Shown here: one piece after another, positions 1 to 64,000 of the stretch
Layout of the letters: every line of letters begins with the position of its first letter
How positions within the stretch are numbered: position 1 is the first letter of the stretch
Source: an uncultured bacterium
Lineage (GTDB): Bacteria > Bacteroidota > Bacteroidia > Bacteroidales > CAIXTV01
DNA length: 64,000 nucleotides
Assembly (NCBI GenBank): GCA_903922465.1
Contig: CAIXTV010000124.1
Location: 1-64,000, forward strand
Direction of reading: 5' to 3'
Program-made: the position numbers and the translations under genes
The notes under the pieces: model-generated
What the model was told of the DNA's origin: nothing
Databases searched by the model: none
Seen by the model: the letters and a program-made list of their open reading frames with translations, nothing else

Positions 1-284
1 ATCTGTTCCTGATTCGTACGTTTTTTTTCGCCATGCGTACAAATCTGTTCCTGATTCGTACGTTTTTTTTCGCCATGCGTACAAATCTGTTCGCGATGCG
101 TACGTTATTTTTCGCGGTGCGTACAAATCTGTTCGCGATGCGTATGTTTTTTTTCGCGGTGCGTACAAATCTGTTCGCGGTGCGTACGTTATTTTTCGCG
201 GTGCGTACAAATCTGTTCGCGATGCGTACGTTTTTTTTCGCGGTGCGTACAAATCTGTTTGCGGTGCGTACGTTTTTTTTCGCG
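1..284. repeat. 21-bp tandem repeat, locus 1 (cut by the window edge)
   Basis: A GTAC core recurs at positions 16, 37, 58 and so on to 268, thirteen times at exactly 21-bp spacing; the copy at 142 reads GTAT. Half-units alternate: one has AAATCTG before the core TTCGCGRTGCGTAC, the next has a T-tract, giving a 42-bp super-period. The first units are variants (CTGATTCGTAC). The array may begin before position 1. Many units contain the short palindromes TCGCGA or CGTACG. All three plus-strand frames are largely open because the period is a multiple of three, so the ORF at 33-311 (VRTNLFA-type heptads) is not by itself evidence of a gene. Confidence 0.95.
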
Positions 285-431
285 AATTTCATATTTTCAG
301 CGTATGTATAGGGTATGCGTAATAAAATATATCAATTAAGAAAAAAGAAATTTGATGGCGTAAAAAAGAAAGATTTGCTAATTTTGCAGATAGAAGTATT
401 TCCCCATCTCAAAACAAAAAACATCAAATTC

Positions 432-1517
432 ATGATAGAATACGAAAATTTGAAAGCCCTCAACCAATCATTTTTCAAAGAATACAGCACCGAATTCGAA
501 ACAACCCTCAATTCGGGTTGGTATATATTGGGCGAAAGAGTTAAAACTTTCGAGGCGGAGTTTGCCAACTACATTAACTCTAATCATGTAACAGGAGTAG
601 CATCAGGCTTAGATGCCCTCACATTGGCGCTAAAAGCATTTGATTTTGATAAGAATTCGGAAGTAATTGTACCCTCTAACACCTATATTGCTACCATTTT
701 GTCGATACTCCATGCCGGATTAAAACCCGTTCTGGTAGAGCCCGATATAAGCACCTACAACATCAATCCATCTTTAATTGAAGCCAGCATAAGTCCTCTC
801 ACCAAAGCCATAATGGTGGTGCATTTATATGGAAAGCCCTGTTTTATGGAGCCCATCCTTGATATTTGCAAACAAAATAATTTAAAATTGATAGAAGATT
901 GTGCCCAGTCGCACGGGGCAACTTTCAGAGGTAAGACCACCGGAACCTTTGGCGATTTCGGGGCATTCAGTTTCTATCCAACCAAAAACCTTGGGGCTTT
1001 AGGTGATGCGGGCGCCATTGCAACACAGTCGGAATTGCTAAACGATAAAATTAAAACCCTTCGCAATTATGGCTCGAAAATAAAATATCACAACGATGTT
1101 GTTGGATACAATTCACGCCTCGACGAAATTCAGGCCGCTTTCCTTTCGGTTAAACTAAAATACCTCGATAAAATCACCGAACACAAACGCAAATTGGCCA
1201 ACATCTATCATGAAAATTTAAAATCAGACTTCATAAAACCCTTCAGGGATGCCGATTATGCCGATGTATTTCATATCTACAACATCCGCCATCCCAAGCG
1301 AAACGACTTGCAGAAATACCTTTTATCAAACGAAATTAAAACAGAAATACACTATCCCATATCTCCAAACTTGCAATTGGCACTCAAAGATGTCATCGAA
1401 ACAAAGCCCTACCCTATTTCCGAAGAAATACACTCCACCACCCTGAGTTTGCCAATTTCATATTGCCACACCGAAGATGATATCTATAGGGTGGTTGAAG
1501 TTTTAAACTTATTTTAA
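432..1517 (+). CDS. DegT/DnrJ/EryC1/StrS family sugar aminotransferase
   Basis: A PLP-dependent aminotransferase expected to make an amino sugar nucleotide for surface glycans from a keto-sugar nucleotide and glutamate. With the start at 432 the protein is 361 residues, normal for the family. Residues 155-161 (EDCAQSH) carry the cofactor-contacting Asp, and [13 protein letters not shown] (180-192) carries the Schiff-base lysine at about residue 185. The frame is open back to 315, but those 39 codons are low-complexity and contain a TAATTTTG box at 379-386, so transcription probably starts near 393 and ATG 432 is the start. The sequence resembles the FdtB/QdtB group that makes 3-amino-3,6-dideoxyhexoses, but substrate specificity is inferred. 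A glycosyltransferase follows 142 bp downstream on the same strand. Confidence 0.9.
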
Positions 1518-1659
1518 TACCCAAATTTCAAATCTAAAATTCAAAAATTCCAATTAAGAAAAAATATTATTATCATGAATTCATGTTTCAAATTAGCCCT
1601 TTCTGCTCTGGAATTTATAATCAGAGGGCATTAACCCAACAAAATAACAACCCACCATC

Positions 1660-2454
1660 ATGGAAACCGGAGGATACAGACAGCAAAACATAAACAGCAG
1701 GAAAGACCCTAACAAACCTGTAGTTTCTATCATCACAGTGGTATACAACAGCGAGGCTTTGCTGGAAAAAACCATCCTAAGCCTGAGCCATCAAAGCTAC
1801 ACGAATATCGAATTTATTATTATCGATGGAGGCTCTAAAGACCGCACCCTCGAAATCATTAAAAGCCACAACCAATCCATTGCGTATTGGATAAGCGAAC
1901 CCGACAAAGGCTTATATTTTGCCATGAATAAAGGCATTGAAGCCGCCACAGGCGATTATATTTGGTTCATCAATTCGGGCGACGAAATATATCAGCCCCT
2001 AACCCTCGAAACAATTATTGCATCGTCAAACAACGAAGATGTTTTGTATGGCAATGCCATGATAATAGACGAAGACAGCCACGAAATTGGTTTGCGTCGC
2101 CTCCGTCCACCACTGCAACTAAACAAAAAAAGCATGCAAATGGGAATGATAGTTTGCCATCAGGCGATAATTGTAAAAAGACCTTTAGCCCCTCTGTATG
2201 AAACTAAATATAAATTAGCCGCCGATTATAATTGGGTGGTTTCCATACTATCGAAAACCACTTCAGTGTTCAACACCCACGAAATTCTGTGCAAATATAT
2301 GGACAATGGTTTCTCGAAGAACAACATCACCAAGGCAATAAAAGAAAGATTTGGAATTATGGTCAGAAATTTCGGTTTCCTGACCACAATTTTCAATCAT
2401 ATTGTTATCAGTATAAAATTCTTTCGCTTCCTATTTCTTAACCGAAGGTTTTAG
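1660..2454 (+). CDS. Family 2 glycosyltransferase
   Basis: A GT-A fold glycosyltransferase of 264 residues, probably adding a sugar to a lipid-linked surface polysaccharide at the cytoplasmic membrane. The GT2 start VSIITVVYN is at about residues 22-30, the nucleotide-sugar segment IIDGGSKDRT at about 54-63, the EPDKGLYFAMNKGI motif of WcaA-like enzymes at about 80-93, and NSGDE (about 105-109) stands where the metal-binding DxD usually lies. About 18 residues precede the first strand, so a later start is possible but no better ATG is seen. The 3' end overlaps the convergent YfhO gene by 24 bp. It probably works with the upstream aminotransferase. Donor and acceptor cannot be read from sequence. 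Confidence 0.87.
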   Translation: METGGYRQQNINSRKDPNKPVVSIITVVYNSEALLEKTILSLSHQSYTNIEFIIIDGGSKDRTLEIIKSHNQSIAYWISEPDKGLYFAMNKGIEAATGDYIWFINSGDEIYQPLTLETIIASSNNEDVLYGNAMIIDEDSHEIGLRRLRPPLQLNKKSMQMGMIVCHQAIIVKRPLAPLYETKYKLAADYNWVVSILSKTTSVFNTHEILCKYMDNGFSKNNITKAIKERFGIMVRNFGFLTTIFNHIVISIKFFRFLFLNRRF

Positions 2455-4878
2455 ATACCTGAAAATAGAAAACCCAATAGCACCAAGGCTAATCAAAACC
2501 ATCAAAATCGAACTCATCAACGAAATTTTATCGCCAGTATAGAAAGATGTAGGCTCGAATTTATATTCAATAGTGTGAGTTCCGGCAGGAAGCACCATTC
2601 CTCTCAACACATAATTCACTCTGAAGTGTGGAGTAAGCTTTCCATCAACATAAGCATTCCACCCATTCTTATAATATATTTCAGAAAACACAGCCAACTG
2701 CTGACGATCGGCCTTTGACGAATAAACCAAATCATTAGGTTTGTAAGAAGTAAGCTGAATTGTTGATGTAGTGTCTTTTCCAGGAACAATTCCTTTAACT
2801 TCATCGGCAAAACGTTTATCAATAATAGCAGTTTTGGCGGGTTCGAAATTACTTAAAGCCGTCATTTCCGAATCAGCATTAGCCACCAATTTATATTCAT
2901 CAACAAACCATGCATTGCCAAGAGCAGCAACATTCCTTTGAACCATTTGCTCACCTTTTTCGCCCGGAACTATAAAATAGCGTGTGTTGAGCATATTAAA
3001 AACCTTCACATTATTTTTCGAAATCTGATTTTCGATTAACTCCTGATATCTGCGGAGTTTCGCTCCATGATAACCGCCTAAAGATTTATGATAATAAGAA
3101 GTCGAAGCATCATTAAAAGTGTTCACCGCGATGTTTAAAACACGATAGTCAGGGTCTTTATCCATTAAAATCATCTCGTCGGCCTGCGAAGGCTGAATTT
3201 CAGATGCCATTTTTCTTTTCGGAACAAAATCATCGTTGTTTAAATATCTTTTATCAACTGCCCACACATCAAAAGTGATCAATAAACCAAGGCCAATTAA
3301 AACATAAACATTTTTAAGCTTCTGAGCCATGAAAGCCCATATTAAACCTGCCGACAAAAGAATTAAAACAAGCGAACGCAAAGCATCCATTCTAAATATA
3401 GATTGTCTGTCGAGTACAATTGCAGACAAGAACCAATCAGGAAAACCTTGTTTCAGCATCGAAGGGTCCGAAGTCGCGGTGAAATCAAAAAACATAGTTG
3501 GCACCATGGCAAAAATCAAACATAATCCCCCAACTATACCAGCCGAATAACTTAATGCACGAAGCATTTCTTTCTTTTCAACTGAAGTAAAGAGTATTCT
3601 GTTTAATGCCAGCAAAGCCAAGGTTGGAATTGCAACACTTGCAATAACTAAAGCCATCGCCACGGTCCTGAATTTATTGTAAAAAGGAACATTGTAAAAC
3701 ATAAAATCATTGAAAGCATCGAAATTTTTCCCCCAAGCTAACAACAACGATAATATTGCAGCAGCCAATAGCCACCACTTTTCGGGTCCTTTAATCAAAA
3801 ATAAACCCATCACAAATAAGAAAATAATAATCGCCCCTGCATACACCGGACCAGAAGTAAAAGGTTGTTCGCCCCAATAAGTTTGAACCCCTTTCAACAT
3901 ATCTTTCACATTCGAAATACCATTTTTCTTTAATACCTGAGCGGTTTCAGAACCTTCAGATAATTCCTGATGAGAACTTCCTCCATTAAAATTCGGGATG
4001 AGTAAAGTAAATGATTCAGCTTTCCCATAACTCCACGCAAAAGCATAATCTTTATCCAATCCAGTCGATTGTTGTTGATTTCCCTTAGGCGTTAATTCCG
4101 ATTGGCCCCTAGTAGTTTCTTTACCATATTCAAATGTAGTCCATAATTCTCTAATGTTAGGTAAAACGGCAAGAATAACAGCAAAAAATAACACTAAGGA
4201 TGCTATGGCAAAATGTTTAATTTGTTTTTCTATTATAGCATAAATGAATTTCACTATCATCATTATCAAAATCATAAACATCAAATAATAAGTAATCTGA
4301 ACATGATTAAAATAGATCTCAATCCCAAGCATAAATGCTGTTAGGAGACCACCTAATAGATATTTTTTCTTAAAAGTCAAAAGTATACCGGCCAAAACGG
4401 GCGCCATAAAAGCTATAGCATATGCCTTATTAACATGGCCCGCTTCAATTATAATAAGATTGTAAGACCCGAAAGCAAAAGCTATCGCACCAATAAGGCA
4501 AATCCAAGGATTTATTCCAAGCACCAGAAGCAAAATATAAAACCCGATTAAATACAAGAAAACAGTATCAGCCGTATATAGCGGTAAATTTAAACGAAGA
4601 ACCGGCTCAGTGTATGCATATACGTTTTTAGAGGGAGGTGTGGCTCCTATCTGGTAAGTGGGCATTCCACCAAACATCGAATTCGTCCACAAAGTATATT
4701 CACCTGTTTTCTCGTGAAATGTTTGTGCTTCTTTTTGCATTCCTCCTGCATTCACAACATCCGATTGGCGAAGGGACTTCCCTTCCATAACAGGATAGAA
4801 ATACAACAGACTAATAGCAATAAAAATAATTATTGCTGCAACATGTGGAAGCATCTTTTTGAAATCAATTCTTTTCAT
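2431..4878 (-). CDS. YfhO family multi-spanning membrane protein
   Basis: An 815-residue integral membrane protein matching the YfhO family, distant relatives of GT-C glycosyltransferases thought to transfer sugars from lipid carriers outside the membrane. A first membrane segment lies at about residues 12-30. It is followed by an extracytoplasmic loop with LRQSDVVNAGG and NSMFGGMPTYQIG, where an acidic catalytic residue would be expected, then about ten further hydrophobic segments. The last 250 residues are mostly soluble and end with a final membrane helix and a basic tail. In Gram-positive bacteria YfhO proteins glycosylate teichoic acids; the Bacteroidota role is unknown to me, and a glycan role here is inference. 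It overlaps the 3' end of the GT2 gene and lies 323 bp downstream of rpmH. Confidence 0.85.
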   Translation of the reverse strand: MKRIDFKKMLPHVAAIIIFIAISLLYFYPVMEGKSLRQSDVVNAGGMQKEAQTFHEKTGEYTLWTNSMFGGMPTYQIGATPPSKNVYAYTEPVLRLNLPLYTADTVFLYLIGFYILLLVLGINPWICLIGAIAFAFGSYNLIIIEAGHVNKAYAIAFMAPVLAGILLTFKKKYLLGGLLTAFMLGIEIYFNHVQITYYLMFMILIMMIVKFIYAIIEKQIKHFAIASLVLFFAVILAVLPNIRELWTTFEYGKETTRGQSELTPKGNQQQSTGLDKDYAFAWSYGKAESFTLLIPNFNGGSSHQELSEGSETAQVLKKNGISNVKDMLKGVQTYWGEQPFTSGPVYAGAIIIFLFVMGLFLIKGPEKWWLLAAAILSLLLAWGKNFDAFNDFMFYNVPFYNKFRTVAMALVIASVAIPTLALLALNRILFTSVEKKEMLRALSYSAGIVGGLCLIFAMVPTMFFDFTATSDPSMLKQGFPDWFLSAIVLDRQSIFRMDALRSLVLILLSAGLIWAFMAQKLKNVYVLIGLGLLITFDVWAVDKRYLNNDDFVPKRKMASEIQPSQADEMILMDKDPDYRVLNIAVNTFNDASTSYYHKSLGGYHGAKLRRYQELIENQISKNNVKVFNMLNTRYFIVPGEKGEQMVQRNVAALGNAWFVDEYKLVANADSEMTALSNFEPAKTAIIDKRFADEVKGIVPGKDTTSTIQLTSYKPNDLVYSSKADRQQLAVFSEIYYKNGWNAYVDGKLTPHFRVNYVLRGMVLPAGTHTIEYKFEPTSFYTGDKISLMSSILMVLISLGAIGFSIFRYLKPSVKK

Positions 4879-5201
4879 AATAAATTGGGATTGTAAAGGT
4901 TTATTTTATGATACCTATAAAATATAAGGATATCATTGAAATTATAATAATCGTTTTTTGTTTGAATTTATTTGAATAATAATATCCGTTAGAAGAACGG
5001 CAAAAATAAAAGAATATTATATAGGAAAGCTGATTCTTTGAGGAAATAATATGAAATGGGAATTTAAAGATGCAATAAGAAACAATACCCCATATCAAAA
5101 CATTCATATTTTTAGCTTTGGAGCAAAAATACAAATTTAATTAAAATAAAAAAGAAGAAGATAATAATATCTTCTTCTTTTCTGTTATTTGGTTTGAATA
5201 T
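4879..5201. other. Intergenic region between the YfhO gene and rpmH
   Basis: 323 bp, strongly AT-rich. It holds the rpmH terminator at its right end. The 77-codon minus-strand frame at 4901-5134 has a composition typical of AT-rich spacer and no recognisable domain, so I do not call it a gene. Nothing else is seen. Confidence 0.6.
5147..5182 (-). terminator. Intrinsic terminator downstream of rpmH
   Basis: A perfect inverted repeat, AAGAAGAAGATA and TATCTTCTTCTT, with a short AT loop. On the minus strand it is followed by a T-rich run (TTTTTTATTTT). It lies 20 bp beyond the rpmH stop codon. Confidence 0.8.
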
Positions 5202-5360
5202 TTACTTTTTACCAGCCTGTTCGTCAGAAACAGTAAGCTTATGTCTGCCTTTTGCTCTACGAGCAGCAATTACTTTTCTGCCATTGGCAGTAGACATTCT
5301 TTTAGTAAAACCGTGTTTATTAGTCCTTTTTCGACGTGATGGTTGGAAAGTTCTTTTCAT
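5202..5360 (-). CDS. rpmH: 50S ribosomal protein L34
   Basis: Encodes 52 residues starting [18 protein letters not shown] and continuing into the [19 protein letters not shown] signature of L34, a very basic protein of the large ribosomal subunit. Length and sequence fit the bacterial family; the C-terminus has a short extension ([10 protein letters not shown]). A minus-strand TATTTTTG box at 5381-5388 is suitably placed for a promoter -7 element, about 20 bp before the ATG. A terminator follows directly, so it looks monocistronic. Neither dnaA nor rnpA is next to it, unlike the arrangement in many other phyla. Confidence 0.97.
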
Positions 5361-5488
5361 TTTATCTCTATTTTGAGGTGCAAAAATATAAAATTATTGT
5401 ATTGAAATTGCATTTTTGTAAAATAATCCGTATTTCTTTTTATATTCCACACAGAAACAACATATTACAATTAAAAATAAAACATCTT

Positions 5489-6949
5489 TTATTTTACTGG
5501 AGCATTTTTAAGAGTTTGAACTAAGAAATCCCAGAACTTTTCAACGCTTGCAACATTCACTTTTTCATCAGGTGAGTGAGGAAAACGAATAGTTGGACCA
5601 AATGAAATCATATCCCAATTTGGATAAACCCCACCCAATAAACCACATTCCAATCCTGCGTGAATAGCGGCAATTTTAGGTTTTGTTCCAAATTGTTTTT
5701 CATAAGCAGCTAGCATTTCCTTTAGAATTGCAGAATCCATATTGGGTTTCCACCCTGGATATTGTCCATCCAAAACAATTTCTGCTCCTGCCAATGTATA
5801 AACAGCCACAAACATGTTTTCTAGGTCTTCCTTTGCTGAATCAACTGAACTGCGCAATAAACACTGAACCGTAATAGTTTTGTTCTGTGATTTAACAATA
5901 GCTAAATTCGTAGAAGTCTCAACCAAACCGATCATATCTTGACTATCACGCATAACACCGTTTGGAGTTGCATATATAGCATTCAATAAATCGCAGCCTG
6001 TTTTTTTGTCAATTAAAAATGCTGGAGCATCACAGCTTACTAATTCAACTGTTAAATCAGTTTCCACCCCTTTATATTCTTTGATAACAATCGCTGTAAA
6101 TTCAGAAACAAATTTCTTAAAAGCATCAGCATTTGATTTTGGAAGCGTAATAACTGCTGTCGATTCACGTGGAATTGCATTGCGAAGACTTCCTCCGTCA
6201 ATACTAGAAAGTCTTAAATCAAAATTCTTACATGAATACCATAAAATACGATTAAGGATTTTATTAGAATTTCCTCTTTCTAAAGCAATATCAACTCCAG
6301 AATGTCCACCTTTCAAACCTTTAACAGTTAATTGAAAAGCAACAGAGTCAGCAGGTACACTTTCTTCAGTATAAGTAAATTTAACATTAGCATTGGTTCC
6401 ACCGGCACATCCTACATATAACTCGCCTTCATCTTCTGAATCGAGATTCATCAAGATATCTCCTTTTAACACACCTGATTTTAAACCGAAAGCTCCTGTC
6501 ATGCCAGTTTCTTCGTCAATTGTAAACAAAGCTTCTATTAGACCATGAGTTAGGTCTTTCGATTCAAGAACTGCCATAGCAGCAGCAACACCAATTCCAT
6601 TGTCGGCACCTAAGGTGGTACCTTTTGCTTTCACCCATTCTCCATCAATCCAAGGGAGGATAGGATCGGTATCAAAATTGTGAGGAGTATCGTTGTTTTT
6701 TTGAGGAACCATGTCAAGATGGCCTTGTAATACAATTCCCTTACGGTTTTCCATACCAGGAGTTGCAGGTTTACGAATGATGACATTTCCGACTTCGTCG
6801 ATAATGGTTTCCAAATTTCGTTCTTTAGCCCAAGCTACAACGAATTCGGTTATTTTTTGTTCTTTTTTCGAGGGATGAGGAATTCCACAAATACTCTCGA
6901 AGTTGTTCCATAATGCGGTTGGTTTTAATCCGCCTAATATATTTCCCAT
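5489..6949 (-). CDS. pepD: Aminoacyl-histidine dipeptidase (M20C, PepD)
   Basis: A cytosolic zinc metallodipeptidase of 486 residues, the usual length for PepD, cleaving Xaa-His and other dipeptides. The M20 metal ligands are visible: His77 and Asp79 in GHLDM, bridging Asp116 in GADNGIG, catalytic Glu146 with ligand Glu147 in DEETGMTG, Asp170 in LDSEDEGE, and a late His at about 458 in RFPHSPDE. A substrate-binding His lies in HAGLECG at about 430. The start (MGNILGGLKPTALW) is the only sensible one. It lies 7 bp after the PqqD-like gene and downstream of an OPT peptide transporter on the same strand, which fits an uptake-then-hydrolysis operon. Confidence 0.95.
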   Translation of the reverse strand: MGNILGGLKPTALWNNFESICGIPHPSKKEQKITEFVVAWAKERNLETIIDEVGNVIIRKPATPGMENRKGIVLQGHLDMVPQKNNDTPHNFDTDPILPWIDGEWVKAKGTTLGADNGIGVAAAMAVLESKDLTHGLIEALFTIDEETGMTGAFGLKSGVLKGDILMNLDSEDEGELYVGCAGGTNANVKFTYTEESVPADSVAFQLTVKGLKGGHSGVDIALERGNSNKILNRILWYSCKNFDLRLSSIDGGSLRNAIPRESTAVITLPKSNADAFKKFVSEFTAIVIKEYKGVETDLTVELVSCDAPAFLIDKKTGCDLLNAIYATPNGVMRDSQDMIGLVETSTNLAIVKSQNKTITVQCLLRSSVDSAKEDLENMFVAVYTLAGAEIVLDGQYPGWKPNMDSAILKEMLAAYEKQFGTKPKIAAIHAGLECGLLGGVYPNWDMISFGPTIRFPHSPDEKVNVASVEKFWDFLVQTLKNAPVK

Positions 6950-6956
6950 AATGATA

Positions 6957-7340
6957 TTATTTTTGTTTGTTTGAAAATTCTTTGAATGAAATGAGTTTGT
7001 TATTGTACAACAGAAAGATGAATTTACTCACTCTTTCCTCCACAGGCTGAATGCTTTCACCAAATTGTTGTATTAAGTCAATGCAAATAGTGTTAATATT
7101 CCGATTGCCATCAATTAATGTCCAAGCAGCAGAACCAAAGGAGTCGAGCTTTATTTTAATGTGTTTCGATTTGTTTCGAGGAAGGAGAAAAAACTGAAGA
7201 TTGGGATTCTTGAACTTTTGAATTAACACGTTTACCGTATTGTCTTCTAAAGTTTCATATTCGTACAGCCTGTAGGGCATCAGCTCTAAAGTGTTTGTAC
7301 TTCTAAGAATCTTCCTTCTTTGAAAAAAATTTACTCCCAT
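6957..7340 (-). CDS. PqqD-like small protein
   Basis: 127 residues. The C-terminal two thirds match the PqqD winged-helix fold: IKLDSFGSAAWTLIDG, then a helical segment with NTICIDLIQQFGE, then a last helix and NNKLISF. In PQQ and many RiPP pathways this fold binds a precursor peptide's leader. The N-terminal 60 residues are basic and aromatic-rich and I do not recognise them. No radical-SAM enzyme or precursor peptide is nearby; the neighbours are the OPT transporter (65 bp upstream) and pepD (7 bp downstream). A peptide-binding helper role is inference from the fold. Co-transcription is strongly suggested by the spacing. Confidence 0.75.
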   Translation of the reverse strand: MGVNFFQRRKILRSTNTLELMPYRLYEYETLEDNTVNVLIQKFKNPNLQFFLLPRNKSKHIKIKLDSFGSAAWTLIDGNRNINTICIDLIQQFGESIQPVEERVSKFIFLLYNNKLISFKEFSNKQK

Positions 7341-7405
7341 AATGATGTTGAAAGAGGTTGCTTGAAAAGAACCTTTTCAAACAACCTCATTAAAATTAAT
7401 TTTAT

Positions 7406-9472
7406 TTAGAAATTAGCTACAGGTGGAGCTGGTTCGTCAGGTCTTCCTGCATTTTTAATTGGCACATAAATGAGTACTAATGCAATAATAGTTAAAACAG
7501 CAATGCTGATTAAGAATGAAGGATCTTCAAAAATTACAGGAGTAGGAATATTCAAGAAATAGAATAACGCAAAAACCAAGCCCATAAGTGCCTCTCCTGC
7601 AATAAACCCAGATGCGAGCAGAACGCCAGTATTTTCAACTCTTGCGCATTGCCCTTCGTTATGTTTTTTCCTTTTATTGAACATTTCAACAGCACCTTTA
7701 ACTAAGCCGCCTAAGAAAATAGCGAAGGTTGTTTCAAGAGGTAAATACATACCAACACTCACCAGCATAGGGCTCTTTACCTGCATCAGAATAAATGCTA
7801 AACCCATTAACATACCAACGATAATCAAAGGCCAAGCCATTTGTCCGCCTACAATTCCTTTTGAAAGCATCGCCATTAAACTAGCCTGAGGAGCGGAGAG
7901 GTTTTTACTCCCGAATCCACCTTCATAACCCTCTTTAACTCCTTGAGCAATGTCGCCTTGATTAAGAATAATAAGGACTCCAAACATCACGCAACCAGCT
8001 AAAACAACACCAATGATGTCACCTATCTGCATTTTCCAAGGAGTCCCACCTAATAGATGCCCTGCTTTTAAATCCTGAAGCATTTCACCCGCAACAGCAG
8101 CGGAAACACAAACAATTGCAGCTACTCCAAGAACTGAAGCAACGCCTTCTTCTCCAGTAACTCCAAGTGCTACTAAAATTAATGCTGTTACAACTAAAGC
8201 AGTCAAAGTGAGTCCGCTAATTGGGTTGTTGCTTGAGCCCATGATTCCAACCAAATAACCAGAAACGGCTCCGAAGAAAAAGGCAAGAATGATGAGTATA
8301 GTTGCTGCAGCAAAAGCTACAATAAAACTAGTATTAAAAATAAAGAAAGTTATTAGGAAAGTTGATATTGCAACACCAATAATACCAGCAACAATCCACA
8401 TAAAGCTAATGTCACGTTCGGTTCTGTTATAAACTGCACCTGTCCCTCCGGCTGCTTTCTTAACATCGCCCACAGCACGTGCTATACCAGCACCTAAACT
8501 TTTGCGCATTTTGAATAAAGTGAAACCTGCTCCCATTAACATACCTCCAATTGCGATAGGGCGTACGATGAAGCGCCAGATTTGTGCCATTTGATAAGCT
8601 GGGTCGCTTACTTTTGTGGTAGCAGCTTGTAGGGTGAGAGAAGCATCCTTTGTCATTAAAAATGAAGCCCATGCATTCATATCTAAATAGGGGCCTATGA
8701 AATAATAAATAATAGGTGTTAACAAACCCCAAGCGATGATACCGCCACTGAAGTTTAGAGCACCTAATTTGGGTCCGATGATATACCCAACACCCATATA
8801 TGCAGGGCTAATTCCGGGGGAACTCAACAACAAACCTCCCTGACCACTAAAAATGGTTCCAGTAATGGTTTGTTTGGTGAAAATTACCACTTTTTCCCAT
8901 GAGGCGGCAAAGAATTTAAATTCGCCCAAAGTTTTAATAAGGGCACCACCTATCATAGCTCCAAATAAGAACTTTGAACCACCTCCACCAGATCTTCCGG
9001 CTTTGTGAATTTCAGCTGCTGCAACTGATTCAGGAAAAGGTAAATCGGCATCTTCTACCATTACTCTGCGGAGCAAGGCAACAAACATAATACCTAAAAT
9101 ACCACCTGAAATGAGGATGAGTGAGGAAGTTAAGTAATGACCCGGTGTATAGAATTCGGGCCAAACACCTGCGATAAAAAATGCAGGTAAGGTGAAAATT
9201 GCACCAGCGGCAACAGATTCGCCAATGGAACCTACTGTACGGGCAATGTTTTCTTCGAGTATCGAGCCTTTAAACACTTTGAGCAAGGCCATTCCGATTA
9301 CAGCAGCTGGGTATGTTGCAGCTATGGTCATACCGGCTTTTAAACCTAGATATGCATTGGCTGCTCCTAAAACTACCGACATGATGAGCCCTATTAATAC
9401 AGCTCTAAAGGTAAATTCAGCCATGTTGGTTTCGGCTGAGACAAAGGGCACGAATTTTTTTTGTTCTGACAT
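7406..9472 (-). CDS. OPT family oligopeptide transporter
   Basis: A 688-residue inner-membrane transporter with about fourteen hydrophobic segments. It matches the bacterial OPT branch: FRAVLIGLIMSVVLGAANAYLGLKAGMT at the start, a conserved PFPESVAAAEIHKAG segment at about residues 145-160, and GYLVGIMGSSNNPISG in the middle. OPT proteins import small peptides, or metal chelates in plants, by proton symport. The downstream dipeptidase and PqqD-like genes favour peptides as substrate, by inference. A minus-strand TATGTTTG box at 9540-9547, with a poor -33 element, could start the operon. The protein begins MSEQKKFVPFVSAETN, a typical cytoplasmic N-terminus. Confidence 0.92.
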   Translation of the reverse strand: MSEQKKFVPFVSAETNMAEFTFRAVLIGLIMSVVLGAANAYLGLKAGMTIAATYPAAVIGMALLKVFKGSILEENIARTVGSIGESVAAGAIFTLPAFFIAGVWPEFYTPGHYLTSSLILISGGILGIMFVALLRRVMVEDADLPFPESVAAAEIHKAGRSGGGGSKFLFGAMIGGALIKTLGEFKFFAASWEKVVIFTKQTITGTIFSGQGGLLLSSPGISPAYMGVGYIIGPKLGALNFSGGIIAWGLLTPIIYYFIGPYLDMNAWASFLMTKDASLTLQAATTKVSDPAYQMAQIWRFIVRPIAIGGMLMGAGFTLFKMRKSLGAGIARAVGDVKKAAGGTGAVYNRTERDISFMWIVAGIIGVAISTFLITFFIFNTSFIVAFAAATILIILAFFFGAVSGYLVGIMGSSNNPISGLTLTALVVTALILVALGVTGEEGVASVLGVAAIVCVSAAVAGEMLQDLKAGHLLGGTPWKMQIGDIIGVVLAGCVMFGVLIILNQGDIAQGVKEGYEGGFGSKNLSAPQASLMAMLSKGIVGGQMAWPLIIVGMLMGLAFILMQVKSPMLVSVGMYLPLETTFAIFLGGLVKGAVEMFNKRKKHNEGQCARVENTGVLLASGFIAGEALMGLVFALFYFLNIPTPVIFEDPSFLISIAVLTIIALVLIYVPIKNAGRPDEPAPPVANF

Positions 9473-9590
9473 AAATTTGATTTTAGTTAATGATTCTTTG
9501 GATATTTTCGGCTAATTACGGTATAAAACGTGAAATCTGCAAACATATTTTTTCAACAAGCAAAAGAAAATTGATTTAATGAAAAGAAAC

Positions 9591-10211
9591 TCAATAAAGA
9601 TATACCATTTTCTTTGTTTGGAAAAACTCTTCTTTAAAATAATCTGACAATGGATATAATGCGTATTTCAATGAAAGGGCATCAAGTTCATTTTCAAAAT
9701 CACCTCCTTTGAGATAAATGACACCATTGTTCATGAAATTGTATTTTGATCGACGTAGCAAGGGGCGGGTAAGTATTTCGAAGTCTGGAAGGTTTATAAC
9801 CGCACGGCTTACAATAAAATCATATTTTCCCGAAATATTTTCTACCCTGGCAGTCTTTGCAAGTACGTTTTTTAATCCCAAACGCGCAATGATATCATCG
9901 ACTACTCCTATTTTCTTCGCAATTGAATCGACCAAAGTGAATGAAACTTCAGGAAACACAATGGCTAAGGGCAAACCCGGCAGCCCCCCTCCTGTCCCAA
10001 CATCCAGTACCTTGGAAGCTTGGGGAAAAGTAAAGACTTTTGAAATAGAAAGCGAATGAACTATATGATGCAATTCCAGATTTTCAATGTCTTTGCGTGA
10101 AACCAGATTTATTTTCTGATTCCATTCTTCATACAACAGAATTAGCTGATGTAATTGTTCATATTGAACTGCAGTTAGTTCAGGGAAATAAGTTTGAATA
10201 TAATTGTTCAT
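9591..10211 (-). CDS. rsmG: 16S rRNA (guanine(527)-N7)-methyltransferase RsmG
   Basis: Methylates N7 of G527 in 16S rRNA using S-adenosylmethionine. The SAM-binding loop VLDVGTGGGLPGLPLAI is clear, followed by FTLVDSIAKKIGVV, the family's usual second motif, and the conserved SRAV segment. The frame extends nine codons upstream to 10238, but MNNYIQTYFPELT at 10211 matches the usual start and gives 206 residues, the normal length. Loss of this methylation gives low-level streptomycin resistance in other bacteria. It is divergent from the LysM glucosaminidase gene and separated from the OPT gene by 118 bp, so it probably has its own promoter. Confidence 0.95.
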   Translation of the reverse strand: MNNYIQTYFPELTAVQYEQLHQLILLYEEWNQKINLVSRKDIENLELHHIVHSLSISKVFTFPQASKVLDVGTGGGLPGLPLAIVFPEVSFTLVDSIAKKIGVVDDIIARLGLKNVLAKTARVENISGKYDFIVSRAVINLPDFEILTRPLLRRSKYNFMNNGVIYLKGGDFENELDALSLKYALYPLSDYFKEEFFQTKKMVYLY

Positions 10212-10482
10212 AGAAATATCTTCCAAAAGTAATAACAATTGATTGTGTAAAACTCATTTTGAAAGAAAAAATTTTAAATCAACTTCATTTTACCTTTGTA
10301 ATTGCAAAGACAAGCAAGTAAATAGATTGATTTTAGCGGATTAATTTCGAATTTTTATTTTTGAAAAGGTGCACGAAAGAGTGTTTTGTTCATTTAAACT
10401 CAAAAAACGCAATTTTATTTCCTTTATTCAAATAACATATGCTTGCTACTTCCTTTTTAATGATTTTAAACTTAGTTATCAA

Positions 10483-11487
10483 ATGAAAACACGAATCCTG
10501 ACCTTCTTCATAATACTCCTCCCCTATACTGTGGTTACTGCTTATGCTCAAAATTCGACTTATGATGAAATGGTGAATTCATATGTTCTGCTTTATAAAG
10601 ATATCGCCATCAGGAAAATGAATGATTACAAAATTCCAGCTAGTATATGTTTAGCACAAGGAATCATTGAATCGGGTTGTGGAAAAAGTGATTTGGCTAA
10701 GGAAGCTAACAATCATTTCGGTATTAAATGCCATAAAGATTGGACTGGAGACACTTTCATTAAGGATGATGATACCAAAAACGAGTGTTTCCGTAAGTAC
10801 AAGAAAGCTGAAGATTCTTTTAACGATCATTCGCTTTTCCTGACAAGTCGCGATCGTTATGCCTTTTTGTTTGATCTTAAAATTACCGATTATAAGTCTT
10901 GGGCACAGGGGCTTAAACAAGCCGGATATGCAACAAACCCAAAGTATGCTGAGACTCTGATTAATTTGATTGAAAAATACAAACTCAATGTTTATGACGA
11001 TATTTCACTTGCTCAATCTCTGAAAAAATCGGATGTTAAGAAGGAGAAATCTGCCAAAACCACTAAAAAAACAAAGCCCATTTCAATGGAAGTTGATATT
11101 GACGATTTTGAGTCGGTAAGCGTGGGTTTCAACAATAGGCGGGTATATGAAAACAATGGAGTGAAGTTTATCATAGCAAGAGAAAATGACAGTTTTTCAA
11201 AAATTGCCACCGATGTCGAAGCTAGTATTCAGTCATTAAGAACCTATAATGATTTTGACGCAAATCACAACTTGATCCCCGGCGAAATGTTATACATTGA
11301 AGCTAAAAAGAGAAACGGAAATTCAATTTATTATGTAGTGAAAGCGGGGGATAATCTGCATTCCATTTCGCAATATTTCGGAATAAAACTGAAACGTTTA
11401 TGCAAAATCAACAAAATTGTGGCCAAGGCTGAACTTAAAGAAGGGAAACACCTTTTGTTGCAAAAGAAATCGATTTTGGGGCTTTAG
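10483..11487 (+). CDS. Secreted N-acetylglucosaminidase with two LysM domains
   Basis: A peptidoglycan hydrolase of 334 residues. The start at 10483 gives a clean Sec signal peptide (MKTRILTFFIILL, cleavage after AYAQ near residue 22); the frame runs back to 10369 but those codons are not signal-like. The GH73/glucosaminidase domain spans about residues 27-160, with QGIIESGCGKS containing the catalytic Glu and NNHFGIKCHKDW typical of the family. After a Lys-rich linker come two LysM peptidoglycan-binding domains at about 225-275 and 285-332 (YYVVKAGDNLHSISQYFG). It should act in the periplasm on cell-wall remodelling or septum cleavage. A TACCTTTG box near 10287 is a weak promoter candidate. 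The gene is divergent from rsmG. Confidence 0.92.
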   Translation: MKTRILTFFIILLPYTVVTAYAQNSTYDEMVNSYVLLYKDIAIRKMNDYKIPASICLAQGIIESGCGKSDLAKEANNHFGIKCHKDWTGDTFIKDDDTKNECFRKYKKAEDSFNDHSLFLTSRDRYAFLFDLKITDYKSWAQGLKQAGYATNPKYAETLINLIEKYKLNVYDDISLAQSLKKSDVKKEKSAKTTKKTKPISMEVDIDDFESVSVGFNNRRVYENNGVKFIIARENDSFSKIATDVEASIQSLRTYNDFDANHNLIPGEMLYIEAKKRNGNSIYYVVKAGDNLHSISQYFGIKLKRLCKINKIVAKAELKEGKHLLLQKKSILGL

Positions 11488-11780
11488 GCATTGCTAACCC
11501 AAATGTAAAAGCAAATGATAACAATACTCACACAAGCTAAAGCCCTTATTTTATTACTTTCACACTTGTTAAACAGGAGTATTTTGAAGCTTTTAAAGGA
11601 TAGTGCACTACCTGTATTTACCAATTGTTAAAGAAACAACGGATCACAAGCAAAACTTGGGGGAGTGATTTCAGGTGCAAAATGGGCGAAAAAAGGAGTG
11701 AAAATGACGGTTTTTGAAAAAAAGCAAATTTTTAAGGGTCTTAAAGTGTTGATTGAATGATTACAAAATCACACGAAGTC
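11488..11780. other. Spacer between the glucosaminidase gene and repeat locus 2
   Basis: AT-rich sequence with no recognisable gene, no strong hairpin and no good promoter match on either strand. The 21-bp array begins at its right end. Confidence 0.6.
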
Positions 11781-12137
11781 AATTTGAGTGTAGGTAGAAC
11801 AAATTTGAGCGTAAGAAGTACCAATTTGAGTGTAGGTAGAACAAATTTTAGTGTAAGAATTACCAATTTGAGTGTAGGTAGAACAAATTTTAATGTAAGA
11901 ATTACCAATTTGAGTATAGGTAGAACAAATTTTAGTGTAAGAAGTACCAATTTGAGTGTAGGTAGAACTAATTTTATTGTAAGGGGGATAAATTTGAGTG
12001 TGAGGGGAACAAATTAGATTGTAAGAAGAATCAATTGGATTGTAAGTATTTCCAATTTGACTTGCACTGTCATCAATTTGATTTGCATCGTTATCAATTT
12101 GATTGCAGGTATCTTTAATCGAGCTGTGACTTTCTTT
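11781..12137. repeat. 21-bp tandem repeat, locus 2
   Basis: Seventeen units begin AATTT or a close variant at 11781, 11802, 11823 and on to 12117, each exactly 21 bp from the last. Two half-unit types alternate in the left part: AATTTGAGTGTAGGTAGAAC and AATTTTAGTGTAAGAATTAC, giving a 42-bp super-period as at locus 1. From 12012 rightward the units diverge strongly but keep phase. The array is open in both directions: a plus frame reads NLSVGRT/NFSVRIT heptads until 12017, and a minus frame from 12143 reads 124 residues with Ile at every seventh position, even through the diverged units. I found no good promoter for either frame, so I call a repeat and not a gene. Confidence 0.95.
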
Positions 12138-12325
12138 AAACATATTTTGAGGAGAATATATTTTGGTTTTAGAATTGCTTAATAGATTTTGATTCTCGTT
12201 AAATTGACAAAGCGTATTATCAATAATGGTTCTTATATCAAGGAGAGGAGTTCTGCTATTATCAGCATTTGTTCTTGAAATTTTTTAATTGAACTTTTTT
12301 GCTTATAAATAGATAATGGGGTGAA

Positions 12326-12359
12326 AAAACAAAACAGCTTTTGAAAACCTGTTTTGCTT
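12326..12359 (-). terminator. Possible terminator of the DUF5723 operon
   Basis: Inverted repeat AAACAAAACAG and CTGTTTTGCTT with a 10-bp loop. Read on the minus strand it ends CTGTTTTGTTTTTTC, a fair U-tract. It is about 260 bp past the DUF5723 stop codon, with repeat locus 3 between them, so the assignment is tentative. Confidence 0.45.
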
Positions 12360-12497
12360 AAATTGAAAACACTTTGAAAGCTTTAACTCGAAAACTTAAT
12401 AATTTTGGGCTTTATATGGATAATTGAAAATTATCCTTTGTTCAATACCTAATTGCAAATTCGGCTTAGCTCCATCGCAATTTTTATATCTGTCGCT

Positions 12498-12590
12498 CAG
12501 TGAGGTCTGTTTAAAATCGGGGAACTTTGATTTAAAAACAGGGAACTTTGATTTAAAAACGGGGAGTTTCCGAATCGAAGTTCCCCCTTT
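12498..12590. repeat. 21-bp tandem repeat, locus 3 (short)
   Basis: GGGGAAC at 12519, AGGGAAC at 12540 and GGGGAGT at 12561 mark three units of 21 bp whose body is CTTTGATTTAAAAAC. A degenerate unit precedes them. Directly after, 12574-12588 reads AATCGAAGTTCCCCC, an inverted copy of the unit start, so a hairpin could form. It lies just beyond the stop codon of the DUF5723 gene, where it would be in that gene's 3' untranslated region. Confidence 0.85.
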
Positions 12591-12616
12591 TCAAGTGGAA
12601 CAAATTTAAATTATTA

Positions 12617-14017
12617 TTAAAGAAGCATTGTATCGAAAAGCGGGGGATCTTTCCTAATTTTCGCCTTATTGATATGATCTTTTCCGAAAACCAAATTAAT
12701 CCCAAAAACAACATTGAATTTGCGAGTATCGAGAGGCTTTATCAGTCCATAAACATTGTCAGCACAAATATATAGCTGAAAGGGACCTAAACTGGCATTC
12801 ATGCCCAGTCCGAAATTCGTGTATGTATGATTGTGAATTGAATAGGTAATCGCTACACCAAAGTTCTTACCAAAATTACGATTGTATGAAACCGTAAGCG
12901 AAGGTTTAAAGGTGTTCTTAATGAATTCGTTGCGCAGCATAATTCCAAACAAATCTTTAGTTGTTAAGTTATAAAAACCAGCCAAATAGAGCTTGGTATT
13001 AATACGTGATGTATAACTGCTATTTGTTTCAATAACATTGAAGGTATTGCCCAAACTGTCCAAAAAAGAGTTTAGATAATCATTCTGAAACTGACCGTTT
13101 CTAACCAAGGAGTCGATATCGAATCCTTCAAATGTAAAACTCGAATTTGGCTTTTCGCTTTTGAAAGTACGAGGATTTTCTTTCCATTTAATGTATCCGA
13201 ACAAATCAACAACACTTGCCGAAAAAGAGAATTTATCATTCAAACGATACTGCCCACCTAAATCGAAAGCCCAACCTTGATTTTTTCCATAGAATGAAGT
13301 GCTGAAAGTATCCATGTTGGGGTATGAAGTGTGTAATAATATGTCTGAAGTGCCTGTTAGTGCAAAAGAGGATTGTTCTGTAGTCAAGTTAACATCAGAT
13401 GTTTCGGTGTAGATGTTTGCAGCGCCGATTAAATATTTTACACGCACACCTGCCGAAATCTTATCATTGATTTTGCGGGCGAAACTCAGGCCAATATCAT
13501 GATAAAGTGTTGCATTAATAGCATTACCACCTAATTCGGCAGTTTGTCCTATAAACTGAGCATTGCCCTTCAGAATGAGTTTCATGAAATCGCTCGTATA
13601 GCTATATGTTGCAATGAAATGCTGGTTAAAACCCAACTGAACCCAATTCTTTTTCCCTATATGAAATCCAAACGAGAGAATTTCATCGTTAATTTCAAGA
13701 CTTAAAAGGTTCTTTTTCGAAAGTCCATCAATTACATTAGTTTGATCAATCACCAGCGAATCATCAGAACGCTTGTGAATCAAATCATGATAAGAAAATG
13801 CATTGTTTTCGAAACCCACATTCCACATCGAAAGCAAAGGAAAACCAACATAATATTTCACATTTGGAATAAACGAAGGATTCATATTCGACGACTGAGG
13901 TACATTTTGCATGAAATAGAGGGTGTAACTATCCTGTGAAAATGTTTTTGAATGCACTACAAACAATAAAAAGAGAATGCATGATTTTAGAGTGAACTTT
14001 GTAAATTTATGAGTCAT
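12617..14017 (-). CDS. DUF5723 family outer-membrane beta-barrel-like protein
   Basis: 466 residues with a Sec signal peptide (LFLLFVVHSKTFSQ, cleavage near residue 27). The mature part begins SYTLYFMQNVPQSSNMNPSF, the hallmark of DUF5723 proteins of Bacteroidota, which resemble porin-like barrels. The remainder alternates aromatic and polar residues, and the middle has GVRVKYLIGAANIYTET. Function is unknown; an outer-membrane location is inferred. It lies 15 bp after a lipoprotein gene on the same strand and is almost certainly co-transcribed with it, so the two may act as a pair at the outer membrane. Confidence 0.82.
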   Translation of the reverse strand: MTHKFTKFTLKSCILFLLFVVHSKTFSQDSYTLYFMQNVPQSSNMNPSFIPNVKYYVGFPLLSMWNVGFENNAFSYHDLIHKRSDDSLVIDQTNVIDGLSKKNLLSLEINDEILSFGFHIGKKNWVQLGFNQHFIATYSYTSDFMKLILKGNAQFIGQTAELGGNAINATLYHDIGLSFARKINDKISAGVRVKYLIGAANIYTETSDVNLTTEQSSFALTGTSDILLHTSYPNMDTFSTSFYGKNQGWAFDLGGQYRLNDKFSFSASVVDLFGYIKWKENPRTFKSEKPNSSFTFEGFDIDSLVRNGQFQNDYLNSFLDSLGNTFNVIETNSSYTSRINTKLYLAGFYNLTTKDLFGIMLRNEFIKNTFKPSLTVSYNRNFGKNFGVAITYSIHNHTYTNFGLGMNASLGPFQLYICADNVYGLIKPLDTRKFNVVFGINLVFGKDHINKAKIRKDPPLFDTMLL

Positions 14018-14032
14018 GTATAGGTATTATTA

Positions 14033-15670
14033 TCAGTGAAAGTTAACTTTAAACTTTGCTTTTGCTCCAATTTTCAAATCAAGGGCATTATCCATATATA
14101 TTTTCACATCAGTGTTAGTATAGTTATACGACCATAATTCTCCTCTCAAAAATATATACTTAATCCCGTTAATGTTTTTCAATCTATCTCCTTCTAAGAG
14201 AATATCGGTAAGCTTGTAAGTTGGGGTTTGTACTTTTAAGTCAGGTGCAGGACCAATAATTCCGGCATACACCATTTGCTGATATGGATTCAGCAATGAA
14301 TCTTTCACCACATAAGCCGAATCAACAAAATATATTTGAATATGAGCATCAACTGGAAAACCATTAGTTGCATTCACTCTAAATAAAATCGACTCTAACT
14401 GGTCAATCCTATCGTATTTAAATTCAATTGTATCCTGATAAGAAAATCCTTTAATTTTTCCCCAAAGAGGAATTTCAATTTTGAGCTTAGTGCCAAAACG
14501 AGAAGTGTCGATTAAGAAATTCGAAACATTTGGATTTGCAGCCGGATTGGTGGTCCCCGTGACGTTATAGATAAATTTCCGAGGAGAAATGTTCATCACC
14601 TGATTGATGTTAGAGTTAGAAGAACTTAAAATATTGACATTTTCAATAGTCTGTCCAAATTGAAGAAGTGTTGGATATGGAACAATCAGTGGATTATAGA
14701 TAGTTGAACTTACATTTATCAAATACGGAGGATTAACACTTGAAGTTCCATACAACTCATTCACATTAAAATTGACTGGCATTCCAATCGAGTTCCATGT
14801 ATATAGTTTTGCTTTCATATCCACTAAATCGAAATAACTCGTATAGTTATTTTCAAATATTTCTATGTGAAAAGTGTCCTGAGCAGTGAAAGAAAGTTGT
14901 CCAAAATAGCCGAACATTTTCGAGAAATGCAAGGTATTCATTTGATTGGTTAAATTTAGGAAGTAAGGAGAATTGTTAGGATTGCCATCACCAGTATATT
15001 TAATTTTATACCGTATCTGAATTTCATTTTGAGCAGGGGCAACATTATTGGGCTTTAATGTATATCCAGTAATGTCAAAAGATTCAGAAATTGGAACAGG
15101 AATAGTTCCCACATAATGAATCAGTTTTGTGAAAATCTGTCCGTTTTGCTTGAGATTAAGAATAGATATTTCAATATCACAATTATGATTGATGTTTGAA
15201 CTCAAATTAACGTCAAAACTACCATTTTTAAACGCAATGGAATCAATTCGCTGATCCGCTGTTGTAGAACTAAAGTTATAATTCATGGTAAAACTAATCG
15301 AATCACTCACACCCAAAGGAAGATCGAGGAGATTGACATTATTCTGAGCTAAATTAAAGTCTTGTTGAGGCAATACAATCATTTCTTCAGCCCTCTTTGA
15401 CCAAAGCTCACTCGATTGAAAAACAAGAGTAATAAAACCGTTTGTTGGGTCGGTTTGAATTATCGAAGTACTGTCGTTTACCATCTTATCAATAGTAAGA
15501 TGAGAATTTATTAAAGAAGAAGCCCACTCCTGCTCCAGCTCATTGTCGGCCAGGCGATTAAAATCAAAATCTTCTTTCTTTACACAAGAATAGAATAAGG
15601 CTAAAGAGAGTATAAACCCAATTATAAGCCTTATTTCTTTAAATGAAAAATGCTTAATGTTTCGTTTCAT
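14033..15670 (-). CDS. Hypothetical lipoprotein paired with the DUF5723 gene
   Basis: 545 residues if started at MKRNIKHFSFKE (15670); the frame continues 14 codons upstream to 15712 but that part does not resemble a signal. A hydrophobic segment followed by a lipobox-like SLALFYSCVKKEDF places a lipidated Cys near residue 29. The rest is rich in beta-strand-like, Asn/Ser/Thr-rich sequence with no domain I recognise. Export as a lipoprotein and membership of the DUF5723 operon (15-bp gap) are what the sequence supports. It could be an accessory or assembly partner for the neighbouring barrel; that is inference. Confidence 0.75.
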   Translation of the reverse strand: MKRNIKHFSFKEIRLIIGFILSLALFYSCVKKEDFDFNRLADNELEQEWASSLINSHLTIDKMVNDSTSIIQTDPTNGFITLVFQSSELWSKRAEEMIVLPQQDFNLAQNNVNLLDLPLGVSDSISFTMNYNFSSTTADQRIDSIAFKNGSFDVNLSSNINHNCDIEISILNLKQNGQIFTKLIHYVGTIPVPISESFDITGYTLKPNNVAPAQNEIQIRYKIKYTGDGNPNNSPYFLNLTNQMNTLHFSKMFGYFGQLSFTAQDTFHIEIFENNYTSYFDLVDMKAKLYTWNSIGMPVNFNVNELYGTSSVNPPYLINVSSTIYNPLIVPYPTLLQFGQTIENVNILSSSNSNINQVMNISPRKFIYNVTGTTNPAANPNVSNFLIDTSRFGTKLKIEIPLWGKIKGFSYQDTIEFKYDRIDQLESILFRVNATNGFPVDAHIQIYFVDSAYVVKDSLLNPYQQMVYAGIIGPAPDLKVQTPTYKLTDILLEGDRLKNINGIKYIFLRGELWSYNYTNTDVKIYMDNALDLKIGAKAKFKVNFH

Positions 15671-15857
15671 AGCTATAAGAATATATAGTTCAAATATACA
15701 CTTATTCTCCAACAGCGTGTTAAATTAATTTGTTAAAAAAAATCTGGAGGATAGAATCAACTTACTACAAAATCATCAAACTACTGAATACTAATACAAT
15801 GAACTACAATTCATGAGAATAATTATTATTGTTTTTTATTTTAAAAGAAACACTTTC

Positions 15858-16712
15858 TCACATCCATTTGACTTCAATGGTCTTTGTATATTGAATTTCT
15901 TTCTCATAAATGAATTTTGGAAACCCAAATACAGAAACAGCATAAACCGAATATCCTTTTTTAACCTTTAATCGTTTTTCCAAGGTCTTATGTGCATATT
16001 GTGCATAGCCGATAATGCAGCTGCCAATGCCTATTGATTCAGCATACAGCATCATATATTGCTGTGCAATGATACAATCATCTTTCGACTGCTGGGCTCG
16101 TTTTGGAGCAATTACACAAACCACTAGAGGTGCGCCTCTAAATATGGGATATTCCTTCTTTGTAAATTCAGCATTCATTTGGGCTAATGCATTTAGCAAG
16201 AACTTAAGGTTAAGACTTAGCTTTCTACTGAAGACACTTATTAATCCTATTGTAATAGGGTTAATTATGAATTTCAATGAATTAAATTTCCGTAAAATAG
16301 CTTTTTCCAATTCAATGATTTTCTTTTCATCACGAATAATGATGTATTCTCTTTTTCTTTTATTTGAAGAACTGGGAGATTTCTCAGCATAATGTATGAA
16401 ATTTTCCAAAACATCCTTTTCAATTGCATCTTTTTTGAAATGACGAACCGAGCGCTTCCCTATTAAAAGCTTTTCAATTTCAGTATGTTGTTCTTCATTC
16501 TGAAGAATCTTAAATGCGTTAAGTTTCCCCTGAGTAGCACTAATGGCATTTTCGGGACATATTGCTGCACAATGCCCGCATGAGCAACACATCAATGGGT
16601 TTATTTGGACTAAGGAAGTGTCTAGAATTCCAAGAGTATTACTTCCACAAATCTGGATGCATTTCCTGCAAAGGCTGCATTTTAACTGGTCTATAATTAT
16701 GTTATTGATCAA
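15858..16712 (-). CDS. Nitroreductase with N-terminal two-[4Fe-4S] ferredoxin domain
   Basis: 284 residues in two parts. Residues 8-60 hold two CxxCxxCxxxC clusters (Cys12, 15, 18, 22 and Cys42, 45, 48, 52), expected to bind two [4Fe-4S] clusters. Residues 80-284 form an FMN-dependent nitroreductase: LIGKRSVRHFKKDAIEK at the start, AEKSPSSSN for FMN binding, and YAESIGIGSCIIGYA near the end. Such fusions are cytosolic oxidoreductases linking ferredoxin electrons to flavin chemistry; the substrate is not known. The gene starts 5 bp after the stop of a DUF3857 gene, so it is probably the last cistron of that operon, although no functional link is obvious. Confidence 0.9.
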   Translation of the reverse strand: MINNIIIDQLKCSLCRKCIQICGSNTLGILDTSLVQINPLMCCSCGHCAAICPENAISATQGKLNAFKILQNEEQHTEIEKLLIGKRSVRHFKKDAIEKDVLENFIHYAEKSPSSSNKRKREYIIIRDEKKIIELEKAILRKFNSLKFIINPITIGLISVFSRKLSLNLKFLLNALAQMNAEFTKKEYPIFRGAPLVVCVIAPKRAQQSKDDCIIAQQYMMLYAESIGIGSCIIGYAQYAHKTLEKRLKVKKGYSVYAVSVFGFPKFIYEKEIQYTKTIEVKWM

Positions 16713-16717
16713 TGCTT

Positions 16718-18697
16718 TTATTGCCCCTCTGTTTTTTTCTCAAAAACAAGTACTACCTTATTGAAGTTTGCAGAAGCATTTGCCACACGTCGATAATCTT
16801 CAAACTCACTCACAGCATACTCATATTCCTTATAATATTCCAAAATTGAAATGGTCACGATATTGTTTTCCAGTTTGTAATCAGAAACAAAAGACATGGT
16901 GGAGTCGTTGTTTTTTCTGATATAATTCTCAATAAGTTTCAATTGATCTAGGTTAGAAACTTTGTATCCAGTGGGGATGTTGAAAACAATGTTTCTGATA
17001 TATCCATGGTTATAAGGAAACTCAAGAGGGAGTTTACGCTCTTCTTTCTTATAAAGTTCCATCTGTGGTCCTATCAGCATTCCTGCCTTAAACAGAAACT
17101 TAGTGCCGGCTTTTTCAAAAAAATAGTCCGATTTAAGTTTCGCTTTTGTAATTAAAGGTTTTTGTCCAAGAAAATTTCCTTCATTGTTTTCAAAAGTCAA
17201 TTCAACAATAGTTCCCTCTTTATCAATACTTTTTATGATTGATTCAGAAAAATCCTTTAATTTATCTTCCTCTTTTATAAAACTGAAGTAAGGCTGATAA
17301 TTGGCGGCAGTGTATCCTGCCATTTCTCGGGAAATATCCAATTTGGTATCGTTGAAGTCTGTGTTAATATCAACTTTAATTCTTAGTATATCCATACTTT
17401 CATCGTATTTTGCTCCCTTAATGAATTTTATTTTCCCGAGTCCTGTGCTATAATCTCCCATCGAAACAGTCTTGATAAATAACCCATAATTGTTAATATT
17501 GCTATTATCAGGAAAGCCAAGCCTGGTGAAATTATCATTAGGAGAAAGATACTTTTTGATTTTAGGGAAATATAGCAGATATTTATCAAGAAACGAATAG
17601 CATTCGAAGTCCATATCAAATTTAGTATCGAAACGATCTGAGGTAATTACAATTTCTGTTTCAATATCAAGGGCTTTGAAAAGGTTTGCAAATAGCTTCA
17701 CTGCTCCAAATTCATTATATGCTTTGTTTGCAACAACTTTCGAGATTAACGATTTGTCAGGTTCCAAAGATTCATGATAAATAAAATTTGTTTTCAAATA
17801 ATTCTCTATCAATCTAATTTTAGCCTCTTCGCTATTTGCATCCAGTTTAACATCTTTAATCAAACTTTTAATTGACTTTAAATCTTTTGACTCAAGTTCA
17901 TTATATATCCGATCATAAATACTAGAAGCAATTGGGCCATATGAATATATATCTTTCTTTCCAGTTGCTGAATTAAAATTAAGTTTTACAGCATACTTCA
18001 TTAAATTTGCTTTTAAGGCAGCACCTTCTTCATCCTTTAAACGAGGTATATTTTCTTTTTTAATTACCCATACATTATTTGCTTTTTCATTTGTATCCAA
18101 AATAGCTTCAGGACATCCATTATAACTTTTAAATTTAAATCCCAGATTTGTAGGAGTTATATATTTTGATTCTGAATATAAGATGGGAATACCAGATTGA
18201 ATTATATTAATACTCCCTTTTAGAGATGGTTGTTGTTTAATGCAATACATATACTCTATTTCGCAACCTTCTTCAATTCCTTCAAAAGCAAAATAATGGT
18301 ATTTTGTTTCAGACTCCTGATCAAAAGCTTCTTTAATTTCGTCTTTTTTCAATTCCTTGATGGTACCATCATTTTTAATTACCCTAGCTTTTTCAAAGGC
18401 TGTTTTATCATCATTATACAAAGGAATATATACCTTGTTATTGCTTTCAATACCAACATGAGTAATAAGTTTTAATCTTTTATGAGTAATTTTATATTCT
18501 GTCAAAACATCATTCTCATAAACATACTCATAGAAATTCTTAACGAAAATCACTACAGAATTATTCGATGTATCCGAATCAGTTTTTGTCAGTTTTGGGT
18601 TCTCTTCCCATCTATACGATTTGTAGTTTTCAAGGGGGGATTGAGCATTTAGGCTTGTAACAATTACAAAGGTTAATAATAAGAATTTGTTTTTCAT
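16718..18697 (-). CDS. DUF3857 domain protein, exported (first of two)
   Basis: 659 residues with a signal peptide (MKNKFLLLTFVIVTSLNAQ). The DUF3857 domain covers about residues 45-240, including KRLKLITHVGIESNNKVYIPL and EGIEEGCEIEYMY. Residues 280-400 have the helical layout of a transglutaminase-like fold, but in ANKAYNEFGAVKLFANLFKAL a Gly stands where the nucleophilic Cys of RYGDCKD would be, so this copy looks catalytically inactive. A C-terminal beta-rich part follows. Its start overlaps the end of the next DUF3857 gene upstream by 4 bp, which implies translational coupling. Probably periplasmic; function unknown. Confidence 0.82.
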   Translation of the reverse strand: MKNKFLLLTFVIVTSLNAQSPLENYKSYRWEENPKLTKTDSDTSNNSVVIFVKNFYEYVYENDVLTEYKITHKRLKLITHVGIESNNKVYIPLYNDDKTAFEKARVIKNDGTIKELKKDEIKEAFDQESETKYHYFAFEGIEEGCEIEYMYCIKQQPSLKGSINIIQSGIPILYSESKYITPTNLGFKFKSYNGCPEAILDTNEKANNVWVIKKENIPRLKDEEGAALKANLMKYAVKLNFNSATGKKDIYSYGPIASSIYDRIYNELESKDLKSIKSLIKDVKLDANSEEAKIRLIENYLKTNFIYHESLEPDKSLISKVVANKAYNEFGAVKLFANLFKALDIETEIVITSDRFDTKFDMDFECYSFLDKYLLYFPKIKKYLSPNDNFTRLGFPDNSNINNYGLFIKTVSMGDYSTGLGKIKFIKGAKYDESMDILRIKVDINTDFNDTKLDISREMAGYTAANYQPYFSFIKEEDKLKDFSESIIKSIDKEGTIVELTFENNEGNFLGQKPLITKAKLKSDYFFEKAGTKFLFKAGMLIGPQMELYKKEERKLPLEFPYNHGYIRNIVFNIPTGYKVSNLDQLKLIENYIRKNNDSTMSFVSDYKLENNIVTISILEYYKEYEYAVSEFEDYRRVANASANFNKVVLVFEKKTEGQ

Positions 18698-20616
18698 ATT
18701 TTCTTTTTTAATACAATTACTTCTTTAAAATCAGAACGCATTTGTTTGAGCATTTTATTCCATAAATCAAAAAACTCATGCTTTAGCAACAAGGTATCTT
18801 CATTTGATGTAAAACAATAAAATATTTGATTTCCTTTCATTTCATAACTAATTTCATAAAAGAAATTCACACCTTCAAACCTTGTGTTCTTTGGCAAATT
18901 AACTATTTCGTATCCTACAGGCAAAGTAAAAACATAATTTATATTTAACGAAGATTTGAAATAAAATTCATAGTCAAGTTTTCTGTCTTCCTTGAATAAC
19001 TCAAAATCTTTATAAGGCTGTGCCAAATTTAAATTTACATAAATTTCATTATCATTAAACTTTACATAATCAGGAACATGGAACTTATATTTTATTTGAA
19101 TACTACTATCAGAAGAATTAACCTTATAATCATCAAGAATGTACTTATTGTTTCCAACTTCCAAATACGATTTCATGAATTTGGTTTTATCATCAGCGTC
19201 TTTAACTCTTTCAATTGCTTGCTTCATATCTGAATAATAATAACCATTAAGAAGAATACTCCCTTTGCCAACAATTTCACCCTGTTCGATAGTGAGACTT
19301 ACTGAATCAGAATGAACACTTCTATCAGCAGGCACAACAGGGACTTTTTGTATTTCATAAGTTTCATTATTCAACCTAATTAATGCTTCTTTCCCCTGTA
19401 TAAATGAATTGGGAAGACCAAGAGGTATATATGAATTTGTTGCATCAAGGAAATAATATTTCCCTTTATCAATATACGTTGCAATCATATGGTTGTCAAC
19501 TATAGACGTGGGGATTTCATTGTATGAATAGGGTAAATCCCTTGTACCTATCCAAGTGTAGCAAGCTTTAACTTTAGCGATATCGAGTAATTCGATTATA
19601 ATCGTTGCCATGTCCTTACAATCTCCGTATCTTTTTTCGAAAATCAGAAAGGGACTCCGTGGAATAAACCCGCCCAACCCATATTCATTTGCGACATATT
19701 TTATGTTATTTTGAACCCAACGATATACTGCTGCCACTTTTTGAGAATCGCTCTTACAATCAACAATTAAAGCTTGAACAATTGAAATCATTTCTTCAGT
19801 GTGCTTATGGTCAAGCTCAGAAACATTCTCGTTATACCATTTGAATAAATCATCAACATTCCGGAGTACTTCAACTTCCCTCTCTTTTAATTTATAGGAT
19901 TTAATGTAAGGAATAATTTGAGGTAAATAACATAGATAATTTGGTGAACGAGTTTCATTTTTATAGCTTGGAATATTTTTTGCTTTCCATGAATATATTA
20001 ATCTCCCTCCTTTCTCCAATTTACTAAAATCGAGTTGTAAAGAATCCATATTAAAAAACTTGATATCAAATTCAACATTCTTATCTGTATTAATTATGAA
20101 TTCAAAATTATCGACTGGGTAATATTTTTTCACGATAGCAAATGGGAAAAACCGTGGTTCTTTAATATCAAGAGTATATTTTAATTTTGTGATTGCCCCT
20201 TGTCGAAGAGAAGGATAAAAAAAAGAAGTTTCAAATAAATCCTGATAAAAGACATCATTATCAAGAACCTCCTTGGTCTTAAATTCTTTCACCTTACATT
20301 CTTTAAATTTATCATTATTCGGTAAAAGAGTGCTAGCTTCAATATCTTTAATCTTGATATAATGTGAAGATTGAATACTCCCTTCAGAAAAAGCGCCTGC
20401 TTTAAAATTATTGTAATAAATTTCTTCAAATTTTGTTTCCTCAATTTTTAAACCTGATTTTTCAATATCAACTAAAATCTCAGTTTTTAAATTAAGATAA
20501 ACTATGTCATTGTTTTTAAACTTAGTCCCATAATTATTGAAATCAGAAACATTTTGTGAAAAAGCGATACTTGCAAAACTTAAGCAAATGAAAAGAAATT
20601 TTATTTTTGTTTTGAT
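18694..20616 (-). CDS. DUF3857 and transglutaminase domain protein with no standard start codon
   Basis: About 640 residues. The longest frame with a standard codon starts at GTG 20292, but the same frame stays open to about 20625 and encodes a good signal peptide (KIKFLFICLSFASIAFSQ), so translation must begin upstream. There is no ATG, GTG or TTG there; an ATC at 20616 sits exactly where MKTKIKFLF would begin. Downstream come DUF3857 and an intact transglutaminase triad: Cys in RYGDCKDMA, His in DNHMIA and Asp in FLDATNS. Length then matches the paralogue downstream (659). It overlaps that paralogue by 4 bp and lies 63 bp after the TPR/MORN-like gene. A start-codon mutation, a rare start or a base error are all possible. 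Confidence 0.75.
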   Translation of the reverse strand: MKTKIKFLFICLSFASIAFSQNVSDFNNYGTKFKNNDIVYLNLKTEILVDIEKSGLKIEETKFEEIYYNNFKAGAFSEGSIQSSHYIKIKDIEASTLLPNNDKFKECKVKEFKTKEVLDNDVFYQDLFETSFFYPSLRQGAITKLKYTLDIKEPRFFPFAIVKKYYPVDNFEFIINTDKNVEFDIKFFNMDSLQLDFSKLEKGGRLIYSWKAKNIPSYKNETRSPNYLCYLPQIIPYIKSYKLKEREVEVLRNVDDLFKWYNENVSELDHKHTEEMISIVQALIVDCKSDSQKVAAVYRWVQNNIKYVANEYGLGGFIPRSPFLIFEKRYGDCKDMATIIIELLDIAKVKACYTWIGTRDLPYSYNEIPTSIVDNHMIATYIDKGKYYFLDATNSYIPLGLPNSFIQGKEALIRLNNETYEIQKVPVVPADRSVHSDSVSLTIEQGEIVGKGSILLNGYYYSDMKQAIERVKDADDKTKFMKSYLEVGNNKYILDDYKVNSSDSSIQIKYKFHVPDYVKFNDNEIYVNLNLAQPYKDFELFKEDRKLDYEFYFKSSLNINYVFTLPVGYEIVNLPKNTRFEGVNFFYEISYEMKGNQIFYCFTSNEDTLLLKHEFFDLWNKMLKQMRSDFKEVIVLKKKI

Positions 20617-20679
20617 GATGTGTTTTTTTTAGAATTCATATTCCAGGAAAAAGTTTGCATTTCGATTAAGATTGATTTA

Positions 20680-23600
20680 TTACTTTTCGCTAATCCCTAC
20701 TAACTCATCATCATAATACATTAGAACTATAACTTGTTTTCCAGTCTTATCATATTTAATGCATTTCCCATGTTGATTGTCGTAAAGAAAACTGGTTGTT
20801 TCTTTTAATTTACCTTCAGGGTAATACTTCTCCTGAACTCCATTTAAATCTCCAAAATAATAATTTCTTTTTTCTTTAATTTTTCCATTCGCAAAATAAA
20901 AAACATCTTCACCCGAAACATCATCATCAATATATATTAATTTTTCAAACAATTGACCTGTTGAGTAATAGCGAGTATATTCGCCTTGATATAAACCTTT
21001 ATTTAAACTGAATTGACGGGCCAATTTCCCATTTTTAAAATATATCTTCACATCACCTGTTTCATTAGTAATTTCAAGGGTTTTCTCACTACCATTAGCT
21101 TCGAAATAGGTGTAAGATATCAAATGATCATAAAGATATTGGCGTTTATGTTCTAACAATCCGTCAGGCCCGTAATAGAATGAAGTTCCTTCTAGTACAT
21201 CGTCGATATATACTTTTTCATTTTCAATTTTACCATCTTCAAAATAATGCACATCTTTTCCATTTCGCTGTCCATTTTGATAATCTATAGTTCTTGATAA
21301 TTTTCCATCTTCAGTATAGTATTCCCATTTCCCAATTTTATCACCATGCTGGTAACTGCCATTAGTATTTAATTTCCCATTCCAATAATACCATTTCCAA
21401 TTACCATTTTTATATCCATTATAATATTGCCCTTTTACATCAACCTTGCCATTTGGGAAATAGTAGGTATAATCACCTTCAAAAACATTATACTTCAGAC
21501 TTATCTCTGATTTCACAGGTCCCCCTTTATAAAAATGATAAACTCTCTTTCCTGAAGCATTTGAATAATTTATACTATCTACAACTACTCCAGTTGTGTC
21601 AAAATTTGCTGAATTTAGTAATGTCCCTTTATAGAAAGACTCTGTTTCTTTTATTTTCCCGTTTATTGAATAAAATTTCTGAATACCATTATACTCTCCA
21701 TCTATAAAATATTTTTCATTCGCAATTGATTTATCAGGGTTGTAGCGGACCCAATTGCCTTCTTCTTTGTCGTTTTTATAATTACCATGCTCAAGAATAT
21801 TTCCATTTTTAAAATTCTCAATATAATAGCCTTCTAAAACATCTTTTTTGTATTTGATGATTTTTTTAAGTTTCCCATTAGGAAAATATCGAGTTGTTTC
21901 ATTTTCCGCTTTTCCATCTTTATAATTTGAAACGGCCTGAAGATTTCCATTGTCATCATAGAATTTCCATTCACCTTGTTTATCTTCTTTTCCATATTTC
22001 CCCATACTTCGTCTATTCCCATTAGAATAAAAGCCTTCGAAATCAAAACTCCCGCTTTTTTTCTTATCCTGTTTAATAATTTCTCCATTTTTATTTAGAT
22101 ACTTATAACCAATAATCTCTCCTCTTTTGTACTCCATTTCGCAATAAAGTTTTCCGTCTGTATCGTATTCTTTTCGAATTCCATTTAGCTTTCCGCTTTC
22201 ATCAAAATCGGAAGTTACAGAAATTGCACCATTCGAATGATACTGAATATTGTTTCCAATGGCTTTATCATTTAAGTATTTAAGTGAATCCGAAGTTTTT
22301 CCATTCTCATAATAGGAAATATAATCCCCTTGCAATAAACCTTTAACGTAATTTGATTTTAATGAAATCTTTCCATCACGATAATAATAAGTTTCCTGCC
22401 CATTCTTATCTCCTTCGAAATAATTTTTCTCACTTTTAAGCTCCCCACTATTATAAAAAGTCTTAAGTGCACCTTCTAACTTCCCATTTTTATAATTTCC
22501 TTTTAATAAAATCTGTCCATTGGAATAATATTCTTCGTAATTCCCTTCTCGTTTTGTGTCTTTAAAAGAGATTAGTTTGTCTTTTGCCCCATCGTTAGTG
22601 TAGGCAATAGCTTCCCCTTCAATTTTTTCATTTCTGTAAGGTATGTGTGTCTCGATAATGCCAATAAAGGAATATGAATCATCAGAAACAACCATTCCTT
22701 CTACATAGGATTCTTTTGATTTCAAATTACCATTTTCATAATACCATAGCCATTCGCCTTCTTTTTTTCCTTCTGCATTCCAACTACCACTAGCTTTAAT
22801 CCTACCATTTGGATGATATAGCTCAGTGTAGCCAACGAAATGAGTTTTTGCTTTGTTTAAATTACCGATTGAACTTATAGCATATCTTTTATTGGCTCTG
22901 AAAACATCTACTTTTTGTATTTTTCCATTAAATTCCATTTCATATTCGCGATGTTCATTATCCCAGGTATCTCTTATCCAATCAGTAAATGCTGTAAGCT
23001 TTGTTTTATTTTTTTCGACAATATCTTTATGTTTTTCATTTGAGCTAGCAATTAGCAGATAATTCGCGAATAAATCAAATTTATCGTTTTTGAGTAATTG
23101 CTTATAAAAGGGAACATACATTTTATACCAGAAACCTTTGTTCTCAGGTTTTTCCGGAAGTTTATCAAAAAGCAAATAGTCTTGCTTCACAAAAGGAATT
23201 TCCAATTTCGATTTAACTTTGTACTTTTTGTTTAAAGCAACATAATTTTGAATCAGCATATCTATGTCCGAAAAATCATCTCCATCAGTAAAATCAACAC
23301 CCTTCGATTTTACACTTTCCAGATACTTTGTCGAAGCCATTTCATTAATAAACACCAAAGCATTATTGGCATTAGCAGAAGTAGGTGCCAATAAAACATA
23401 AGTACTGAAGGCTAACATGGCAAGGGAAGTCTTGCCTTCATTCATAGCAAGTATTCCAAGGGCATAATGAGTTGCTGGGTGAAAAGGATTTAATTCAGCT
23501 GATTTTTTATAGTAATCGAAAGCCTCTTTGTCTTTACCTAATTTCATTAAAGGGTAAGCTTTATTATAATACAGCACATTAAATTTCGGAAAAAGTTTAA

Positions 23601-23973
23601 TGCCATCATCATATAGTTTTATTGCTTCTTCATACTTCTCGATATTGTCTAAGCTACTCCCCAAATTGCCAAAAAGTTCTGGACTTAAATATAAATTCAT
23701 GTTCAGTGCTTTTCTCCCTACTTCTATCCCCTTCTCATATTGCTTCAGTTGATAATAAGCCAAAACTTCTTCCACAAGAGCTGCATAATATGCTGTATCG
23801 CTTTCGGGAATTTTCATATACTCTTTTAAAGCATCTTCATATTTTTCTGCTTCATAAAAGCTTAAGCCTTTCTGAATTACTTTCTCTGCATTAATGATTT
23901 CAGGTTTATCCTGACTAATAGACATTTTGCTTACTAAGCAAAAAAGAATGAAAAATAAATATTTGGTTTTCAT
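20680..23973 (-). CDS. TPR plus YwqK/MORN-variant repeat protein, exported
   Basis: 1097 residues with a signal peptide (MKTKYLFFILFCLVSKMSISQ). Residues 30-220 contain tetratricopeptide repeats (KGLSFYEAEKYEDALKEY, KLYDDGIKLFPKFNVLYYN). From about residue 370 to the end there are some thirty repeats of the MORN-variant type G-x-x-x-x-Y-Y-x-N-G-K-L-K, as in YwqK-like proteins. The family is often labelled antitoxin in databases, but a signal peptide and no toxin partner make that name doubtful here. A periplasmic scaffold or surface protein is more likely, by inference. It is the first gene of a four-gene operon with the two DUF3857 proteins and the ferredoxin-nitroreductase. Confidence 0.88.
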   Translation of the reverse strand: MKTKYLFFILFCLVSKMSISQDKPEIINAEKVIQKGLSFYEAEKYEDALKEYMKIPESDTAYYAALVEEVLAYYQLKQYEKGIEVGRKALNMNLYLSPELFGNLGSSLDNIEKYEEAIKLYDDGIKLFPKFNVLYYNKAYPLMKLGKDKEAFDYYKKSAELNPFHPATHYALGILAMNEGKTSLAMLAFSTYVLLAPTSANANNALVFINEMASTKYLESVKSKGVDFTDGDDFSDIDMLIQNYVALNKKYKVKSKLEIPFVKQDYLLFDKLPEKPENKGFWYKMYVPFYKQLLKNDKFDLFANYLLIASSNEKHKDIVEKNKTKLTAFTDWIRDTWDNEHREYEMEFNGKIQKVDVFRANKRYAISSIGNLNKAKTHFVGYTELYHPNGRIKASGSWNAEGKKEGEWLWYYENGNLKSKESYVEGMVVSDDSYSFIGIIETHIPYRNEKIEGEAIAYTNDGAKDKLISFKDTKREGNYEEYYSNGQILLKGNYKNGKLEGALKTFYNSGELKSEKNYFEGDKNGQETYYYRDGKISLKSNYVKGLLQGDYISYYENGKTSDSLKYLNDKAIGNNIQYHSNGAISVTSDFDESGKLNGIRKEYDTDGKLYCEMEYKRGEIIGYKYLNKNGEIIKQDKKKSGSFDFEGFYSNGNRRSMGKYGKEDKQGEWKFYDDNGNLQAVSNYKDGKAENETTRYFPNGKLKKIIKYKKDVLEGYYIENFKNGNILEHGNYKNDKEEGNWVRYNPDKSIANEKYFIDGEYNGIQKFYSINGKIKETESFYKGTLLNSANFDTTGVVVDSINYSNASGKRVYHFYKGGPVKSEISLKYNVFEGDYTYYFPNGKVDVKGQYYNGYKNGNWKWYYWNGKLNTNGSYQHGDKIGKWEYYTEDGKLSRTIDYQNGQRNGKDVHYFEDGKIENEKVYIDDVLEGTSFYYGPDGLLEHKRQYLYDHLISYTYFEANGSEKTLEITNETGDVKIYFKNGKLARQFSLNKGLYQGEYTRYYSTGQLFEKLIYIDDDVSGEDVFYFANGKIKEKRNYYFGDLNGVQEKYYPEGKLKETTSFLYDNQHGKCIKYDKTGKQVIVLMYYDDELVGISEK

Positions 23974-24404
23974 AAATTCGATTATTAATTCTTATAGAGT
24001 GAGTTTTTGGGTTAGAAAAGATGAAATATTGTATAGCATAAATAGGCTTAAAAAAACTATTAATTGAGCATTCATTGATGTAATATCATTTTAATGAAAC
24101 AATTTGATTGAGGCATCTTAATTATGATTATTTGCCAAAAATAAAAAAAAATCAAAATCAAACTCTTTTAATTTTAAAATCAATTATTTTGAGTAATACT
24201 TGCAAGGTTTGAAATGCTAATATTCATCAATGATACAAAGAAATTCGCTGCTATTTATAAATTGAACTAAAGACAACTATTTCCGATACTTTTAAAACTG
24301 ATTTAGTCCATAATAATAAAATAATGCATAGAGCTTATCTTATGAAAGTCCACCAAATGGATTTGCAGTGAAAACAATCATCAATTCTTTAAAAGGAAAC
24401 ATTT
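23974..24404. other. Intergenic region with a possible operon promoter
   Basis: 431 bp, very AT-rich. A minus-strand TATTTTTG box at 24136-24143, with a TTG 15 bp further upstream, is a weak candidate promoter for the TPR/MORN operon. No other gene, RNA or repeat is seen. Confidence 0.4.
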
Positions 24405-25040
24405 TTACCGAATAAAGCTTGTAACTTCTTTTTGTTCAATTTGGGGTGCTTTAGCAATAGTATTGGCGGCATCTTTCATTCTTAAAAGCCAAGCCATGTT
24501 TTTCCCTAAAACCCTCATGATTTGCAAGCCTTCAACATCCTGCAATGCTTCGCCGGGGCTTCTTCCATGGATTACATTCCAATAGTTGGACGAGGCAATT
24601 ATCATTTCTGAATACATCAGGTAATGGTTTAAATTATCAAAGGTTATTGAACCTCCCGTGCGTCGAACCGCAACCACTGCTGCTCCAACCTTATGCCGAA
24701 ACAAGTTCCCATTGGACGTTGAAACATAAAACAAACGATCTAAAAAACATTTCATAGCACCAGCAATCCCTGAATAATAAACGGGTGAACCTAAAACTAT
24801 CCCATCGGCTTGTTTTATTTGTTGTATCCACATATTAAGATCATCTGACTTTATGCTGCATTTTTCATCTCGATGAGTTGAACAAATCCCACATGCCTTA
24901 CATCCATGAATTGCTTTGTGTCCAATGTGGAGAATCTCAAATTCAATGCCTTCAGCTTTAAGTTCATTTCCAACAATATTTAAAGCGTGATAGGTATTCC
25001 CCTCATTTTTAGGACTTCCGTTTATTGCGATTACTTTCAT
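24405..25040 (-). CDS. NADPH-dependent FMN reductase / iron-sulfur flavoprotein-like
   Basis: 211 residues with a flavodoxin-like fold. The start MKVIAINGSPKNEGNTYHAL carries the FMN phosphate loop, GCKACGICSTHRDEKC holds four Cys like those that bind an iron-sulfur cluster in the Isf group, and GIVLGSPVYYSGIAGAMKCFLDR is the second flavin-binding segment. It likely reduces FMN or an unknown substrate in the cytosol. Whether the cysteines bind a cluster cannot be decided: the classic Isf spacing is compact and here the last Cys is eight residues further on. It stands alone, with the OYE-type gene 380 bp upstream on the same strand. Confidence 0.88.
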   Translation of the reverse strand: MKVIAINGSPKNEGNTYHALNIVGNELKAEGIEFEILHIGHKAIHGCKACGICSTHRDEKCSIKSDDLNMWIQQIKQADGIVLGSPVYYSGIAGAMKCFLDRLFYVSTSNGNLFRHKVGAAVVAVRRTGGSITFDNLNHYLMYSEMIIASSNYWNVIHGRSPGEALQDVEGLQIMRVLGKNMAWLLRMKDAANTIAKAPQIEQKEVTSFIR

Positions 25041-25420
25041 ATGTCATTAATTTTTGACTACAATTATAAGATAAATTCGGATTGATTAAGCTAAATTTTT
25101 CTTTTCTTGATTTCAGCGAAGGATTAATGGCATTTTAAAAAATCAAAAACAAATATTCCATGAACAAGTATTATAAATTAATTGCCAAAATGTATTCAAA
25201 TTGCCAACAAGATACTCTTGGTTAAGACAGGCTTAATTCAAAACATTAGGTATTTGGCTTGCTATTGATTTGCTTATTTCAACCTTTTTCAAAGACTATA
25301 TCAGGACTCTAAATTCAAAGGCGTATCAATTCATTTAAACAGAAAGTCCCAGACTCCTCAATATTTATAGATTGGAGCCTGGGACTAGGTATATTATTCC
25401 TTATATTTACAAAAGAATTA
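25041..25420. other. Intergenic region between the FMN reductase and alkene reductase genes
   Basis: 380 bp without a gene. It contains an inverted repeat at 25345-25386 that may terminate the alkene reductase transcript. No promoter close to consensus was found for the FMN reductase gene. Confidence 0.5.
25345..25386 (-). terminator. Hairpin downstream of the alkene reductase gene
   Basis: Arms AGTCCCAGACTCC and GGAGCCTGGGACT pair over 13 bases with one mismatch around a 16-bp loop, 35 bp past the stop codon. The minus-strand sequence after it (TTCTGTTTAAATG) has only a poor U-tract, so terminator function is likely but not certain. Confidence 0.6.
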
Positions 25421-26506
25421 TCACTTATAGGTAGGATAATCGGTATACCCTTTTTCGTCGAAAGAGTAAAATAAATCCATTTTGAGGTCGGAAGATAAAG
25501 CCCAATTATGTTCAAAACGATCTACTAAATCAGGATTATTAATAAATGGGCGACCAAAGGCAACAAGGTCACCTAATCCATTTTCGAGATCGTTTTCGGC
25601 TCTTTCCAAATCATAATTACCCGAAAGTATAATGGCGTTTTTAAAGTTATTCCTAATTAATTTCTTCATTGCCAACGGCACTTCTGGAGAGCCCATGGCT
25701 GAATGATCTACAATATGAATATAAGCTAAACCCAATTTGTTTATTTGTTCAGAAAGGTAAGTGTAAGTAGCATCAATTTCAGGATAGATGGGCATATCGC
25801 TGGCAACTCCATATGGAGACAAACGAATGCCTGTATTTTCTTTTCCAATAGCTTCGGCAACAGCTGAAGCTACTTCAAGTACAAAGCGGCATCTGTTTTC
25901 GATATTTCCTCCATAACTATCCGTACGAACATTACTAATAGGTGAAAGGAATTGTTCGAGCAAATAACCATTAGCAGAATGTAGTTCAACACCATCAAAG
26001 CCTGCTTCCATTGCATTTTTTGCTGCAATAACAAACTCTTTTTTGGTTAGCATTAGTTCGGCAAGTATCATTTCTTTAGGAATTGGAAAATCCTGCATTT
26101 GTTTGGTATCTGTCCACATCTGACCCGAAGCTTTAACCGCTGAAGGGGCAAGTATTTCAGAGAATTCTGGCATATTAAGTTTATGACTAATTCTGCCGGT
26201 GTGCATAAGCTGAACATAAATTTTGGCTCCCTTTTCGTGCACTGCAGTGGTAATGAGTTTCCATCCTGCAACTTGATCTTTCGAAAATAAACCCGGAATT
26301 CGTGCATATCCCAAACCATTTGGTGATGGTGAAACGCCTTCGCTTATTATTAATCCTGCACCCGAACGTTGTTCGTAATATTCAGCCATTAGTTCGTTTG
26401 GAACATTTCCTATTGCCCTACACCTTGTCATTGGAGCCATCACAATATGATTTTTCAATTCAACATTACCTACTCTTGTTGGAGTAAATATCTTATATTC
26501 ATTCAT
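25421..26506 (-). CDS. Old Yellow Enzyme family alkene reductase
   Basis: A 361-residue FMN enzyme that reduces activated C=C bonds, such as N-ethylmaleimide or enones, with NADPH. The TIM-barrel landmarks are present: LKNHIVMAPMTRCRA near the start, QLMHTGRIS, the substrate-binding His and Asn in GVELHSANGYLLEQFLSP, then RTDSYGGNIENR, and VAFGRPFINNPDL for the FMN phosphate. Sequence and length place it with the NemA group. It is monocistronic by appearance, flanked by a terminator of the TonB gene upstream and its own hairpin downstream. The physiological substrate is unknown. Start MNEYKIFTPTRVGN is normal for the family. Confidence 0.93.
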   Translation of the reverse strand: MNEYKIFTPTRVGNVELKNHIVMAPMTRCRAIGNVPNELMAEYYEQRSGAGLIISEGVSPSPNGLGYARIPGLFSKDQVAGWKLITTAVHEKGAKIYVQLMHTGRISHKLNMPEFSEILAPSAVKASGQMWTDTKQMQDFPIPKEMILAELMLTKKEFVIAAKNAMEAGFDGVELHSANGYLLEQFLSPISNVRTDSYGGNIENRCRFVLEVASAVAEAIGKENTGIRLSPYGVASDMPIYPEIDATYTYLSEQINKLGLAYIHIVDHSAMGSPEVPLAMKKLIRNNFKNAIILSGNYDLERAENDLENGLGDLVAFGRPFINNPDLVDRFEHNWALSSDLKMDLFYSFDEKGYTDYPTYK

Positions 26507-26599
26507 ATGATAAAATTAATTAGTTTGTTTTAAAAAGTAAACAATAAACAAGGTGAAAGGTTTAACTCCAAGCAACATTCTTTTATGTAAGTGAATAAA

Positions 26600-26639
26600 T
26601 CGAAAAAACCTGACGGGTTTTACAAACCCATCAGGTTTA
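26600..26639 (-). terminator. Intrinsic terminator of the TonB receptor gene
   Basis: AAACCTGACGGGTTT and AAACCCATCAGGTTT pair over 15 positions with one mismatch around a short loop. On the minus strand the hairpin is followed by TTTTTTCGATTT. It lies about 110 bp past the receptor stop codon and before the alkene reductase start. Confidence 0.82.
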
Positions 26640-26747
26640 AATTCATACCTCTGCATTATTTATTTTCCAACTAATAATAGAGCATTCTTTAATTTAGCCT
26701 ATGACTAAAAAGCCACAGTTTAAGTTTCATAAACTTAATCGCAATAG

Positions 26748-28898
26748 TTAAAATCTGATTTTAAGGTTAGCAAACACCTCTCTTCCGGGGCCCGGTTGGT
26801 AGGAATTACCATCAGGATCGGGTTCGGTGAATGCCATAAAGGTTTTGTTAGTCAGATTGCGAACATAAAGACTACATTCGACATTCAAATCTTCTAATTT
26901 CCATTCGTAGGAAAGGCGGGCATGATACAGATTAAATCCTTTTTCCCAATTCTGGTAAATGGAGGGATTCATTTCGCCACTATAGGCTTTAGCATCGGTG
27001 TAAATGGCCCATTTCGACTGATATTCAGTGCCAAGGCTTAACTTAAATCCCTTACAAAAGGAATACACAACTTCGGCATACAATTGGTGTTTTGGGGAAT
27101 TTGGCAACCATTGACCTTTTGCTGGAGGGTTGGTTAAAACATAGGCTGTGTCGAGATAGACAGGGTCGATGCTGGCTGTAGTGTATTTATAATCGGCAAA
27201 AGTGTAGGCCAATTGGAAGCTAAAATTCTTACATATTTTGTATGAAACAAAAAGTTCCACCCCATTTCGCTGGCTGTTGCCTGCATTGCCATAAAACACC
27301 TCCTGATTTCCCCTACCCAATTGTTTAAAACGGAAGAAATCGTTTTCGGTATTCATAAGAAATCCGGTGAGTTCGTAATAGAGTTTATCACTAAAGAATC
27401 CACGTAAACCAAATTCGATGCTGGTGGAAGTTGCAGGCAGCAAATGGGTGTTAAAACCGCTATAACCTACAGGATTACTGGCAAGTTCTTCGGTTGATGG
27501 GGGCACAAATCCCTGACTATAATTAGCAAAGAGTGTGGCGGCAGCACAAAACGAATAGCTTGCCCCAATGTGGGCCGAAGTTTTGGTGAAATCTTTCGAA
27601 GTCTTTGCAGTGTCGGAGGCCATCATCTTGTCGGTGAGCTCATTTTTCATCTGATCGTAGCGCAAACTTGCCATCACATTCAAATGCGAAATTTCGAGTT
27701 TATAAAGGGCGAAAACCCCCATACTACTTTGAGCAATAGTTTGATTAGCAAGCAGATTATTGCTCACAAGATTGGTTTCATCCGTACTTTCAATACGGTT
27801 GGGGTTGCTAAGACTTTGCAATTTATGCATGTCGATGTCTTGCCATTTTAAGTCGGCACCAAGGCTGATATGATTCTTAAACTTTTCCTTGCCCAAATGA
27901 AGATTGTACTGTACACTTGCTCCAGGAGCAACTACAGTGCGGTATTCAGCACATTTATTGCTTGTTTCTTTGTAGTTCCAACTTCGATAAAACCCACTCA
28001 ATTGAACATCATTTTTATCGTTAAACTGATAGCTAGCCAGCAATGCAAAGGTGTTGCGGCTGGTTTTCTGATATTCATTAAAAGGGCATGCATCGGGGTT
28101 GGCTTGAGAGAGATCGCTGAATTGGCCCAAATTCAATCCTTCAGGGTTTTGATGAAAATAGTTCAGCAACGACATTATCTGGGTCACTTTCAGCTTCTTT
28201 GTAGGGTGGAGATTAATCTTTTCGTAGAGTTTATCGCCCCAAAATGCCTGATGGGCACGATATCCATCGCCGGATGTGTGTGAATAGGTCAGGCGATAGT
28301 CGAGGTTTTTAAGGCTTCCATCGAACTGAACCAAAGATTTTGAAAAGGCATGAGTGCCTATGGTTTGGCTTATTTCGCCTCCTAGTGTTTTTGGACCTCC
28401 ATCGTTGGTGGTGATATTAACCAAGCCTGCCGAACCGCTTCCTCCGTACAAACTTCCAATGGGTCCGCGCAATACTTCAACATTATTGATGCTTCCCCAT
28501 TCGACATCATACAAATCGGGGGCAAAACCTGAGGGGTCATTTACAGGGATGCCATCAATCATCACACCGATTCCACGAAGGCCACGCTCTGTTAATATTC
28601 CCTGACCACGAATTGACATGTGAACCCTCTCGCCATTATGCTGATTATCGATGCGAACACCAGGCACCAAACGTAAGGCTTCTTCGGCAGCAACGGCTTT
28701 AGGCATGCTCGAAAGCATATCGGAATTCACCAAAGAAACTGAGCCCGGATTATTCTTTAACATTATGGGCAAACGATTGGTAGTGATGATTACCTCATTT
28801 AATTTTACAGACTTAATTGAATCGGTTTTTTGGTTCTGAGCAAACAAAAAAACGCTTGTGCACATCATTAGTAGCATTAAAAATACTTTTATTTTCAT
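26748..28898 (-). CDS. TonB-dependent outer-membrane receptor
   Basis: 716 residues with a signal peptide (MKIKVFLMLLMMCTSVFLFAQ). The plug domain covers about residues 35-155, with a TonB-box-like start LNEVIITTNR, then EEALRLVPGVRID, GIGVMIDGIPVNDP and EVLRGPIGSLYGGSGSAG. A 22-strand beta-barrel would follow, ending with the aromatic C-terminal residue of outer-membrane proteins (NLKIRF). There is no CarboxypepD-like N-terminal domain and no SusD partner, so iron-chelate or other metal uptake is more likely than polysaccharide uptake; the ligand is not deducible. A small membrane protein gene lies 446 bp upstream on the same strand. A terminator follows at 26600-26639. Confidence 0.93.
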   Translation of the reverse strand: MKIKVFLMLLMMCTSVFLFAQNQKTDSIKSVKLNEVIITTNRLPIMLKNNPGSVSLVNSDMLSSMPKAVAAEEALRLVPGVRIDNQHNGERVHMSIRGQGILTERGLRGIGVMIDGIPVNDPSGFAPDLYDVEWGSINNVEVLRGPIGSLYGGSGSAGLVNITTNDGGPKTLGGEISQTIGTHAFSKSLVQFDGSLKNLDYRLTYSHTSGDGYRAHQAFWGDKLYEKINLHPTKKLKVTQIMSLLNYFHQNPEGLNLGQFSDLSQANPDACPFNEYQKTSRNTFALLASYQFNDKNDVQLSGFYRSWNYKETSNKCAEYRTVVAPGASVQYNLHLGKEKFKNHISLGADLKWQDIDMHKLQSLSNPNRIESTDETNLVSNNLLANQTIAQSSMGVFALYKLEISHLNVMASLRYDQMKNELTDKMMASDTAKTSKDFTKTSAHIGASYSFCAAATLFANYSQGFVPPSTEELASNPVGYSGFNTHLLPATSTSIEFGLRGFFSDKLYYELTGFLMNTENDFFRFKQLGRGNQEVFYGNAGNSQRNGVELFVSYKICKNFSFQLAYTFADYKYTTASIDPVYLDTAYVLTNPPAKGQWLPNSPKHQLYAEVVYSFCKGFKLSLGTEYQSKWAIYTDAKAYSGEMNPSIYQNWEKGFNLYHARLSYEWKLEDLNVECSLYVRNLTNKTFMAFTEPDPDGNSYQPGPGREVFANLKIRF

Positions 28899-29344
28899 AT
28901 GGTTTAAAATTATAATTTATTAATTTGCACTCCTCGATACTGAAGATTGGTAGTTTTCGGCGGAAGTGCCTTATTTTGTGTATATAAGTAAAGCTTACCC
29001 GAACCATACTTTGAAGTAGAAGTTAAGCAATAAAAAGCTTCAATAGATGCTTTTTAATCACTGTATTTCATACATTTAAAGTTATTCGTAAAAAGTTTTA
29101 CTTTAATAACTGATTTTGTTTTTCCATCCTTAAGTCAATACTAACAGAAAAGCAGAGCTATGCGAGTGTGCTTAGCCACAACTATGCATTCATCATCATC
29201 ATCCTTAAATATAATATCTTTATAACTTTTGTGATGTGCTGAAATTCTATAGTTTATATTTATAAACCAAAAACCTTCAATTGTAAGATACGATAAAAGG
29301 AAGATGAATAAAATGGATTAATTATCGAGCCTAAGAGGATGAAA
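28899..29344. other. Intergenic region upstream of the TonB receptor gene
   Basis: 446 bp without a convincing gene, repeat or hairpin. No close TTG-N19-TAnnTTTG match was found on the minus strand, so how the receptor is expressed is not visible; a metal-responsive site cannot be recognised. Confidence 0.5.
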
Positions 29345-29848
29345 TCAGGTGTTTCGGGGAGGAGGTGAATGAATTTCGGGGAAAGCCGATTCGTAAAAGA
29401 TATGCAGACCTGCGTATGTAATATCACTTGCAGTAAGTTTTTGCTGAAAGGAAAATGTTTGGGCAGTATATAAATTATTGAGGTGAGTCTTATTCGTTTT
29501 TTCGTTTTTCTTCTTGCTATTAGTCTTGCTAAAACGATTGATAAGTTGCTGTTCTTTACTATCTTTAAGACAGTAATATTGAAGTGCTTTATTAACTATT
29601 TTCACTTTCACTACGTCGTACATTTCGCCCTTATAGCGAAACTCTTTTCCTGCTTCTACCCACCTAAGACTGGTTTTATCGCTTTGCGAAACGACAATCA
29701 GACTAAGGTCTTTTTCATCCAAACCTTTAATTATTTCGTTTCTGATTTCGTTTTTAAGCTGATGTTGTTTGATGGTAAACCATAGGTAATATCCCCCAAT
29801 ATTAAATAGAAGGACAACTAAAAGCACCGACGAAATGATTCTTTTCAT
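29345..29848 (-). CDS. Small single-span membrane protein of unknown function
   Basis: 167 residues when started at MKRIISSVLLVVLLFNIGGYYLW (29848); the frame extends 41 codons upstream but that part is less consistent. The N-terminal hydrophobic segment (residues 5-26) looks like a signal anchor. A charged domain follows with KEFRYKGEMYDVVKVK and LQYYCLKDSKEQQLINRF, and the tail ends HSPPPRNT. I recall similar uncharacterised proteins next to TonB receptor genes in other Bacteroidota, and the TonB receptor gene follows here, so a role with the receptor is possible but unproven. A Lys/Asn-rich linker lies at about residues 105-125. Confidence 0.65.
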   Translation of the reverse strand: MKRIISSVLLVVLLFNIGGYYLWFTIKQHQLKNEIRNEIIKGLDEKDLSLIVVSQSDKTSLRWVEAGKEFRYKGEMYDVVKVKIVNKALQYYCLKDSKEQQLINRFSKTNSKKKNEKTNKTHLNNLYTAQTFSFQQKLTASDITYAGLHIFYESAFPEIHSPPPRNT

Positions 29849-30111
29849 TAAACTTAGGTCTACATTTACAGGCAATCGTAAGGTTGAAACTTTAAAAATA
29901 AATCTGCCACAAACATACAACAAATTAACTGATGCGAAGTATAAATTCATGATTTTTTTTCGGATGGTCATCCTTCCTATCTAAGACTCATAAAAACTGT
30001 GGTTATTGGCCAAACAACGGCTTTAAATCTTTGTAAAACAAGAAGATGCAAAAAAACTATTTAAGTCTGAATTATGGCTAAAATGACCGGGGAAAGGAGA
30101 TTCTTGTGTAA
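29849..30111. other. Spacer left of repeat locus 4
   Basis: Includes the doubtful 5' extension of the small membrane protein frame (to 29971) and about 140 bp of AT-rich spacer. No promoter close to consensus and no RNA gene are seen. Between the array and the Nramp gene (30343-30519) there is likewise nothing recognisable. Confidence 0.5.
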
Positions 30112-30342
30112 CCTTATAAGGTTATAGTAAAACCTGATAAGGATAGTGTTAAACCTGATAAGGATAGTGTTAAACCTGATAAGGATAGTGTTAAACCTGA
30201 TAAGGATAGTGTTAAACCTGATAAGGATAGTGTTAAACCTGATAAGGAAAGTGTTAAACCTGATAAGGAAAGTGTTAAACCTGATAAGGTTATAGTAAAA
30301 CCTGATAAGGAAAGTGTTAAACCTGATCAGGAAAATGCTAAA
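30112..30342. repeat. 21-bp tandem repeat, locus 4
   Basis: Eleven units starting CCTKATAAGG at 30112, 30133, 30154 and on to 30322, each exactly 21 bp apart; the body is CCTGATAAGGATAGTGTTAA with a short A-run. The first unit carries the perfect palindrome CCTTATAAGG. Units at 30112 and 30280 share the variant GGTTATAGT, and three units share GGAAAGTGT, so variant units are scattered and not ordered, as expected from slippage or unequal exchange. One plus frame reads KPDKDSV heptads but is closed upstream by TAA with no start codon, so this copy is unlikely to be translated. It lies between minus-strand genes. Confidence 0.96.
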
Positions 30343-30519
30343 TCTGCCTTCCTAAAGGCTTAAAGCCTTAATTATATATATTTTAGTCCTTTATTCGATA
30401 GGGGTTATAATAGCTGAAATTGCAGTAACGACATCTTAATGCGGCAAATCTATGCGCGATTTATTAAGCCTAATCAAAACAAATTAGTGTATAATGAGAA
30501 TTCGAGCTTTCGTTTTCAT

Positions 30520-31761
30520 TTATTTAAAAAAGGGCATCAATAACAATGCGGCAGATAGGACAATTAAGATAGCAATTGCGCTCCAACCTATGATATTGTT
30601 AAAGGGTTTGTTGACGTATTTGCCCATGATTTTCTTGTTGTTCACCAGCAATATCATACAAATGAGCACCACAGGCAACAAGAGACCATTTATCACTTGC
30701 GACCATAAAGAAATGAAAATCAAAGGGGCATTTGGCAACAAAATAATGAGAGCCCCCACTATTAAAATGCCAGTGTATAAGATGTAAAATTCTTTAGCCT
30801 CGTCCCACTTTTTGTCGATACCAGCTTCAAATCCGAAAGCTTCGCAAACGTAGAAGGCTGTGGCTAAGGGCAAAATAGTTGCAGAGAAAATGGCAGCAAT
30901 AAAAAGTCCGAAAGCAAACAATTGCGAGGCGAAAGCCCCTGCTAAAGGCTTGAGTGCCATGGCCGCATCTTTTGCTTCGTTAATCTGCACCCCATTCACA
31001 TGCAAAGTTGAACCGCAAGCCACCATAATGAAAAACGCCACCACCACCGTAGCCACACATCCCACTAAAATATCGATGAGGGAATACTTATAATTCTTCA
31101 TCTTCAGGCCCTTTTCAATCACTGAGGATTGCATATAGAACTGCATCCATGGGGCAATAGTGGTCCCAATAATCCCAATTACCATGGCCAAACTTTGTGA
31201 ATTAAATTCCATTTCAGGGTGAATAACAGCATGACCTATTTCGTCCCAATGTGGTTTCCCCATAATGGCCGAAACCACATACATCAACAGCGAAATACTG
31301 AATAATAGGAAGATACGCTCCGCTATCTTATAGGTCCCCTTCACCACCAACACCCAAATGAGCACGCCTACTATGGGCACCGAGACATATTTGCTCACCC
31401 CGAAAACTTCCATACTGCCAGCAATACCGGCAAATTCTGTGGTGGTATTGCCGATATCAGCAATCAGCAAACCAATGAAAATGAAAAAAGTAACTTTAAC
31501 TCCTGCGTTCTCGCGTATCAAATCGGCCAAACCTTTGCCTGTAACAATGCCCATCCGAGCATTCATTTCCTGAATCACTACCAGCACAATAAAGGATGGG
31601 ATGAGAGTCCAAATAAGATTATATCCATACACAGCACCCGCCACCGAATAGGTAGTAATGCCACCGGCATCATTGTCAACGCTTCCCGTGATGATACCCG
31701 GACCTAAGATGGCCAGAAATATTCCCAGCTTTTTGAAAAACGACCTGCGTCTTTTAAACAT
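30520..31761 (-). CDS. Nramp-family divalent metal transporter lacking canonical metal-site motifs
   Basis: 413 residues with about eleven membrane segments. The overall Nramp fold is clear: GPGIITGS in the first helix, GLLIADIGNTTTEFAGIAG in the third, IGTTIAPWMQFYMQSS in the sixth. The two motifs that coordinate Mn or Fe in classic MntH/Nramp are changed. The first-helix DPGN reads DNDA (residues 29-32), and the sixth-helix MPH reads APW (203-205), removing the metal-coordinating Met. Loss of this Met is known in Nramp-related magnesium transporters. The gene lies 9 bp after a gene for a soluble MgtE-type Mg-sensing protein, which also points toward magnesium or another non-Mn ion. That is inference. 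Confidence 0.85.
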   Translation of the reverse strand: MFKRRRSFFKKLGIFLAILGPGIITGSVDNDAGGITTYSVAGAVYGYNLIWTLIPSFIVLVVIQEMNARMGIVTGKGLADLIRENAGVKVTFFIFIGLLIADIGNTTTEFAGIAGSMEVFGVSKYVSVPIVGVLIWVLVVKGTYKIAERIFLLFSISLLMYVVSAIMGKPHWDEIGHAVIHPEMEFNSQSLAMVIGIIGTTIAPWMQFYMQSSVIEKGLKMKNYKYSLIDILVGCVATVVVAFFIMVACGSTLHVNGVQINEAKDAAMALKPLAGAFASQLFAFGLFIAAIFSATILPLATAFYVCEAFGFEAGIDKKWDEAKEFYILYTGILIVGALIILLPNAPLIFISLWSQVINGLLLPVVLICMILLVNNKKIMGKYVNKPFNNIIGWSAIAILIVLSAALLLMPFFK

Positions 31762-31770
31762 GATTGAACC

Positions 31771-33042
31771 CTATGCCTTATTTGTTCGGCCCTTATCCAT
31801 TAAATCGTCGAAAACATCATCAATCACCACCATGCCCTGTAAAACTTCATCCTTGTCCACCACCGGAATAGCAAGCATATTATATTTCGAAATCAACTCA
31901 GCAATTTCATCAATCTTCTGATAATCGTATAAATACACAAGCGCTGGTTTCATTATTTGATGAATGATGGTTTCGGGAGGCGAAATCACCAAATCTCTCA
32001 ACGAAAAAGTGGCTACGAGTTCTTCGTTCTCATTGGTAACGAAAAGGTTATATAAAGTCTCAGCTTCTGGTTTTTCAGTTCTCAAAATAGCGTAAACATC
32101 CTCCACACTTGCATTTTCTCTGAACGAAAGCACTTCTGCCGACATTATGCTTCCCACCACATGGTCGGGGTATACAAGCAATTCGCGGACTTCCTGCGAA
32201 GTATCCTTTTCCATCTCGTTCAGCAAGAGTTCAACTTTCTCGTCTTCCAATTCATCGAGAATATCAGCCACTTCGTCGGCAGGCATCTTATCTAAAACAT
32301 CAGCTGCTTTTTCAATAGTAAGGCTTTCGATAATCTGAATCTGGGTTTCCACTTCGAGTTCTTCGAGCACATCAGCCGCTTTTTCTTCGTCAAGCGATAA
32401 AAACACCTCCGCACTGGCTTTTTTACCCATCTCCTCGATGATATCGGCCAAATCGGAAGGATGAAGCGTCTGTAACTTCGAATAGGTCTTAGAAAGCTTT
32501 ATATTGAGGTTAGAAAAATCGATAGCTTCAACATCTTCCCATAATATAAACTTAGCTGGCAGGCTCAACCTGAAAATGGCTAACATCCATTTGACTGGGG
32601 ACGCAATTCCAATCCGCCTTATCAAACCTTCTATGCCGATATCAACGGCAATAGCATAAGTGCCATTCGCTACCGAAACCAAACGTACATCGTTCACCCT
32701 GACCAGTTTTCGACCATTTAAATCAACAATTTGTTTATCGAGAACGTTTTCGACTAAATAAAGGTTATCACTGATAAAATCGGGAGACAATTCAATTCGT
32801 TTATGACAGATAATCTTTAACTTTTCATCTATCTTTTCAACAGTGAAGCCATCAAAGGAATAATAAATAATCTTTTTCTTGTTAGAAATTTTAATTCCGT
32901 TCACGAATGGCCTCTCAGAAGTGTGAAGCAAAGAATCGGAATCGACAAGAATGTCTTTTATAATTCCAATATAAATCCCATTCTTATCGAATGCTTTTTT
33001 GCCGATTATCCGGCTTAAATAAAATGTGGTGAATGTTGTCAT
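31771..33042 (-). CDS. Soluble PRC-barrel / MgtE-N / CBS-pair protein
   Basis: 423 residues, no membrane segment. Two PRC-barrel-like parts occupy about residues 1-180 (RIIGKKAFDKNGIYIGIIKD; VLDKQIVDLNGRKLVRVNDV). The helical MgtE N-domain repeats follow at about 190-295 (LHPSDLADIIEEMG, AADVLEELE, AADVLDKMPADEVADILDELE), then a CBS pair to the end (YPDHVVGSIMSAEVLSFREN, IIHQIMKPALVYLYD). In MgtE these last two domains sense cytosolic Mg and gate the channel, but the channel part is absent here. The start is ATG 33042, not the GTG at 33048, because AAGGAGGT precedes it at 33047-33054. The Nramp-like gene follows 9 bp downstream, so this may be its regulator. Confidence 0.85.
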   Translation of the reverse strand: MTTFTTFYLSRIIGKKAFDKNGIYIGIIKDILVDSDSLLHTSERPFVNGIKISNKKKIIYYSFDGFTVEKIDEKLKIICHKRIELSPDFISDNLYLVENVLDKQIVDLNGRKLVRVNDVRLVSVANGTYAIAVDIGIEGLIRRIGIASPVKWMLAIFRLSLPAKFILWEDVEAIDFSNLNIKLSKTYSKLQTLHPSDLADIIEEMGKKASAEVFLSLDEEKAADVLEELEVETQIQIIESLTIEKAADVLDKMPADEVADILDELEDEKVELLLNEMEKDTSQEVRELLVYPDHVVGSIMSAEVLSFRENASVEDVYAILRTEKPEAETLYNLFVTNENEELVATFSLRDLVISPPETIIHQIMKPALVYLYDYQKIDEIAELISKYNMLAIPVVDKDEVLQGMVVIDDVFDDLMDKGRTNKA

Positions 33043-33046
33043 TAGC

Positions 33047-33054
33047 ACCTCCTT
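33047..33054 (-). promoter_or_regulatory. Full Shine-Dalgarno site before the MgtE-like gene
   Basis: AAGGAGGT on the minus strand, 4 nt before ATG 33042. It is an unusually complete match for a phylum where most genes lack one, and it fixes the start codon. Confidence 0.75.
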
Positions 33055-33068
33055 GTTTTATGTTTTAC

Positions 33069-33103
33069 AGTAGGAGCCAACAATTCCGAATGACGAGCCT
33101 ACT
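33069..33103 (-). promoter_or_regulatory. Leader hairpin upstream of the MgtE-like/Nramp operon
   Basis: AGTAGG (33069-33074) and CCTACT (33098-33103) form a 6-bp stem around a 23-nt loop, 15 nt before the Shine-Dalgarno site. A minus-strand TACTTTTG box at 33173-33180 would give a leader of about 125 nt containing this hairpin. It does not match the M-box or yybP-ykoY consensus that I know. A metal-responsive leader is a guess from position. Confidence 0.3.
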
Positions 33104-33324
33104 ATATTAGGTTAATAATTAATTTTCTCGCAGGTCCTTCGTCCATTTTTGTAGTTATATGTATTTACAGCGCAAAAGTAGGTATATATTCAATTCAAAA
33201 AAGAAAATTATAGACTAATAGTTTTAAAAAAACTTAATAGAGAGGAAATCAGAAAAAAAGCAGACCAGGATTACACAGTAAAAGACTCTAAAACAGACTA
33301 AAAACACCAAACACTCAAAATACT

Positions 33325-34236
33325 TTAAGCTTCCTTAATTATGTTACGCAAAGCAGATTCAAGCTGAGGAAAGCGAAATCTAAAACCTGTTTTGATGATT
33401 TTTTCGGACGACACCCTGCTTCCCTTTAACAACATCTCCGACATTCTTCCAAATAATAGTTTCAGTAAAAATGATGGAATATTAGGAAAAACAAAAGGTT
33501 TATGAAGTACAGAAGCCAATGTTTTGGTGAATTCTCTATTGGTTTTATGCTCAGGAGCAACGGCATTGTATGCTCCACTCATTTGCTCATCCTCAATGGC
33601 TTTGATATAAATCTCACATAAATCATCAATGTGAATCCAGGGCATAAATTGTTTTCCACTACCCAAAGCCGAAGAAATACCAAATTTAACCGGAGTCTTC
33701 ATTTTTTCTAACGCTCCGCCATTTCTTGTTAGCACCACCCCTGTCCTAATTTTCACAGTTCTGATTCCAATTTCCTCAAAGCGATTTGCAGCCTCCTCCC
33801 ATTTGCGGCAAGTTTCTCCTAAAAAATCGCTGGCAGCAACATCTGTTTCCAAATAAACATGATCAGTAGTTATTGCTCCATAATAGCCTATGGCAGAAGC
33901 CGAAATAAATGCTTTTGGTTTATGACTGCTCCCTTTTACCTTATCAAAAAGCAACTTTACAGATGCAACCCTACTATCGATAATAACTTGCTGCCTTTTT
34001 GTGGTCCACCTCTCTCCCCCTATGTTTTCACCAGCAAGATGAATGATAAAGTCAGCTGTTTCGACAGCTTCATTCTCCATTTCTTGAGCATCTACGTTCC
34101 ATTTGTAAACCGAATAAGCTGCTTCCAGATCATTTGTCCTGCTCAAAATGTTAACCTTATAACCTTTTGCCCGCAACATAGCACAAAGCTGAGTTCCTAT
34201 AAGCCCCCTGCCACCACTAATTAGTATTGTTGTCAT
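33325..34236 (-). CDS. TIGR01777 family NAD(P)-dependent epimerase
   Basis: 303 residues of the extended short-chain dehydrogenase type (SDR39U1 group). ILISGGRGLIGTQL at the start holds the GxxGxxG nucleotide-binding loop, FIIHLAGENIGGERW is the family signature, and SASAIGYYG carries the catalytic Ser and Tyr region. The C-terminal 45 residues match the DUF1731 tail (LASVLHKPFVFPNIPSFLLKLLFG, GSRVSSEKIIKTGFRFRFP). The natural substrate of this widespread family is not established. It is not tightly linked to neighbours: 276 bp from the MgtE-like gene and 144 bp from kup, all on the minus strand. Confidence 0.93.
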   Translation of the reverse strand: MTTILISGGRGLIGTQLCAMLRAKGYKVNILSRTNDLEAAYSVYKWNVDAQEMENEAVETADFIIHLAGENIGGERWTTKRQQVIIDSRVASVKLLFDKVKGSSHKPKAFISASAIGYYGAITTDHVYLETDVAASDFLGETCRKWEEAANRFEEIGIRTVKIRTGVVLTRNGGALEKMKTPVKFGISSALGSGKQFMPWIHIDDLCEIYIKAIEDEQMSGAYNAVAPEHKTNREFTKTLASVLHKPFVFPNIPSFLLKLLFGRMSEMLLKGSRVSSEKIIKTGFRFRFPQLESALRNIIKEA

Positions 34237-34380
34237 GTGAATATTTTAAACGAATATCGAAATAATATTCTTCAAATGTAAAACTATTAATTTGATTTAG
34301 ATTAAAATAAGCTTTAAGTAACACCCCTTCAAGCTATTGCTAAACAAATCAATGTTATTTAAAACTTGCTGAAAATTCAG

Positions 34381-36318
34381 TTAATCAGTAATTCGGGTCA
34401 ACCTGCATTCACCACTCGGATTAATAACCAATGGCACAGTTTCGGTAATCACATTACTGGTATCCAATCCGTAAGCTTTCATTTCAGTGATTCCAATCTT
34501 TTTAAGCACATCATAGCTATCCATGATAAACTGATTGAAAGGTTTGAAATCATAATCGAATCCTTGCACTCTGTCAGTAAGAACAAACCTAAAATCTCCA
34601 GTTACAGCATACTTTCGTAAGGATGGATAGCGTGATGTGATATCAACTTCACTGTTGCTAACTAAAGTCTCGATAACTTTTCTGAAATATAGATAGATTT
34701 TAGTAGGCACCTTAAACCCAATTCTAAAGTCAATCCTAATAAACGAACCTGGAATTAAAGGAGTTATTTTGTAGGTTAAAGTGTGAGGATCATCAACAAC
34801 ATCAACATGAATCAACCAGTATACGTCTGCTCTTTTAGGTTGTTTGTTAAATATAGAATACATCACCTTCGATTCTACTTCATGTATTGAATTGGCATGA
34901 GTAAAGTACACGAGATTGGTGGCATATTTCGCAATGCTTTCATCCTTTTTCACATCGTTTATCATCGAGAAATATTTATCGATAAAGACAAATTCGGTTA
35001 GCCTATTTTTGATTTTTCTTCCTTTAAACCAAACGTACATGATATAAGAAATAAAGCCTGCAATTAATATTGTAACCCAACCTCCATGAATAAACTTAAA
35101 CAAATTGGCAATAAAAAACGAGACCTCTATTATGAGGTAACAACCAAGGAAAATAAATATATAAATGTTTGACTTCCGTTTAATGTAAAAATAAAAACTC
35201 ATCAACAGTGTAGTCATCAGCATGGTAATTGTAATTGCCAAGCCATAAGCCGCCTCCATATTGGTAGACTTTTGAAAGAATAAAATAATAGCTACACACC
35301 CTGCAAACAAGAACTTGTTAATACTGGGAATGTACATTTGTCCTTTATTCAAAGTGGGATGACTGATTTGGACACGAGGCCAGAAATTCAATAAAATTGC
35401 CTCATTAATTATGGTGTAAGACCCTGATATCAAGGCCTGACTTGCAATAATAGCAGCAAGGGTAGCGATAAGAATTCCAGGGAGCAGAAACCATTCGGGC
35501 ATGATTGAAAAGAAAGGATTGGCATCAATGGCAATGCCTGGATGTAGGAGCAACCATGCCCCCTGCCCAAGATAATTGAGGATTAGGGTTATTTTCACAT
35601 AAATCCATGATACTCTAATATTTTTAATTCCGCAATGTCCAAGGTCCGAATACAAAGCTTCAGCCCCGGTTGTACAAAGGAATACTGCTCCTAACAATAA
35701 AAACCCTCCTTGATGATTGGAAAGCAGTGCATAAGCATAATAAGGATTGAAGGCTTTAAGTATAACAGGGTTTTGCAATATCTGCGAAAACCCAAGCACA
35801 CCTAGCATCATGAACCATAAAAACATTACAGGGCCAAAAAATTTCCCAATAAAGTTAGTGCCATATTGCTGTATAAAAAATATAGCAAAGATGATAAACA
35901 AGGCTATAGGAACAACTGGGACATCAGAATTAAATAAAGCAAGACCTTCAATAGCAGAAACAACTGTAATTGCAGGAGTAATGATTCCATCAGCGAGCAA
36001 GGCAGCTCCACCAATAATAGCCAAAATAAATGCCCATTTTACATGCCGCCTGATTAAGGCATATAAAGCAAGTATCCCACCTTCTCCCTTGTTATCAGCC
36101 CTGAGGGTAATTATTACGTATTTAATTGTGGTTTGCAGCGTTAAAGTCCAAATGATACAGGAAATCCCTCCTACTATCACAAGTTCCTTCGCCCCTCCAG
36201 AGAAGTTAAGTATGGCTCGTAAAACATATAATGGTGAGGTTCCTATATCTCCAAAAACTATTCCAAGAGTAATGATTACCCCCCAAGTACTAAGTTTAGA
36301 AATGTTTGTGCTTTTCAT
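34381..36318 (-). CDS. kup: KUP-type potassium uptake transporter
   Basis: 645 residues with about twelve membrane segments in the first 430 residues and a soluble C-terminal domain. Signature segments are GIVFGDIGTSPLYVLRAI in the first helix, KGEGGILALYALIRR after the second, and LLADGIITPAITVVSAIEGL in the third. This is a proton-coupled K+ importer of the inner membrane, with function assigned by family. The C-terminal region after about residue 430 has an alternating strand-helix pattern as in Kup cytosolic domains. A TACATTTG box lies at 36335-36342 on the minus strand, just before the start; its -33 element is weak. Probably monocistronic. Confidence 0.95.
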   Translation of the reverse strand: MKSTNISKLSTWGVIITLGIVFGDIGTSPLYVLRAILNFSGGAKELVIVGGISCIIWTLTLQTTIKYVIITLRADNKGEGGILALYALIRRHVKWAFILAIIGGAALLADGIITPAITVVSAIEGLALFNSDVPVVPIALFIIFAIFFIQQYGTNFIGKFFGPVMFLWFMMLGVLGFSQILQNPVILKAFNPYYAYALLSNHQGGFLLLGAVFLCTTGAEALYSDLGHCGIKNIRVSWIYVKITLILNYLGQGAWLLLHPGIAIDANPFFSIMPEWFLLPGILIATLAAIIASQALISGSYTIINEAILLNFWPRVQISHPTLNKGQMYIPSINKFLFAGCVAIILFFQKSTNMEAAYGLAITITMLMTTLLMSFYFYIKRKSNIYIFIFLGCYLIIEVSFFIANLFKFIHGGWVTILIAGFISYIMYVWFKGRKIKNRLTEFVFIDKYFSMINDVKKDESIAKYATNLVYFTHANSIHEVESKVMYSIFNKQPKRADVYWLIHVDVVDDPHTLTYKITPLIPGSFIRIDFRIGFKVPTKIYLYFRKVIETLVSNSEVDITSRYPSLRKYAVTGDFRFVLTDRVQGFDYDFKPFNQFIMDSYDVLKKIGITEMKAYGLDTSNVITETVPLVINPSGECRLTRITD

Positions 36319-36535
36319 TATGGCAAAATTTCGGCAAATGTATATATAAAAACATCAGATAAATTTAATTGTTCTTTTTCTTTGAGTTTAATTAATGTAA
36401 ATTTGCATCGAACTTTAAATAGCTTGATTCGAATTCACTTTTTTATATTAACATAAGATGCATTGCAGCAACATTTCACTGAAAAAATAAACAAATGTAA
36501 TAATCGATTGTTAATGCTACCAACTAATAAATTTT

Positions 36536-38584
36536 ATGGAAACAGAACAAACACCTAGTATCAAAAATACAGCAAAAGAAATTCTTCAAAATTGGTATTA
36601 TCTGATGGTGTTGGGGCGGAAGCTTGACGAGAAGGCCCCAAATTACTTAAAACAAGCTTTAGGCTGGTCATATCACGCGCCATATGCTGGTCATGATGGG
36701 ATACAGTTGGCAATTGGGCTGCATTTTGTTAAAAACCAGGACCACCTGTTTCCATATTATCGTGATATGTTAACAGTGCTATCTGCCGGGCTCACGGCTG
36801 AGGAAATTATTCTCAACGGAATTTCTAAGGCTACCGATGTATCGAGTGGTGGTAGGCATATGTCGAATCATTTTTCTAAACCCGAATGGAATATTCATAA
36901 TGTTTCTTCTTCTACGGGCAATCACACCTTGCATGCGGTGGGAGTGGCAAGAGGTATTAAACTTTATGGAAACTCTACCTCTGTTGCTATTAGTTCGCAG
37001 GGTGAATCATCAACATCTGAAGGTTATGTTTATGAAGCTATCAATGGAGCTAGCAACGAGAAGCTCCCAGTGATATTTGTTTTTCAGGATAATGGATACG
37101 GGATTTCTGTTCCAAAGAGCGATCAGACTGCCAATCGAAAGGCTGCTGATAATTTCGCGGGCTTCAAAAATCTGCGTATCTTCTATTGTGACGGAAAGGA
37201 TGTTTTCAATTCGATGAATACATTGACTGAAGCAAAAGAATGGGTTTTAAAGAATCAACTTCCTGCTATTATTCATGCCTCTTGTGTTCGTATGGGCTCT
37301 CATTCAAACTCCGACCGTCATGAGCTATATCGTGATGAAGCAGAGCTGGATTGCACCAGAGCAGCAGATCCTTTGTATCGCTTTCGCAAACAGCTTATTG
37401 CTAATAAGCGATTCAAGGAGGATGAACTGAAGGCGATTGAAGACCAAGCCCAGCAGGCTGTTGTGGAAGCCCACAGACGCGCAATTGCCGCGCCCAATCC
37501 TACGCCAGAATCTATTTATCAGTACGTTTATGCGCCAGAATATCGATCTAAATTGTATCCTGATGGAATTCATTCGTTGGATACTGGTAAGAAATCAAAA
37601 TTTATTCAGGCATTAAACGAAACTCTTAAAGCTGAATTCCGATTTAATCAGAACACATTTTTATGGGGCCAAGATATAGCCAACAAAGATAAAGGCGGAA
37701 TATTCAATGTTTCGAAGGGAATGCAACAAGAATTTGGCAAAGGCAGAGTGTTTAATGCTCCTATAGCTGAAGATTTTATCGTTGGTACGGCGAATGGAAT
37801 GAGCCGTTATAACTCTGACATCAGAATTGTGATAGAAGGAGCCGAATTTGCTGATTATTTCTGGCCTGCAATGGAACAGTATGTTGAAATGAGCCACGAA
37901 TATTGGCGAACCAATGGGAAGTTTTCCCCAAATATAACCATCCGCCTCGCATCGGGGGGATATATTGGTGGAGGCTTATATCATTCTCAGTCACCCGAGG
38001 GTTCCCTTGCAACTTTCCCGGGAATGCGGGTCGTTTATCCATCCTTTGCTGATGACGCAGCAGGTTTACTAAGGACTTCCATGCGTTCGCAGGGGCCAAC
38101 GCTATTTCTTGAGCCTAAATCTCTTTATAATTCTCCCGATGCCGAAACTTTTATTCCTGAAGACTTTGAAGTCCCTTTTGGAAAGGCACGCATTCGGAGA
38201 GGCGGCAGCGATTTGAGTATTATTACCTATGGGAATACCACTCATTTGTCGTTGAAAGCTGCTGCATTGATTAAAAGTGAATTGAACAAGGAAGTTGAAG
38301 TGCTCGATTTGCGCTCATTGCTTCCTTTAGATAGAGATGCTATCCTCAAATCGGTTCAGAAGACTGGGAAAGCGCTGATTGTGCATGAAGACAAGATATT
38401 TGGTGGTTTTGGCGGAGAGCTGGCTGCCATAGTCGCTGAGGAGGCTTTTCAGTGGCTTGACGCTCCTGTGAGAAGAGTGGGGTCGACTTTTACTGCCGTA
38501 GGTTTTAATCCGATTCTAGAGAAAGCCATCCTGCCCGACATGCAAAGGATTTATAACGCAGCCAAAGAACTTCTGGAGTATTAA
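36536..38584 (+). CDS. 2-oxoacid dehydrogenase E1, alpha and beta subunits fused
   Basis: A thiamine-diphosphate E1 component in which both subunits form one 682-residue chain. Residues 1-330 are E1-alpha (GHDGIQLAIG, FPYYRDMLTVLSAGLTAEEI, SQGESSTSEGYVYEAINGA, VFQDNGYGIS) and about 350-682 are E1-beta (GQDIANKDKGGIFNVSKGM, APIAEDFIVGTANGMS, VLDLRSLLPLDRDAIL, VHEDKIFGGFGGELAA). The sequence is closest to branched-chain 2-oxoacid or related E1 enzymes, oxidatively decarboxylating the acid and passing the acyl group to E2. No E2 or E3 gene is adjacent, so it must share partners encoded elsewhere. A TAAATTTG box near 36398 is a weak promoter candidate. ATG 36536 is well supported. Confidence 0.93.
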   Translation: METEQTPSIKNTAKEILQNWYYLMVLGRKLDEKAPNYLKQALGWSYHAPYAGHDGIQLAIGLHFVKNQDHLFPYYRDMLTVLSAGLTAEEIILNGISKATDVSSGGRHMSNHFSKPEWNIHNVSSSTGNHTLHAVGVARGIKLYGNSTSVAISSQGESSTSEGYVYEAINGASNEKLPVIFVFQDNGYGISVPKSDQTANRKAADNFAGFKNLRIFYCDGKDVFNSMNTLTEAKEWVLKNQLPAIIHASCVRMGSHSNSDRHELYRDEAELDCTRAADPLYRFRKQLIANKRFKEDELKAIEDQAQQAVVEAHRRAIAAPNPTPESIYQYVYAPEYRSKLYPDGIHSLDTGKKSKFIQALNETLKAEFRFNQNTFLWGQDIANKDKGGIFNVSKGMQQEFGKGRVFNAPIAEDFIVGTANGMSRYNSDIRIVIEGAEFADYFWPAMEQYVEMSHEYWRTNGKFSPNITIRLASGGYIGGGLYHSQSPEGSLATFPGMRVVYPSFADDAAGLLRTSMRSQGPTLFLEPKSLYNSPDAETFIPEDFEVPFGKARIRRGGSDLSIITYGNTTHLSLKAAALIKSELNKEVEVLDLRSLLPLDRDAILKSVQKTGKALIVHEDKIFGGFGGELAAIVAEEAFQWLDAPVRRVGSTFTAVGFNPILEKAILPDMQRIYNAAKELLEY

Positions 38585-38654
38585 GAAAAGGCTGATTTCG
38601 ACTCTAGCCAATGCCAAAATGACATCGGCCTTGAACGAAATCAATGGGTGATTT

Positions 38655-38885
38655 CTAGCTTTTACACAAGAAACTTATCATCACAATCAAGAGGATGAAG
38701 GCTAAAACTGGCAAATAAGAATAAGGATTTGCGAAGTTGACAGTCCAGCCCATCCATTCTATCCTTTTGGGTGGTAATATTCGCTTATCGAGCTTATTGT
38801 AGTAAAACAATCCCCATTTCCAATTGGCGGGATCGTCGTGCCATTGCTTACGCATTTCTTTTGTTGGCTTTTCAATTGATTTCAT
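38655..38885 (-). CDS. DUF5808-type small membrane protein
   Basis: 76 residues. DDPANWKWGLFYYNKLDKRILPPKR, split here by position as DDPANWKWG at about 16-24 and FYYNKLDKRILPP at 26-38, is the DUF5808 signature, followed by MGWTVNFANP and a single C-terminal membrane helix (YLPVLAFILLIVMISFL). The function of the family is not known. It is convergent with the E1 gene (70 bp apart) and separated from the upstream module by an intrinsic terminator, so it should have its own promoter within 38886-38949, although no good match is visible. Confidence 0.8.
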   Translation of the reverse strand: MKSIEKPTKEMRKQWHDDPANWKWGLFYYNKLDKRILPPKRIEWMGWTVNFANPYSYLPVLAFILLIVMISFLCKS

Positions 38886-38949
38886 ATTATTTTTTATTGG
38901 GTTTTATTTTATTCATAACAAGAATGAGCTAGACTTGTGCCAGGGCAAT

Positions 38950-39031
38950 AAAAAAGCCCACAAGCGGCAGCAAGCACTCAACATTAACCCCTTATGCTGA
39001 AAAAAGACTTGCCTGCTACCGGTTGTGGGCC
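38950..39031 (-). terminator. Intrinsic terminator ending repeat-ORF module 1
   Basis: Imperfect long inverted repeat: GCCCACAAGCGGCAGCAAGC at 38957-38976 pairs with CTTGCCTGCTACCGGTTGTG and the following GGC at about 39010-39032. On the minus strand it is followed by TTTTTTATTGCC. It begins about 35 bp past the stop codon at 39066. Confidence 0.75.
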
Positions 39032-39065
39032 GCCGGATATTGATTTCCGGCATCTCAAACTCCAC

Positions 39066-39806
39066 TTAACTTATAAAGTTGCTGAATGGTCCCGTTTGTG
39101 GGCCATTCAAGTTGGGATGATTTATATTTATCCAATGAACATAATATTTTACGTTTTTGCCACAATTTTCTTCTCCGAAATCGAGTTCAAATTTGGCTTT
39201 AGTTTTAATAATTTTAGTAGTCCCGTCATCAGCGCTTTTAAGCTGTTTTGGATCTGTTCCTTCGGCAGGAACTGCGTCGATACGATAGGATATTTCCACT
39301 CCAGTGCAGTTTTCGGGTTTGCTTGGGCGTGAAGCATCCTCAGCAGAGCGACAAGCCATATCCAATCTTCCACCACCTAGTGGTATTACCGTGGGAAAAC
39401 ATTGTTGTGAAATAGGAGTAGTTGGGATATGATGAGTAGTAACTGGCTCAGCAATATTCAGAACTATTCTGTCCTGAGAAGTAATATTTGGGTTTGCAGC
39501 AATAATATCGAGAAGGGGACGGAAGAATACTCCGAAGGCCTTCATGAAGTTAACAACGTTAGTACTTGATAATTTGTTTTTAGTTTCGGACTTAATATGT
39601 ATTTCATAAATCCCGGGATTTGCATCATCCCCTGATCGCCAAGCCAATCGACGTGCATTGAGATCTTCTAGATTTCCGATAGTTAGGCCTAGGGTTATCC
39701 CTCTCTTGATAACGCTCCCTGATGGGCAGCCATTTAAATGGTTATCAACATTCCAAATATAGATGTCGAAATTGGGTTGACTGTCTGGCAGTCTTGAATT
39801 TGTCAT
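39066..39806 (-). CDS. Hypothetical soluble protein with fibronectin-III-like C-terminus (module 1)
   Basis: 246 residues, no signal peptide or membrane segment. The N-terminal 120 residues are mostly helical (NVVNFMKAFGVFFRPLLDIIAANPNIT). A Gly-rich turn IPLGGGRLDMACRS follows. The last 85 residues (GVEISYRIDA through VKYYVHWININHPNLNGPQTGPFSNFIS, quoted in parts) look like a fibronectin-III-type beta-sandwich ending in a GP-x-x-x-PF segment. I recall similar uncharacterised proteins from other Bacteroidota but no function. It lies 77 bp after the heptapeptide-repeat ORF on the same strand with no promoter of its own visible, so the two are probably co-transcribed. The protein at 54425 has a similar C-terminal layout and the same context. 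Confidence 0.72.
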   Translation of the reverse strand: MTNSRLPDSQPNFDIYIWNVDNHLNGCPSGSVIKRGITLGLTIGNLEDLNARRLAWRSGDDANPGIYEIHIKSETKNKLSSTNVVNFMKAFGVFFRPLLDIIAANPNITSQDRIVLNIAEPVTTHHIPTTPISQQCFPTVIPLGGGRLDMACRSAEDASRPSKPENCTGVEISYRIDAVPAEGTDPKQLKSADDGTTKIIKTKAKFELDFGEENCGKNVKYYVHWININHPNLNGPQTGPFSNFIS

Positions 39807-39883
39807 AATGAAAAATTTAATTGATAAATTAATATGGTTTTTTGATTTAAAAATGTTGTTTTTTGAGCATTAATTGATTTGGT

Positions 39884-40321
39884 TTAATTGATTGAAAATT
39901 CAAATTGGTTAATAGTAAATTGATTTGTAATATGGTTTAAATTAAATTGAGTGTTATTGGGTTTAAAATGATGAAATCTTGAATCGGATCCTAAGCTTCC
40001 CGCTTCAAAGCGACTACTTCCCGCTTCAAAGCGATTACTTCCCGCTTCAAAGCGACTAACTCCCGCTTCAAAGCGACTAACTCCCGCTTCAAAGCGACTG
40101 ACTCCCGCTTCAAAGCGACTGACTCCCGCTTCAAAGCGACTGACTCCCGCTTCGAAGCGGGTAGTCCGAAATTCAAAATGAGAATTCGTATAATTGAATA
40201 AGTAATTTGAAAATTCTAAAAATTGTTGGTTGATTTCAGGGCAATATTCTAGCCGCTGGTAGTTGCTATCAGAAACAAGGGAGCAGTTTGCTCTATTTTG
40301 CATCATAAAAAAAGATAACAT
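39884..40321 (-). CDS. Heptapeptide-repeat ORF, module 1
   Basis: 145 codons: about 52 residues of unique sequence (MLSFFMMQNRANCSLVSD onward), eight to nine heptads of the type SRFEAGV, then an Asn/Phe-rich tail of about 40 residues. The repeat DNA is the 21-bp array at 39998-40165. Arguments that it is real are the promoter TTG-N19-TAATTTTG ending 20 nt before the ATG, an open frame well beyond the array on both sides, and the same arrangement at 53.7-55.1 kb. Arguments against are that the array would keep any frame open and that no homologous domain is recognised. It could equally be an untranslated structured leader. I call it a tentative gene. Confidence 0.45.
   Translation of the reverse strand: MLSFFMMQNRANCSLVSDSNYQRLEYCPEINQQFLEFSNYLFNYTNSHFEFRTTRFEAGVSRFEAGVSRFEAGVSRFEAGVSRFEAGVSRFEAGSNRFEAGSSRFEAGSLGSDSRFHHFKPNNTQFNLNHITNQFTINQFEFSIN
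39998..40165. repeat. 21-bp tandem repeat, locus 5
   Basis: CGCTTCAAAGCG recurs at 40001 (as part of the unit), 40022, 40043, 40064, 40085, 40106, 40127 and, as CGCTTCGAAGCG, at 40148: eight units at exactly 21 bp. Each holds a 12-bp near-palindrome CGCTT-CA-AAGCG, perfect in the last unit. The linker between palindromes (ACTACTTCC, ACTAACTCC, ACTGACTCC) drifts in blocks of neighbouring units, which suggests recent local duplication. By count the unit is 11/21 G+C, richer than its AT-rich surroundings. The array lies inside the minus-strand ORF 39884-40321. Confidence 0.96.
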
Positions 40322-40596
40322 GTAGTTAATCGTTAACGTCGCAAAATTAACCTAAAAAATTGAATTGTCAAGCCTTTTCAGAAAATAAATTCAAATTGTT
40401 AATAACTTTTTTCTAGCCCCTATGCCCATATTTCACAAATGCCTGATTATATGATCAATAAACAGATGGTGTTTTCTTATTAAAATTGCATTTTATTTTG
40501 CTATTGTGATGATTTTCGAAGTCACTAAGCAAAAAGCGGGAAAAAAAGTGAGGAAATCACAAGTTTGCAAATCAAAAAAACAGGGGAAAAGACACA
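40322..40596. other. Spacer right of module 1
   Basis: Contains the module 1 promoter and then AT-rich sequence. The plus-strand frame at 40506-40787 runs into the duplicated low-complexity element and has no recognisable protein features, so it is not called. Confidence 0.5.
40342..40371 (-). promoter_or_regulatory. Promoter of repeat-ORF module 1
   Basis: On the minus strand TTG (40371-40369), a 19-bp spacer, then TAATTTTG (40349-40342), a match to the Bacteroidota -33/-7 pattern. The predicted RNA start is near 40335, about 14 nt before ATG 40321. Confidence 0.7.
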
Positions 40597-40942
40597 AATT
40601 CTACTGTGTAAATTCCAAATTCCAAGCTCCAAATTCAAAATCCCAAGAGATTGGAGCAAATTTGAATGTTTATAGCACTCTATATATTAATGTAGATTTA
40701 TGGAGATGTACATACAGCTTCTTCCCCTTCAGCCTAAAAGCCTTCAGCTTAACAGCCTTTACAACCCAAATGAATGTAAGACCCTAATTCTACTGTGTAA
40801 ATTCCAAATTCCAAGCTCCAAATTCAAAATTCCAAGAGATTGGAGCAAATTTGAATGTTTATAGCACTCTATATATTAATGTAGATTTACGGAGATGTAC
40901 ATACAGCTTCTTCCCCTTCAGCCTAAAAGCCTTCAGCCTAAC
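40597..40942 (+). repeat. 157-bp direct duplication of an intergenic element
   Basis: 40597-40753 and 40786-40942 are nearly identical, starting AATTCTACTGTGTAAATTCC and ending at CTTCAGC(T/C)TAAC. I see only a few differences (AATCCCAAG versus AATTCCAAG, TTTATGG versus TTTACGG, and the end). The offset between copies is 189 bp. Each copy begins with the low-complexity AAATTCCAAATTCCAAGCTC motif that also appears, degenerate, at 1520-1557. It ends against the stop codon of the glutamine synthetase gene. There is no ORF of note and no transposase, so it is a duplicated spacer and not an insertion sequence. Confidence 0.9.
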
Positions 40943-40945
40943 CCC

Positions 40946-43138
40946 CTAATTAATAAAAAGGAGCTCGCGATACTTGGGAAGAGGCCACAAAACGTCGTCG
41001 ACCATCAGCTCAAGGCTATCGGTGTGGCTGCGAATCTTATCGAAGTAAGGCAATACGGTCGTGCAATACAAGCGGGCATTCTCCATGGTGTCGGCCACAC
41101 GGTTAGCCACTTTGCGAGCTTCAATCATATCGTTCACAAGATATCGGATCTGCGTTATATGCTCAGAGATGTCTTTGATGTTCTGTATCTGCACAACTGC
41201 GTAGTCGTTGTGGTTTTCGTTTGGCAAAATACTCTGCAGGCCTTTAACGTTCTCAATCAATATATTCTGATAACGAATGGCTACGGGCAAAATATGGTTT
41301 ATGGCCAAATCGCCAATGGTGCGCGATTCGATTTGTATTTTCTTTGAATAATTCTCGAGCTTTATCTCCATGCGAGCCTCCAACTCACGATGCGACAGCA
41401 CATTCGCCGCTTCGTACATCTTCACCACCTCTTTGTCGACAAACACTTTCAATGCATCGGGCGTCGACGAAATATTGGACAGTCCCCTCCTATTTGCTTC
41501 CTCAAGCCATTCCTGACTGTAGTTATTGCCATCGAATCTGACTTTTTTGGTCGACACTATATACTTCCTCAACATCTTTGAGATGGCATCTTCCTTGGTG
41601 TTGTTCCGCGAAATCAGCTTTTCGAATTCCACCTTAAAATCGGCCAATTGGCTACCCAGCATCGTAACGAGGGCAATCATAGGTGCGGCCGAATTTGCCG
41701 AGGAGCCCACTGCACGAAACTCGAATTTGTTTCCGGTGAAAGCGAATGGAGAAGTGCGGTTGCGGTCGGTGTTGTCGAGCAATATCTCCGGAATGTGCGA
41801 AATATCAAGACTAAAATGCTTGCGAGTGGATTTATTTCCCAAAATCGACTCTTTACTTTTCTCAATTGCATTTAAGATATGGGTGAGCTGCTCTCCAATA
41901 AACACCGACATTATGGCGGGAGGAGCTTCGTTGCCGCCCAATCGCAAATCGTTGCTAGCAGAAGCAATAGAAGCCCTAAGCAAATCATTCTTAGTGTTTA
42001 CGGCTTCGATGATGTTCAGGAAAAAGGTGAGAAACTTCAAATTCGATTCGGGCGTTTTTCCAGGCGAAAGGAGGTTGTCGCCTTTGTCAGTCATCAACGA
42101 AAAATTGTTATGCTTGCCCGAACCATTAATCCCCGAATAGGGCTTTTCGTGAAGCAAAACCCTGAAATGATGCCTGCGAGCTATCTTGCTCATCAAATCC
42201 ATCAACAAAACATTATGGTCGATAGCCAAATTAATTTCCTCGAACAAAGGAGCGCATTCGAACTGATTAGGAGCCACTTCGTTGTGGCGCGTCCTCAACG
42301 GAATGCCCAACAACCATGCATTATACTCCACATCTTTCATATAATTTACTACCCGTTCGGGAATACTTCCGAAATAATTGTCCTCTAACTGTTGGTCTTT
42401 AGCAGAGGCATGTCCAAAAAGAGTTCGGCCCGTTAGGCTTAAGTCGGGACGAGCGTGAAATAAGGCTTCGTCAATCAGAAAATACTCTTGTTCGATGCCC
42501 AGGGTGGCTTTAACCCATTTCACATCGGCATCGAAGAGTTGGGCTACTTCGGTAGCCGTTGTATCAAGAAAATGGAGAGCCTTGAGCAGAGGCGCCTTAT
42601 AATCAAGAGCTTCACCGGTGTAAGAAACAAATATCGTAGGGATGCACAAGGTTTTCTCAATGATAAAGGCCGGGGAAGTTGGATCCCACGCCGTGTAACC
42701 ACGTGCCTCAAAAGTATTCCGTATGCCCCCGCTCGGAAAGCTCGAAGCATCGGGTTCCTGCTGAATCAAACTGCTGCCGTCGAAAAACTCCACAGCTTTG
42801 CCATCACCGTCAAGCGTAAAGAAAGAGTCATGTTTCTCGGCCGAGCTGCCTGTAAGCGGCTGAAACCAATGGGTGTAATGAGTGGCCCCCTTCGACATGG
42901 CCCACGATTTCATAGCCGAAGCTATCTCATCGGCACTCTTGCGGTCAATCTTTTCGGCTTTCTCTATTGCATTCAAAACCTTGCGATGAGCCTCAGTACT
43001 TATGAATTGCTGCATACTCTCCCTGTTAAAGGTCATATCTCCGAAAATTGCAGAAACTTTTTCAAACGTGGGCGAAGGAAGCGAACTCCCATTGCGATTG
43101 GTAGCAATCTCTATTGCTTTAATACGGCTGTTTTCCAT
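40946..43138 (-). CDS. glnN: Type III glutamine synthetase
   Basis: Makes glutamine from glutamate, ammonia and ATP in the cytosol. It is 730 residues, the length of GSIII and much longer than GSI (about 470). Landmarks are GATHYTHWFQPLTGSSAEKHD, QEPDASSFPSGGIRNTFEARGYT in two parts (QQEPDASSFPSGG, EARGYTAWDP), GIEQEYFLID with the catalytic acid, the ATP-site HEKPYSGINGSGKHNNFS, and NRTSPFAFTGNKFEFRAVGSS. The C-terminal 200 residues are helical, typical of GSIII. A TATTTTTG box near 43160 on the minus strand is a plausible -7 element. No glnB or amt gene is beside it. Confidence 0.96.
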   Translation of the reverse strand: MENSRIKAIEIATNRNGSSLPSPTFEKVSAIFGDMTFNRESMQQFISTEAHRKVLNAIEKAEKIDRKSADEIASAMKSWAMSKGATHYTHWFQPLTGSSAEKHDSFFTLDGDGKAVEFFDGSSLIQQEPDASSFPSGGIRNTFEARGYTAWDPTSPAFIIEKTLCIPTIFVSYTGEALDYKAPLLKALHFLDTTATEVAQLFDADVKWVKATLGIEQEYFLIDEALFHARPDLSLTGRTLFGHASAKDQQLEDNYFGSIPERVVNYMKDVEYNAWLLGIPLRTRHNEVAPNQFECAPLFEEINLAIDHNVLLMDLMSKIARRHHFRVLLHEKPYSGINGSGKHNNFSLMTDKGDNLLSPGKTPESNLKFLTFFLNIIEAVNTKNDLLRASIASASNDLRLGGNEAPPAIMSVFIGEQLTHILNAIEKSKESILGNKSTRKHFSLDISHIPEILLDNTDRNRTSPFAFTGNKFEFRAVGSSANSAAPMIALVTMLGSQLADFKVEFEKLISRNNTKEDAISKMLRKYIVSTKKVRFDGNNYSQEWLEEANRRGLSNISSTPDALKVFVDKEVVKMYEAANVLSHRELEARMEIKLENYSKKIQIESRTIGDLAINHILPVAIRYQNILIENVKGLQSILPNENHNDYAVVQIQNIKDISEHITQIRYLVNDMIEARKVANRVADTMENARLYCTTVLPYFDKIRSHTDSLELMVDDVLWPLPKYRELLFIN

Positions 43139-43456
43139 TTATAGTTGAATTAAAGTGAACAAAAATAATATAAATTTCGATAGAAACGCAGATGTAAGTG
43201 TCTCCTCCCCTATCAAAATGCTATAATAATTCAACAAAACATCCCCCAAAAGGTTTATCCCGACATGACAAATCATCTAAATTCATCACAAAGTTTAGTT
43301 GCTGAAAACATAAGCAGGGCTGATAAAATGCATCATTCTGAGCCTCTATCAAGACCTTCTGATTTGAGCAATATGATTTGTTAAGAAAAATTAATGTTTT
43401 TTCTTAAAACGTCAAGCCGAAATTTCTCTATTTTTGCTCACCAAAAAATTAGTCTC
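43139..43456. other. Divergent intergenic region between glnN and the esterase gene
   Basis: 318 bp. On the plus strand a TATTTTTG box near 43430, about 25 bp before the esterase start, is a possible -7 element without a clear -33. The glnN -7 candidate is near 43160. No repeat or RNA gene seen. Confidence 0.45.
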
Positions 43457-45340
43457 ATGAAAAAACTGATCGTAACCCTCTTTTGCTGTTTTAATTTGTT
43501 CGTTTCTGCAAATGCTCAAACCAACATCCCAAGTATAACGTTTCTCCAGAAGGCTCCATTGTTAGATGGTGTTTTAGACAAGGACCTATCTGATTTAGCC
43601 GCGAGGGAGTTTGCCAAAGTTGATAAATCGGATAAGAGCAATCCCGACATAAAAGCCTCCTATCGGCTGGCCTATACTTGCGATTTCTTATATGTATATG
43701 TTGAAATTGAAACCGATCAGGTGAGCATGCGCGACCTCGGTTATCAGAATGGGGATGGCATTTCTCTTTTGTTGGCTAACCCAAAGGGCGATAAAGTTAG
43801 TAGCGACGAATTCAACATTCTTGGATTTTCACCCCAAGTGAAACCCGAAAGATTGTGGCAAAAGCAAGTCATTATATATAAAGATAATGACTTTGTGCTA
43901 AACCCTCTGCGCAATCCCAGCTTCGCCACCAAAGTATCGAACGGTAAGACAGGCTACGAGATACTCCTCCCTTGGAAAGAAATTCATCCTTATCATCCTT
44001 GGCTGATGAAGCAAATTGGAATGAATTTGTGCTTCATCAAAGGGATAGGCGACAAGCAAGCAAATGAATATTATATGATGTTCGATAAAAACATTCTTTC
44101 CGAACAGAGCAAGCACGCCTTTGCTACTGTAACCTTCCAAACCCCAACATTGAAAGACGACTTTCAATGGTTTGCTTCTCTTACTCAAAACAACGCTTCT
44201 AAACAAGACACCGTATATCTGCAAATTGCAGGGCTTTCGTCCAAGAAAGATTCTGATGATGTCTCTGTTTTCATACATTATGGTGAAGGCGAAAGAGCCA
44301 CTGCCCGATTGATTGACTTAACCCTCAACCCCGAGTTGAGCAAACAACAATTTCCTATCCGCACACAGGAATTGCCACCAGCAGGCTATCTTGTTAAATG
44401 GGCAGGAAACCGTTATTCTATGAGCGGGGAAAATGGGATAACCATCATGCCTCAATCCGATTTCTTTAGAATTTCGATGCAAATAGACAAGTTAAAACCT
44501 AAACTGGCTGAAGGCAGCGTCACCACACTTCGCTATCATTTGAAAAACCTCGCCGATTCGAAAAGGCAGCTAAAGAAATACGAAACCGCTGCCTATTTCC
44601 GATTAAATTACACCTACTTTATCGAGTTACTGGATGCCGCTATGAAAGGAAAGGATGTGATTGCCGACAAACAGGGCATACAACGACGTGCTTTCACATC
44701 GTCTATCGACTCAACACTTCAACCCTATAGTGTTAAGACTCCAAATGGGTTCAACCGTAAAAATACTTATCCTCTCTTAGTGTATCTTCACAATAGTGGT
44801 GAAGATGATAGAAATGTTCTGAAGACAGCTAATCGCAGCAATGGAAGCTATATTGAGATAGCACCATTTGCACGGGGTACTGAGAACTGCTATGTAATCG
44901 ATAGCGCCCAGACAGATATTGCAGAGGCCATTGCTGATGTCAAAGCAAATTACCCTATCGATTCAACAGGCATAGTGTTGAGTGGATTTTCGATGGGTGG
45001 ATATGGGGTGTTTCGCACCTATATGGAAAACCCAAAACAATTTAAAGCTCTAGCTGTTTTTTCTTTCAATCCAAATTTGGCTAATAAATATTTCGGAAAA
45101 GGCTATCCCGATTTCACCGACCCACAAAACTTAAAGATATTCAAAGGGATACCTATATTTATTTATCACGAAAAAAGCAATGCCAATTATCCTTATTCCT
45201 CCATTCTCGAATTAGTTGAGAAACTAAAGAAAGCAGGAGCCAAAGTGGAACTTTTTTCAGATGAAAAGGTTCAGGGCGATTTGAATCAGTATATCAATGG
45301 GAAATATTTGGACTGGTTAGATAGAATCAACACCAAATAA
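43457..45340 (+). CDS. Exported esterase-like protein with N-terminal CBM9/DOMON-like domain
   Basis: 627 residues when started at MKKLIVTLFCCFNLFVSANAQ (43457), which is a clean signal peptide; the frame runs 21 codons further upstream without signal character. Residues 30-230 resemble the CBM9-like sugar-binding fold (APLLDGVLDKDLSDLA, YRLAYTCDFLYVYVEIETD). The C-terminal 230 residues are an alpha/beta hydrolase: YPLLVYLHNSGEDD, then the nucleophile elbow GFSMGGYG and FKALAVFSFNPN. The fold suggests a secreted or periplasmic carbohydrate esterase or peptidase; the substrate is unknown. It is flanked by its own promoter region and the DedA promoter, so probably monocistronic. Confidence 0.82.
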   Translation: MKKLIVTLFCCFNLFVSANAQTNIPSITFLQKAPLLDGVLDKDLSDLAAREFAKVDKSDKSNPDIKASYRLAYTCDFLYVYVEIETDQVSMRDLGYQNGDGISLLLANPKGDKVSSDEFNILGFSPQVKPERLWQKQVIIYKDNDFVLNPLRNPSFATKVSNGKTGYEILLPWKEIHPYHPWLMKQIGMNLCFIKGIGDKQANEYYMMFDKNILSEQSKHAFATVTFQTPTLKDDFQWFASLTQNNASKQDTVYLQIAGLSSKKDSDDVSVFIHYGEGERATARLIDLTLNPELSKQQFPIRTQELPPAGYLVKWAGNRYSMSGENGITIMPQSDFFRISMQIDKLKPKLAEGSVTTLRYHLKNLADSKRQLKKYETAAYFRLNYTYFIELLDAAMKGKDVIADKQGIQRRAFTSSIDSTLQPYSVKTPNGFNRKNTYPLLVYLHNSGEDDRNVLKTANRSNGSYIEIAPFARGTENCYVIDSAQTDIAEAIADVKANYPIDSTGIVLSGFSMGGYGVFRTYMENPKQFKALAVFSFNPNLANKYFGKGYPDFTDPQNLKIFKGIPIFIYHEKSNANYPYSSILELVEKLKKAGAKVELFSDEKVQGDLNQYINGKYLDWLDRINTK

Positions 45341-45387
45341 TATGAGGTAAATATCAGGTTTAACAGCATAATGCCAATGGCTACCGT

Positions 45388-45415
45388 TTGAAGTTTGAAT
45401 TTTCCACTATCTTTG
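45388..45415 (+). promoter_or_regulatory. Promoter of the DedA gene
   Basis: TTG at 45388-45390, a 17-bp spacer, then TATCTTTG at 45408-45415, followed by CCGC. This places the RNA start about 10 nt before ATG 45432. Confidence 0.7.
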
Positions 45416-45431
45416 CCGCAAATTTATCTGA

Positions 45432-46085
45432 ATGATTGAATACATCAAAATCCTTATTGACTTTATAATACATATCGATAGGCATTTGTTTGAAATAGTT
45501 AGTAATTATCAAACATGGACTTACCTTATACTTTTCCTAATTGTCTTTTGTGAAACAGGCTTGGTTGTTACCCCTTTTTTACCAGGTGATTCGCTCCTGT
45601 TTGCTGCTGGTTCTATTGCAGCAATGGAAGGAGAACCACTCAACGTTTTCTTTTTGATATTTGTATTGATGACTGCAACTTTCCTTGGTGATAACTCTAA
45701 CTACTTCTTTGGAAAGTTTTTAGGAAAGAAAGTATATGAGAAAGATTATCGTTTAATCAAGCGAAAGTACCTTGACAAAACACATAGCTTTTACGAAAAG
45801 CATGGTGGTAAAACTATCATTATAGCCCGATTCATGCCAATCATTCGTACATTTGCTCCTTTTGTAGCGGGTGTAGGAAGCATGACCTATTTACGTTTTC
45901 TAAGTTTCAGTGTTATTGGTAATATTTTATGGGTAAATATCTTTATTTGGTTTGGGTATCTGTTTGGAGGCACTGAGATTGTTAAAAAGAATTTCAGTTT
46001 AGTTATAGTATTGATTATTTTTATTTCAATTCTCCCCCCAATTATAGGAGTCATTAAACATAAATATTTCAGCAAAACAACTTGA
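45432..46085 (+). CDS. DedA family membrane protein
   Basis: 217 residues with about five hydrophobic segments. The DedA/VTT landmarks are ETGLVVTPFLPGDSLLFAAGSIA at residues 40-65, GDNSNYFFGKFLGKK, then the conserved FYEKHGGKTIIIARFMPIIRTFAPFVAGVGSMTYLRF segment in parts (HGGKTIIIARFMP; RTFAPFVAGVGSM). DedA proteins flip or scramble lipids such as undecaprenyl phosphate or phosphatidylethanolamine and support envelope homeostasis; which lipid applies here is unknown. It has its own promoter and is followed after 68 bp by thrS, which has another. Confidence 0.93.
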   Translation: MIEYIKILIDFIIHIDRHLFEIVSNYQTWTYLILFLIVFCETGLVVTPFLPGDSLLFAAGSIAAMEGEPLNVFFLIFVLMTATFLGDNSNYFFGKFLGKKVYEKDYRLIKRKYLDKTHSFYEKHGGKTIIIARFMPIIRTFAPFVAGVGSMTYLRFLSFSVIGNILWVNIFIWFGYLFGGTEIVKKNFSLVIVLIIFISILPPIIGVIKHKYFSKTT

Positions 46086-46110
46086 TTCTCTTTATTCATC
46101 CTACAAAAAA

Positions 46111-46140
46111 TTGCATGCATGATATAATTTCATATCTTTG
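46111..46140 (+). promoter_or_regulatory. Promoter of the thrS-infC-rpmI-rplT operon
   Basis: TTG at 46111-46113, a 19-bp spacer, then TATCTTTG at 46133-46140 followed by CACC, a textbook Bacteroidota promoter, 13 nt before ATG 46154. Confidence 0.8.
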
Positions 46141-46153
46141 CACCTCTTTTTAA

Positions 46154-48097
46154 ATGCAAATGATTAATATTACCCTACCCGATAATTCAGTTAGGCAATA
46201 CGAAAGCGGAATCACCGCTTTGGAGATTGCCCGCACTATTAGTGAAGGACTTGCACGAAATGTGTTAGCAGCAAAAATTGATAATATTGTCTGCGATGCA
46301 ACTCTACCTATAAATTCAGATTCAAGTTTGCAGTTGCTCACTTGGGATAGTGAAGAAGGAAAATCAGCTTTATGGCATTCTTCTGCACACTTAATGGCTG
46401 AGGCAGTTGAAGCAATTTACCCTGGAGCTAAATTTGGCATTGGTCCTGATATTGAAAACGGATTTTATTACGACATTGACCTTGGCGAAAAAGTTATATC
46501 AAGTGATGATTTCAAAGCAATTGAAGATAAAATGCTTGAAATAGCTCGTAACAAAAATCAATATATTCGCAAAGTTGTGAGCAAAGATGATGCGATAAAA
46601 TATTTCAAAGAAAAAGATGATCCATATAAACTAGAATTAATAAATGACTTGACCGATGGTCAGATTACATTTTATCATTCTGGAAATTTCACTGATTTAT
46701 GTCGTGGGCCACACATTCCTGACACAGGTTTTATAAAAGCTGTTAAGGTTATGAGTGTTGCCGGTGCATATTGGAGAGGTGATGAAAAACGCAAACAACT
46801 TACTCGTTTATATGGCATTTCATTCCCAAAACAAAAGGAACTTACTGATTATTTAATCTTATTAGAAGAAGCAAAAAAACGCGATCATCGTAAACTAGGA
46901 AAAGAACTTGAATTGTTTACTTTTTCTCAAAAAGTTGGTCAGGGTCTCCCTCTTTGGTTACCTCGTGGTGCTCAATTACGTGAAAAGCTAGAACAATTTC
47001 TTAAAAAAGTTCAGCGCGAAGCAGGATACGTTCCTGTTATAACACCACATATCGGCAATAAAGAACTTTATGTAACTTCAGGTCATTATGAAAAATATGG
47101 ACAGGATTCATTTCGTCCAATTACTACCCCAGTTGAAGGAGAAGAATTTTTCTTAAAGCCAATGAATTGCCCTCATCATTGCGAGATTTACGCACACAAA
47201 CCCCATTCATATAAAGAACTTCCACTGCGTTTAGCTGAGTTTGGAACAGTATATCGTTATGAACAAAGCGGTGAACTTCATGGTCTTACCCGAGTTAGAG
47301 GATTCACTCAAGATGATGCACATATATTTTGCCGTCCTGATCAAGTTAAAGATGAGTTCATCAAAGTTATTGATATCATTCTTTACATATTTAAAGCCCT
47401 TGATTTTAAAGATTTCGTAACACAAATATCTTTACGTGATCCTAATAATAAAGAAAAATATATTGGCAGTGATGAAAACTGGGAAAAGTCACAGCAAGCA
47501 ATTTTAGAGGCTGCTCAAGAAAAAGAGCTCAAAACAATAATTGTTGAAGGAGAAGCTGCATTTTATGGCCCTAAAATGGATTTCATGGTTAGGGATGCTA
47601 TTGGCAGAAAGTGGCAATTAGGAACTATTCAGGTTGATTATAACTTACCTGAACGTTTTGAACTTGAGTATACTGGAAGTGATAATCTTAAACACAGACC
47701 TGTAATGATACATAGAGCTCCTTTTGGATCTATGGAAAGATTTGTTGCGGTTTTAATTGAACATTGCGCCGGAAACTTCCCTTTATGGCTAACTCCTGAT
47801 CAAGCAATTATATTACCCATCAGTGAGAAATATCAGATTTATGCAGAAAAACTTTTACAGTTATTAAATATTTCCGAAATTCGCACCCAAATTGATGACA
47901 GGAGTGAGAAAATTGGAAAGAAAATTCGTGATGCTGAATTAAAGAAGATTCCTTACATGTTGATTGTTGGGGAAAATGAAGAAAAAGAAAATATGGTTTC
48001 TGTTCGTAAGCATACTCAGGGCGATATTGGGACAATGAGTGTTGTAGAATTTGTGGCACACATTGAGAACGAGATTAAACAAATGACACAATTTTGA
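46154..48097 (+). CDS. thrS: Threonine-tRNA ligase
   Basis: Charges tRNA-Thr and edits mischarged serine. 647 residues, normal for the full bacterial enzyme: TGS domain at 1-63 ([17 protein letters not shown]), the editing domain with [17 protein letters not shown] and later RGPHIPDTG, the class II core from about 240 ([49 protein letters not shown], and [12 protein letters not shown] as motif 3), and the anticodon domain from about 545. The start could be Met1 or Met3; both lie within 6 bp. The very short predicted leader (about 8 nt) leaves no room for the long regulatory leader known from E. coli thrS. Confidence 0.97.
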
Positions 48098-48125
48098 TTA
48101 ATAAACATAATATTCACATTTAGAA

Positions 48126-48131
48126 AAGGAG
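48126..48131 (+). promoter_or_regulatory. Shine-Dalgarno site of infC
   Basis: AAGGAG in the 36-nt gap after thrS, 2 nt before ATT 48134 and 5 nt before ATA 48137. It supports translation starting here and not at the first in-frame ATG at 48251. Confidence 0.7.
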
Positions 48132-48133
48132 AC

Positions 48134-48721
48134 ATTATAGCAACTAAATTCCCTTATAGGCCGAAAAGTAATAATTCGACCGGTAATTACAGAGGAGCTG
48201 CACGAAAAAAAGAAGAGCTTCACAAGATTAATCACTTAATTACTACGCCAATGGTTCGATTGGTAGGTGAAAACTTAGAACCCGGCATTTTCAATCTTCG
48301 GGATGCAATGGCATTAGCTACAAGTCTTGAGTTGGACTTAGTTGAAATCTCACCCACTGCTAACCCGCCAGTTTGCAAAATTATTGATTATAAAAAATTC
48401 CTTTATGAGCTTAAAAAGAAGCAAAAAGAAATTAAAGCTAAAACAGCTAAGGTTACTTTAAAGGAAATTAGGCTAGGGCCCAATATTGATGACCATGATT
48501 TCAACTTTAAACTAAATCATGCCATGAAGTTTTTAAAAGACGGGGATAAAGTTAAAGTGGATGTGTTTTTTAAAGGAAGGTCTATTGTGTATAAAGAACA
48601 GGGAGAAATTGTTCTGTTGAAATTCGCGCAGGAATTAGCTGATTATGGCAAACCTGAGCACCTACCAAAATTGGAAGGGAAGCGAATGATAATGATTATG
48701 ACTCCTGTGAAAAAGAAATAA
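48134..48721 (+). CDS. infC: Translation initiation factor IF-3 with non-canonical start codon
   Basis: Binds the 30S subunit, prevents subunit joining and checks the start codon. The first standard in-frame start is ATG 48251, but that would remove the N-terminal domain start. The frame is open to the thrS stop, and the upstream codons read [19 protein letters not shown], then HKINHLI, like other Bacteroidota IF-3 N-termini. No ATG, GTG or TTG lies between 48098 and 48250 in frame. The start is therefore ATT 48134 or ATA 48137, just after AAGGAG; 195 or 194 residues result. An AUU start subject to IF-3 self-control is known for E. coli inf[20 protein letters not shown] and [19 protein letters not shown] confirm the family. 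Confidence 0.95.
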
Positions 48722-48750
48722 ATTTTTGAATTAATATAAACTACAGAAAG

Positions 48751-48945
48751 ATGCCAAAGATGAAGTCGAAATCCAGTGCTAAAAAACGGTTTGTACTAAC
48801 CGGTACTGGTAAAATTAAAAGAAAGCATGCCTACAAAAGTCACATCTTGACCAAAAAGACAACTAAGCAAAAACGTAATCTTACGTATATAGCAATAGTT
48901 GACAAAGCAGATGCGAGAAATGTTAGACAAATGCTTCAAAGTTAA
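48751..48945 (+). CDS. rpmI: 50S ribosomal protein L35
   Basis: 64 residues, beginning [20 protein letters not shown] and with the basic [14 protein letters not shown] segment typical of L35, a large-subunit protein. It lies 29 bp after infC and 74 bp before rplT in the conserved infC-rpmI-rplT order. Length and sequence match the family. No independent promoter is visible, so it should be transcribed from the thrS promoter; translation-level control by L20, known in other bacteria, cannot be seen here. Confidence 0.97.
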
Positions 48946-49019
48946 ATTATTATTAACCATTACTTTTAGCCAAAAGTGTCCTTTAAATTAGGACCGCTAA
49001 AGTAAAAAAACAATGAATT

Positions 49020-49364
49020 ATGCCAAGATCAGTAAATTCAGTCGCGTCGAAAGCGCGTAGAAAAAAAGTCCTTAATCAAACCAAAGGTTATTTTGGACGC
49101 AAAAAGAACGTTTATACCGTTGCTAAAAATCAGTTAGAAAAAGGTTTGGGTTATGCATATCGCGACCGTAAAGCCAAAAAACGCTCCTTCCGTAGCTTAT
49201 GGATAGTGAGAATCAATGCAGGTGTTAGAGAATATGGAATGTCATATTCTGTTTTCATGGATAAGTTGATTAAAAATAACATACAAATTAATCGCAAAGT
49301 TCTTGCCGACCTTGCTTTAAATAAGCCAGATGCTTTTAAAGCAATTGTTGACCAAGTAAAATAA
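49020..49364 (+). CDS. rplT: 50S ribosomal protein L20
   Basis: 114 residues with the L20 signatures [39 protein letters not shown] and [22 protein letters not shown]20 binds 23S rRNA early in assembly. It is the last gene of the thrS operon, and a strong intrinsic terminator begins at its stop codon. The start ATG 49020 is the only suitable one. The family is highly conserved, so identity is certain. Confidence 0.98.
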
Positions 49365-49404
49365 AAAAGAAGAGGCTGTCGGTGACAGCCTCTTCTTTTT
49401 TTAT
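49363..49404. terminator. Bidirectional intrinsic terminator after rplT
   Basis: AAGAAGAGGCTGTC and GACAGCCTCTTCTT form a perfect 14-bp stem with a GGT loop, flanked by an A-run on the left and a T-run on the right. It serves rplT on the plus strand and the convergent LpxD-like gene on the minus strand. Confidence 0.95.
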
Positions 49405-49416
49405 AGCGTTTTAAAT

Positions 49417-50196
49417 TTATTTAGATGCTGATACAACAGCGTAGTCTTCGATAACTACGCTGTTGTTTATTTTTACGCTTGCTTTTATTTCCGAATGCTT
49501 TCCAATTACAGCATTGTAGCCAATTTGAACAAATTTGTCGATTTTCGCACCCTGCCCTATTATTGTATTTCCGATAGTACCTCTGTCAATGCAGGTATTA
49601 GCACCTATATCAACATTATCTTCTATTATAACTCCTCCAATGAAGGGTCGTGATTCTAATTCTCCTTCGTAATTCCTTATATTGCAAAAACCTTCAGAAC
49701 CTATTACAACCCCAGCCTGAATTTTAACGTCTTCTCCAATTATAGTGTTATCATGGATATAGCAATTCCCCTGTATGATGCTTCCTTTGCCAATACTGCA
49801 TTTACCAATATATGAATTAGGGCCTATTGATACTTCAATTTGGATAGACGCTTTTTTATGAATTACTGCTGATTCATGAACTCCTTTTTTTGGCCGTTCT
49901 AATAACAGCGCACTAATGACTCTAAGAAATTCGTTTCGCGGATTTTCTGTTAATATAACGCATTTCGAATTCAGATTCAAATTATCTAGGCTAAGAATGT
50001 CATCAGTTATTATTATTGAGGCCAGGGATGACCTTATCAACTCATCTCTGAGCTTATTTCCAGGTTCGATGCAGATTACTGAGTTTTCATCAGCATCTTC
50101 AATAGGCTTTGCATAGCGAAAGCTGGCATTTTTATTTCCAATTACATCTGAATATTTTATTATTCGGAGTATGTCGAGTAAAACATAAGATTTCAT
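49417..50196 (-). CDS. LpxD-like left-handed beta-helix acyltransferase, short and lacking the active-site His
   Basis: 259 residues. The N-terminal 100 residues resemble the LpxD uridine-binding domain. From about 105 on, hexapeptide repeats (IGPNSYIGKCSIGKGSIIQG) form a beta-helix. GSEGFCNIRN, VIIEDNVDIGANTCIDRG and DKFVQIGYNAVIG align with LpxD's GADGFGFA, IGANTTIDRG and IQIAHNVQIG, so homology is clear. The His that acts as base in LpxD is Tyr here, and the C-terminal repeats and helices (about 80 residues) are missing. It is therefore unlikely to be the housekeeping lipid A enzyme. It may use another active site, be inactive, or modify another sugar. It is monocistronic, sharing the terminator of rplT. 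Confidence 0.82.
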   Translation of the reverse strand: MKSYVLLDILRIIKYSDVIGNKNASFRYAKPIEDADENSVICIEPGNKLRDELIRSSLASIIITDDILSLDNLNLNSKCVILTENPRNEFLRVISALLLERPKKGVHESAVIHKKASIQIEVSIGPNSYIGKCSIGKGSIIQGNCYIHDNTIIGEDVKIQAGVVIGSEGFCNIRNYEGELESRPFIGGVIIEDNVDIGANTCIDRGTIGNTIIGQGAKIDKFVQIGYNAVIGKHSEIKASVKINNSVVIEDYAVVSASK

Positions 50197-50307
50197 CCTT
50201 TAATTTTATTTTATTATTACTTAGGGCGGTAAAATTATGAAATATTTCGGGATTTGGTAATGAATTTATCCCCGTATTTATATTTAATTGAATTCGTGAA
50301 AACTAAA

Positions 50308-50332
50308 GAGGCTACCCTATTAAGATAGCCTC
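50308..50332 (-). terminator. Terminator of the RRM protein gene
   Basis: GAGGCTA and TAGCCTC arms with an 11-bp loop, 33 bp past the stop codon; on the minus strand it is followed by TTTAGTTTTC. Confidence 0.7.
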
Positions 50333-50364
50333 GAAAGTGTTGTGCATTCCCTTAGAATAAAATC

Positions 50365-50646
50365 TTAATTTTCAGAATCTACATTTGATTTCTGATCTTT
50401 TTCTTCGATTGGTTTTGCTTCGAACACCCTAAGTTCTCTGTCGTAAAATGTTGCACCATTTAGTTCACTCATTGCTTGTTGCGCCTGTGCATCATCGGGC
50501 ATTTCTACAAATCCAAAACCTTTGCTACGACCGGTGTTGCGGTCTTTGATGATTTTTGCGGATGTTACTTCGCCATAACCTTCGAAAATCTGTTGTAAAT
50601 CGGCTACAGTGGCTTTAAAATTAAGATTGCTAACAAAAATGTTCAT
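50365..50646 (-). CDS. RRM-domain RNA-binding protein
   Basis: 93 residues made almost entirely of one RNA recognition motif: RNP2 is IFVSNL at residues 3-8 and RNP1 is KGFGFVEM at about 42-49, both with the aromatic residues that stack on RNA bases. A short acidic tail (KPIEEKDQKSNVDSEN) follows. Single-RRM proteins of this kind are common in Bacteroidota and cyanobacteria; some respond to cold or affect mRNA fate, but the targets here are unknown. It is monocistronic, with its own terminator. The spacer upstream (50647-50854) holds nothing recognisable. Confidence 0.95.
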   Translation of the reverse strand: MNIFVSNLNFKATVADLQQIFEGYGEVTSAKIIKDRNTGRSKGFGFVEMPDDAQAQQAMSELNGATFYDRELRVFEAKPIEEKDQKSNVDSEN

Positions 50647-50854
50647 AGTGGAAAAAAAATTAATTAATTAAAATGTTTTTGTTTCTCATCAGTAAAATGC
50701 GGCATTAGTTTGGGTTATTGGCATTTTATCTGACTCAAAAGTTTCGAACAAAAATATAAAAAAAACAACATGAAACTTATTATTTCGAAAGTTCTTCAAT
50801 AATAATTTCCTGAGAGTAAGCTTTATGGGTTAAAATTGATTTTCTTCTTTATTT

Positions 50855-52348
50855 TCATTTCAGTACTTTCACAACAATTAGCGCTGTGTCTAACTCCAAT
50901 TGAATAAAATAAATTCCTGATTTTAAATTAGTTACATCATAAGAAGCATTTGATTCATATTTCCATTGAGAGATAAGTTTTCCGGAAGGTTCTATCATTC
51001 GAATTGTTTTAATATTTTCTGTTGACTTTGCTCCAAACACCAAAACTTGATTATTCACAATAGAAACCTTAATATTTGAGGGGTTATTTTCATCAATTCC
51101 TACATTTGTAGTAGTAAAAGTAACTTCGTTTCCATAAACAGTGCCCATTATGTTGGTTGCGTAGGCTCTAACGTAATAAGCCGTGCTTGCACTTAATCCT
51201 GTTAGGTTGCTAAAGAACGACCCTATACCTGTTCCATTCGATGTATAAGTATTTGAAGTAGTTGGACTTGGCAAAGTATTCCAACATACCCCTCTTGCTG
51301 TTACGGGATAGCCTCCATCGAAATACACTTCTCCTCCACAAACTGCTGAATTTATTCCAACAGAACTGGCCTGATTCGTAATTACGGTTGGAAGGGTGTC
51401 ATTTGGAGGTGTAAATTCCCATAAGTCTTTTATGGGTGAGCTTGCCGATGATTGATATCCTGTGCTAATATAACCTCTGTTGCCAATTGCCCATGAAACT
51501 GCATAGAAGCGATCGTTTTTATCGAAACAATTCCTGAGTTGCCATGCATTGCTCAATGGATTATATGACCATATATCACCTACTCCTATATATGTTGAAT
51601 CATATCCTGCACCCACGAAGCCTATATTATTGACAGCCAAACCTACGCTTGCGCAACGTTTTCCTCCTCCAAAATCGGCCTTTTGTGTCCATGAATTTGT
51701 TGCTGGATTATATTCCCATAAATCTTTATAAAATATAATTATAACACCATCGTTGCTACTAAACCCATTTGCTACATATCCTTTCCCATTTATCGCAAAA
51801 GTGGATGCACCACAACGTGCAGCACCAGGGAAAGCTGCGATAGACGTCCATGTATTTGCCACAGGATCGAAACGATAAAAGTCGTTCAGATAGCCTGTAT
51901 TGCTTTGCTGTCCTAATCCCACATAAGCGTAGTTACCTATGACAAATGCACTATGGTTTGACCTCGAAACGGGGATGTTTGCCTTTTGTGTCCAGGTGTT
52001 GGAAACGGAAGAGTATTCCCAAGTGTCGCTCAGCACGGGTGAACTTCCTCCGGCAGACACATATCCGTTGGTGCCAATAGAGAAGCCTACCGATTTAGAG
52101 CGACCTGTTGAGGGAAAGTTTGCTTTTTGTGTCCAAACATTGTTCAATTGGTCCCATTGACGGAAGTCGATTTGGTCGGAAACGCCGTTGTGGCCGCTTC
52201 CGATGTATCCATAATTACCGATTGAGAAACCAAAAGCTTCGTAGCGGTTCGAAAAGAAATCGGCTTTCTGAGCCCAAATGAGTTGAGCCGACGCATCTAT
52301 GGTGATTGCCAAAAGCCAAATAAAGATTACGTGTTTAATTGTTTTCAT
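50855..52348 (-). CDS. Kelch-repeat protein with T9SS-type C-terminal tail (paralogue 1)
   Basis: 497 residues from MKTIKHVIFIWLLAITIDASAQ (52348), a good signal peptide that matches the start of the paralogue upstream; six more codons are open. About six kelch repeats follow (FSIGNYGYIGSGH, NVWTQKANFPSTGR, FVIGNYAYVGLGQ, SFAINGKGYVANGF-like), forming a beta-propeller. A fibronectin-III-like domain covers about residues 325-415 (ITNQASSVGINSAVCGGEV, ASTAYYVRAYATN). The last 70 residues (FGAKSTENIKTIRMIEPSGK, LKSGIYFIQLE, VVKVLK) match the type A sorting signal of T9SS cargo, so surface display or secretion is expected. The propeller's target is unknown. It lies 33 bp after its paralogue. Confidence 0.9.
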   Translation of the reverse strand: MKTIKHVIFIWLLAITIDASAQLIWAQKADFFSNRYEAFGFSIGNYGYIGSGHNGVSDQIDFRQWDQLNNVWTQKANFPSTGRSKSVGFSIGTNGYVSAGGSSPVLSDTWEYSSVSNTWTQKANIPVSRSNHSAFVIGNYAYVGLGQQSNTGYLNDFYRFDPVANTWTSIAAFPGAARCGASTFAINGKGYVANGFSSNDGVIIIFYKDLWEYNPATNSWTQKADFGGGKRCASVGLAVNNIGFVGAGYDSTYIGVGDIWSYNPLSNAWQLRNCFDKNDRFYAVSWAIGNRGYISTGYQSSASSPIKDLWEFTPPNDTLPTVITNQASSVGINSAVCGGEVYFDGGYPVTARGVCWNTLPSPTTSNTYTSNGTGIGSFFSNLTGLSASTAYYVRAYATNIMGTVYGNEVTFTTTNVGIDENNPSNIKVSIVNNQVLVFGAKSTENIKTIRMIEPSGKLISQWKYESNASYDVTNLKSGIYFIQLELDTALIVVKVLK

Positions 52349-52381
52349 TGCTGTATATTTTTTCATGATTAATTAATTTTC

Positions 52382-53566
52382 TTATTTCATCAACTTCACA
52401 ACTTTGTTTCCTGAGTTCATCTCAATTTGAACTAAATAAATTCCTGATGAAAATTGCGACACATCATAAACAGCACCTTCTTCATATTTCCATTGTTTAA
52501 TTTGTTTTCCGGAAGGTTCAACAAGGCGAATATTTTTAATGATATCGCTTGATTTTATTCCAAAAACATGAAGCTGATTGTTTATAATGCTCACATTGAC
52601 TTCCGAATTGTGGCTCTCAGTAATGGCAACATCGAAGGGTACGAATTCCCATAAATCGTTCAACAAGACAGAGGTTGAATAATAGCCCGTTCCGATATAA
52701 CCTTTGTTGCCTATGCTAAATGATGCGGCAGCCCAGCGCATAAATGCGTCGGGGGTGTTCATGAGTTGCCACGAATTGGTGGATGGAGTGTATTGCCAAA
52801 GGTCGCTAAAATAGGTAGTGGTCGAATTTAGCCCTGTGCCAGCATATCCCCTATTCCCAACGGTCAAACCTACTCCATACCAACGGGGGCCACCGGCGAA
52901 ATCAGCCTTTTGTGTCCAAGTATTGGCAATAGGATCATATTCCCAGAAATCGCCATAATATATAGGAGTTCCAGTATTGCTGTAACCACATCCAACATAG
53001 CCTTTCCCATTAATGGCAAAGGAGAAAGCTCCACAACGCACCCCTCCCGGAAAGCTAGCTACGCTTGTCCAAGTATTGGTTTGTGGGTCGTAGCGATAAA
53101 AATCGCTTAAATAGCTTGAAACCGAAACCTGACCTAAACCAACATAAGCATAATTACCAATTACAAAAGAAGATGCACTTGCTCGGCTTGAGCCGGGAAA
53201 TTGAGCAATGGCCGACCAGGTGTTTGCAGTGGTGTCATATTTCCAGAAGTCATTTAAGACGGAACTGTAGTAGCCTAATCCAACATAAACATAAGCATTG
53301 ATAGAAAAAGCCGTTGCTTTATCTCTTGCCGTTGCTAGACTTTGTTTTTGAGTCCAACTGTCAGTAACAACATTATATTGCCGAAAATCGGACTGTTGCG
53401 AAGTGCTATATCCTGTTCCGATATATCCACAATTTCCCAGCGAGACTCCAAAATCCTCATAGCGTCCCGAAGAAAAGTTTGCTTTTTGTGTCCATGTTAG
53501 TTGTGCTGATACACTAAAGGCCAGTGACAACAGCAAGAAAATTGAAAAGTGTTTAATTGCTTTCAT
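52382..53566 (-). CDS. Kelch-repeat protein with T9SS-type C-terminal tail (paralogue 2)
   Basis: 394 residues with a signal peptide (MKAIKHFSIFLLLSLAFSVSAQ), six kelch repeats in the order seen in its neighbour (WTQKANFSSGRYEDFGVSLG first), and a C-terminal T9SS sorting domain (VFGIKSSDIIKNIRLVEPSG, FSSGIYLVQIEM, VVKLMK). It differs from the other copy mainly by lacking the fibronectin-III-like insert between propeller and tail. The two are an evident tandem duplication and probably one transcript. A TAATTTTG box at 53581-53588 on the minus strand may be its -7 element. Secretion by T9SS requires machinery encoded outside the window. Confidence 0.9.
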   Translation of the reverse strand: MKAIKHFSIFLLLSLAFSVSAQLTWTQKANFSSGRYEDFGVSLGNCGYIGTGYSTSQQSDFRQYNVVTDSWTQKQSLATARDKATAFSINAYVYVGLGYYSSVLNDFWKYDTTANTWSAIAQFPGSSRASASSFVIGNYAYVGLGQVSVSSYLSDFYRYDPQTNTWTSVASFPGGVRCGAFSFAINGKGYVGCGYSNTGTPIYYGDFWEYDPIANTWTQKADFAGGPRWYGVGLTVGNRGYAGTGLNSTTTYFSDLWQYTPSTNSWQLMNTPDAFMRWAAASFSIGNKGYIGTGYYSTSVLLNDLWEFVPFDVAITESHNSEVNVSIINNQLHVFGIKSSDIIKNIRLVEPSGKQIKQWKYEEGAVYDVSQFSSGIYLVQIEMNSGNKVVKLMK

Positions 53567-53672
53567 GATATTTTTTTTGTCAAAATTAAATATTATTTCT
53601 GAATTTAAAGGGGGTTGGGAGATATTTTTTTGTTGCTGTAAAAATATTTTTTCGTGTAATCAATATAAATCG

Positions 53673-53702
53673 TTGTAAGTATAATAATATTGCTTAACTT
53701 TG
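53673..53702 (+). promoter_or_regulatory. Promoter of repeat-ORF module 2
   Basis: TTG at 53673-53675, a 19-bp spacer, then TAACTTTG at 53695-53702. This is the same spacing as the module 1 promoter and 17 nt before ATG 53720. Confidence 0.72.
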
Positions 53703-53719
53703 TAGCATCGTAATTAATT

Positions 53720-54355
53720 ATGAGTGGATGTAATTCCATATTAAAGAAATTGCCCTCTAGAATTGGCTGTTTTGATGATGATAGCCTGAAAATCTCAAGA
53801 GGTGAACCTGAAAATATTCGGGAAGGGGAATCAATTATCCATTCTTATCTTCCATCTTCTTTTAAAAAATCATTTCAGAAATCAACACAAATTGTATCTC
53901 GTCATGGAGAGACCATTTTCATTACATATTGCCCCTTTGTTTTAAAACATAAGTCCAATGCAGAACTGCGGCACTTCACCGAAGGACTGCGGTGCCTTAA
54001 TGTAGGACTGCGGTGCCTTAATGCAGAACTGCGGCGCTTCACCGAAAGACTGCGGCGCTTCACCGAAGGACTGCGGCAATTCACCGAAGGACTGCGGCAA
54101 TTCACCGAAAGACTGCGGCAATTCACCGAAGGACTGCGGCAATTCACCGAAAGACTGCGGCGCCTTAATGCAGCCACACTATTTTTGAATTCTTTCTTGA
54201 TGAGTAACAATAACACAGCATCAAAGAATAATACATTTTATAATAGCCATAATTACTATCCATACAATTCCTATCAGAGCGATCCAAAAACCAAACCACT
54301 GTTTTTGAGGAATAATGCTGAGAATAATTATTGCAATTCATTGCTTATAGATTAA
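53720..54355 (+). CDS. Heptapeptide-repeat ORF, module 2
   Basis: 211 codons: about 80 residues of unique sequence (MSGCNSILKKLPSRIGCFDD onward), nine to ten heptads of the type LRQFTEG/LRQFTER, then an Asn/Tyr-rich tail of about 60 residues (NNNTASKNNTFYNSHNYYPY). It is preceded by a well-formed promoter and followed after 69 bp by the gene at 54425, with no other promoter visible between. The heptad core R-F-T-E-G parallels R-F-E-A-G in module 1. Minus-strand frames across the array (heptads PQSFGEL) are also open but have no promoter and stop near the array ends. Translation is plausible but unproven; a structured RNA leader is the alternative. Confidence 0.5.
   Translation: MSGCNSILKKLPSRIGCFDDDSLKISRGEPENIREGESIIHSYLPSSFKKSFQKSTQIVSRHGETIFITYCPFVLKHKSNAELRHFTEGLRCLNVGLRCLNAELRRFTERLRRFTEGLRQFTEGLRQFTERLRQFTEGLRQFTERLRRLNAATLFLNSFLMSNNNTASKNNTFYNSHNYYPYNSYQSDPKTKPLFLRNNAENNYCNSLLID
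53966..54175. repeat. 21-bp tandem repeat, locus 6
   Basis: CTGCGG (first G sometimes shifted by flanking variation) recurs at 53966, 53987, 54008, 54029, 54050, 54071, 54092, 54113, 54134 and 54155: ten units at exactly 21 bp. Two body types are mixed: CGCTTCACCGAAG/CAATTCACCGAAR and TGCCTTAATGCAG. The latter occurs at the left and again at the right end, so units have been shuffled or copied within the array. By count the common unit is 12/21 G+C, well above the surrounding sequence. Confidence 0.96.
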
Positions 54356-54424
54356 GCCTGTTGTTTGTAAAAATGAATTAAAACCCGAGTGAACAGATAA
54401 TAATTAACCAAAACCTTTAATATT

Positions 54425-55087
54425 ATGGCACAACATAAAGAACCACATATTAAAAAAGCAAGCACAAGGAGCAAAGTTTCAGATAATGAAGCTATGTTAT
54501 TATCAGCAGGGGGCAAACTTGCTGATGATACGAATCCTTCTATTGTAGCCCTGTCAGCAGGCTTAATAGCCGCCGGTGAAGCGATAGGCACATCCATAGT
54601 GAATCAGAAAACTAAACACGATGAAGCCTTAGTCTCTACCGACCAAGTTAAACAGGACAACAAGGATGGATGCGATGCTTATAATGCTGCGGCTAAAAAG
54701 GTAGAAGAGGTCTATCCTGGAAACACTTCCAAGTGGGCAGATTTAGGCTTCTCTTCAACTCTAGCCGTAGTCCCCGATCAGACGCCTCCTGACAAAGTGG
54801 AGAATTGCAAAATGTTTCAAAGTGAATACGCAAAACAATGCGAAGTTCGCTATGATCCTACTGCTAGGGCTTTAAGCTACATAATTAAGATTACTAAAGA
54901 TGCTCCTTTGGATGCTTCGAAGTATATTATAATAGAAGAACCAACAACTTCTTTTACATCTGCTTCAGTAAGAATTGTTATTCCTGATGCCTATCTAAAT
55001 GTTCCCATTTGGATAAAAGTTACCGCGAGTAACGGTGCAGGTAAAGGGCCGTCATCTGAACCATTCGGCGGAAGAATCATACAGTAG
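54425..55087 (+). CDS. Hypothetical soluble protein with fibronectin-III-like C-terminus (module 2)
   Basis: 220 residues, no signal peptide. Residues 1-100 are polar and mostly helical (NEAMLLSAGGKLADDTNPS, IAAGEAIGTSIVNQKTKHDE), with an AGEAIG-containing stretch that is only mildly hydrophobic. From about 115 a Pro-containing linker (VVPDQTPPDK) leads to a beta-rich part: KQCEVRYDPTARALSYIIKI, then VPIWIKVTASNGAGKGPSSEPFGGRII in two strands, matching the end of a fibronectin-III-like fold. The gene follows the repeat ORF by 69 bp and is followed by an intrinsic terminator. It shares length class, cytosolic character and C-terminal layout with the protein at 39066, although the N-terminal halves are not obviously similar. 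Confidence 0.75.
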   Translation: MAQHKEPHIKKASTRSKVSDNEAMLLSAGGKLADDTNPSIVALSAGLIAAGEAIGTSIVNQKTKHDEALVSTDQVKQDNKDGCDAYNAAAKKVEEVYPGNTSKWADLGFSSTLAVVPDQTPPDKVENCKMFQSEYAKQCEVRYDPTARALSYIIKITKDAPLDASKYIIIEEPTTSFTSASVRIVIPDAYLNVPIWIKVTASNGAGKGPSSEPFGGRIIQ

Positions 55088-55136
55088 GGCTCGATTCTTT
55101 TGCTTTATTTCGACGTTTTTCTGCTGAATAATTTTT

Positions 55137-55175
55137 GAAAGTGCAACGTTTGCCCGGTTGCACTTTCTGTTTTAT
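55137..55175 (+). terminator. Intrinsic terminator ending repeat-ORF module 2
   Basis: GAAAGTGCAA (55137-55146) and TTGCACTTTC (55158-55167) form a perfect 10-bp stem with an 11-nt loop, followed by TGTTTTAT. It starts 50 bp after the stop codon at 55087. Confidence 0.88.
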
Positions 55176-55417
55176 ATGACATTGGCATTCGAATCTATTT
55201 CAAAGCACTTTATGGGTTAAATTAGCTAGAAGAAAAGCATGAGAGAGAAAGGACTAGATATCATGTTTGGCGTTTTGGCGATTTGGCAATTTAGTGATTT
55301 TGGCTATTAGAAAGGGAAAGACTCAAGACCCAAGGGGGAAAATAGCATAATGTAAACAATATTTAGCTATTCAGTTTTTATTATATTTGCCGAAAAATTA
55401 TCCTTAATTGCAAGCAC
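55176..55417. other. Spacer before the cupin gene, with a short-period repeat
   Basis: Around 55265-55305 the motif TTTGGCG/TTTGGCA recurs every 9-11 bp (GTTTGGCGTTTTGGCGATTT and following), a short degenerate repeat. A TATATTTG box near 55387 is a likely -7 element for the downstream gene, followed by CCG; no clear -33 element is present. Confidence 0.5.
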
Positions 55418-55957
55418 ATGACCTTAGACCAAAAACTAGAAAGCATCGACAGTCTCTTCACTATGAACAAGCACAACATAAACGGACCTGCTGATTTCAA
55501 AGCCCTTATTGAACAATTCAACTTCGACATAAACGATGTGGAAAGCCATCTCCTCTACCCTAGCGACCTGCCTTACGGACGCAAATGTGCCTTCCGCTCC
55601 GATAATTTTGAAGTGATAGTGATGAATTGGAAACCCGAACAATCAAGCAATATACACAATCATGGCGCTTCGTTCGGATGCGTTTATTCGGTATCGGGCA
55701 AAGCCAACAATGTGTTGTATAACGACAATCTTGAACAAATTGACAGCATCGAACTTATTAATAACACCATTGCCGAAGTTCCAAAAGGCATTTTTCATGT
55801 TATAGAAAACCCTCATGACGATTATGCCGTTTCGGTGCATTTCTACTCCCCACCCATGTGTGGCATGAAGGTGATAGATGCTAACGACAAAACCAAAAGC
55901 TATTACGTGAAAAACGAGTGCGGTGCTTGGGACCCTCAGCTAGAAGAAATGATGTAG
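55418..55957 (+). CDS. Cysteine dioxygenase family cupin
   Basis: 179 residues, matching the type I cysteine dioxygenase family, which oxidises cysteine to cysteine sulfinate with O2 and Fe(II). The metal ligands are visible: two His in NIHNHGASFGCVYSVSG (the HxH-type pair) and a third His in PKGIFHVIEN. A late SVHFYSPPMCGMKVID segment is also typical. The N-terminal 45 residues are helical. Thiol specificity (cysteine, 3-mercaptopropionate or other) cannot be settled from sequence. It seems monocistronic and is convergent with wecB. Confidence 0.88.
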   Translation: MTLDQKLESIDSLFTMNKHNINGPADFKALIEQFNFDINDVESHLLYPSDLPYGRKCAFRSDNFEVIVMNWKPEQSSNIHNHGASFGCVYSVSGKANNVLYNDNLEQIDSIELINNTIAEVPKGIFHVIENPHDDYAVSVHFYSPPMCGMKVIDANDKTKSYYVKNECGAWDPQLEEMM

Positions 55958-56033
55958 TGTTTTTTAAAATTGAAAGGATGCGACAGAAATAATTCGTTCA
56001 GAATTAGGGTCTGCAAGTCTTAAATTGTGTTCT

Positions 56034-57128
56034 CTACAGAAACTTTTCCATTAAAATCGCACAAATTCGTTTTGCTGTCATACCATCCCACAATTCGGGG
56101 ATGCTGCCCGATTTTATTTTCCCACCGAAAACCTCCATCACGGCTGTTTTAACTTCTTGCATATTGGTGCCAATAAGCTGATTGGTCCCCAAAGTAACTG
56201 TCACGGGCCGCTCCGTATTGTTGCGAACCGTAATGCATTGCTTTTGCAAGAAAGTGGTTTCTTCCTGAATGCCGCCGCTATCGGTCACAACAAGTTCAGA
56301 GTTTTTTGCCAAACACATGAAGTCGGTATAACCCAAAGGATCGCAAACGATGATGTTGTTATGCAAACTTTCATCAAGATTAAAAGCCTTTAGGTGGTTG
56401 CGCGTTCGCGGATGTATGGGAAAAACTACCGTTCGCATCGCTGCAATATCGTTCAGGAAATCAACAATTTCGAGCAGCGATTCTTTATCATCAACATTGC
56501 TGGGCCTATGCATGGTCACCAGCACATATTTGTCGGCTGTTAACTTAAATTCATTTAGTATGTTTGATGCATTAATTTTTGGAAGGTAAGCCACCAAACT
56601 ATCTATCATAACATTGCCTACATATGATATTTTTGCATCAGAAACGCCTTCATGTTTGAGATTTAGCAATCCGGCAGGTTCGCTTACAAACAAGTGGTCG
56701 GCAAGAGCATCGGTGAGCAAACGGTTCACTTCTTCAGGCATTTCACGATCGAAACTTCTTAGTCCTGCTTCCACATGCACTATCTTAATGCCAAGCCTCG
56801 AAGCCACCAAGCCACAGGCAATAGTTGAATTGACATCGCCCACCACAATAATTAAATCGGGTTTTTCTTGTTTCAGAATATTCTCAAAAGCCAGCATGAT
56901 GTTGGCAATTTGCTCGATTTGCGAACCCGAACTTATGCCAAGATAAAATGCAGGTTGGGGCATTTCCAATTCATCGAAAAACACTTTCGACATTGCTTTA
57001 TCGTAATGCTGACCTGTGTGGCAAATTAAATGCTGCACCAAGTCGCTGTAAGCTGCAAAGGCTTTATGTATCGGAGCAACCTTCATGAAATTAGGACGAG
57101 CTCCTACAACTGAAATTACTTTTTTCAT
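56034..57128 (-). CDS. wecB: UDP-N-acetylglucosamine 2-epimerase (non-hydrolysing)
   Basis: Interconverts UDP-GlcNAc and UDP-ManNAc, supplying ManNAc-type sugars for surface glycans. 364 residues, the family's normal length. Signatures are SVVGARPNFMKVAPIHKA at the start, CHTGQHYDKAMSKVFFDEL, VVGDVNSTIACGLVASR, HVEAGLRSFDREMPEEVNR, and VTDSGGIQEETTFLQKQCITVR with the nucleotide contacts. It is the last gene of a five-gene minus-strand glycan cluster, 24 bp after the GT4 gene. A dehydrogenase to make ManNAcA (wecC) is not present in the window, so the final sugar is unknown. Confidence 0.95.
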   Translation of the reverse strand: MKKVISVVGARPNFMKVAPIHKAFAAYSDLVQHLICHTGQHYDKAMSKVFFDELEMPQPAFYLGISSGSQIEQIANIMLAFENILKQEKPDLIIVVGDVNSTIACGLVASRLGIKIVHVEAGLRSFDREMPEEVNRLLTDALADHLFVSEPAGLLNLKHEGVSDAKISYVGNVMIDSLVAYLPKINASNILNEFKLTADKYVLVTMHRPSNVDDKESLLEIVDFLNDIAAMRTVVFPIHPRTRNHLKAFNLDESLHNNIIVCDPLGYTDFMCLAKNSELVVTDSGGIQEETTFLQKQCITVRNNTERPVTVTLGTNQLIGTNMQEVKTAVMEVFGGKIKSGSIPELWDGMTAKRICAILMEKFL

Positions 57129-57152
57129 ATTCTTTTTTTATGCTAAATTATG

Positions 57153-58340
57153 TTAGATGCTATCGATGTAGTCGAGCAAACGATGGTTTGCAATGGCTTC
57201 CCAACTATAGATAGTCTTAATTTTTCCAATGCCAACTGCACCCATTTGTGCTCTGAGCGTTGCATCTTTCAGAAGAAGTATTTTATTTGCCAAATCGATA
57301 TGATTGTTTTCTTCATAAAGAAATCCATTGCCATCAATACGATCGGTCACTTTCACCTTGTTGCTTACAATGGTAGGCAATCCCGAAGCCATAGCATCCA
57401 GCTGACTTGTAGACTCCTGTTTGGGCCAAACACCAATGTCAGCCACTCTATAGAAAGGTGGCAGCTTGTCGACCTTCACAAAAGAGTGAATTTTGCATCC
57501 TTTCATGCTCGAAATGGCGGCTAAGTTTTCGTCGGTGCCACTCCCAACAAACAAAGCCTTAAATTTCGTCTCCCCTGAATTTTGCAAATGATCAACGGCT
57601 TGAGCCAGACAAAGAGGATTTTTATCTTCAGTAAACCTTCCGGTATACACACAAACAATATCATCCATTTCGAAACCAAGGGCTACTCTTAGTTGCCCCC
57701 TCTCTTCTTTCAGTGTTTCATTATATGGAAAAAACAAATCGGCATCAACTCCTAACGATTGCATTTTAATCTTTTGAATAGGAATCTTGAAATGATCCAT
57801 CGAAATATCCAAAACATCCTTAGCAATGGGATAATGTATTACGGTCATTTCATTAATTAACTTCAAATTACGATGAACACGATTAACGTATTCTTCAATC
57901 TTCACCGACCAATCATTGCTATTAAAAACAGATGCATGCACATGACTTTCGGTGAAAAAACTCACTCCATTTTCTTTGCAAAACTGAGCTGCGTTATAAG
58001 TATTCCTCGATGTCACTTCAAAAGTTTGAATGATGTCGGGCTTAAGTTTCATAAGATAATCGTAAAGCCCAGTAATGATGGGAGTATTCCCAATTAATGG
58101 TTTGCTAAACGGCAAACGGTGAAAAGTAAAACCATCAACCATTTTAACGCCTTCATCAAGAATGTTCTTCCCAATAAATGGTTCATAGGTTTTCTTATAG
58201 TCTTTCGAATTATAATACACCTGAGCAGTTGAAGTCACTAAATGCACTTCATGCCCCAATTTCGCAAAAGCCTTTGGTAGAAAGTTTTCGGCATAGCCCA
58301 TGTTCTCAGAAAACCATGAACTTATAAAGATTAATCTCAT
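57153..58340 (-). CDS. Family 4 glycosyltransferase
   Basis: 395 residues with the GT-B fold: N-terminal LIFISSWFSENMGYAENFLPKAF and KLGHEVHLVTS, then C-terminal VCVYTGRFTEDKNPLCLAQAV, and GVWPKQESTSQLDAMASGLPTIVS as the EX7E-like donor site (first Glu in PKQES). A retaining transfer from a nucleotide sugar to a growing glycan at the inner face of the membrane is expected; donor and acceptor are unknown. It lies 19 bp after the methyltransferase gene and 24 bp before wecB, so is part of one transcript. Confidence 0.92.
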   Translation of the reverse strand: MRLIFISSWFSENMGYAENFLPKAFAKLGHEVHLVTSTAQVYYNSKDYKKTYEPFIGKNILDEGVKMVDGFTFHRLPFSKPLIGNTPIITGLYDYLMKLKPDIIQTFEVTSRNTYNAAQFCKENGVSFFTESHVHASVFNSNDWSVKIEEYVNRVHRNLKLINEMTVIHYPIAKDVLDISMDHFKIPIQKIKMQSLGVDADLFFPYNETLKEERGQLRVALGFEMDDIVCVYTGRFTEDKNPLCLAQAVDHLQNSGETKFKALFVGSGTDENLAAISSMKGCKIHSFVKVDKLPPFYRVADIGVWPKQESTSQLDAMASGLPTIVSNKVKVTDRIDGNGFLYEENNHIDLANKILLLKDATLRAQMGAVGIGKIKTIYSWEAIANHRLLDYIDSI

Positions 58341-58359
58341 CTGCTTTTTGTTTTGATTA

Positions 58360-59037
58360 TTACAGCAATCGTATCAGTGCCAGATTGGTCATTCCTTTTT
58401 CGATGAGCAAAAATTCAGCATTCATTTGCTTGCAACTTTCCTCAACGAAAGCCTTCCAGCTTTCAGGGCTCCAGAAATTAATATGAATCTCAGAAGTATC
58501 GCGTCTTCCGTTAGGCACCGAAAGTATCAAACTTCCTTTCCCGCCTTTAAGCAAAGAAATAAGATTGCTTAATGCTTGCGCGGGATATAATAAATGCTCA
58601 AGCACTTCGGTGCAAATAACAACATCGAATTGATGTAAGAGATTTTCGGGAACATTATAAATGTCGCATGATAAAAAAGCAGCCTCAGGAATCGTTTTTC
58701 GGGCAACCACAAGCGCTTGTTCCGAAAAATCGGAACCTGTTATTTTTAATTTGGGATGATGTTTTTGAATTTCACTTAACAAATGCCCTGTTCCACAACC
58801 AATATCAATTACTGAATTTGCATTTTCAAGAATCGAACTTTGATTTATCTTCTCCACCATTTCAGCATAAAAAGCAATTCTGACAGGCTCGATGTAACTT
58901 TTCAGAAAGCGTTCGTTATTAAAAAGAGCGTTCCAACTATCAAGTGAGTTGGAAGCAAGGGGGTCGTCGGTAAACTCAGCAAGTCCAACCCAGCCCAATT
59001 TCTTTCTAATGTTGGTTTTAAATTCCTTAAATGTCAT
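58360..59037 (-). CDS. Class I SAM-dependent methyltransferase
   Basis: 225 residues. VIDIGCGTGHLLSEIQKHHP holds the SAM-binding motif I, ITGSDFSEQALVVARK motif II, and DVVICTEVLEHLLYPAQAL the post-motif typical of Methyltransf_11/12 enzymes. The C-terminus (SVPNGRRDTSEIHINFWSP) resembles methyltransferases of polysaccharide clusters. Its position between the FkbM and GT4 genes suggests O-methylation of a sugar, capping or decorating the polymer; the substrate is inferred only from context. The gap to the next gene is 19 bp. Confidence 0.9.
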   Translation of the reverse strand: MTFKEFKTNIRKKLGWVGLAEFTDDPLASNSLDSWNALFNNERFLKSYIEPVRIAFYAEMVEKINQSSILENANSVIDIGCGTGHLLSEIQKHHPKLKITGSDFSEQALVVARKTIPEAAFLSCDIYNVPENLLHQFDVVICTEVLEHLLYPAQALSNLISLLKGGKGSLILSVPNGRRDTSEIHINFWSPESWKAFVEESCKQMNAEFLLIEKGMTNLALIRLL

Positions 59038-59111
59038 AATAATACTAATAAGTTCAAACTTATATTAAGTCGCATTTCAAAAACAAGATCGATGTTATGT
59101 ATAGTTAAATA

Positions 59112-59993
59112 TTAAAATGAAGAGCCAAAAACATTAACTAAAGGAGCAGAGGAAATTCTTTCTCTAACAAAATCCAAATCTCTCAGATAAATGGTGTTAT
59201 CAGTTCCAATTCCTTTTATTTCAACTAATTTTCTATGAAAAGGATCGTAGCTATAAGAAGTAAAACCTTCTTCCAATATCCTTTCATGAATTTTGTGTTC
59301 GTCAAAACCAAAGTCATTAGAAAGCCCATTCAATTCAATGATAATTCCTTTGAGCGAAGGCTTTTTTAATGTATTAAAAGCACCTTTAATCACCATGGTT
59401 TCGTATCCCTCCACGTCTATTTTGATTAATGAGGGATTAATTCCTATTAATGTATTGTCTAAAGTATCCACCGGGACCTCAATACACGATTCTGAAGTTT
59501 CATTAGCAGACAACACATGATTCACAGCCCCAAGTTTGCTTGTAAACGAAAGAGAACCCACTGTATCTGCTATACCAATGTTCATCAAAGTTGCATTATG
59601 CTGTAAATTATTAATTTCGATGTTTTCCTTTAAATAATTGAAGGTAGAAGGAACAGGTTCGTAAGCAATTGTTTTAGCTCCGATGTGGCCCGAAGCCAAT
59701 AAACTGTAGACACCAACATTAGCCCCGACATCAACAAATACATCATCCTTACGAAGAAAATGAAGCAGAAAGCCCATTTCAACGAAATCGAACAAACCGG
59801 TGTAATATTGAAGCTCAGCAGAAGAAAAACCTTTCTTTATGATTAGTTTTGTGCTGCCAATATAATTATACTCTAAGTTTTTGGTTTCAAATTTATTAAT
59901 CAAACCCCATTTAAAAAACCGAAAAAGTGTTTTCAGCTTATGTTTTGATGAAAGCGGCCGTGATAAAATTGTTTGTATAGTGGAGAATTTCAT
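59112..59993 (-). CDS. FkbM family methyltransferase
   Basis: 293 residues. FVDVGANVGVYSLLASGHIG is SAM motif I of the FkbM type, IAYEPVPSTFNYLKENIEIN the next, and LIKIDVEGYETMVIKGA the family's hallmark third motif. FkbM enzymes O-methylate sugars or polyketides; here the cluster points to a surface sugar. The N-terminal 75 residues are basic and specific to this protein. A TAATTTTG box about 30 bp upstream on the minus strand is a possible internal -7 element. The gap to the flippase gene upstream is 83 bp. Confidence 0.92.
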   Translation of the reverse strand: MKFSTIQTILSRPLSSKHKLKTLFRFFKWGLINKFETKNLEYNYIGSTKLIIKKGFSSAELQYYTGLFDFVEMGFLLHFLRKDDVFVDVGANVGVYSLLASGHIGAKTIAYEPVPSTFNYLKENIEINNLQHNATLMNIGIADTVGSLSFTSKLGAVNHVLSANETSESCIEVPVDTLDNTLIGINPSLIKIDVEGYETMVIKGAFNTLKKPSLKGIIIELNGLSNDFGFDEHKIHERILEEGFTSYSYDPFHRKLVEIKGIGTDNTIYLRDLDFVRERISSAPLVNVFGSSF

Positions 59994-60076
59994 GAAAGGA
60001 TTTAATTATTGGGCAAAATTACAAATTTATTTCAGTTGAGGGTTGAATTATCAAGAGACTTCCTTATCAACTACTC

Positions 60077-61591
60077 TTATTTTCTTTTATTAAATATATT
60101 CAACTTTGCAAAAGCGCCTTTCTTAAGGGATGATTTAATTAAATCGTTCATTTCCGGAGAAACCTTAAAAATAAATATCGTGCCGCCGAACAATATTATT
60201 GAAACGCTTACCCTAACAATACCATCAAGAAAAGGATTATTTATATGAAAGAAAAAGTAATTAGCTGTTAAGGTAAGTAGAAATACAGCTACAATCTTCA
60301 GCATATTAAAAGAAAAGGGTTGCGATTTTAGTTTCCACCAAATAAAGAAAGTCAGGCAGGCATTATACATAAAAATCGAAATAGCTGTTGCAATGGCAGT
60401 CCCGTTTATGCCATACAGGGGAATGAGCCAAATATTCGTGGCAATAGTAAGCCCTGAAAGGAAAAAGATAAAGAAAAGCATATAATAATAATATCGCGAT
60501 AGCATTAAAATAGTAGCATTAAAACCGGTTGCAACATCAAATAGCTTGCTTATGCCGATAAATAGTATCACATATTTCCCCTGCGCATATATATCGCCAT
60601 TGGGAATAATCCGAAAAATATCATCCACTCCTACCCATAACACAATAAATATCAAACAACCTATAAGCAGCTGATTAAGACAAACCCTTTTATACATTCC
60701 ATTTATATTACCCCATTCATTTTTGTTCATTGCTTCCGAAACAATTGGATATGTGATAGCAAGAATTGAACGTGCGGGAATTTCAATAATATTAGCCATG
60801 AAATAAGCAACACTATACACAGCAGTAGCTTTTAGCCCTATGGATGCCGAAACCATAAAAGTGTCAATTTTAGCAACCACACTTGTCCCAATTGAAGCTA
60901 TTATAACAAAAAGTGAGTATTTAATCATCTGACGCTTCAACTCAGGGGTGATGAATTTGAAATCAGGCTTCAGAAAAACAGGACTAATCTTAAATATATA
61001 AATCACATTAAGCAATAAAGCGAAACCATAAATGGCAATGAAAAGTCCTACAAACAAATTCATACTTATGAATCCAAAATAAAACATCACAAACAAAACA
61101 ATGGTAAGTACCCTTACAATTACTTCTCTTATGATTTTAGGAACAACAATACGCAAAAGTATTGCAGCATAGTTCTCAAAAACAATCATGTAAACCATGA
61201 AAAAAGCAAAAGGGATGACCCAATAAAAGTAATCTACAAACTGCGGTGATTTCTCAGAGAAGTAATTGGAAAGCTGAGGCTGAAGCAAAATATATAACAA
61301 TCCAAAAACAATAAATCCAATTATTGGAATAATAATAAGATAAAAGAAAAACCCATGATTCCTTTGATCTTCTGTTTTAAATTGAGGGAAAAACTTTAAT
61401 GAAGAACTCGACAAGCCTAATTGTGCGAAAACAGCCACCAAACTAGCAGCTTCAAATAAGACGCGAGTAAGACCAAATTGCTCAGGAGTAAGAAAATAGG
61501 TTACAATAAATGCAGTAGTGAGAAAACCCAAAAAAGCTCCCACATAGGTGACTACCGATCCCTTAATACTCTGCCTGATAACAATACCCAT
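60077..61591 (-). CDS. Polysaccharide flippase (Wzx/MATE-like)
   Basis: 504 residues with about fourteen membrane helices. Starts MGIVIRQSIKGSVVTYVGAFLGFLTT, then FLTPEQFGLTRVLFEAASLVAV, the usual opening of polysaccharide biosynthesis exporters (polysacc_synt family). KIDTFMVSASIGLKATAVYSVAYFMANII is the conserved central pair of helices. It should flip an undecaprenyl-linked oligosaccharide to the periplasmic face. It begins the glycan cluster after ligA (71 bp), so a cluster promoter may lie in 61592-61662, though none matches the consensus well. Confidence 0.92.
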   Translation of the reverse strand: MGIVIRQSIKGSVVTYVGAFLGFLTTAFIVTYFLTPEQFGLTRVLFEAASLVAVFAQLGLSSSSLKFFPQFKTEDQRNHGFFFYLIIIPIIGFIVFGLLYILLQPQLSNYFSEKSPQFVDYFYWVIPFAFFMVYMIVFENYAAILLRIVVPKIIREVIVRVLTIVLFVMFYFGFISMNLFVGLFIAIYGFALLLNVIYIFKISPVFLKPDFKFITPELKRQMIKYSLFVIIASIGTSVVAKIDTFMVSASIGLKATAVYSVAYFMANIIEIPARSILAITYPIVSEAMNKNEWGNINGMYKRVCLNQLLIGCLIFIVLWVGVDDIFRIIPNGDIYAQGKYVILFIGISKLFDVATGFNATILMLSRYYYYMLFFIFFLSGLTIATNIWLIPLYGINGTAIATAISIFMYNACLTFFIWWKLKSQPFSFNMLKIVAVFLLTLTANYFFFHINNPFLDGIVRVSVSIILFGGTIFIFKVSPEMNDLIKSSLKKGAFAKLNIFNKRK

Positions 61592-61662
61592 AATTAATAC
61601 TAATAGCGAATGAAACTGAAAAAAATTATACTAATTCAAAACTTTAACCTCTAACTACATTA

Positions 61663-63702
<2,040 letters not shown>

Positions 63703-63768
63703 TTATATGAAAAATATCTTCAAAACTAACTAATAAAAACAAATATACAAGAGGATGCAAGAAAACTC

Positions 63769-64000
63769 TTATCTGAGATTAATTTCAACATCCTTATTTC
63801 TAAAAACATAAATACTTTGATTGCGATTAATTGGATTTAAAATAAATAGCAATTGATCAATAAACCCGGGAACAAACCTAGCCTCATAAGTCAAATGAGG
63901 CAAAATTGTTTTCATTCTTCCCAGACGGTGTGCTAAATTATTATCTTCATAAAAGAAAACAAAAGCAGGTTGTTTTTCAGCAGGAAAAGGATTAACGCAA
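63769..64000 (-). CDS. 3' end of an unrecognised gene (cut by the window edge)
   Basis: A minus-strand frame open from the window edge to TAA at 63769-63771, at least 76 codons. The visible C-terminus includes NPFPAEKQPAFVFFYEDNN, LAHRLGRMKTILPHLTYEA and PINRNQSIYVFRNKDVEIN. This looks like ordinary coding sequence, with a composition unlike the AT-rich spacers. The domain is not recognisable from the tail alone; the end of a membrane glycosyltransferase is possible but would be a guess. ligA follows 66 bp downstream on the same strand. Confidence 0.6.
   Translation of the reverse strand, partial: CVNPFPAEKQPAFVFFYEDNNLAHRLGRMKTILPHLTYEARFVPGFIDQLLFILNPINRNQSIYVFRNKDVEINLR

Follow-up and report, generated by a model that had tools for sequence, protein, structure and literature searches.

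Transporters of the Nramp-related Mg2+ type were named NrmT by Shin et al. (2014), who reported M-box riboswitches before some of the genes and, adjacent to the transporter gene, a gene related to the cytosolic domain of MgtE, for which they suggested a role in cytoplasmic feedback or as a chaperone (PMC4072509). In their work Mg2+ was imported by the transporter even when the partner gene was absent, and with the pair from Acidobacterium capsulatum uptake of Mn2+ was fully rescued, that of Mg2+ only at low-millimolar Mg2+, the partner adding nothing (PMC4072509). EleNRMT, from Eggerthella lenta, is a Mg2+ transporter in which the T224A substitution abolishes detectable Mg2+ transport (PMC8806188), and Mn2+ is also carried by it. 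Leader peptides control other Mg2+ transporter genes. MgtL starts with a destabilising EPDP sequence, where ribosomes drop off at low Mg2+ (PMC11282234), and in Salmonella mgtQ, which has Asp2 and Glu5, abortive translation frees the ribosome-binding site of mgtB through a choice between helix 2:3 and helix 3:4 (PMC8092293).

Here we describe a locus of an uncultured Bacteroidales bacterium, found in the window (the whole stretch of DNA analysed, 64,000 nucleotides), in which an NRMT gene, an MgtE-like partner gene and a short upstream ORF (uORF) stand in a row. We consider it likely that this is a Mg2+-uptake NRMT operon governed by a leader-peptide attenuator, the Mg2+ signal and the ribosome drop-off being drawn by analogy from MgtL and MgtQ.

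The transporter and its MgtE-like partner

The two genes of the pair are as follows.

30520-31761, minus strand: gene A, an NRMT of 413 aa, assigned from the EleNRMT match, the site residues and the tree
31771-33042, minus strand: gene B, a soluble protein of 423 aa with a PRC-like part, MgtE_N and a CBS pair, assigned from Pfam and a structure model

Gene A matches the Pfam family Nramp (6e-97), and its closest PDB chain is EleNRMT (7qia, E 1e-112), the top MntH chain reaching 5e-26; 7qia is also the top Foldseek match, with 44% identity. In an ungapped alignment, D31, G34, T200, A203, W205 and Q355 of gene A correspond to D55, G58, T224, A227, W229 and Q379 of EleNRMT, and every EleNRMT site residue checked is present. 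The site carries the NRMT signature, in which Asp and Gln are kept and Asn is replaced by Gly, Ala by Thr, Met by Ala and His by Trp, and because DAGG, GTTxAPW and Q355 are near-invariant across about 90 gene A homologues, these changes are not due to chance. The first-pass annotation had read the DPGN motif as DNDA (residues 29-32), a register off by two. DPGN aligns instead with DAGG (residues 31-34), so that the metal-binding Asp is retained (D31, EleNRMT D55) and Asn has become Gly (G34, EleNRMT G58). Its reading of MPH as APW stands: Met is replaced by Ala and the alpha-6b His by Trp, and the coordinating Met is absent from gene A.

In a tree of 58 proteins, gene A groups with NRMTs including those of C. 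ljungdahlii and Spirochaetota and EleNRMT, and canonical Nramps lie apart. The NRMT group forms one side of a branch with an SH-aLRT of 83, and a value of 95 is obtained for 29 NRMT rows that include gene A and leave aside EleNRMT and two others (L010 and L017). A phylogeny against MntH and NRMT had been named earlier as a check, and it places gene A among the NRMTs, outside canonical Nramp. Four lines of evidence, namely the match to EleNRMT, the site residues, the tree and the M-box before close relatives, support the earlier suggestion of an Nramp-related Mg2+ transporter, and we regard the identification of gene A as an NRMT as supported on this comparative evidence. Canonical MntH identity, which was also considered, is ruled out by the PDB match, the site residues and the tree. 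The genome (G000; 5.0 Mb, 97% complete) holds one other Nramp, which is canonical, with DPGN and MPH, and two CorA proteins.

In gene B, Pfam finds PRC (1.4e-6), MgtE_N (4e-26) and CBS (6e-14). The MgtE membrane domain (PF01769) is absent from gene B and from the whole genome, and the MgtE_N of gene B is the sole one in the genome. The most likely start is the ATG at 33042, preceded by AAGGAGG, in agreement with the end coordinate given in the first-pass annotation; the partner had been described there as lying 9 bp off with PRC, MgtE-N and CBS domains and no membrane part, and both the 9-bp gap and the Pfam result agree. The structure model (pLDDT 84.6) compares with MgtE cytosolic domains at a TM-score of 0.82-0.91 by target length. 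Among 56 B proteins D256 is near-invariant and D409 invariant; they are equivalent to D91 and D247 of T. thermophilus MgtE, which bind Mg2+ in that channel. Six ATP contacts of MgtE are named in PMC5529423, and of these gene B keeps R187, D188 and V207 and loses Y170, N203 and F227. Outside the MgtE part, conservation is highest at residues 102-145 (D102, Q104, D107, R115-D118, D134 and R142-R143), which, judging from the sequence and the model, look like a second PRC-type domain, Pfam calling the first only.

Gene B thus has in common with the MgtE channel (2yvx / 2zy9) the fold of the N domain and CBS pair and the acidic residues that match D91 and D247, but differs in having no plug helix or membrane domain, an extra N-terminal PRC-like part and fewer ATP contacts. 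Because the plug helix and the membrane domain are the targets of the sensor in MgtE and are absent here, the target and mode of action of gene B are matters that we infer: the protein is probably a Mg2+ sensor or regulator of gene A. A role as a detached cytosolic gate is plausible by analogy with the channel, and the idea goes back to Shin et al. (2014; PMC4072509). In an AlphaFold model of a B-A read-through both parts fold well; with a pTM of 0.64 and no PAE, docking is not established.

The linkage of B to A is nearly obligate across phyla. Of 80 relatives from GTDB genomes, spread over many phyla, 75 have B next to A; in four of the remaining five a contig end interrupts the locus, which leaves L100 as the one true exception. 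Among 148 genomes of the phylum, all examined homologues with PRC, MgtE_N and CBS adjoin an NRMT, and the other MgtE_N loci examined have no adjacent NRMT. Natural B-A fusion proteins were not found among the 80 loci. Some Bacteroidota, namely one family and L021 from a second, have A before B, with about 220-250 bp between the two genes. Neither the pairing nor the cytoplasmic-feedback reading is new, since both appear in Shin et al. (2014; PMC4072509). Known NRMT/NrmT loci (EleNRMT, Ca_c0685 and Ca_c3329; PMC4072509, PMC8806188) share with this one the family, the site residues, the B-A operon and the MgtE-like partner. The clostridial relatives lie under an M-box, whereas the window leader has none.

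Variations on the arrangement were also seen. B and A overlap by 4 nt in five Omnitrophota loci (L097, L098, L113, L069 and L070), which suggests translational coupling. In three loci of one Bacteroidota family with the A-B order (L116, L117 and L118), a small ORF with a hydrophobic end (...MSKGVSFSLAVLRIYLFVLVLLMIYKFITVL) lies between A and B; that end is possibly membrane-spanning, and the ORF may encode a third component in that lineage. One locus (L177, on contig C7 of genome G363) keeps B and the leader uORF and has no A in the 3 kb downstream, the next ORF after B being unrelated and, as identified by eye, ThiF/E1-like. In the window itself, a gene for a Kup-type K+ transporter (34381-36318) lies two genes upstream of gene B on the same strand, with an epimerase/DUF1731 gene between them, and farther off, positions 18001-24000 are A+T-rich (GC 0.29-0.32) with strong GC skew and hold large minus-strand ORFs, one of 1097 aa.

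The leader peptide and the competing helices

Upstream of gene B, beyond the span covered by the first-pass annotation, the following elements are proposed, all on the minus strand.

33173..33180, minus strand: -7 element TACTTTTG, 34 nt upstream of the uORF, assigned from its fit to TAnnTTTG
33146-33102, minus strand: uORF MDEGPARKLIINLI, 14 codons plus TAG, assigned from conservation and codon variation
33098..33106, minus strand: region 2, predicted to form the 5' side of anti-sequestor helix 2:3 and overlapping the stop codon of the uORF, assigned from covariation
33066..33074, minus strand: region 3, CCTACTGTA with CT just upstream, predicted to pair with region 2 or with the Shine-Dalgarno
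33048..33054, minus strand: region 4, the near-invariant Shine-Dalgarno AAGGAGG of gene B, predicted to be hidden in helix 3:4

The Bacteroidota -7 consensus is TAnnTTTG, and most of the 25 Bacteroidota leaders have this motif at a distance of 28-38 nt before the uORF. A uORF of the form ATG-GAY-N-N-CCN (M-D-x-x-P) stands before gene B at 35 of the 75 loci with usable upstream sequence, compared with 0.26 expected from dinucleotide shuffles. Its carriers include Bacteroidota, Spirochaetota, one Chloroflexota row and Bacillota, where it has a Shine-Dalgarno and lies behind the M-box. A later set comprised 29 further loci from 393 genomes of the same order, one of them cut by a contig end and two identical in leader to earlier loci, and the uORF was present in 27 of its 28 complete leaders. 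A search for the exact leader pattern gave a single occurrence in this genome and none in 98 relatives of the order, and no such uORF was found before 16 MgtE genes of the phylum or before the genome's own CorA and Nramp genes.

The way in which the codons vary points to a peptide. In the other phyla Asp2 is encoded by GAC six times and by GAT six times, and Pro5 by CCT, CCG, CCA and CCC; the 48 Bacteroidota leaders include 45 with Asp or Glu at codon 3 and 31 with Gly at codon 4, four different codons being used for these residues at each of the two positions. There is usually one conserved Pro per uORF, and a Shine-Dalgarno precedes the uORF in Bacillota and Spirochaetota. This pattern indicates that the uORF is under coding constraint, and it is presumably translated.

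Downstream of the uORF, alternative pairings were assessed by cognate-swap tests, in which both helices are weakened when arms are exchanged between leaders and which gave z=-7.0 for helix 2:3 (-6.4 on 16 non-redundant leaders) and z=-6.1 for helix 3:4 (-4.9 when non-redundant), the control pairings in this first set falling short of z=-2. With the alignment columns fixed beforehand, the later set gave z=-6.7 for helix 2:3 (0/5000) and z=-2.6 for helix 3:4 (29/5000), the latter being weak since the 1:3 control there stood at -2.0. On 16 aligned leaders, chosen for lining up in one register, 86.9% of the cells of helix 2:3 are paired, and covariation is 0.410 compared with 0.288 for shuffled leaders (0/500) and at most 0.20 when the helix is slid. 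Helix 3:4 is weaker in a fixed register because lineages differ in the side from which the Shine-Dalgarno is covered, and RNAalifold finds no structure in the whole MAFFT leader alignment because the stems shift register. A further helix, 1:2 (uORF codons with region 2), was suggested by single-sequence folds and is unsupported in the cognate-swap tests (z -1.0 and -0.2), region 1 being too invariant. Taken as a whole, the comparisons argue for two mutually exclusive helices, of which 2:3 would free the gene B Shine-Dalgarno and 3:4 would hide it.

Folding with a ribosome mask is consistent with this. Of 35 leaders, 28 had a more open Shine-Dalgarno when the mask was set on codons 1-6 than when it was set at the stop codon (p=4e-4; 40% for shuffled leaders), where mask sizes were assumed and related leaders are not independent. 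For the window leader the difference is modest, with an openness of 0.62 for the early mask and 0.46 at the stop; the stability of this leader is unremarkable (z -0.9), and its 3:4 core is just 5 bp.

Neither an M-box (RF00380) nor any other Rfam element was found in the window leader. Among relatives, an M-box lies directly before gene B in 10 Bacillota and one Desulfobacterota (L090), these being 11 of the 17 relatives in one set, and 2 of 18 relatives in another set have a match as well. Eight Clostridia (L087, L088, L076, L077, L080, L061, L073 and L089), of which L080 is Clostridium ljungdahlii, have the M-box and then a Shine-Dalgarno-led M-D-x-(D/G)-P uORF, so that one operon may be under two successive controls of the Mg2+ type. 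The arrangement recalls the M-box of M. tuberculosis with the uORF rv1805A (PMC12810186), where an M-box is likewise followed by a conserved uORF on a Mg2+-linked operon; the rv1805A peptide is reported as mycobacteria-specific and of unknown role, and the likeness drawn here is one of arrangement.

A proposed Mg2+ attenuator and its alternatives

Since the leader assembles the ingredients of MgtL and MgtQ before a Mg2+ transporter operon, we infer that it confers translational induction at low Mg2+ through ribosome destabilisation. With ample Mg2+, ribosomes would translate the acidic uORF (MDEGP...) to its end and, once at the stop codon, would cover region 2, whereupon region 3 would pair with the gene B Shine-Dalgarno and the switch would be closed. 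When Mg2+ is scarce, ribosomes would be destabilised on the early Asp, Glu and Pro codons and region 2 would be left free to pair with region 3, exposing the Shine-Dalgarno so that B and A are made. Gene A would then serve as a proton-uncoupled NRAMP-fold Mg2+ importer, and gene B, acting at the protein level, would bind Mg2+ and repress gene A activity at high cytosolic Mg2+.

The likeness to Salmonella mgtQ-mgtB (PMC8092293) lies in the short uORF, the acidic codons at positions 2-5 and the exclusive helices gating the ribosome-binding site of a Mg2+ transporter. However, mgtQ lies between mgtC and mgtB in a P-type ATPase operon, whereas the uORF described here comes first among the ORFs of an NRMT operon and is found in other phyla, and helix 1:2 is part of the mgtQ scheme but finds no support in the NRMT leader. 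With MgtL of mgtA in E. coli and Salmonella (PMC11282234) the shared features are a peptide start rich in Asp, Glu and Pro and a Mg2+ transporter downstream; the output of MgtL is Rho-dependent transcription termination, while the predicted output of the NRMT leader is access to the Shine-Dalgarno. By the same analogy, we lean towards the view that the M-D-x-x-P uORF with its Shine-Dalgarno switch is an MgtL/MgtQ-type Mg2+ sensor on NRMT operons of Bacteroidota, Bacillota, Spirochaetota and others, and it seems rather probable that such a sensor would act alone in some lineages and behind the M-box in Clostridia.

The uORF and the switch could be real and yet answer to a different signal from Mg2+, for example the tRNA for proline or aspartate, the status of EF-P or ABC-F, or the general speed of translation. 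tRNA charging is the classic signal of leader-peptide attenuators, and a single conserved Pro in each uORF would suit it, as would mgtM and mgtP of another Mg2+ operon in Salmonella, which are reported to respond to ATP and charged tRNA-Pro. We nevertheless think such a signal unlikely: the constrained codons 2-5 encode Asp/Glu and one Pro, like EPDP of MgtL and D2/E5 of MgtQ, and no run of a single amino acid, the uORF sits behind the Mg2+-sensing M-box of the same operon in Bacillota, and its pattern was not found before 16 MgtE genes of the phylum or before the genome's own CorA and Nramp genes. That the ATGGACGA block is instead non-coding RNA belonging to a new Mg2+ or metabolite riboswitch aptamer would explain why the nucleotides ATGGAC are near-invariant in Bacteroidota leaders, and in Clostridia a riboswitch does this job. 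It is hard to reconcile with codons that vary while the amino acids stay (GAC or GAT for Asp2, four CCN codons for Pro5, Asp/Glu swaps at codon 3), with the Shine-Dalgarno motifs before the uORF in other phyla and with the unsupported pairing of regions 1 and 2, and we judge it very improbable.

As for the proteins, gene A might be chiefly a Mn2+ transporter and gene B its Mn2+-responsive partner, on the precedent of Acp2977 of Acidobacterium capsulatum, with which Mn2+ uptake was fully restored and Mg2+ uptake only at low-millimolar Mg2+, and of the Mn2+ transport by EleNRMT. In the tree, however, gene A shares a well-supported clade with clostridial NRMTs that are under M-box control, and the Acidobacteriota rows lie elsewhere; gene A also has the equivalent of EleNRMT T224, needed for Mg2+, and the genome has a separate canonical Nramp; a chief role in Mn2+ transport is thus quite improbable. 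A more serious, though still somewhat doubtful, alternative is that gene B does not gate A but serves as a chaperone or buffer for Mg2+ or as the regulator of some other protein. In the work of Shin et al., who offered the chaperone role as well, rescue was not improved by co-expressing the partner, and L177 retains B and the leader apart from any nearby A; set against this are the near-obligate linkage of B and A across phyla, in both gene orders, and the clear homology of gene B to the MgtE gate.

Implications for NRMT operons

A word search of the main text of Shin et al. (2014; PMC4072509) finds neither a leader peptide nor a uORF, and the combination of leader peptide and RNA switch is apparently unreported in the literature searched, where absence is not proof. 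The 2014 study did not settle what the MgtE-like partner does; the linkage found here shows its association with the transporter to be nearly obligate. If the operon is governed by a leader-peptide attenuator as proposed, Mg2+ sensing through destabilisation of the ribosome by its nascent chain would not be an enterobacterial speciality. A Mg2+-responsive leader would extend this mode of sensing to phyla for which no report was found, and would mean that a riboswitch and a leader peptide can be stacked on one Mg2+ operon.
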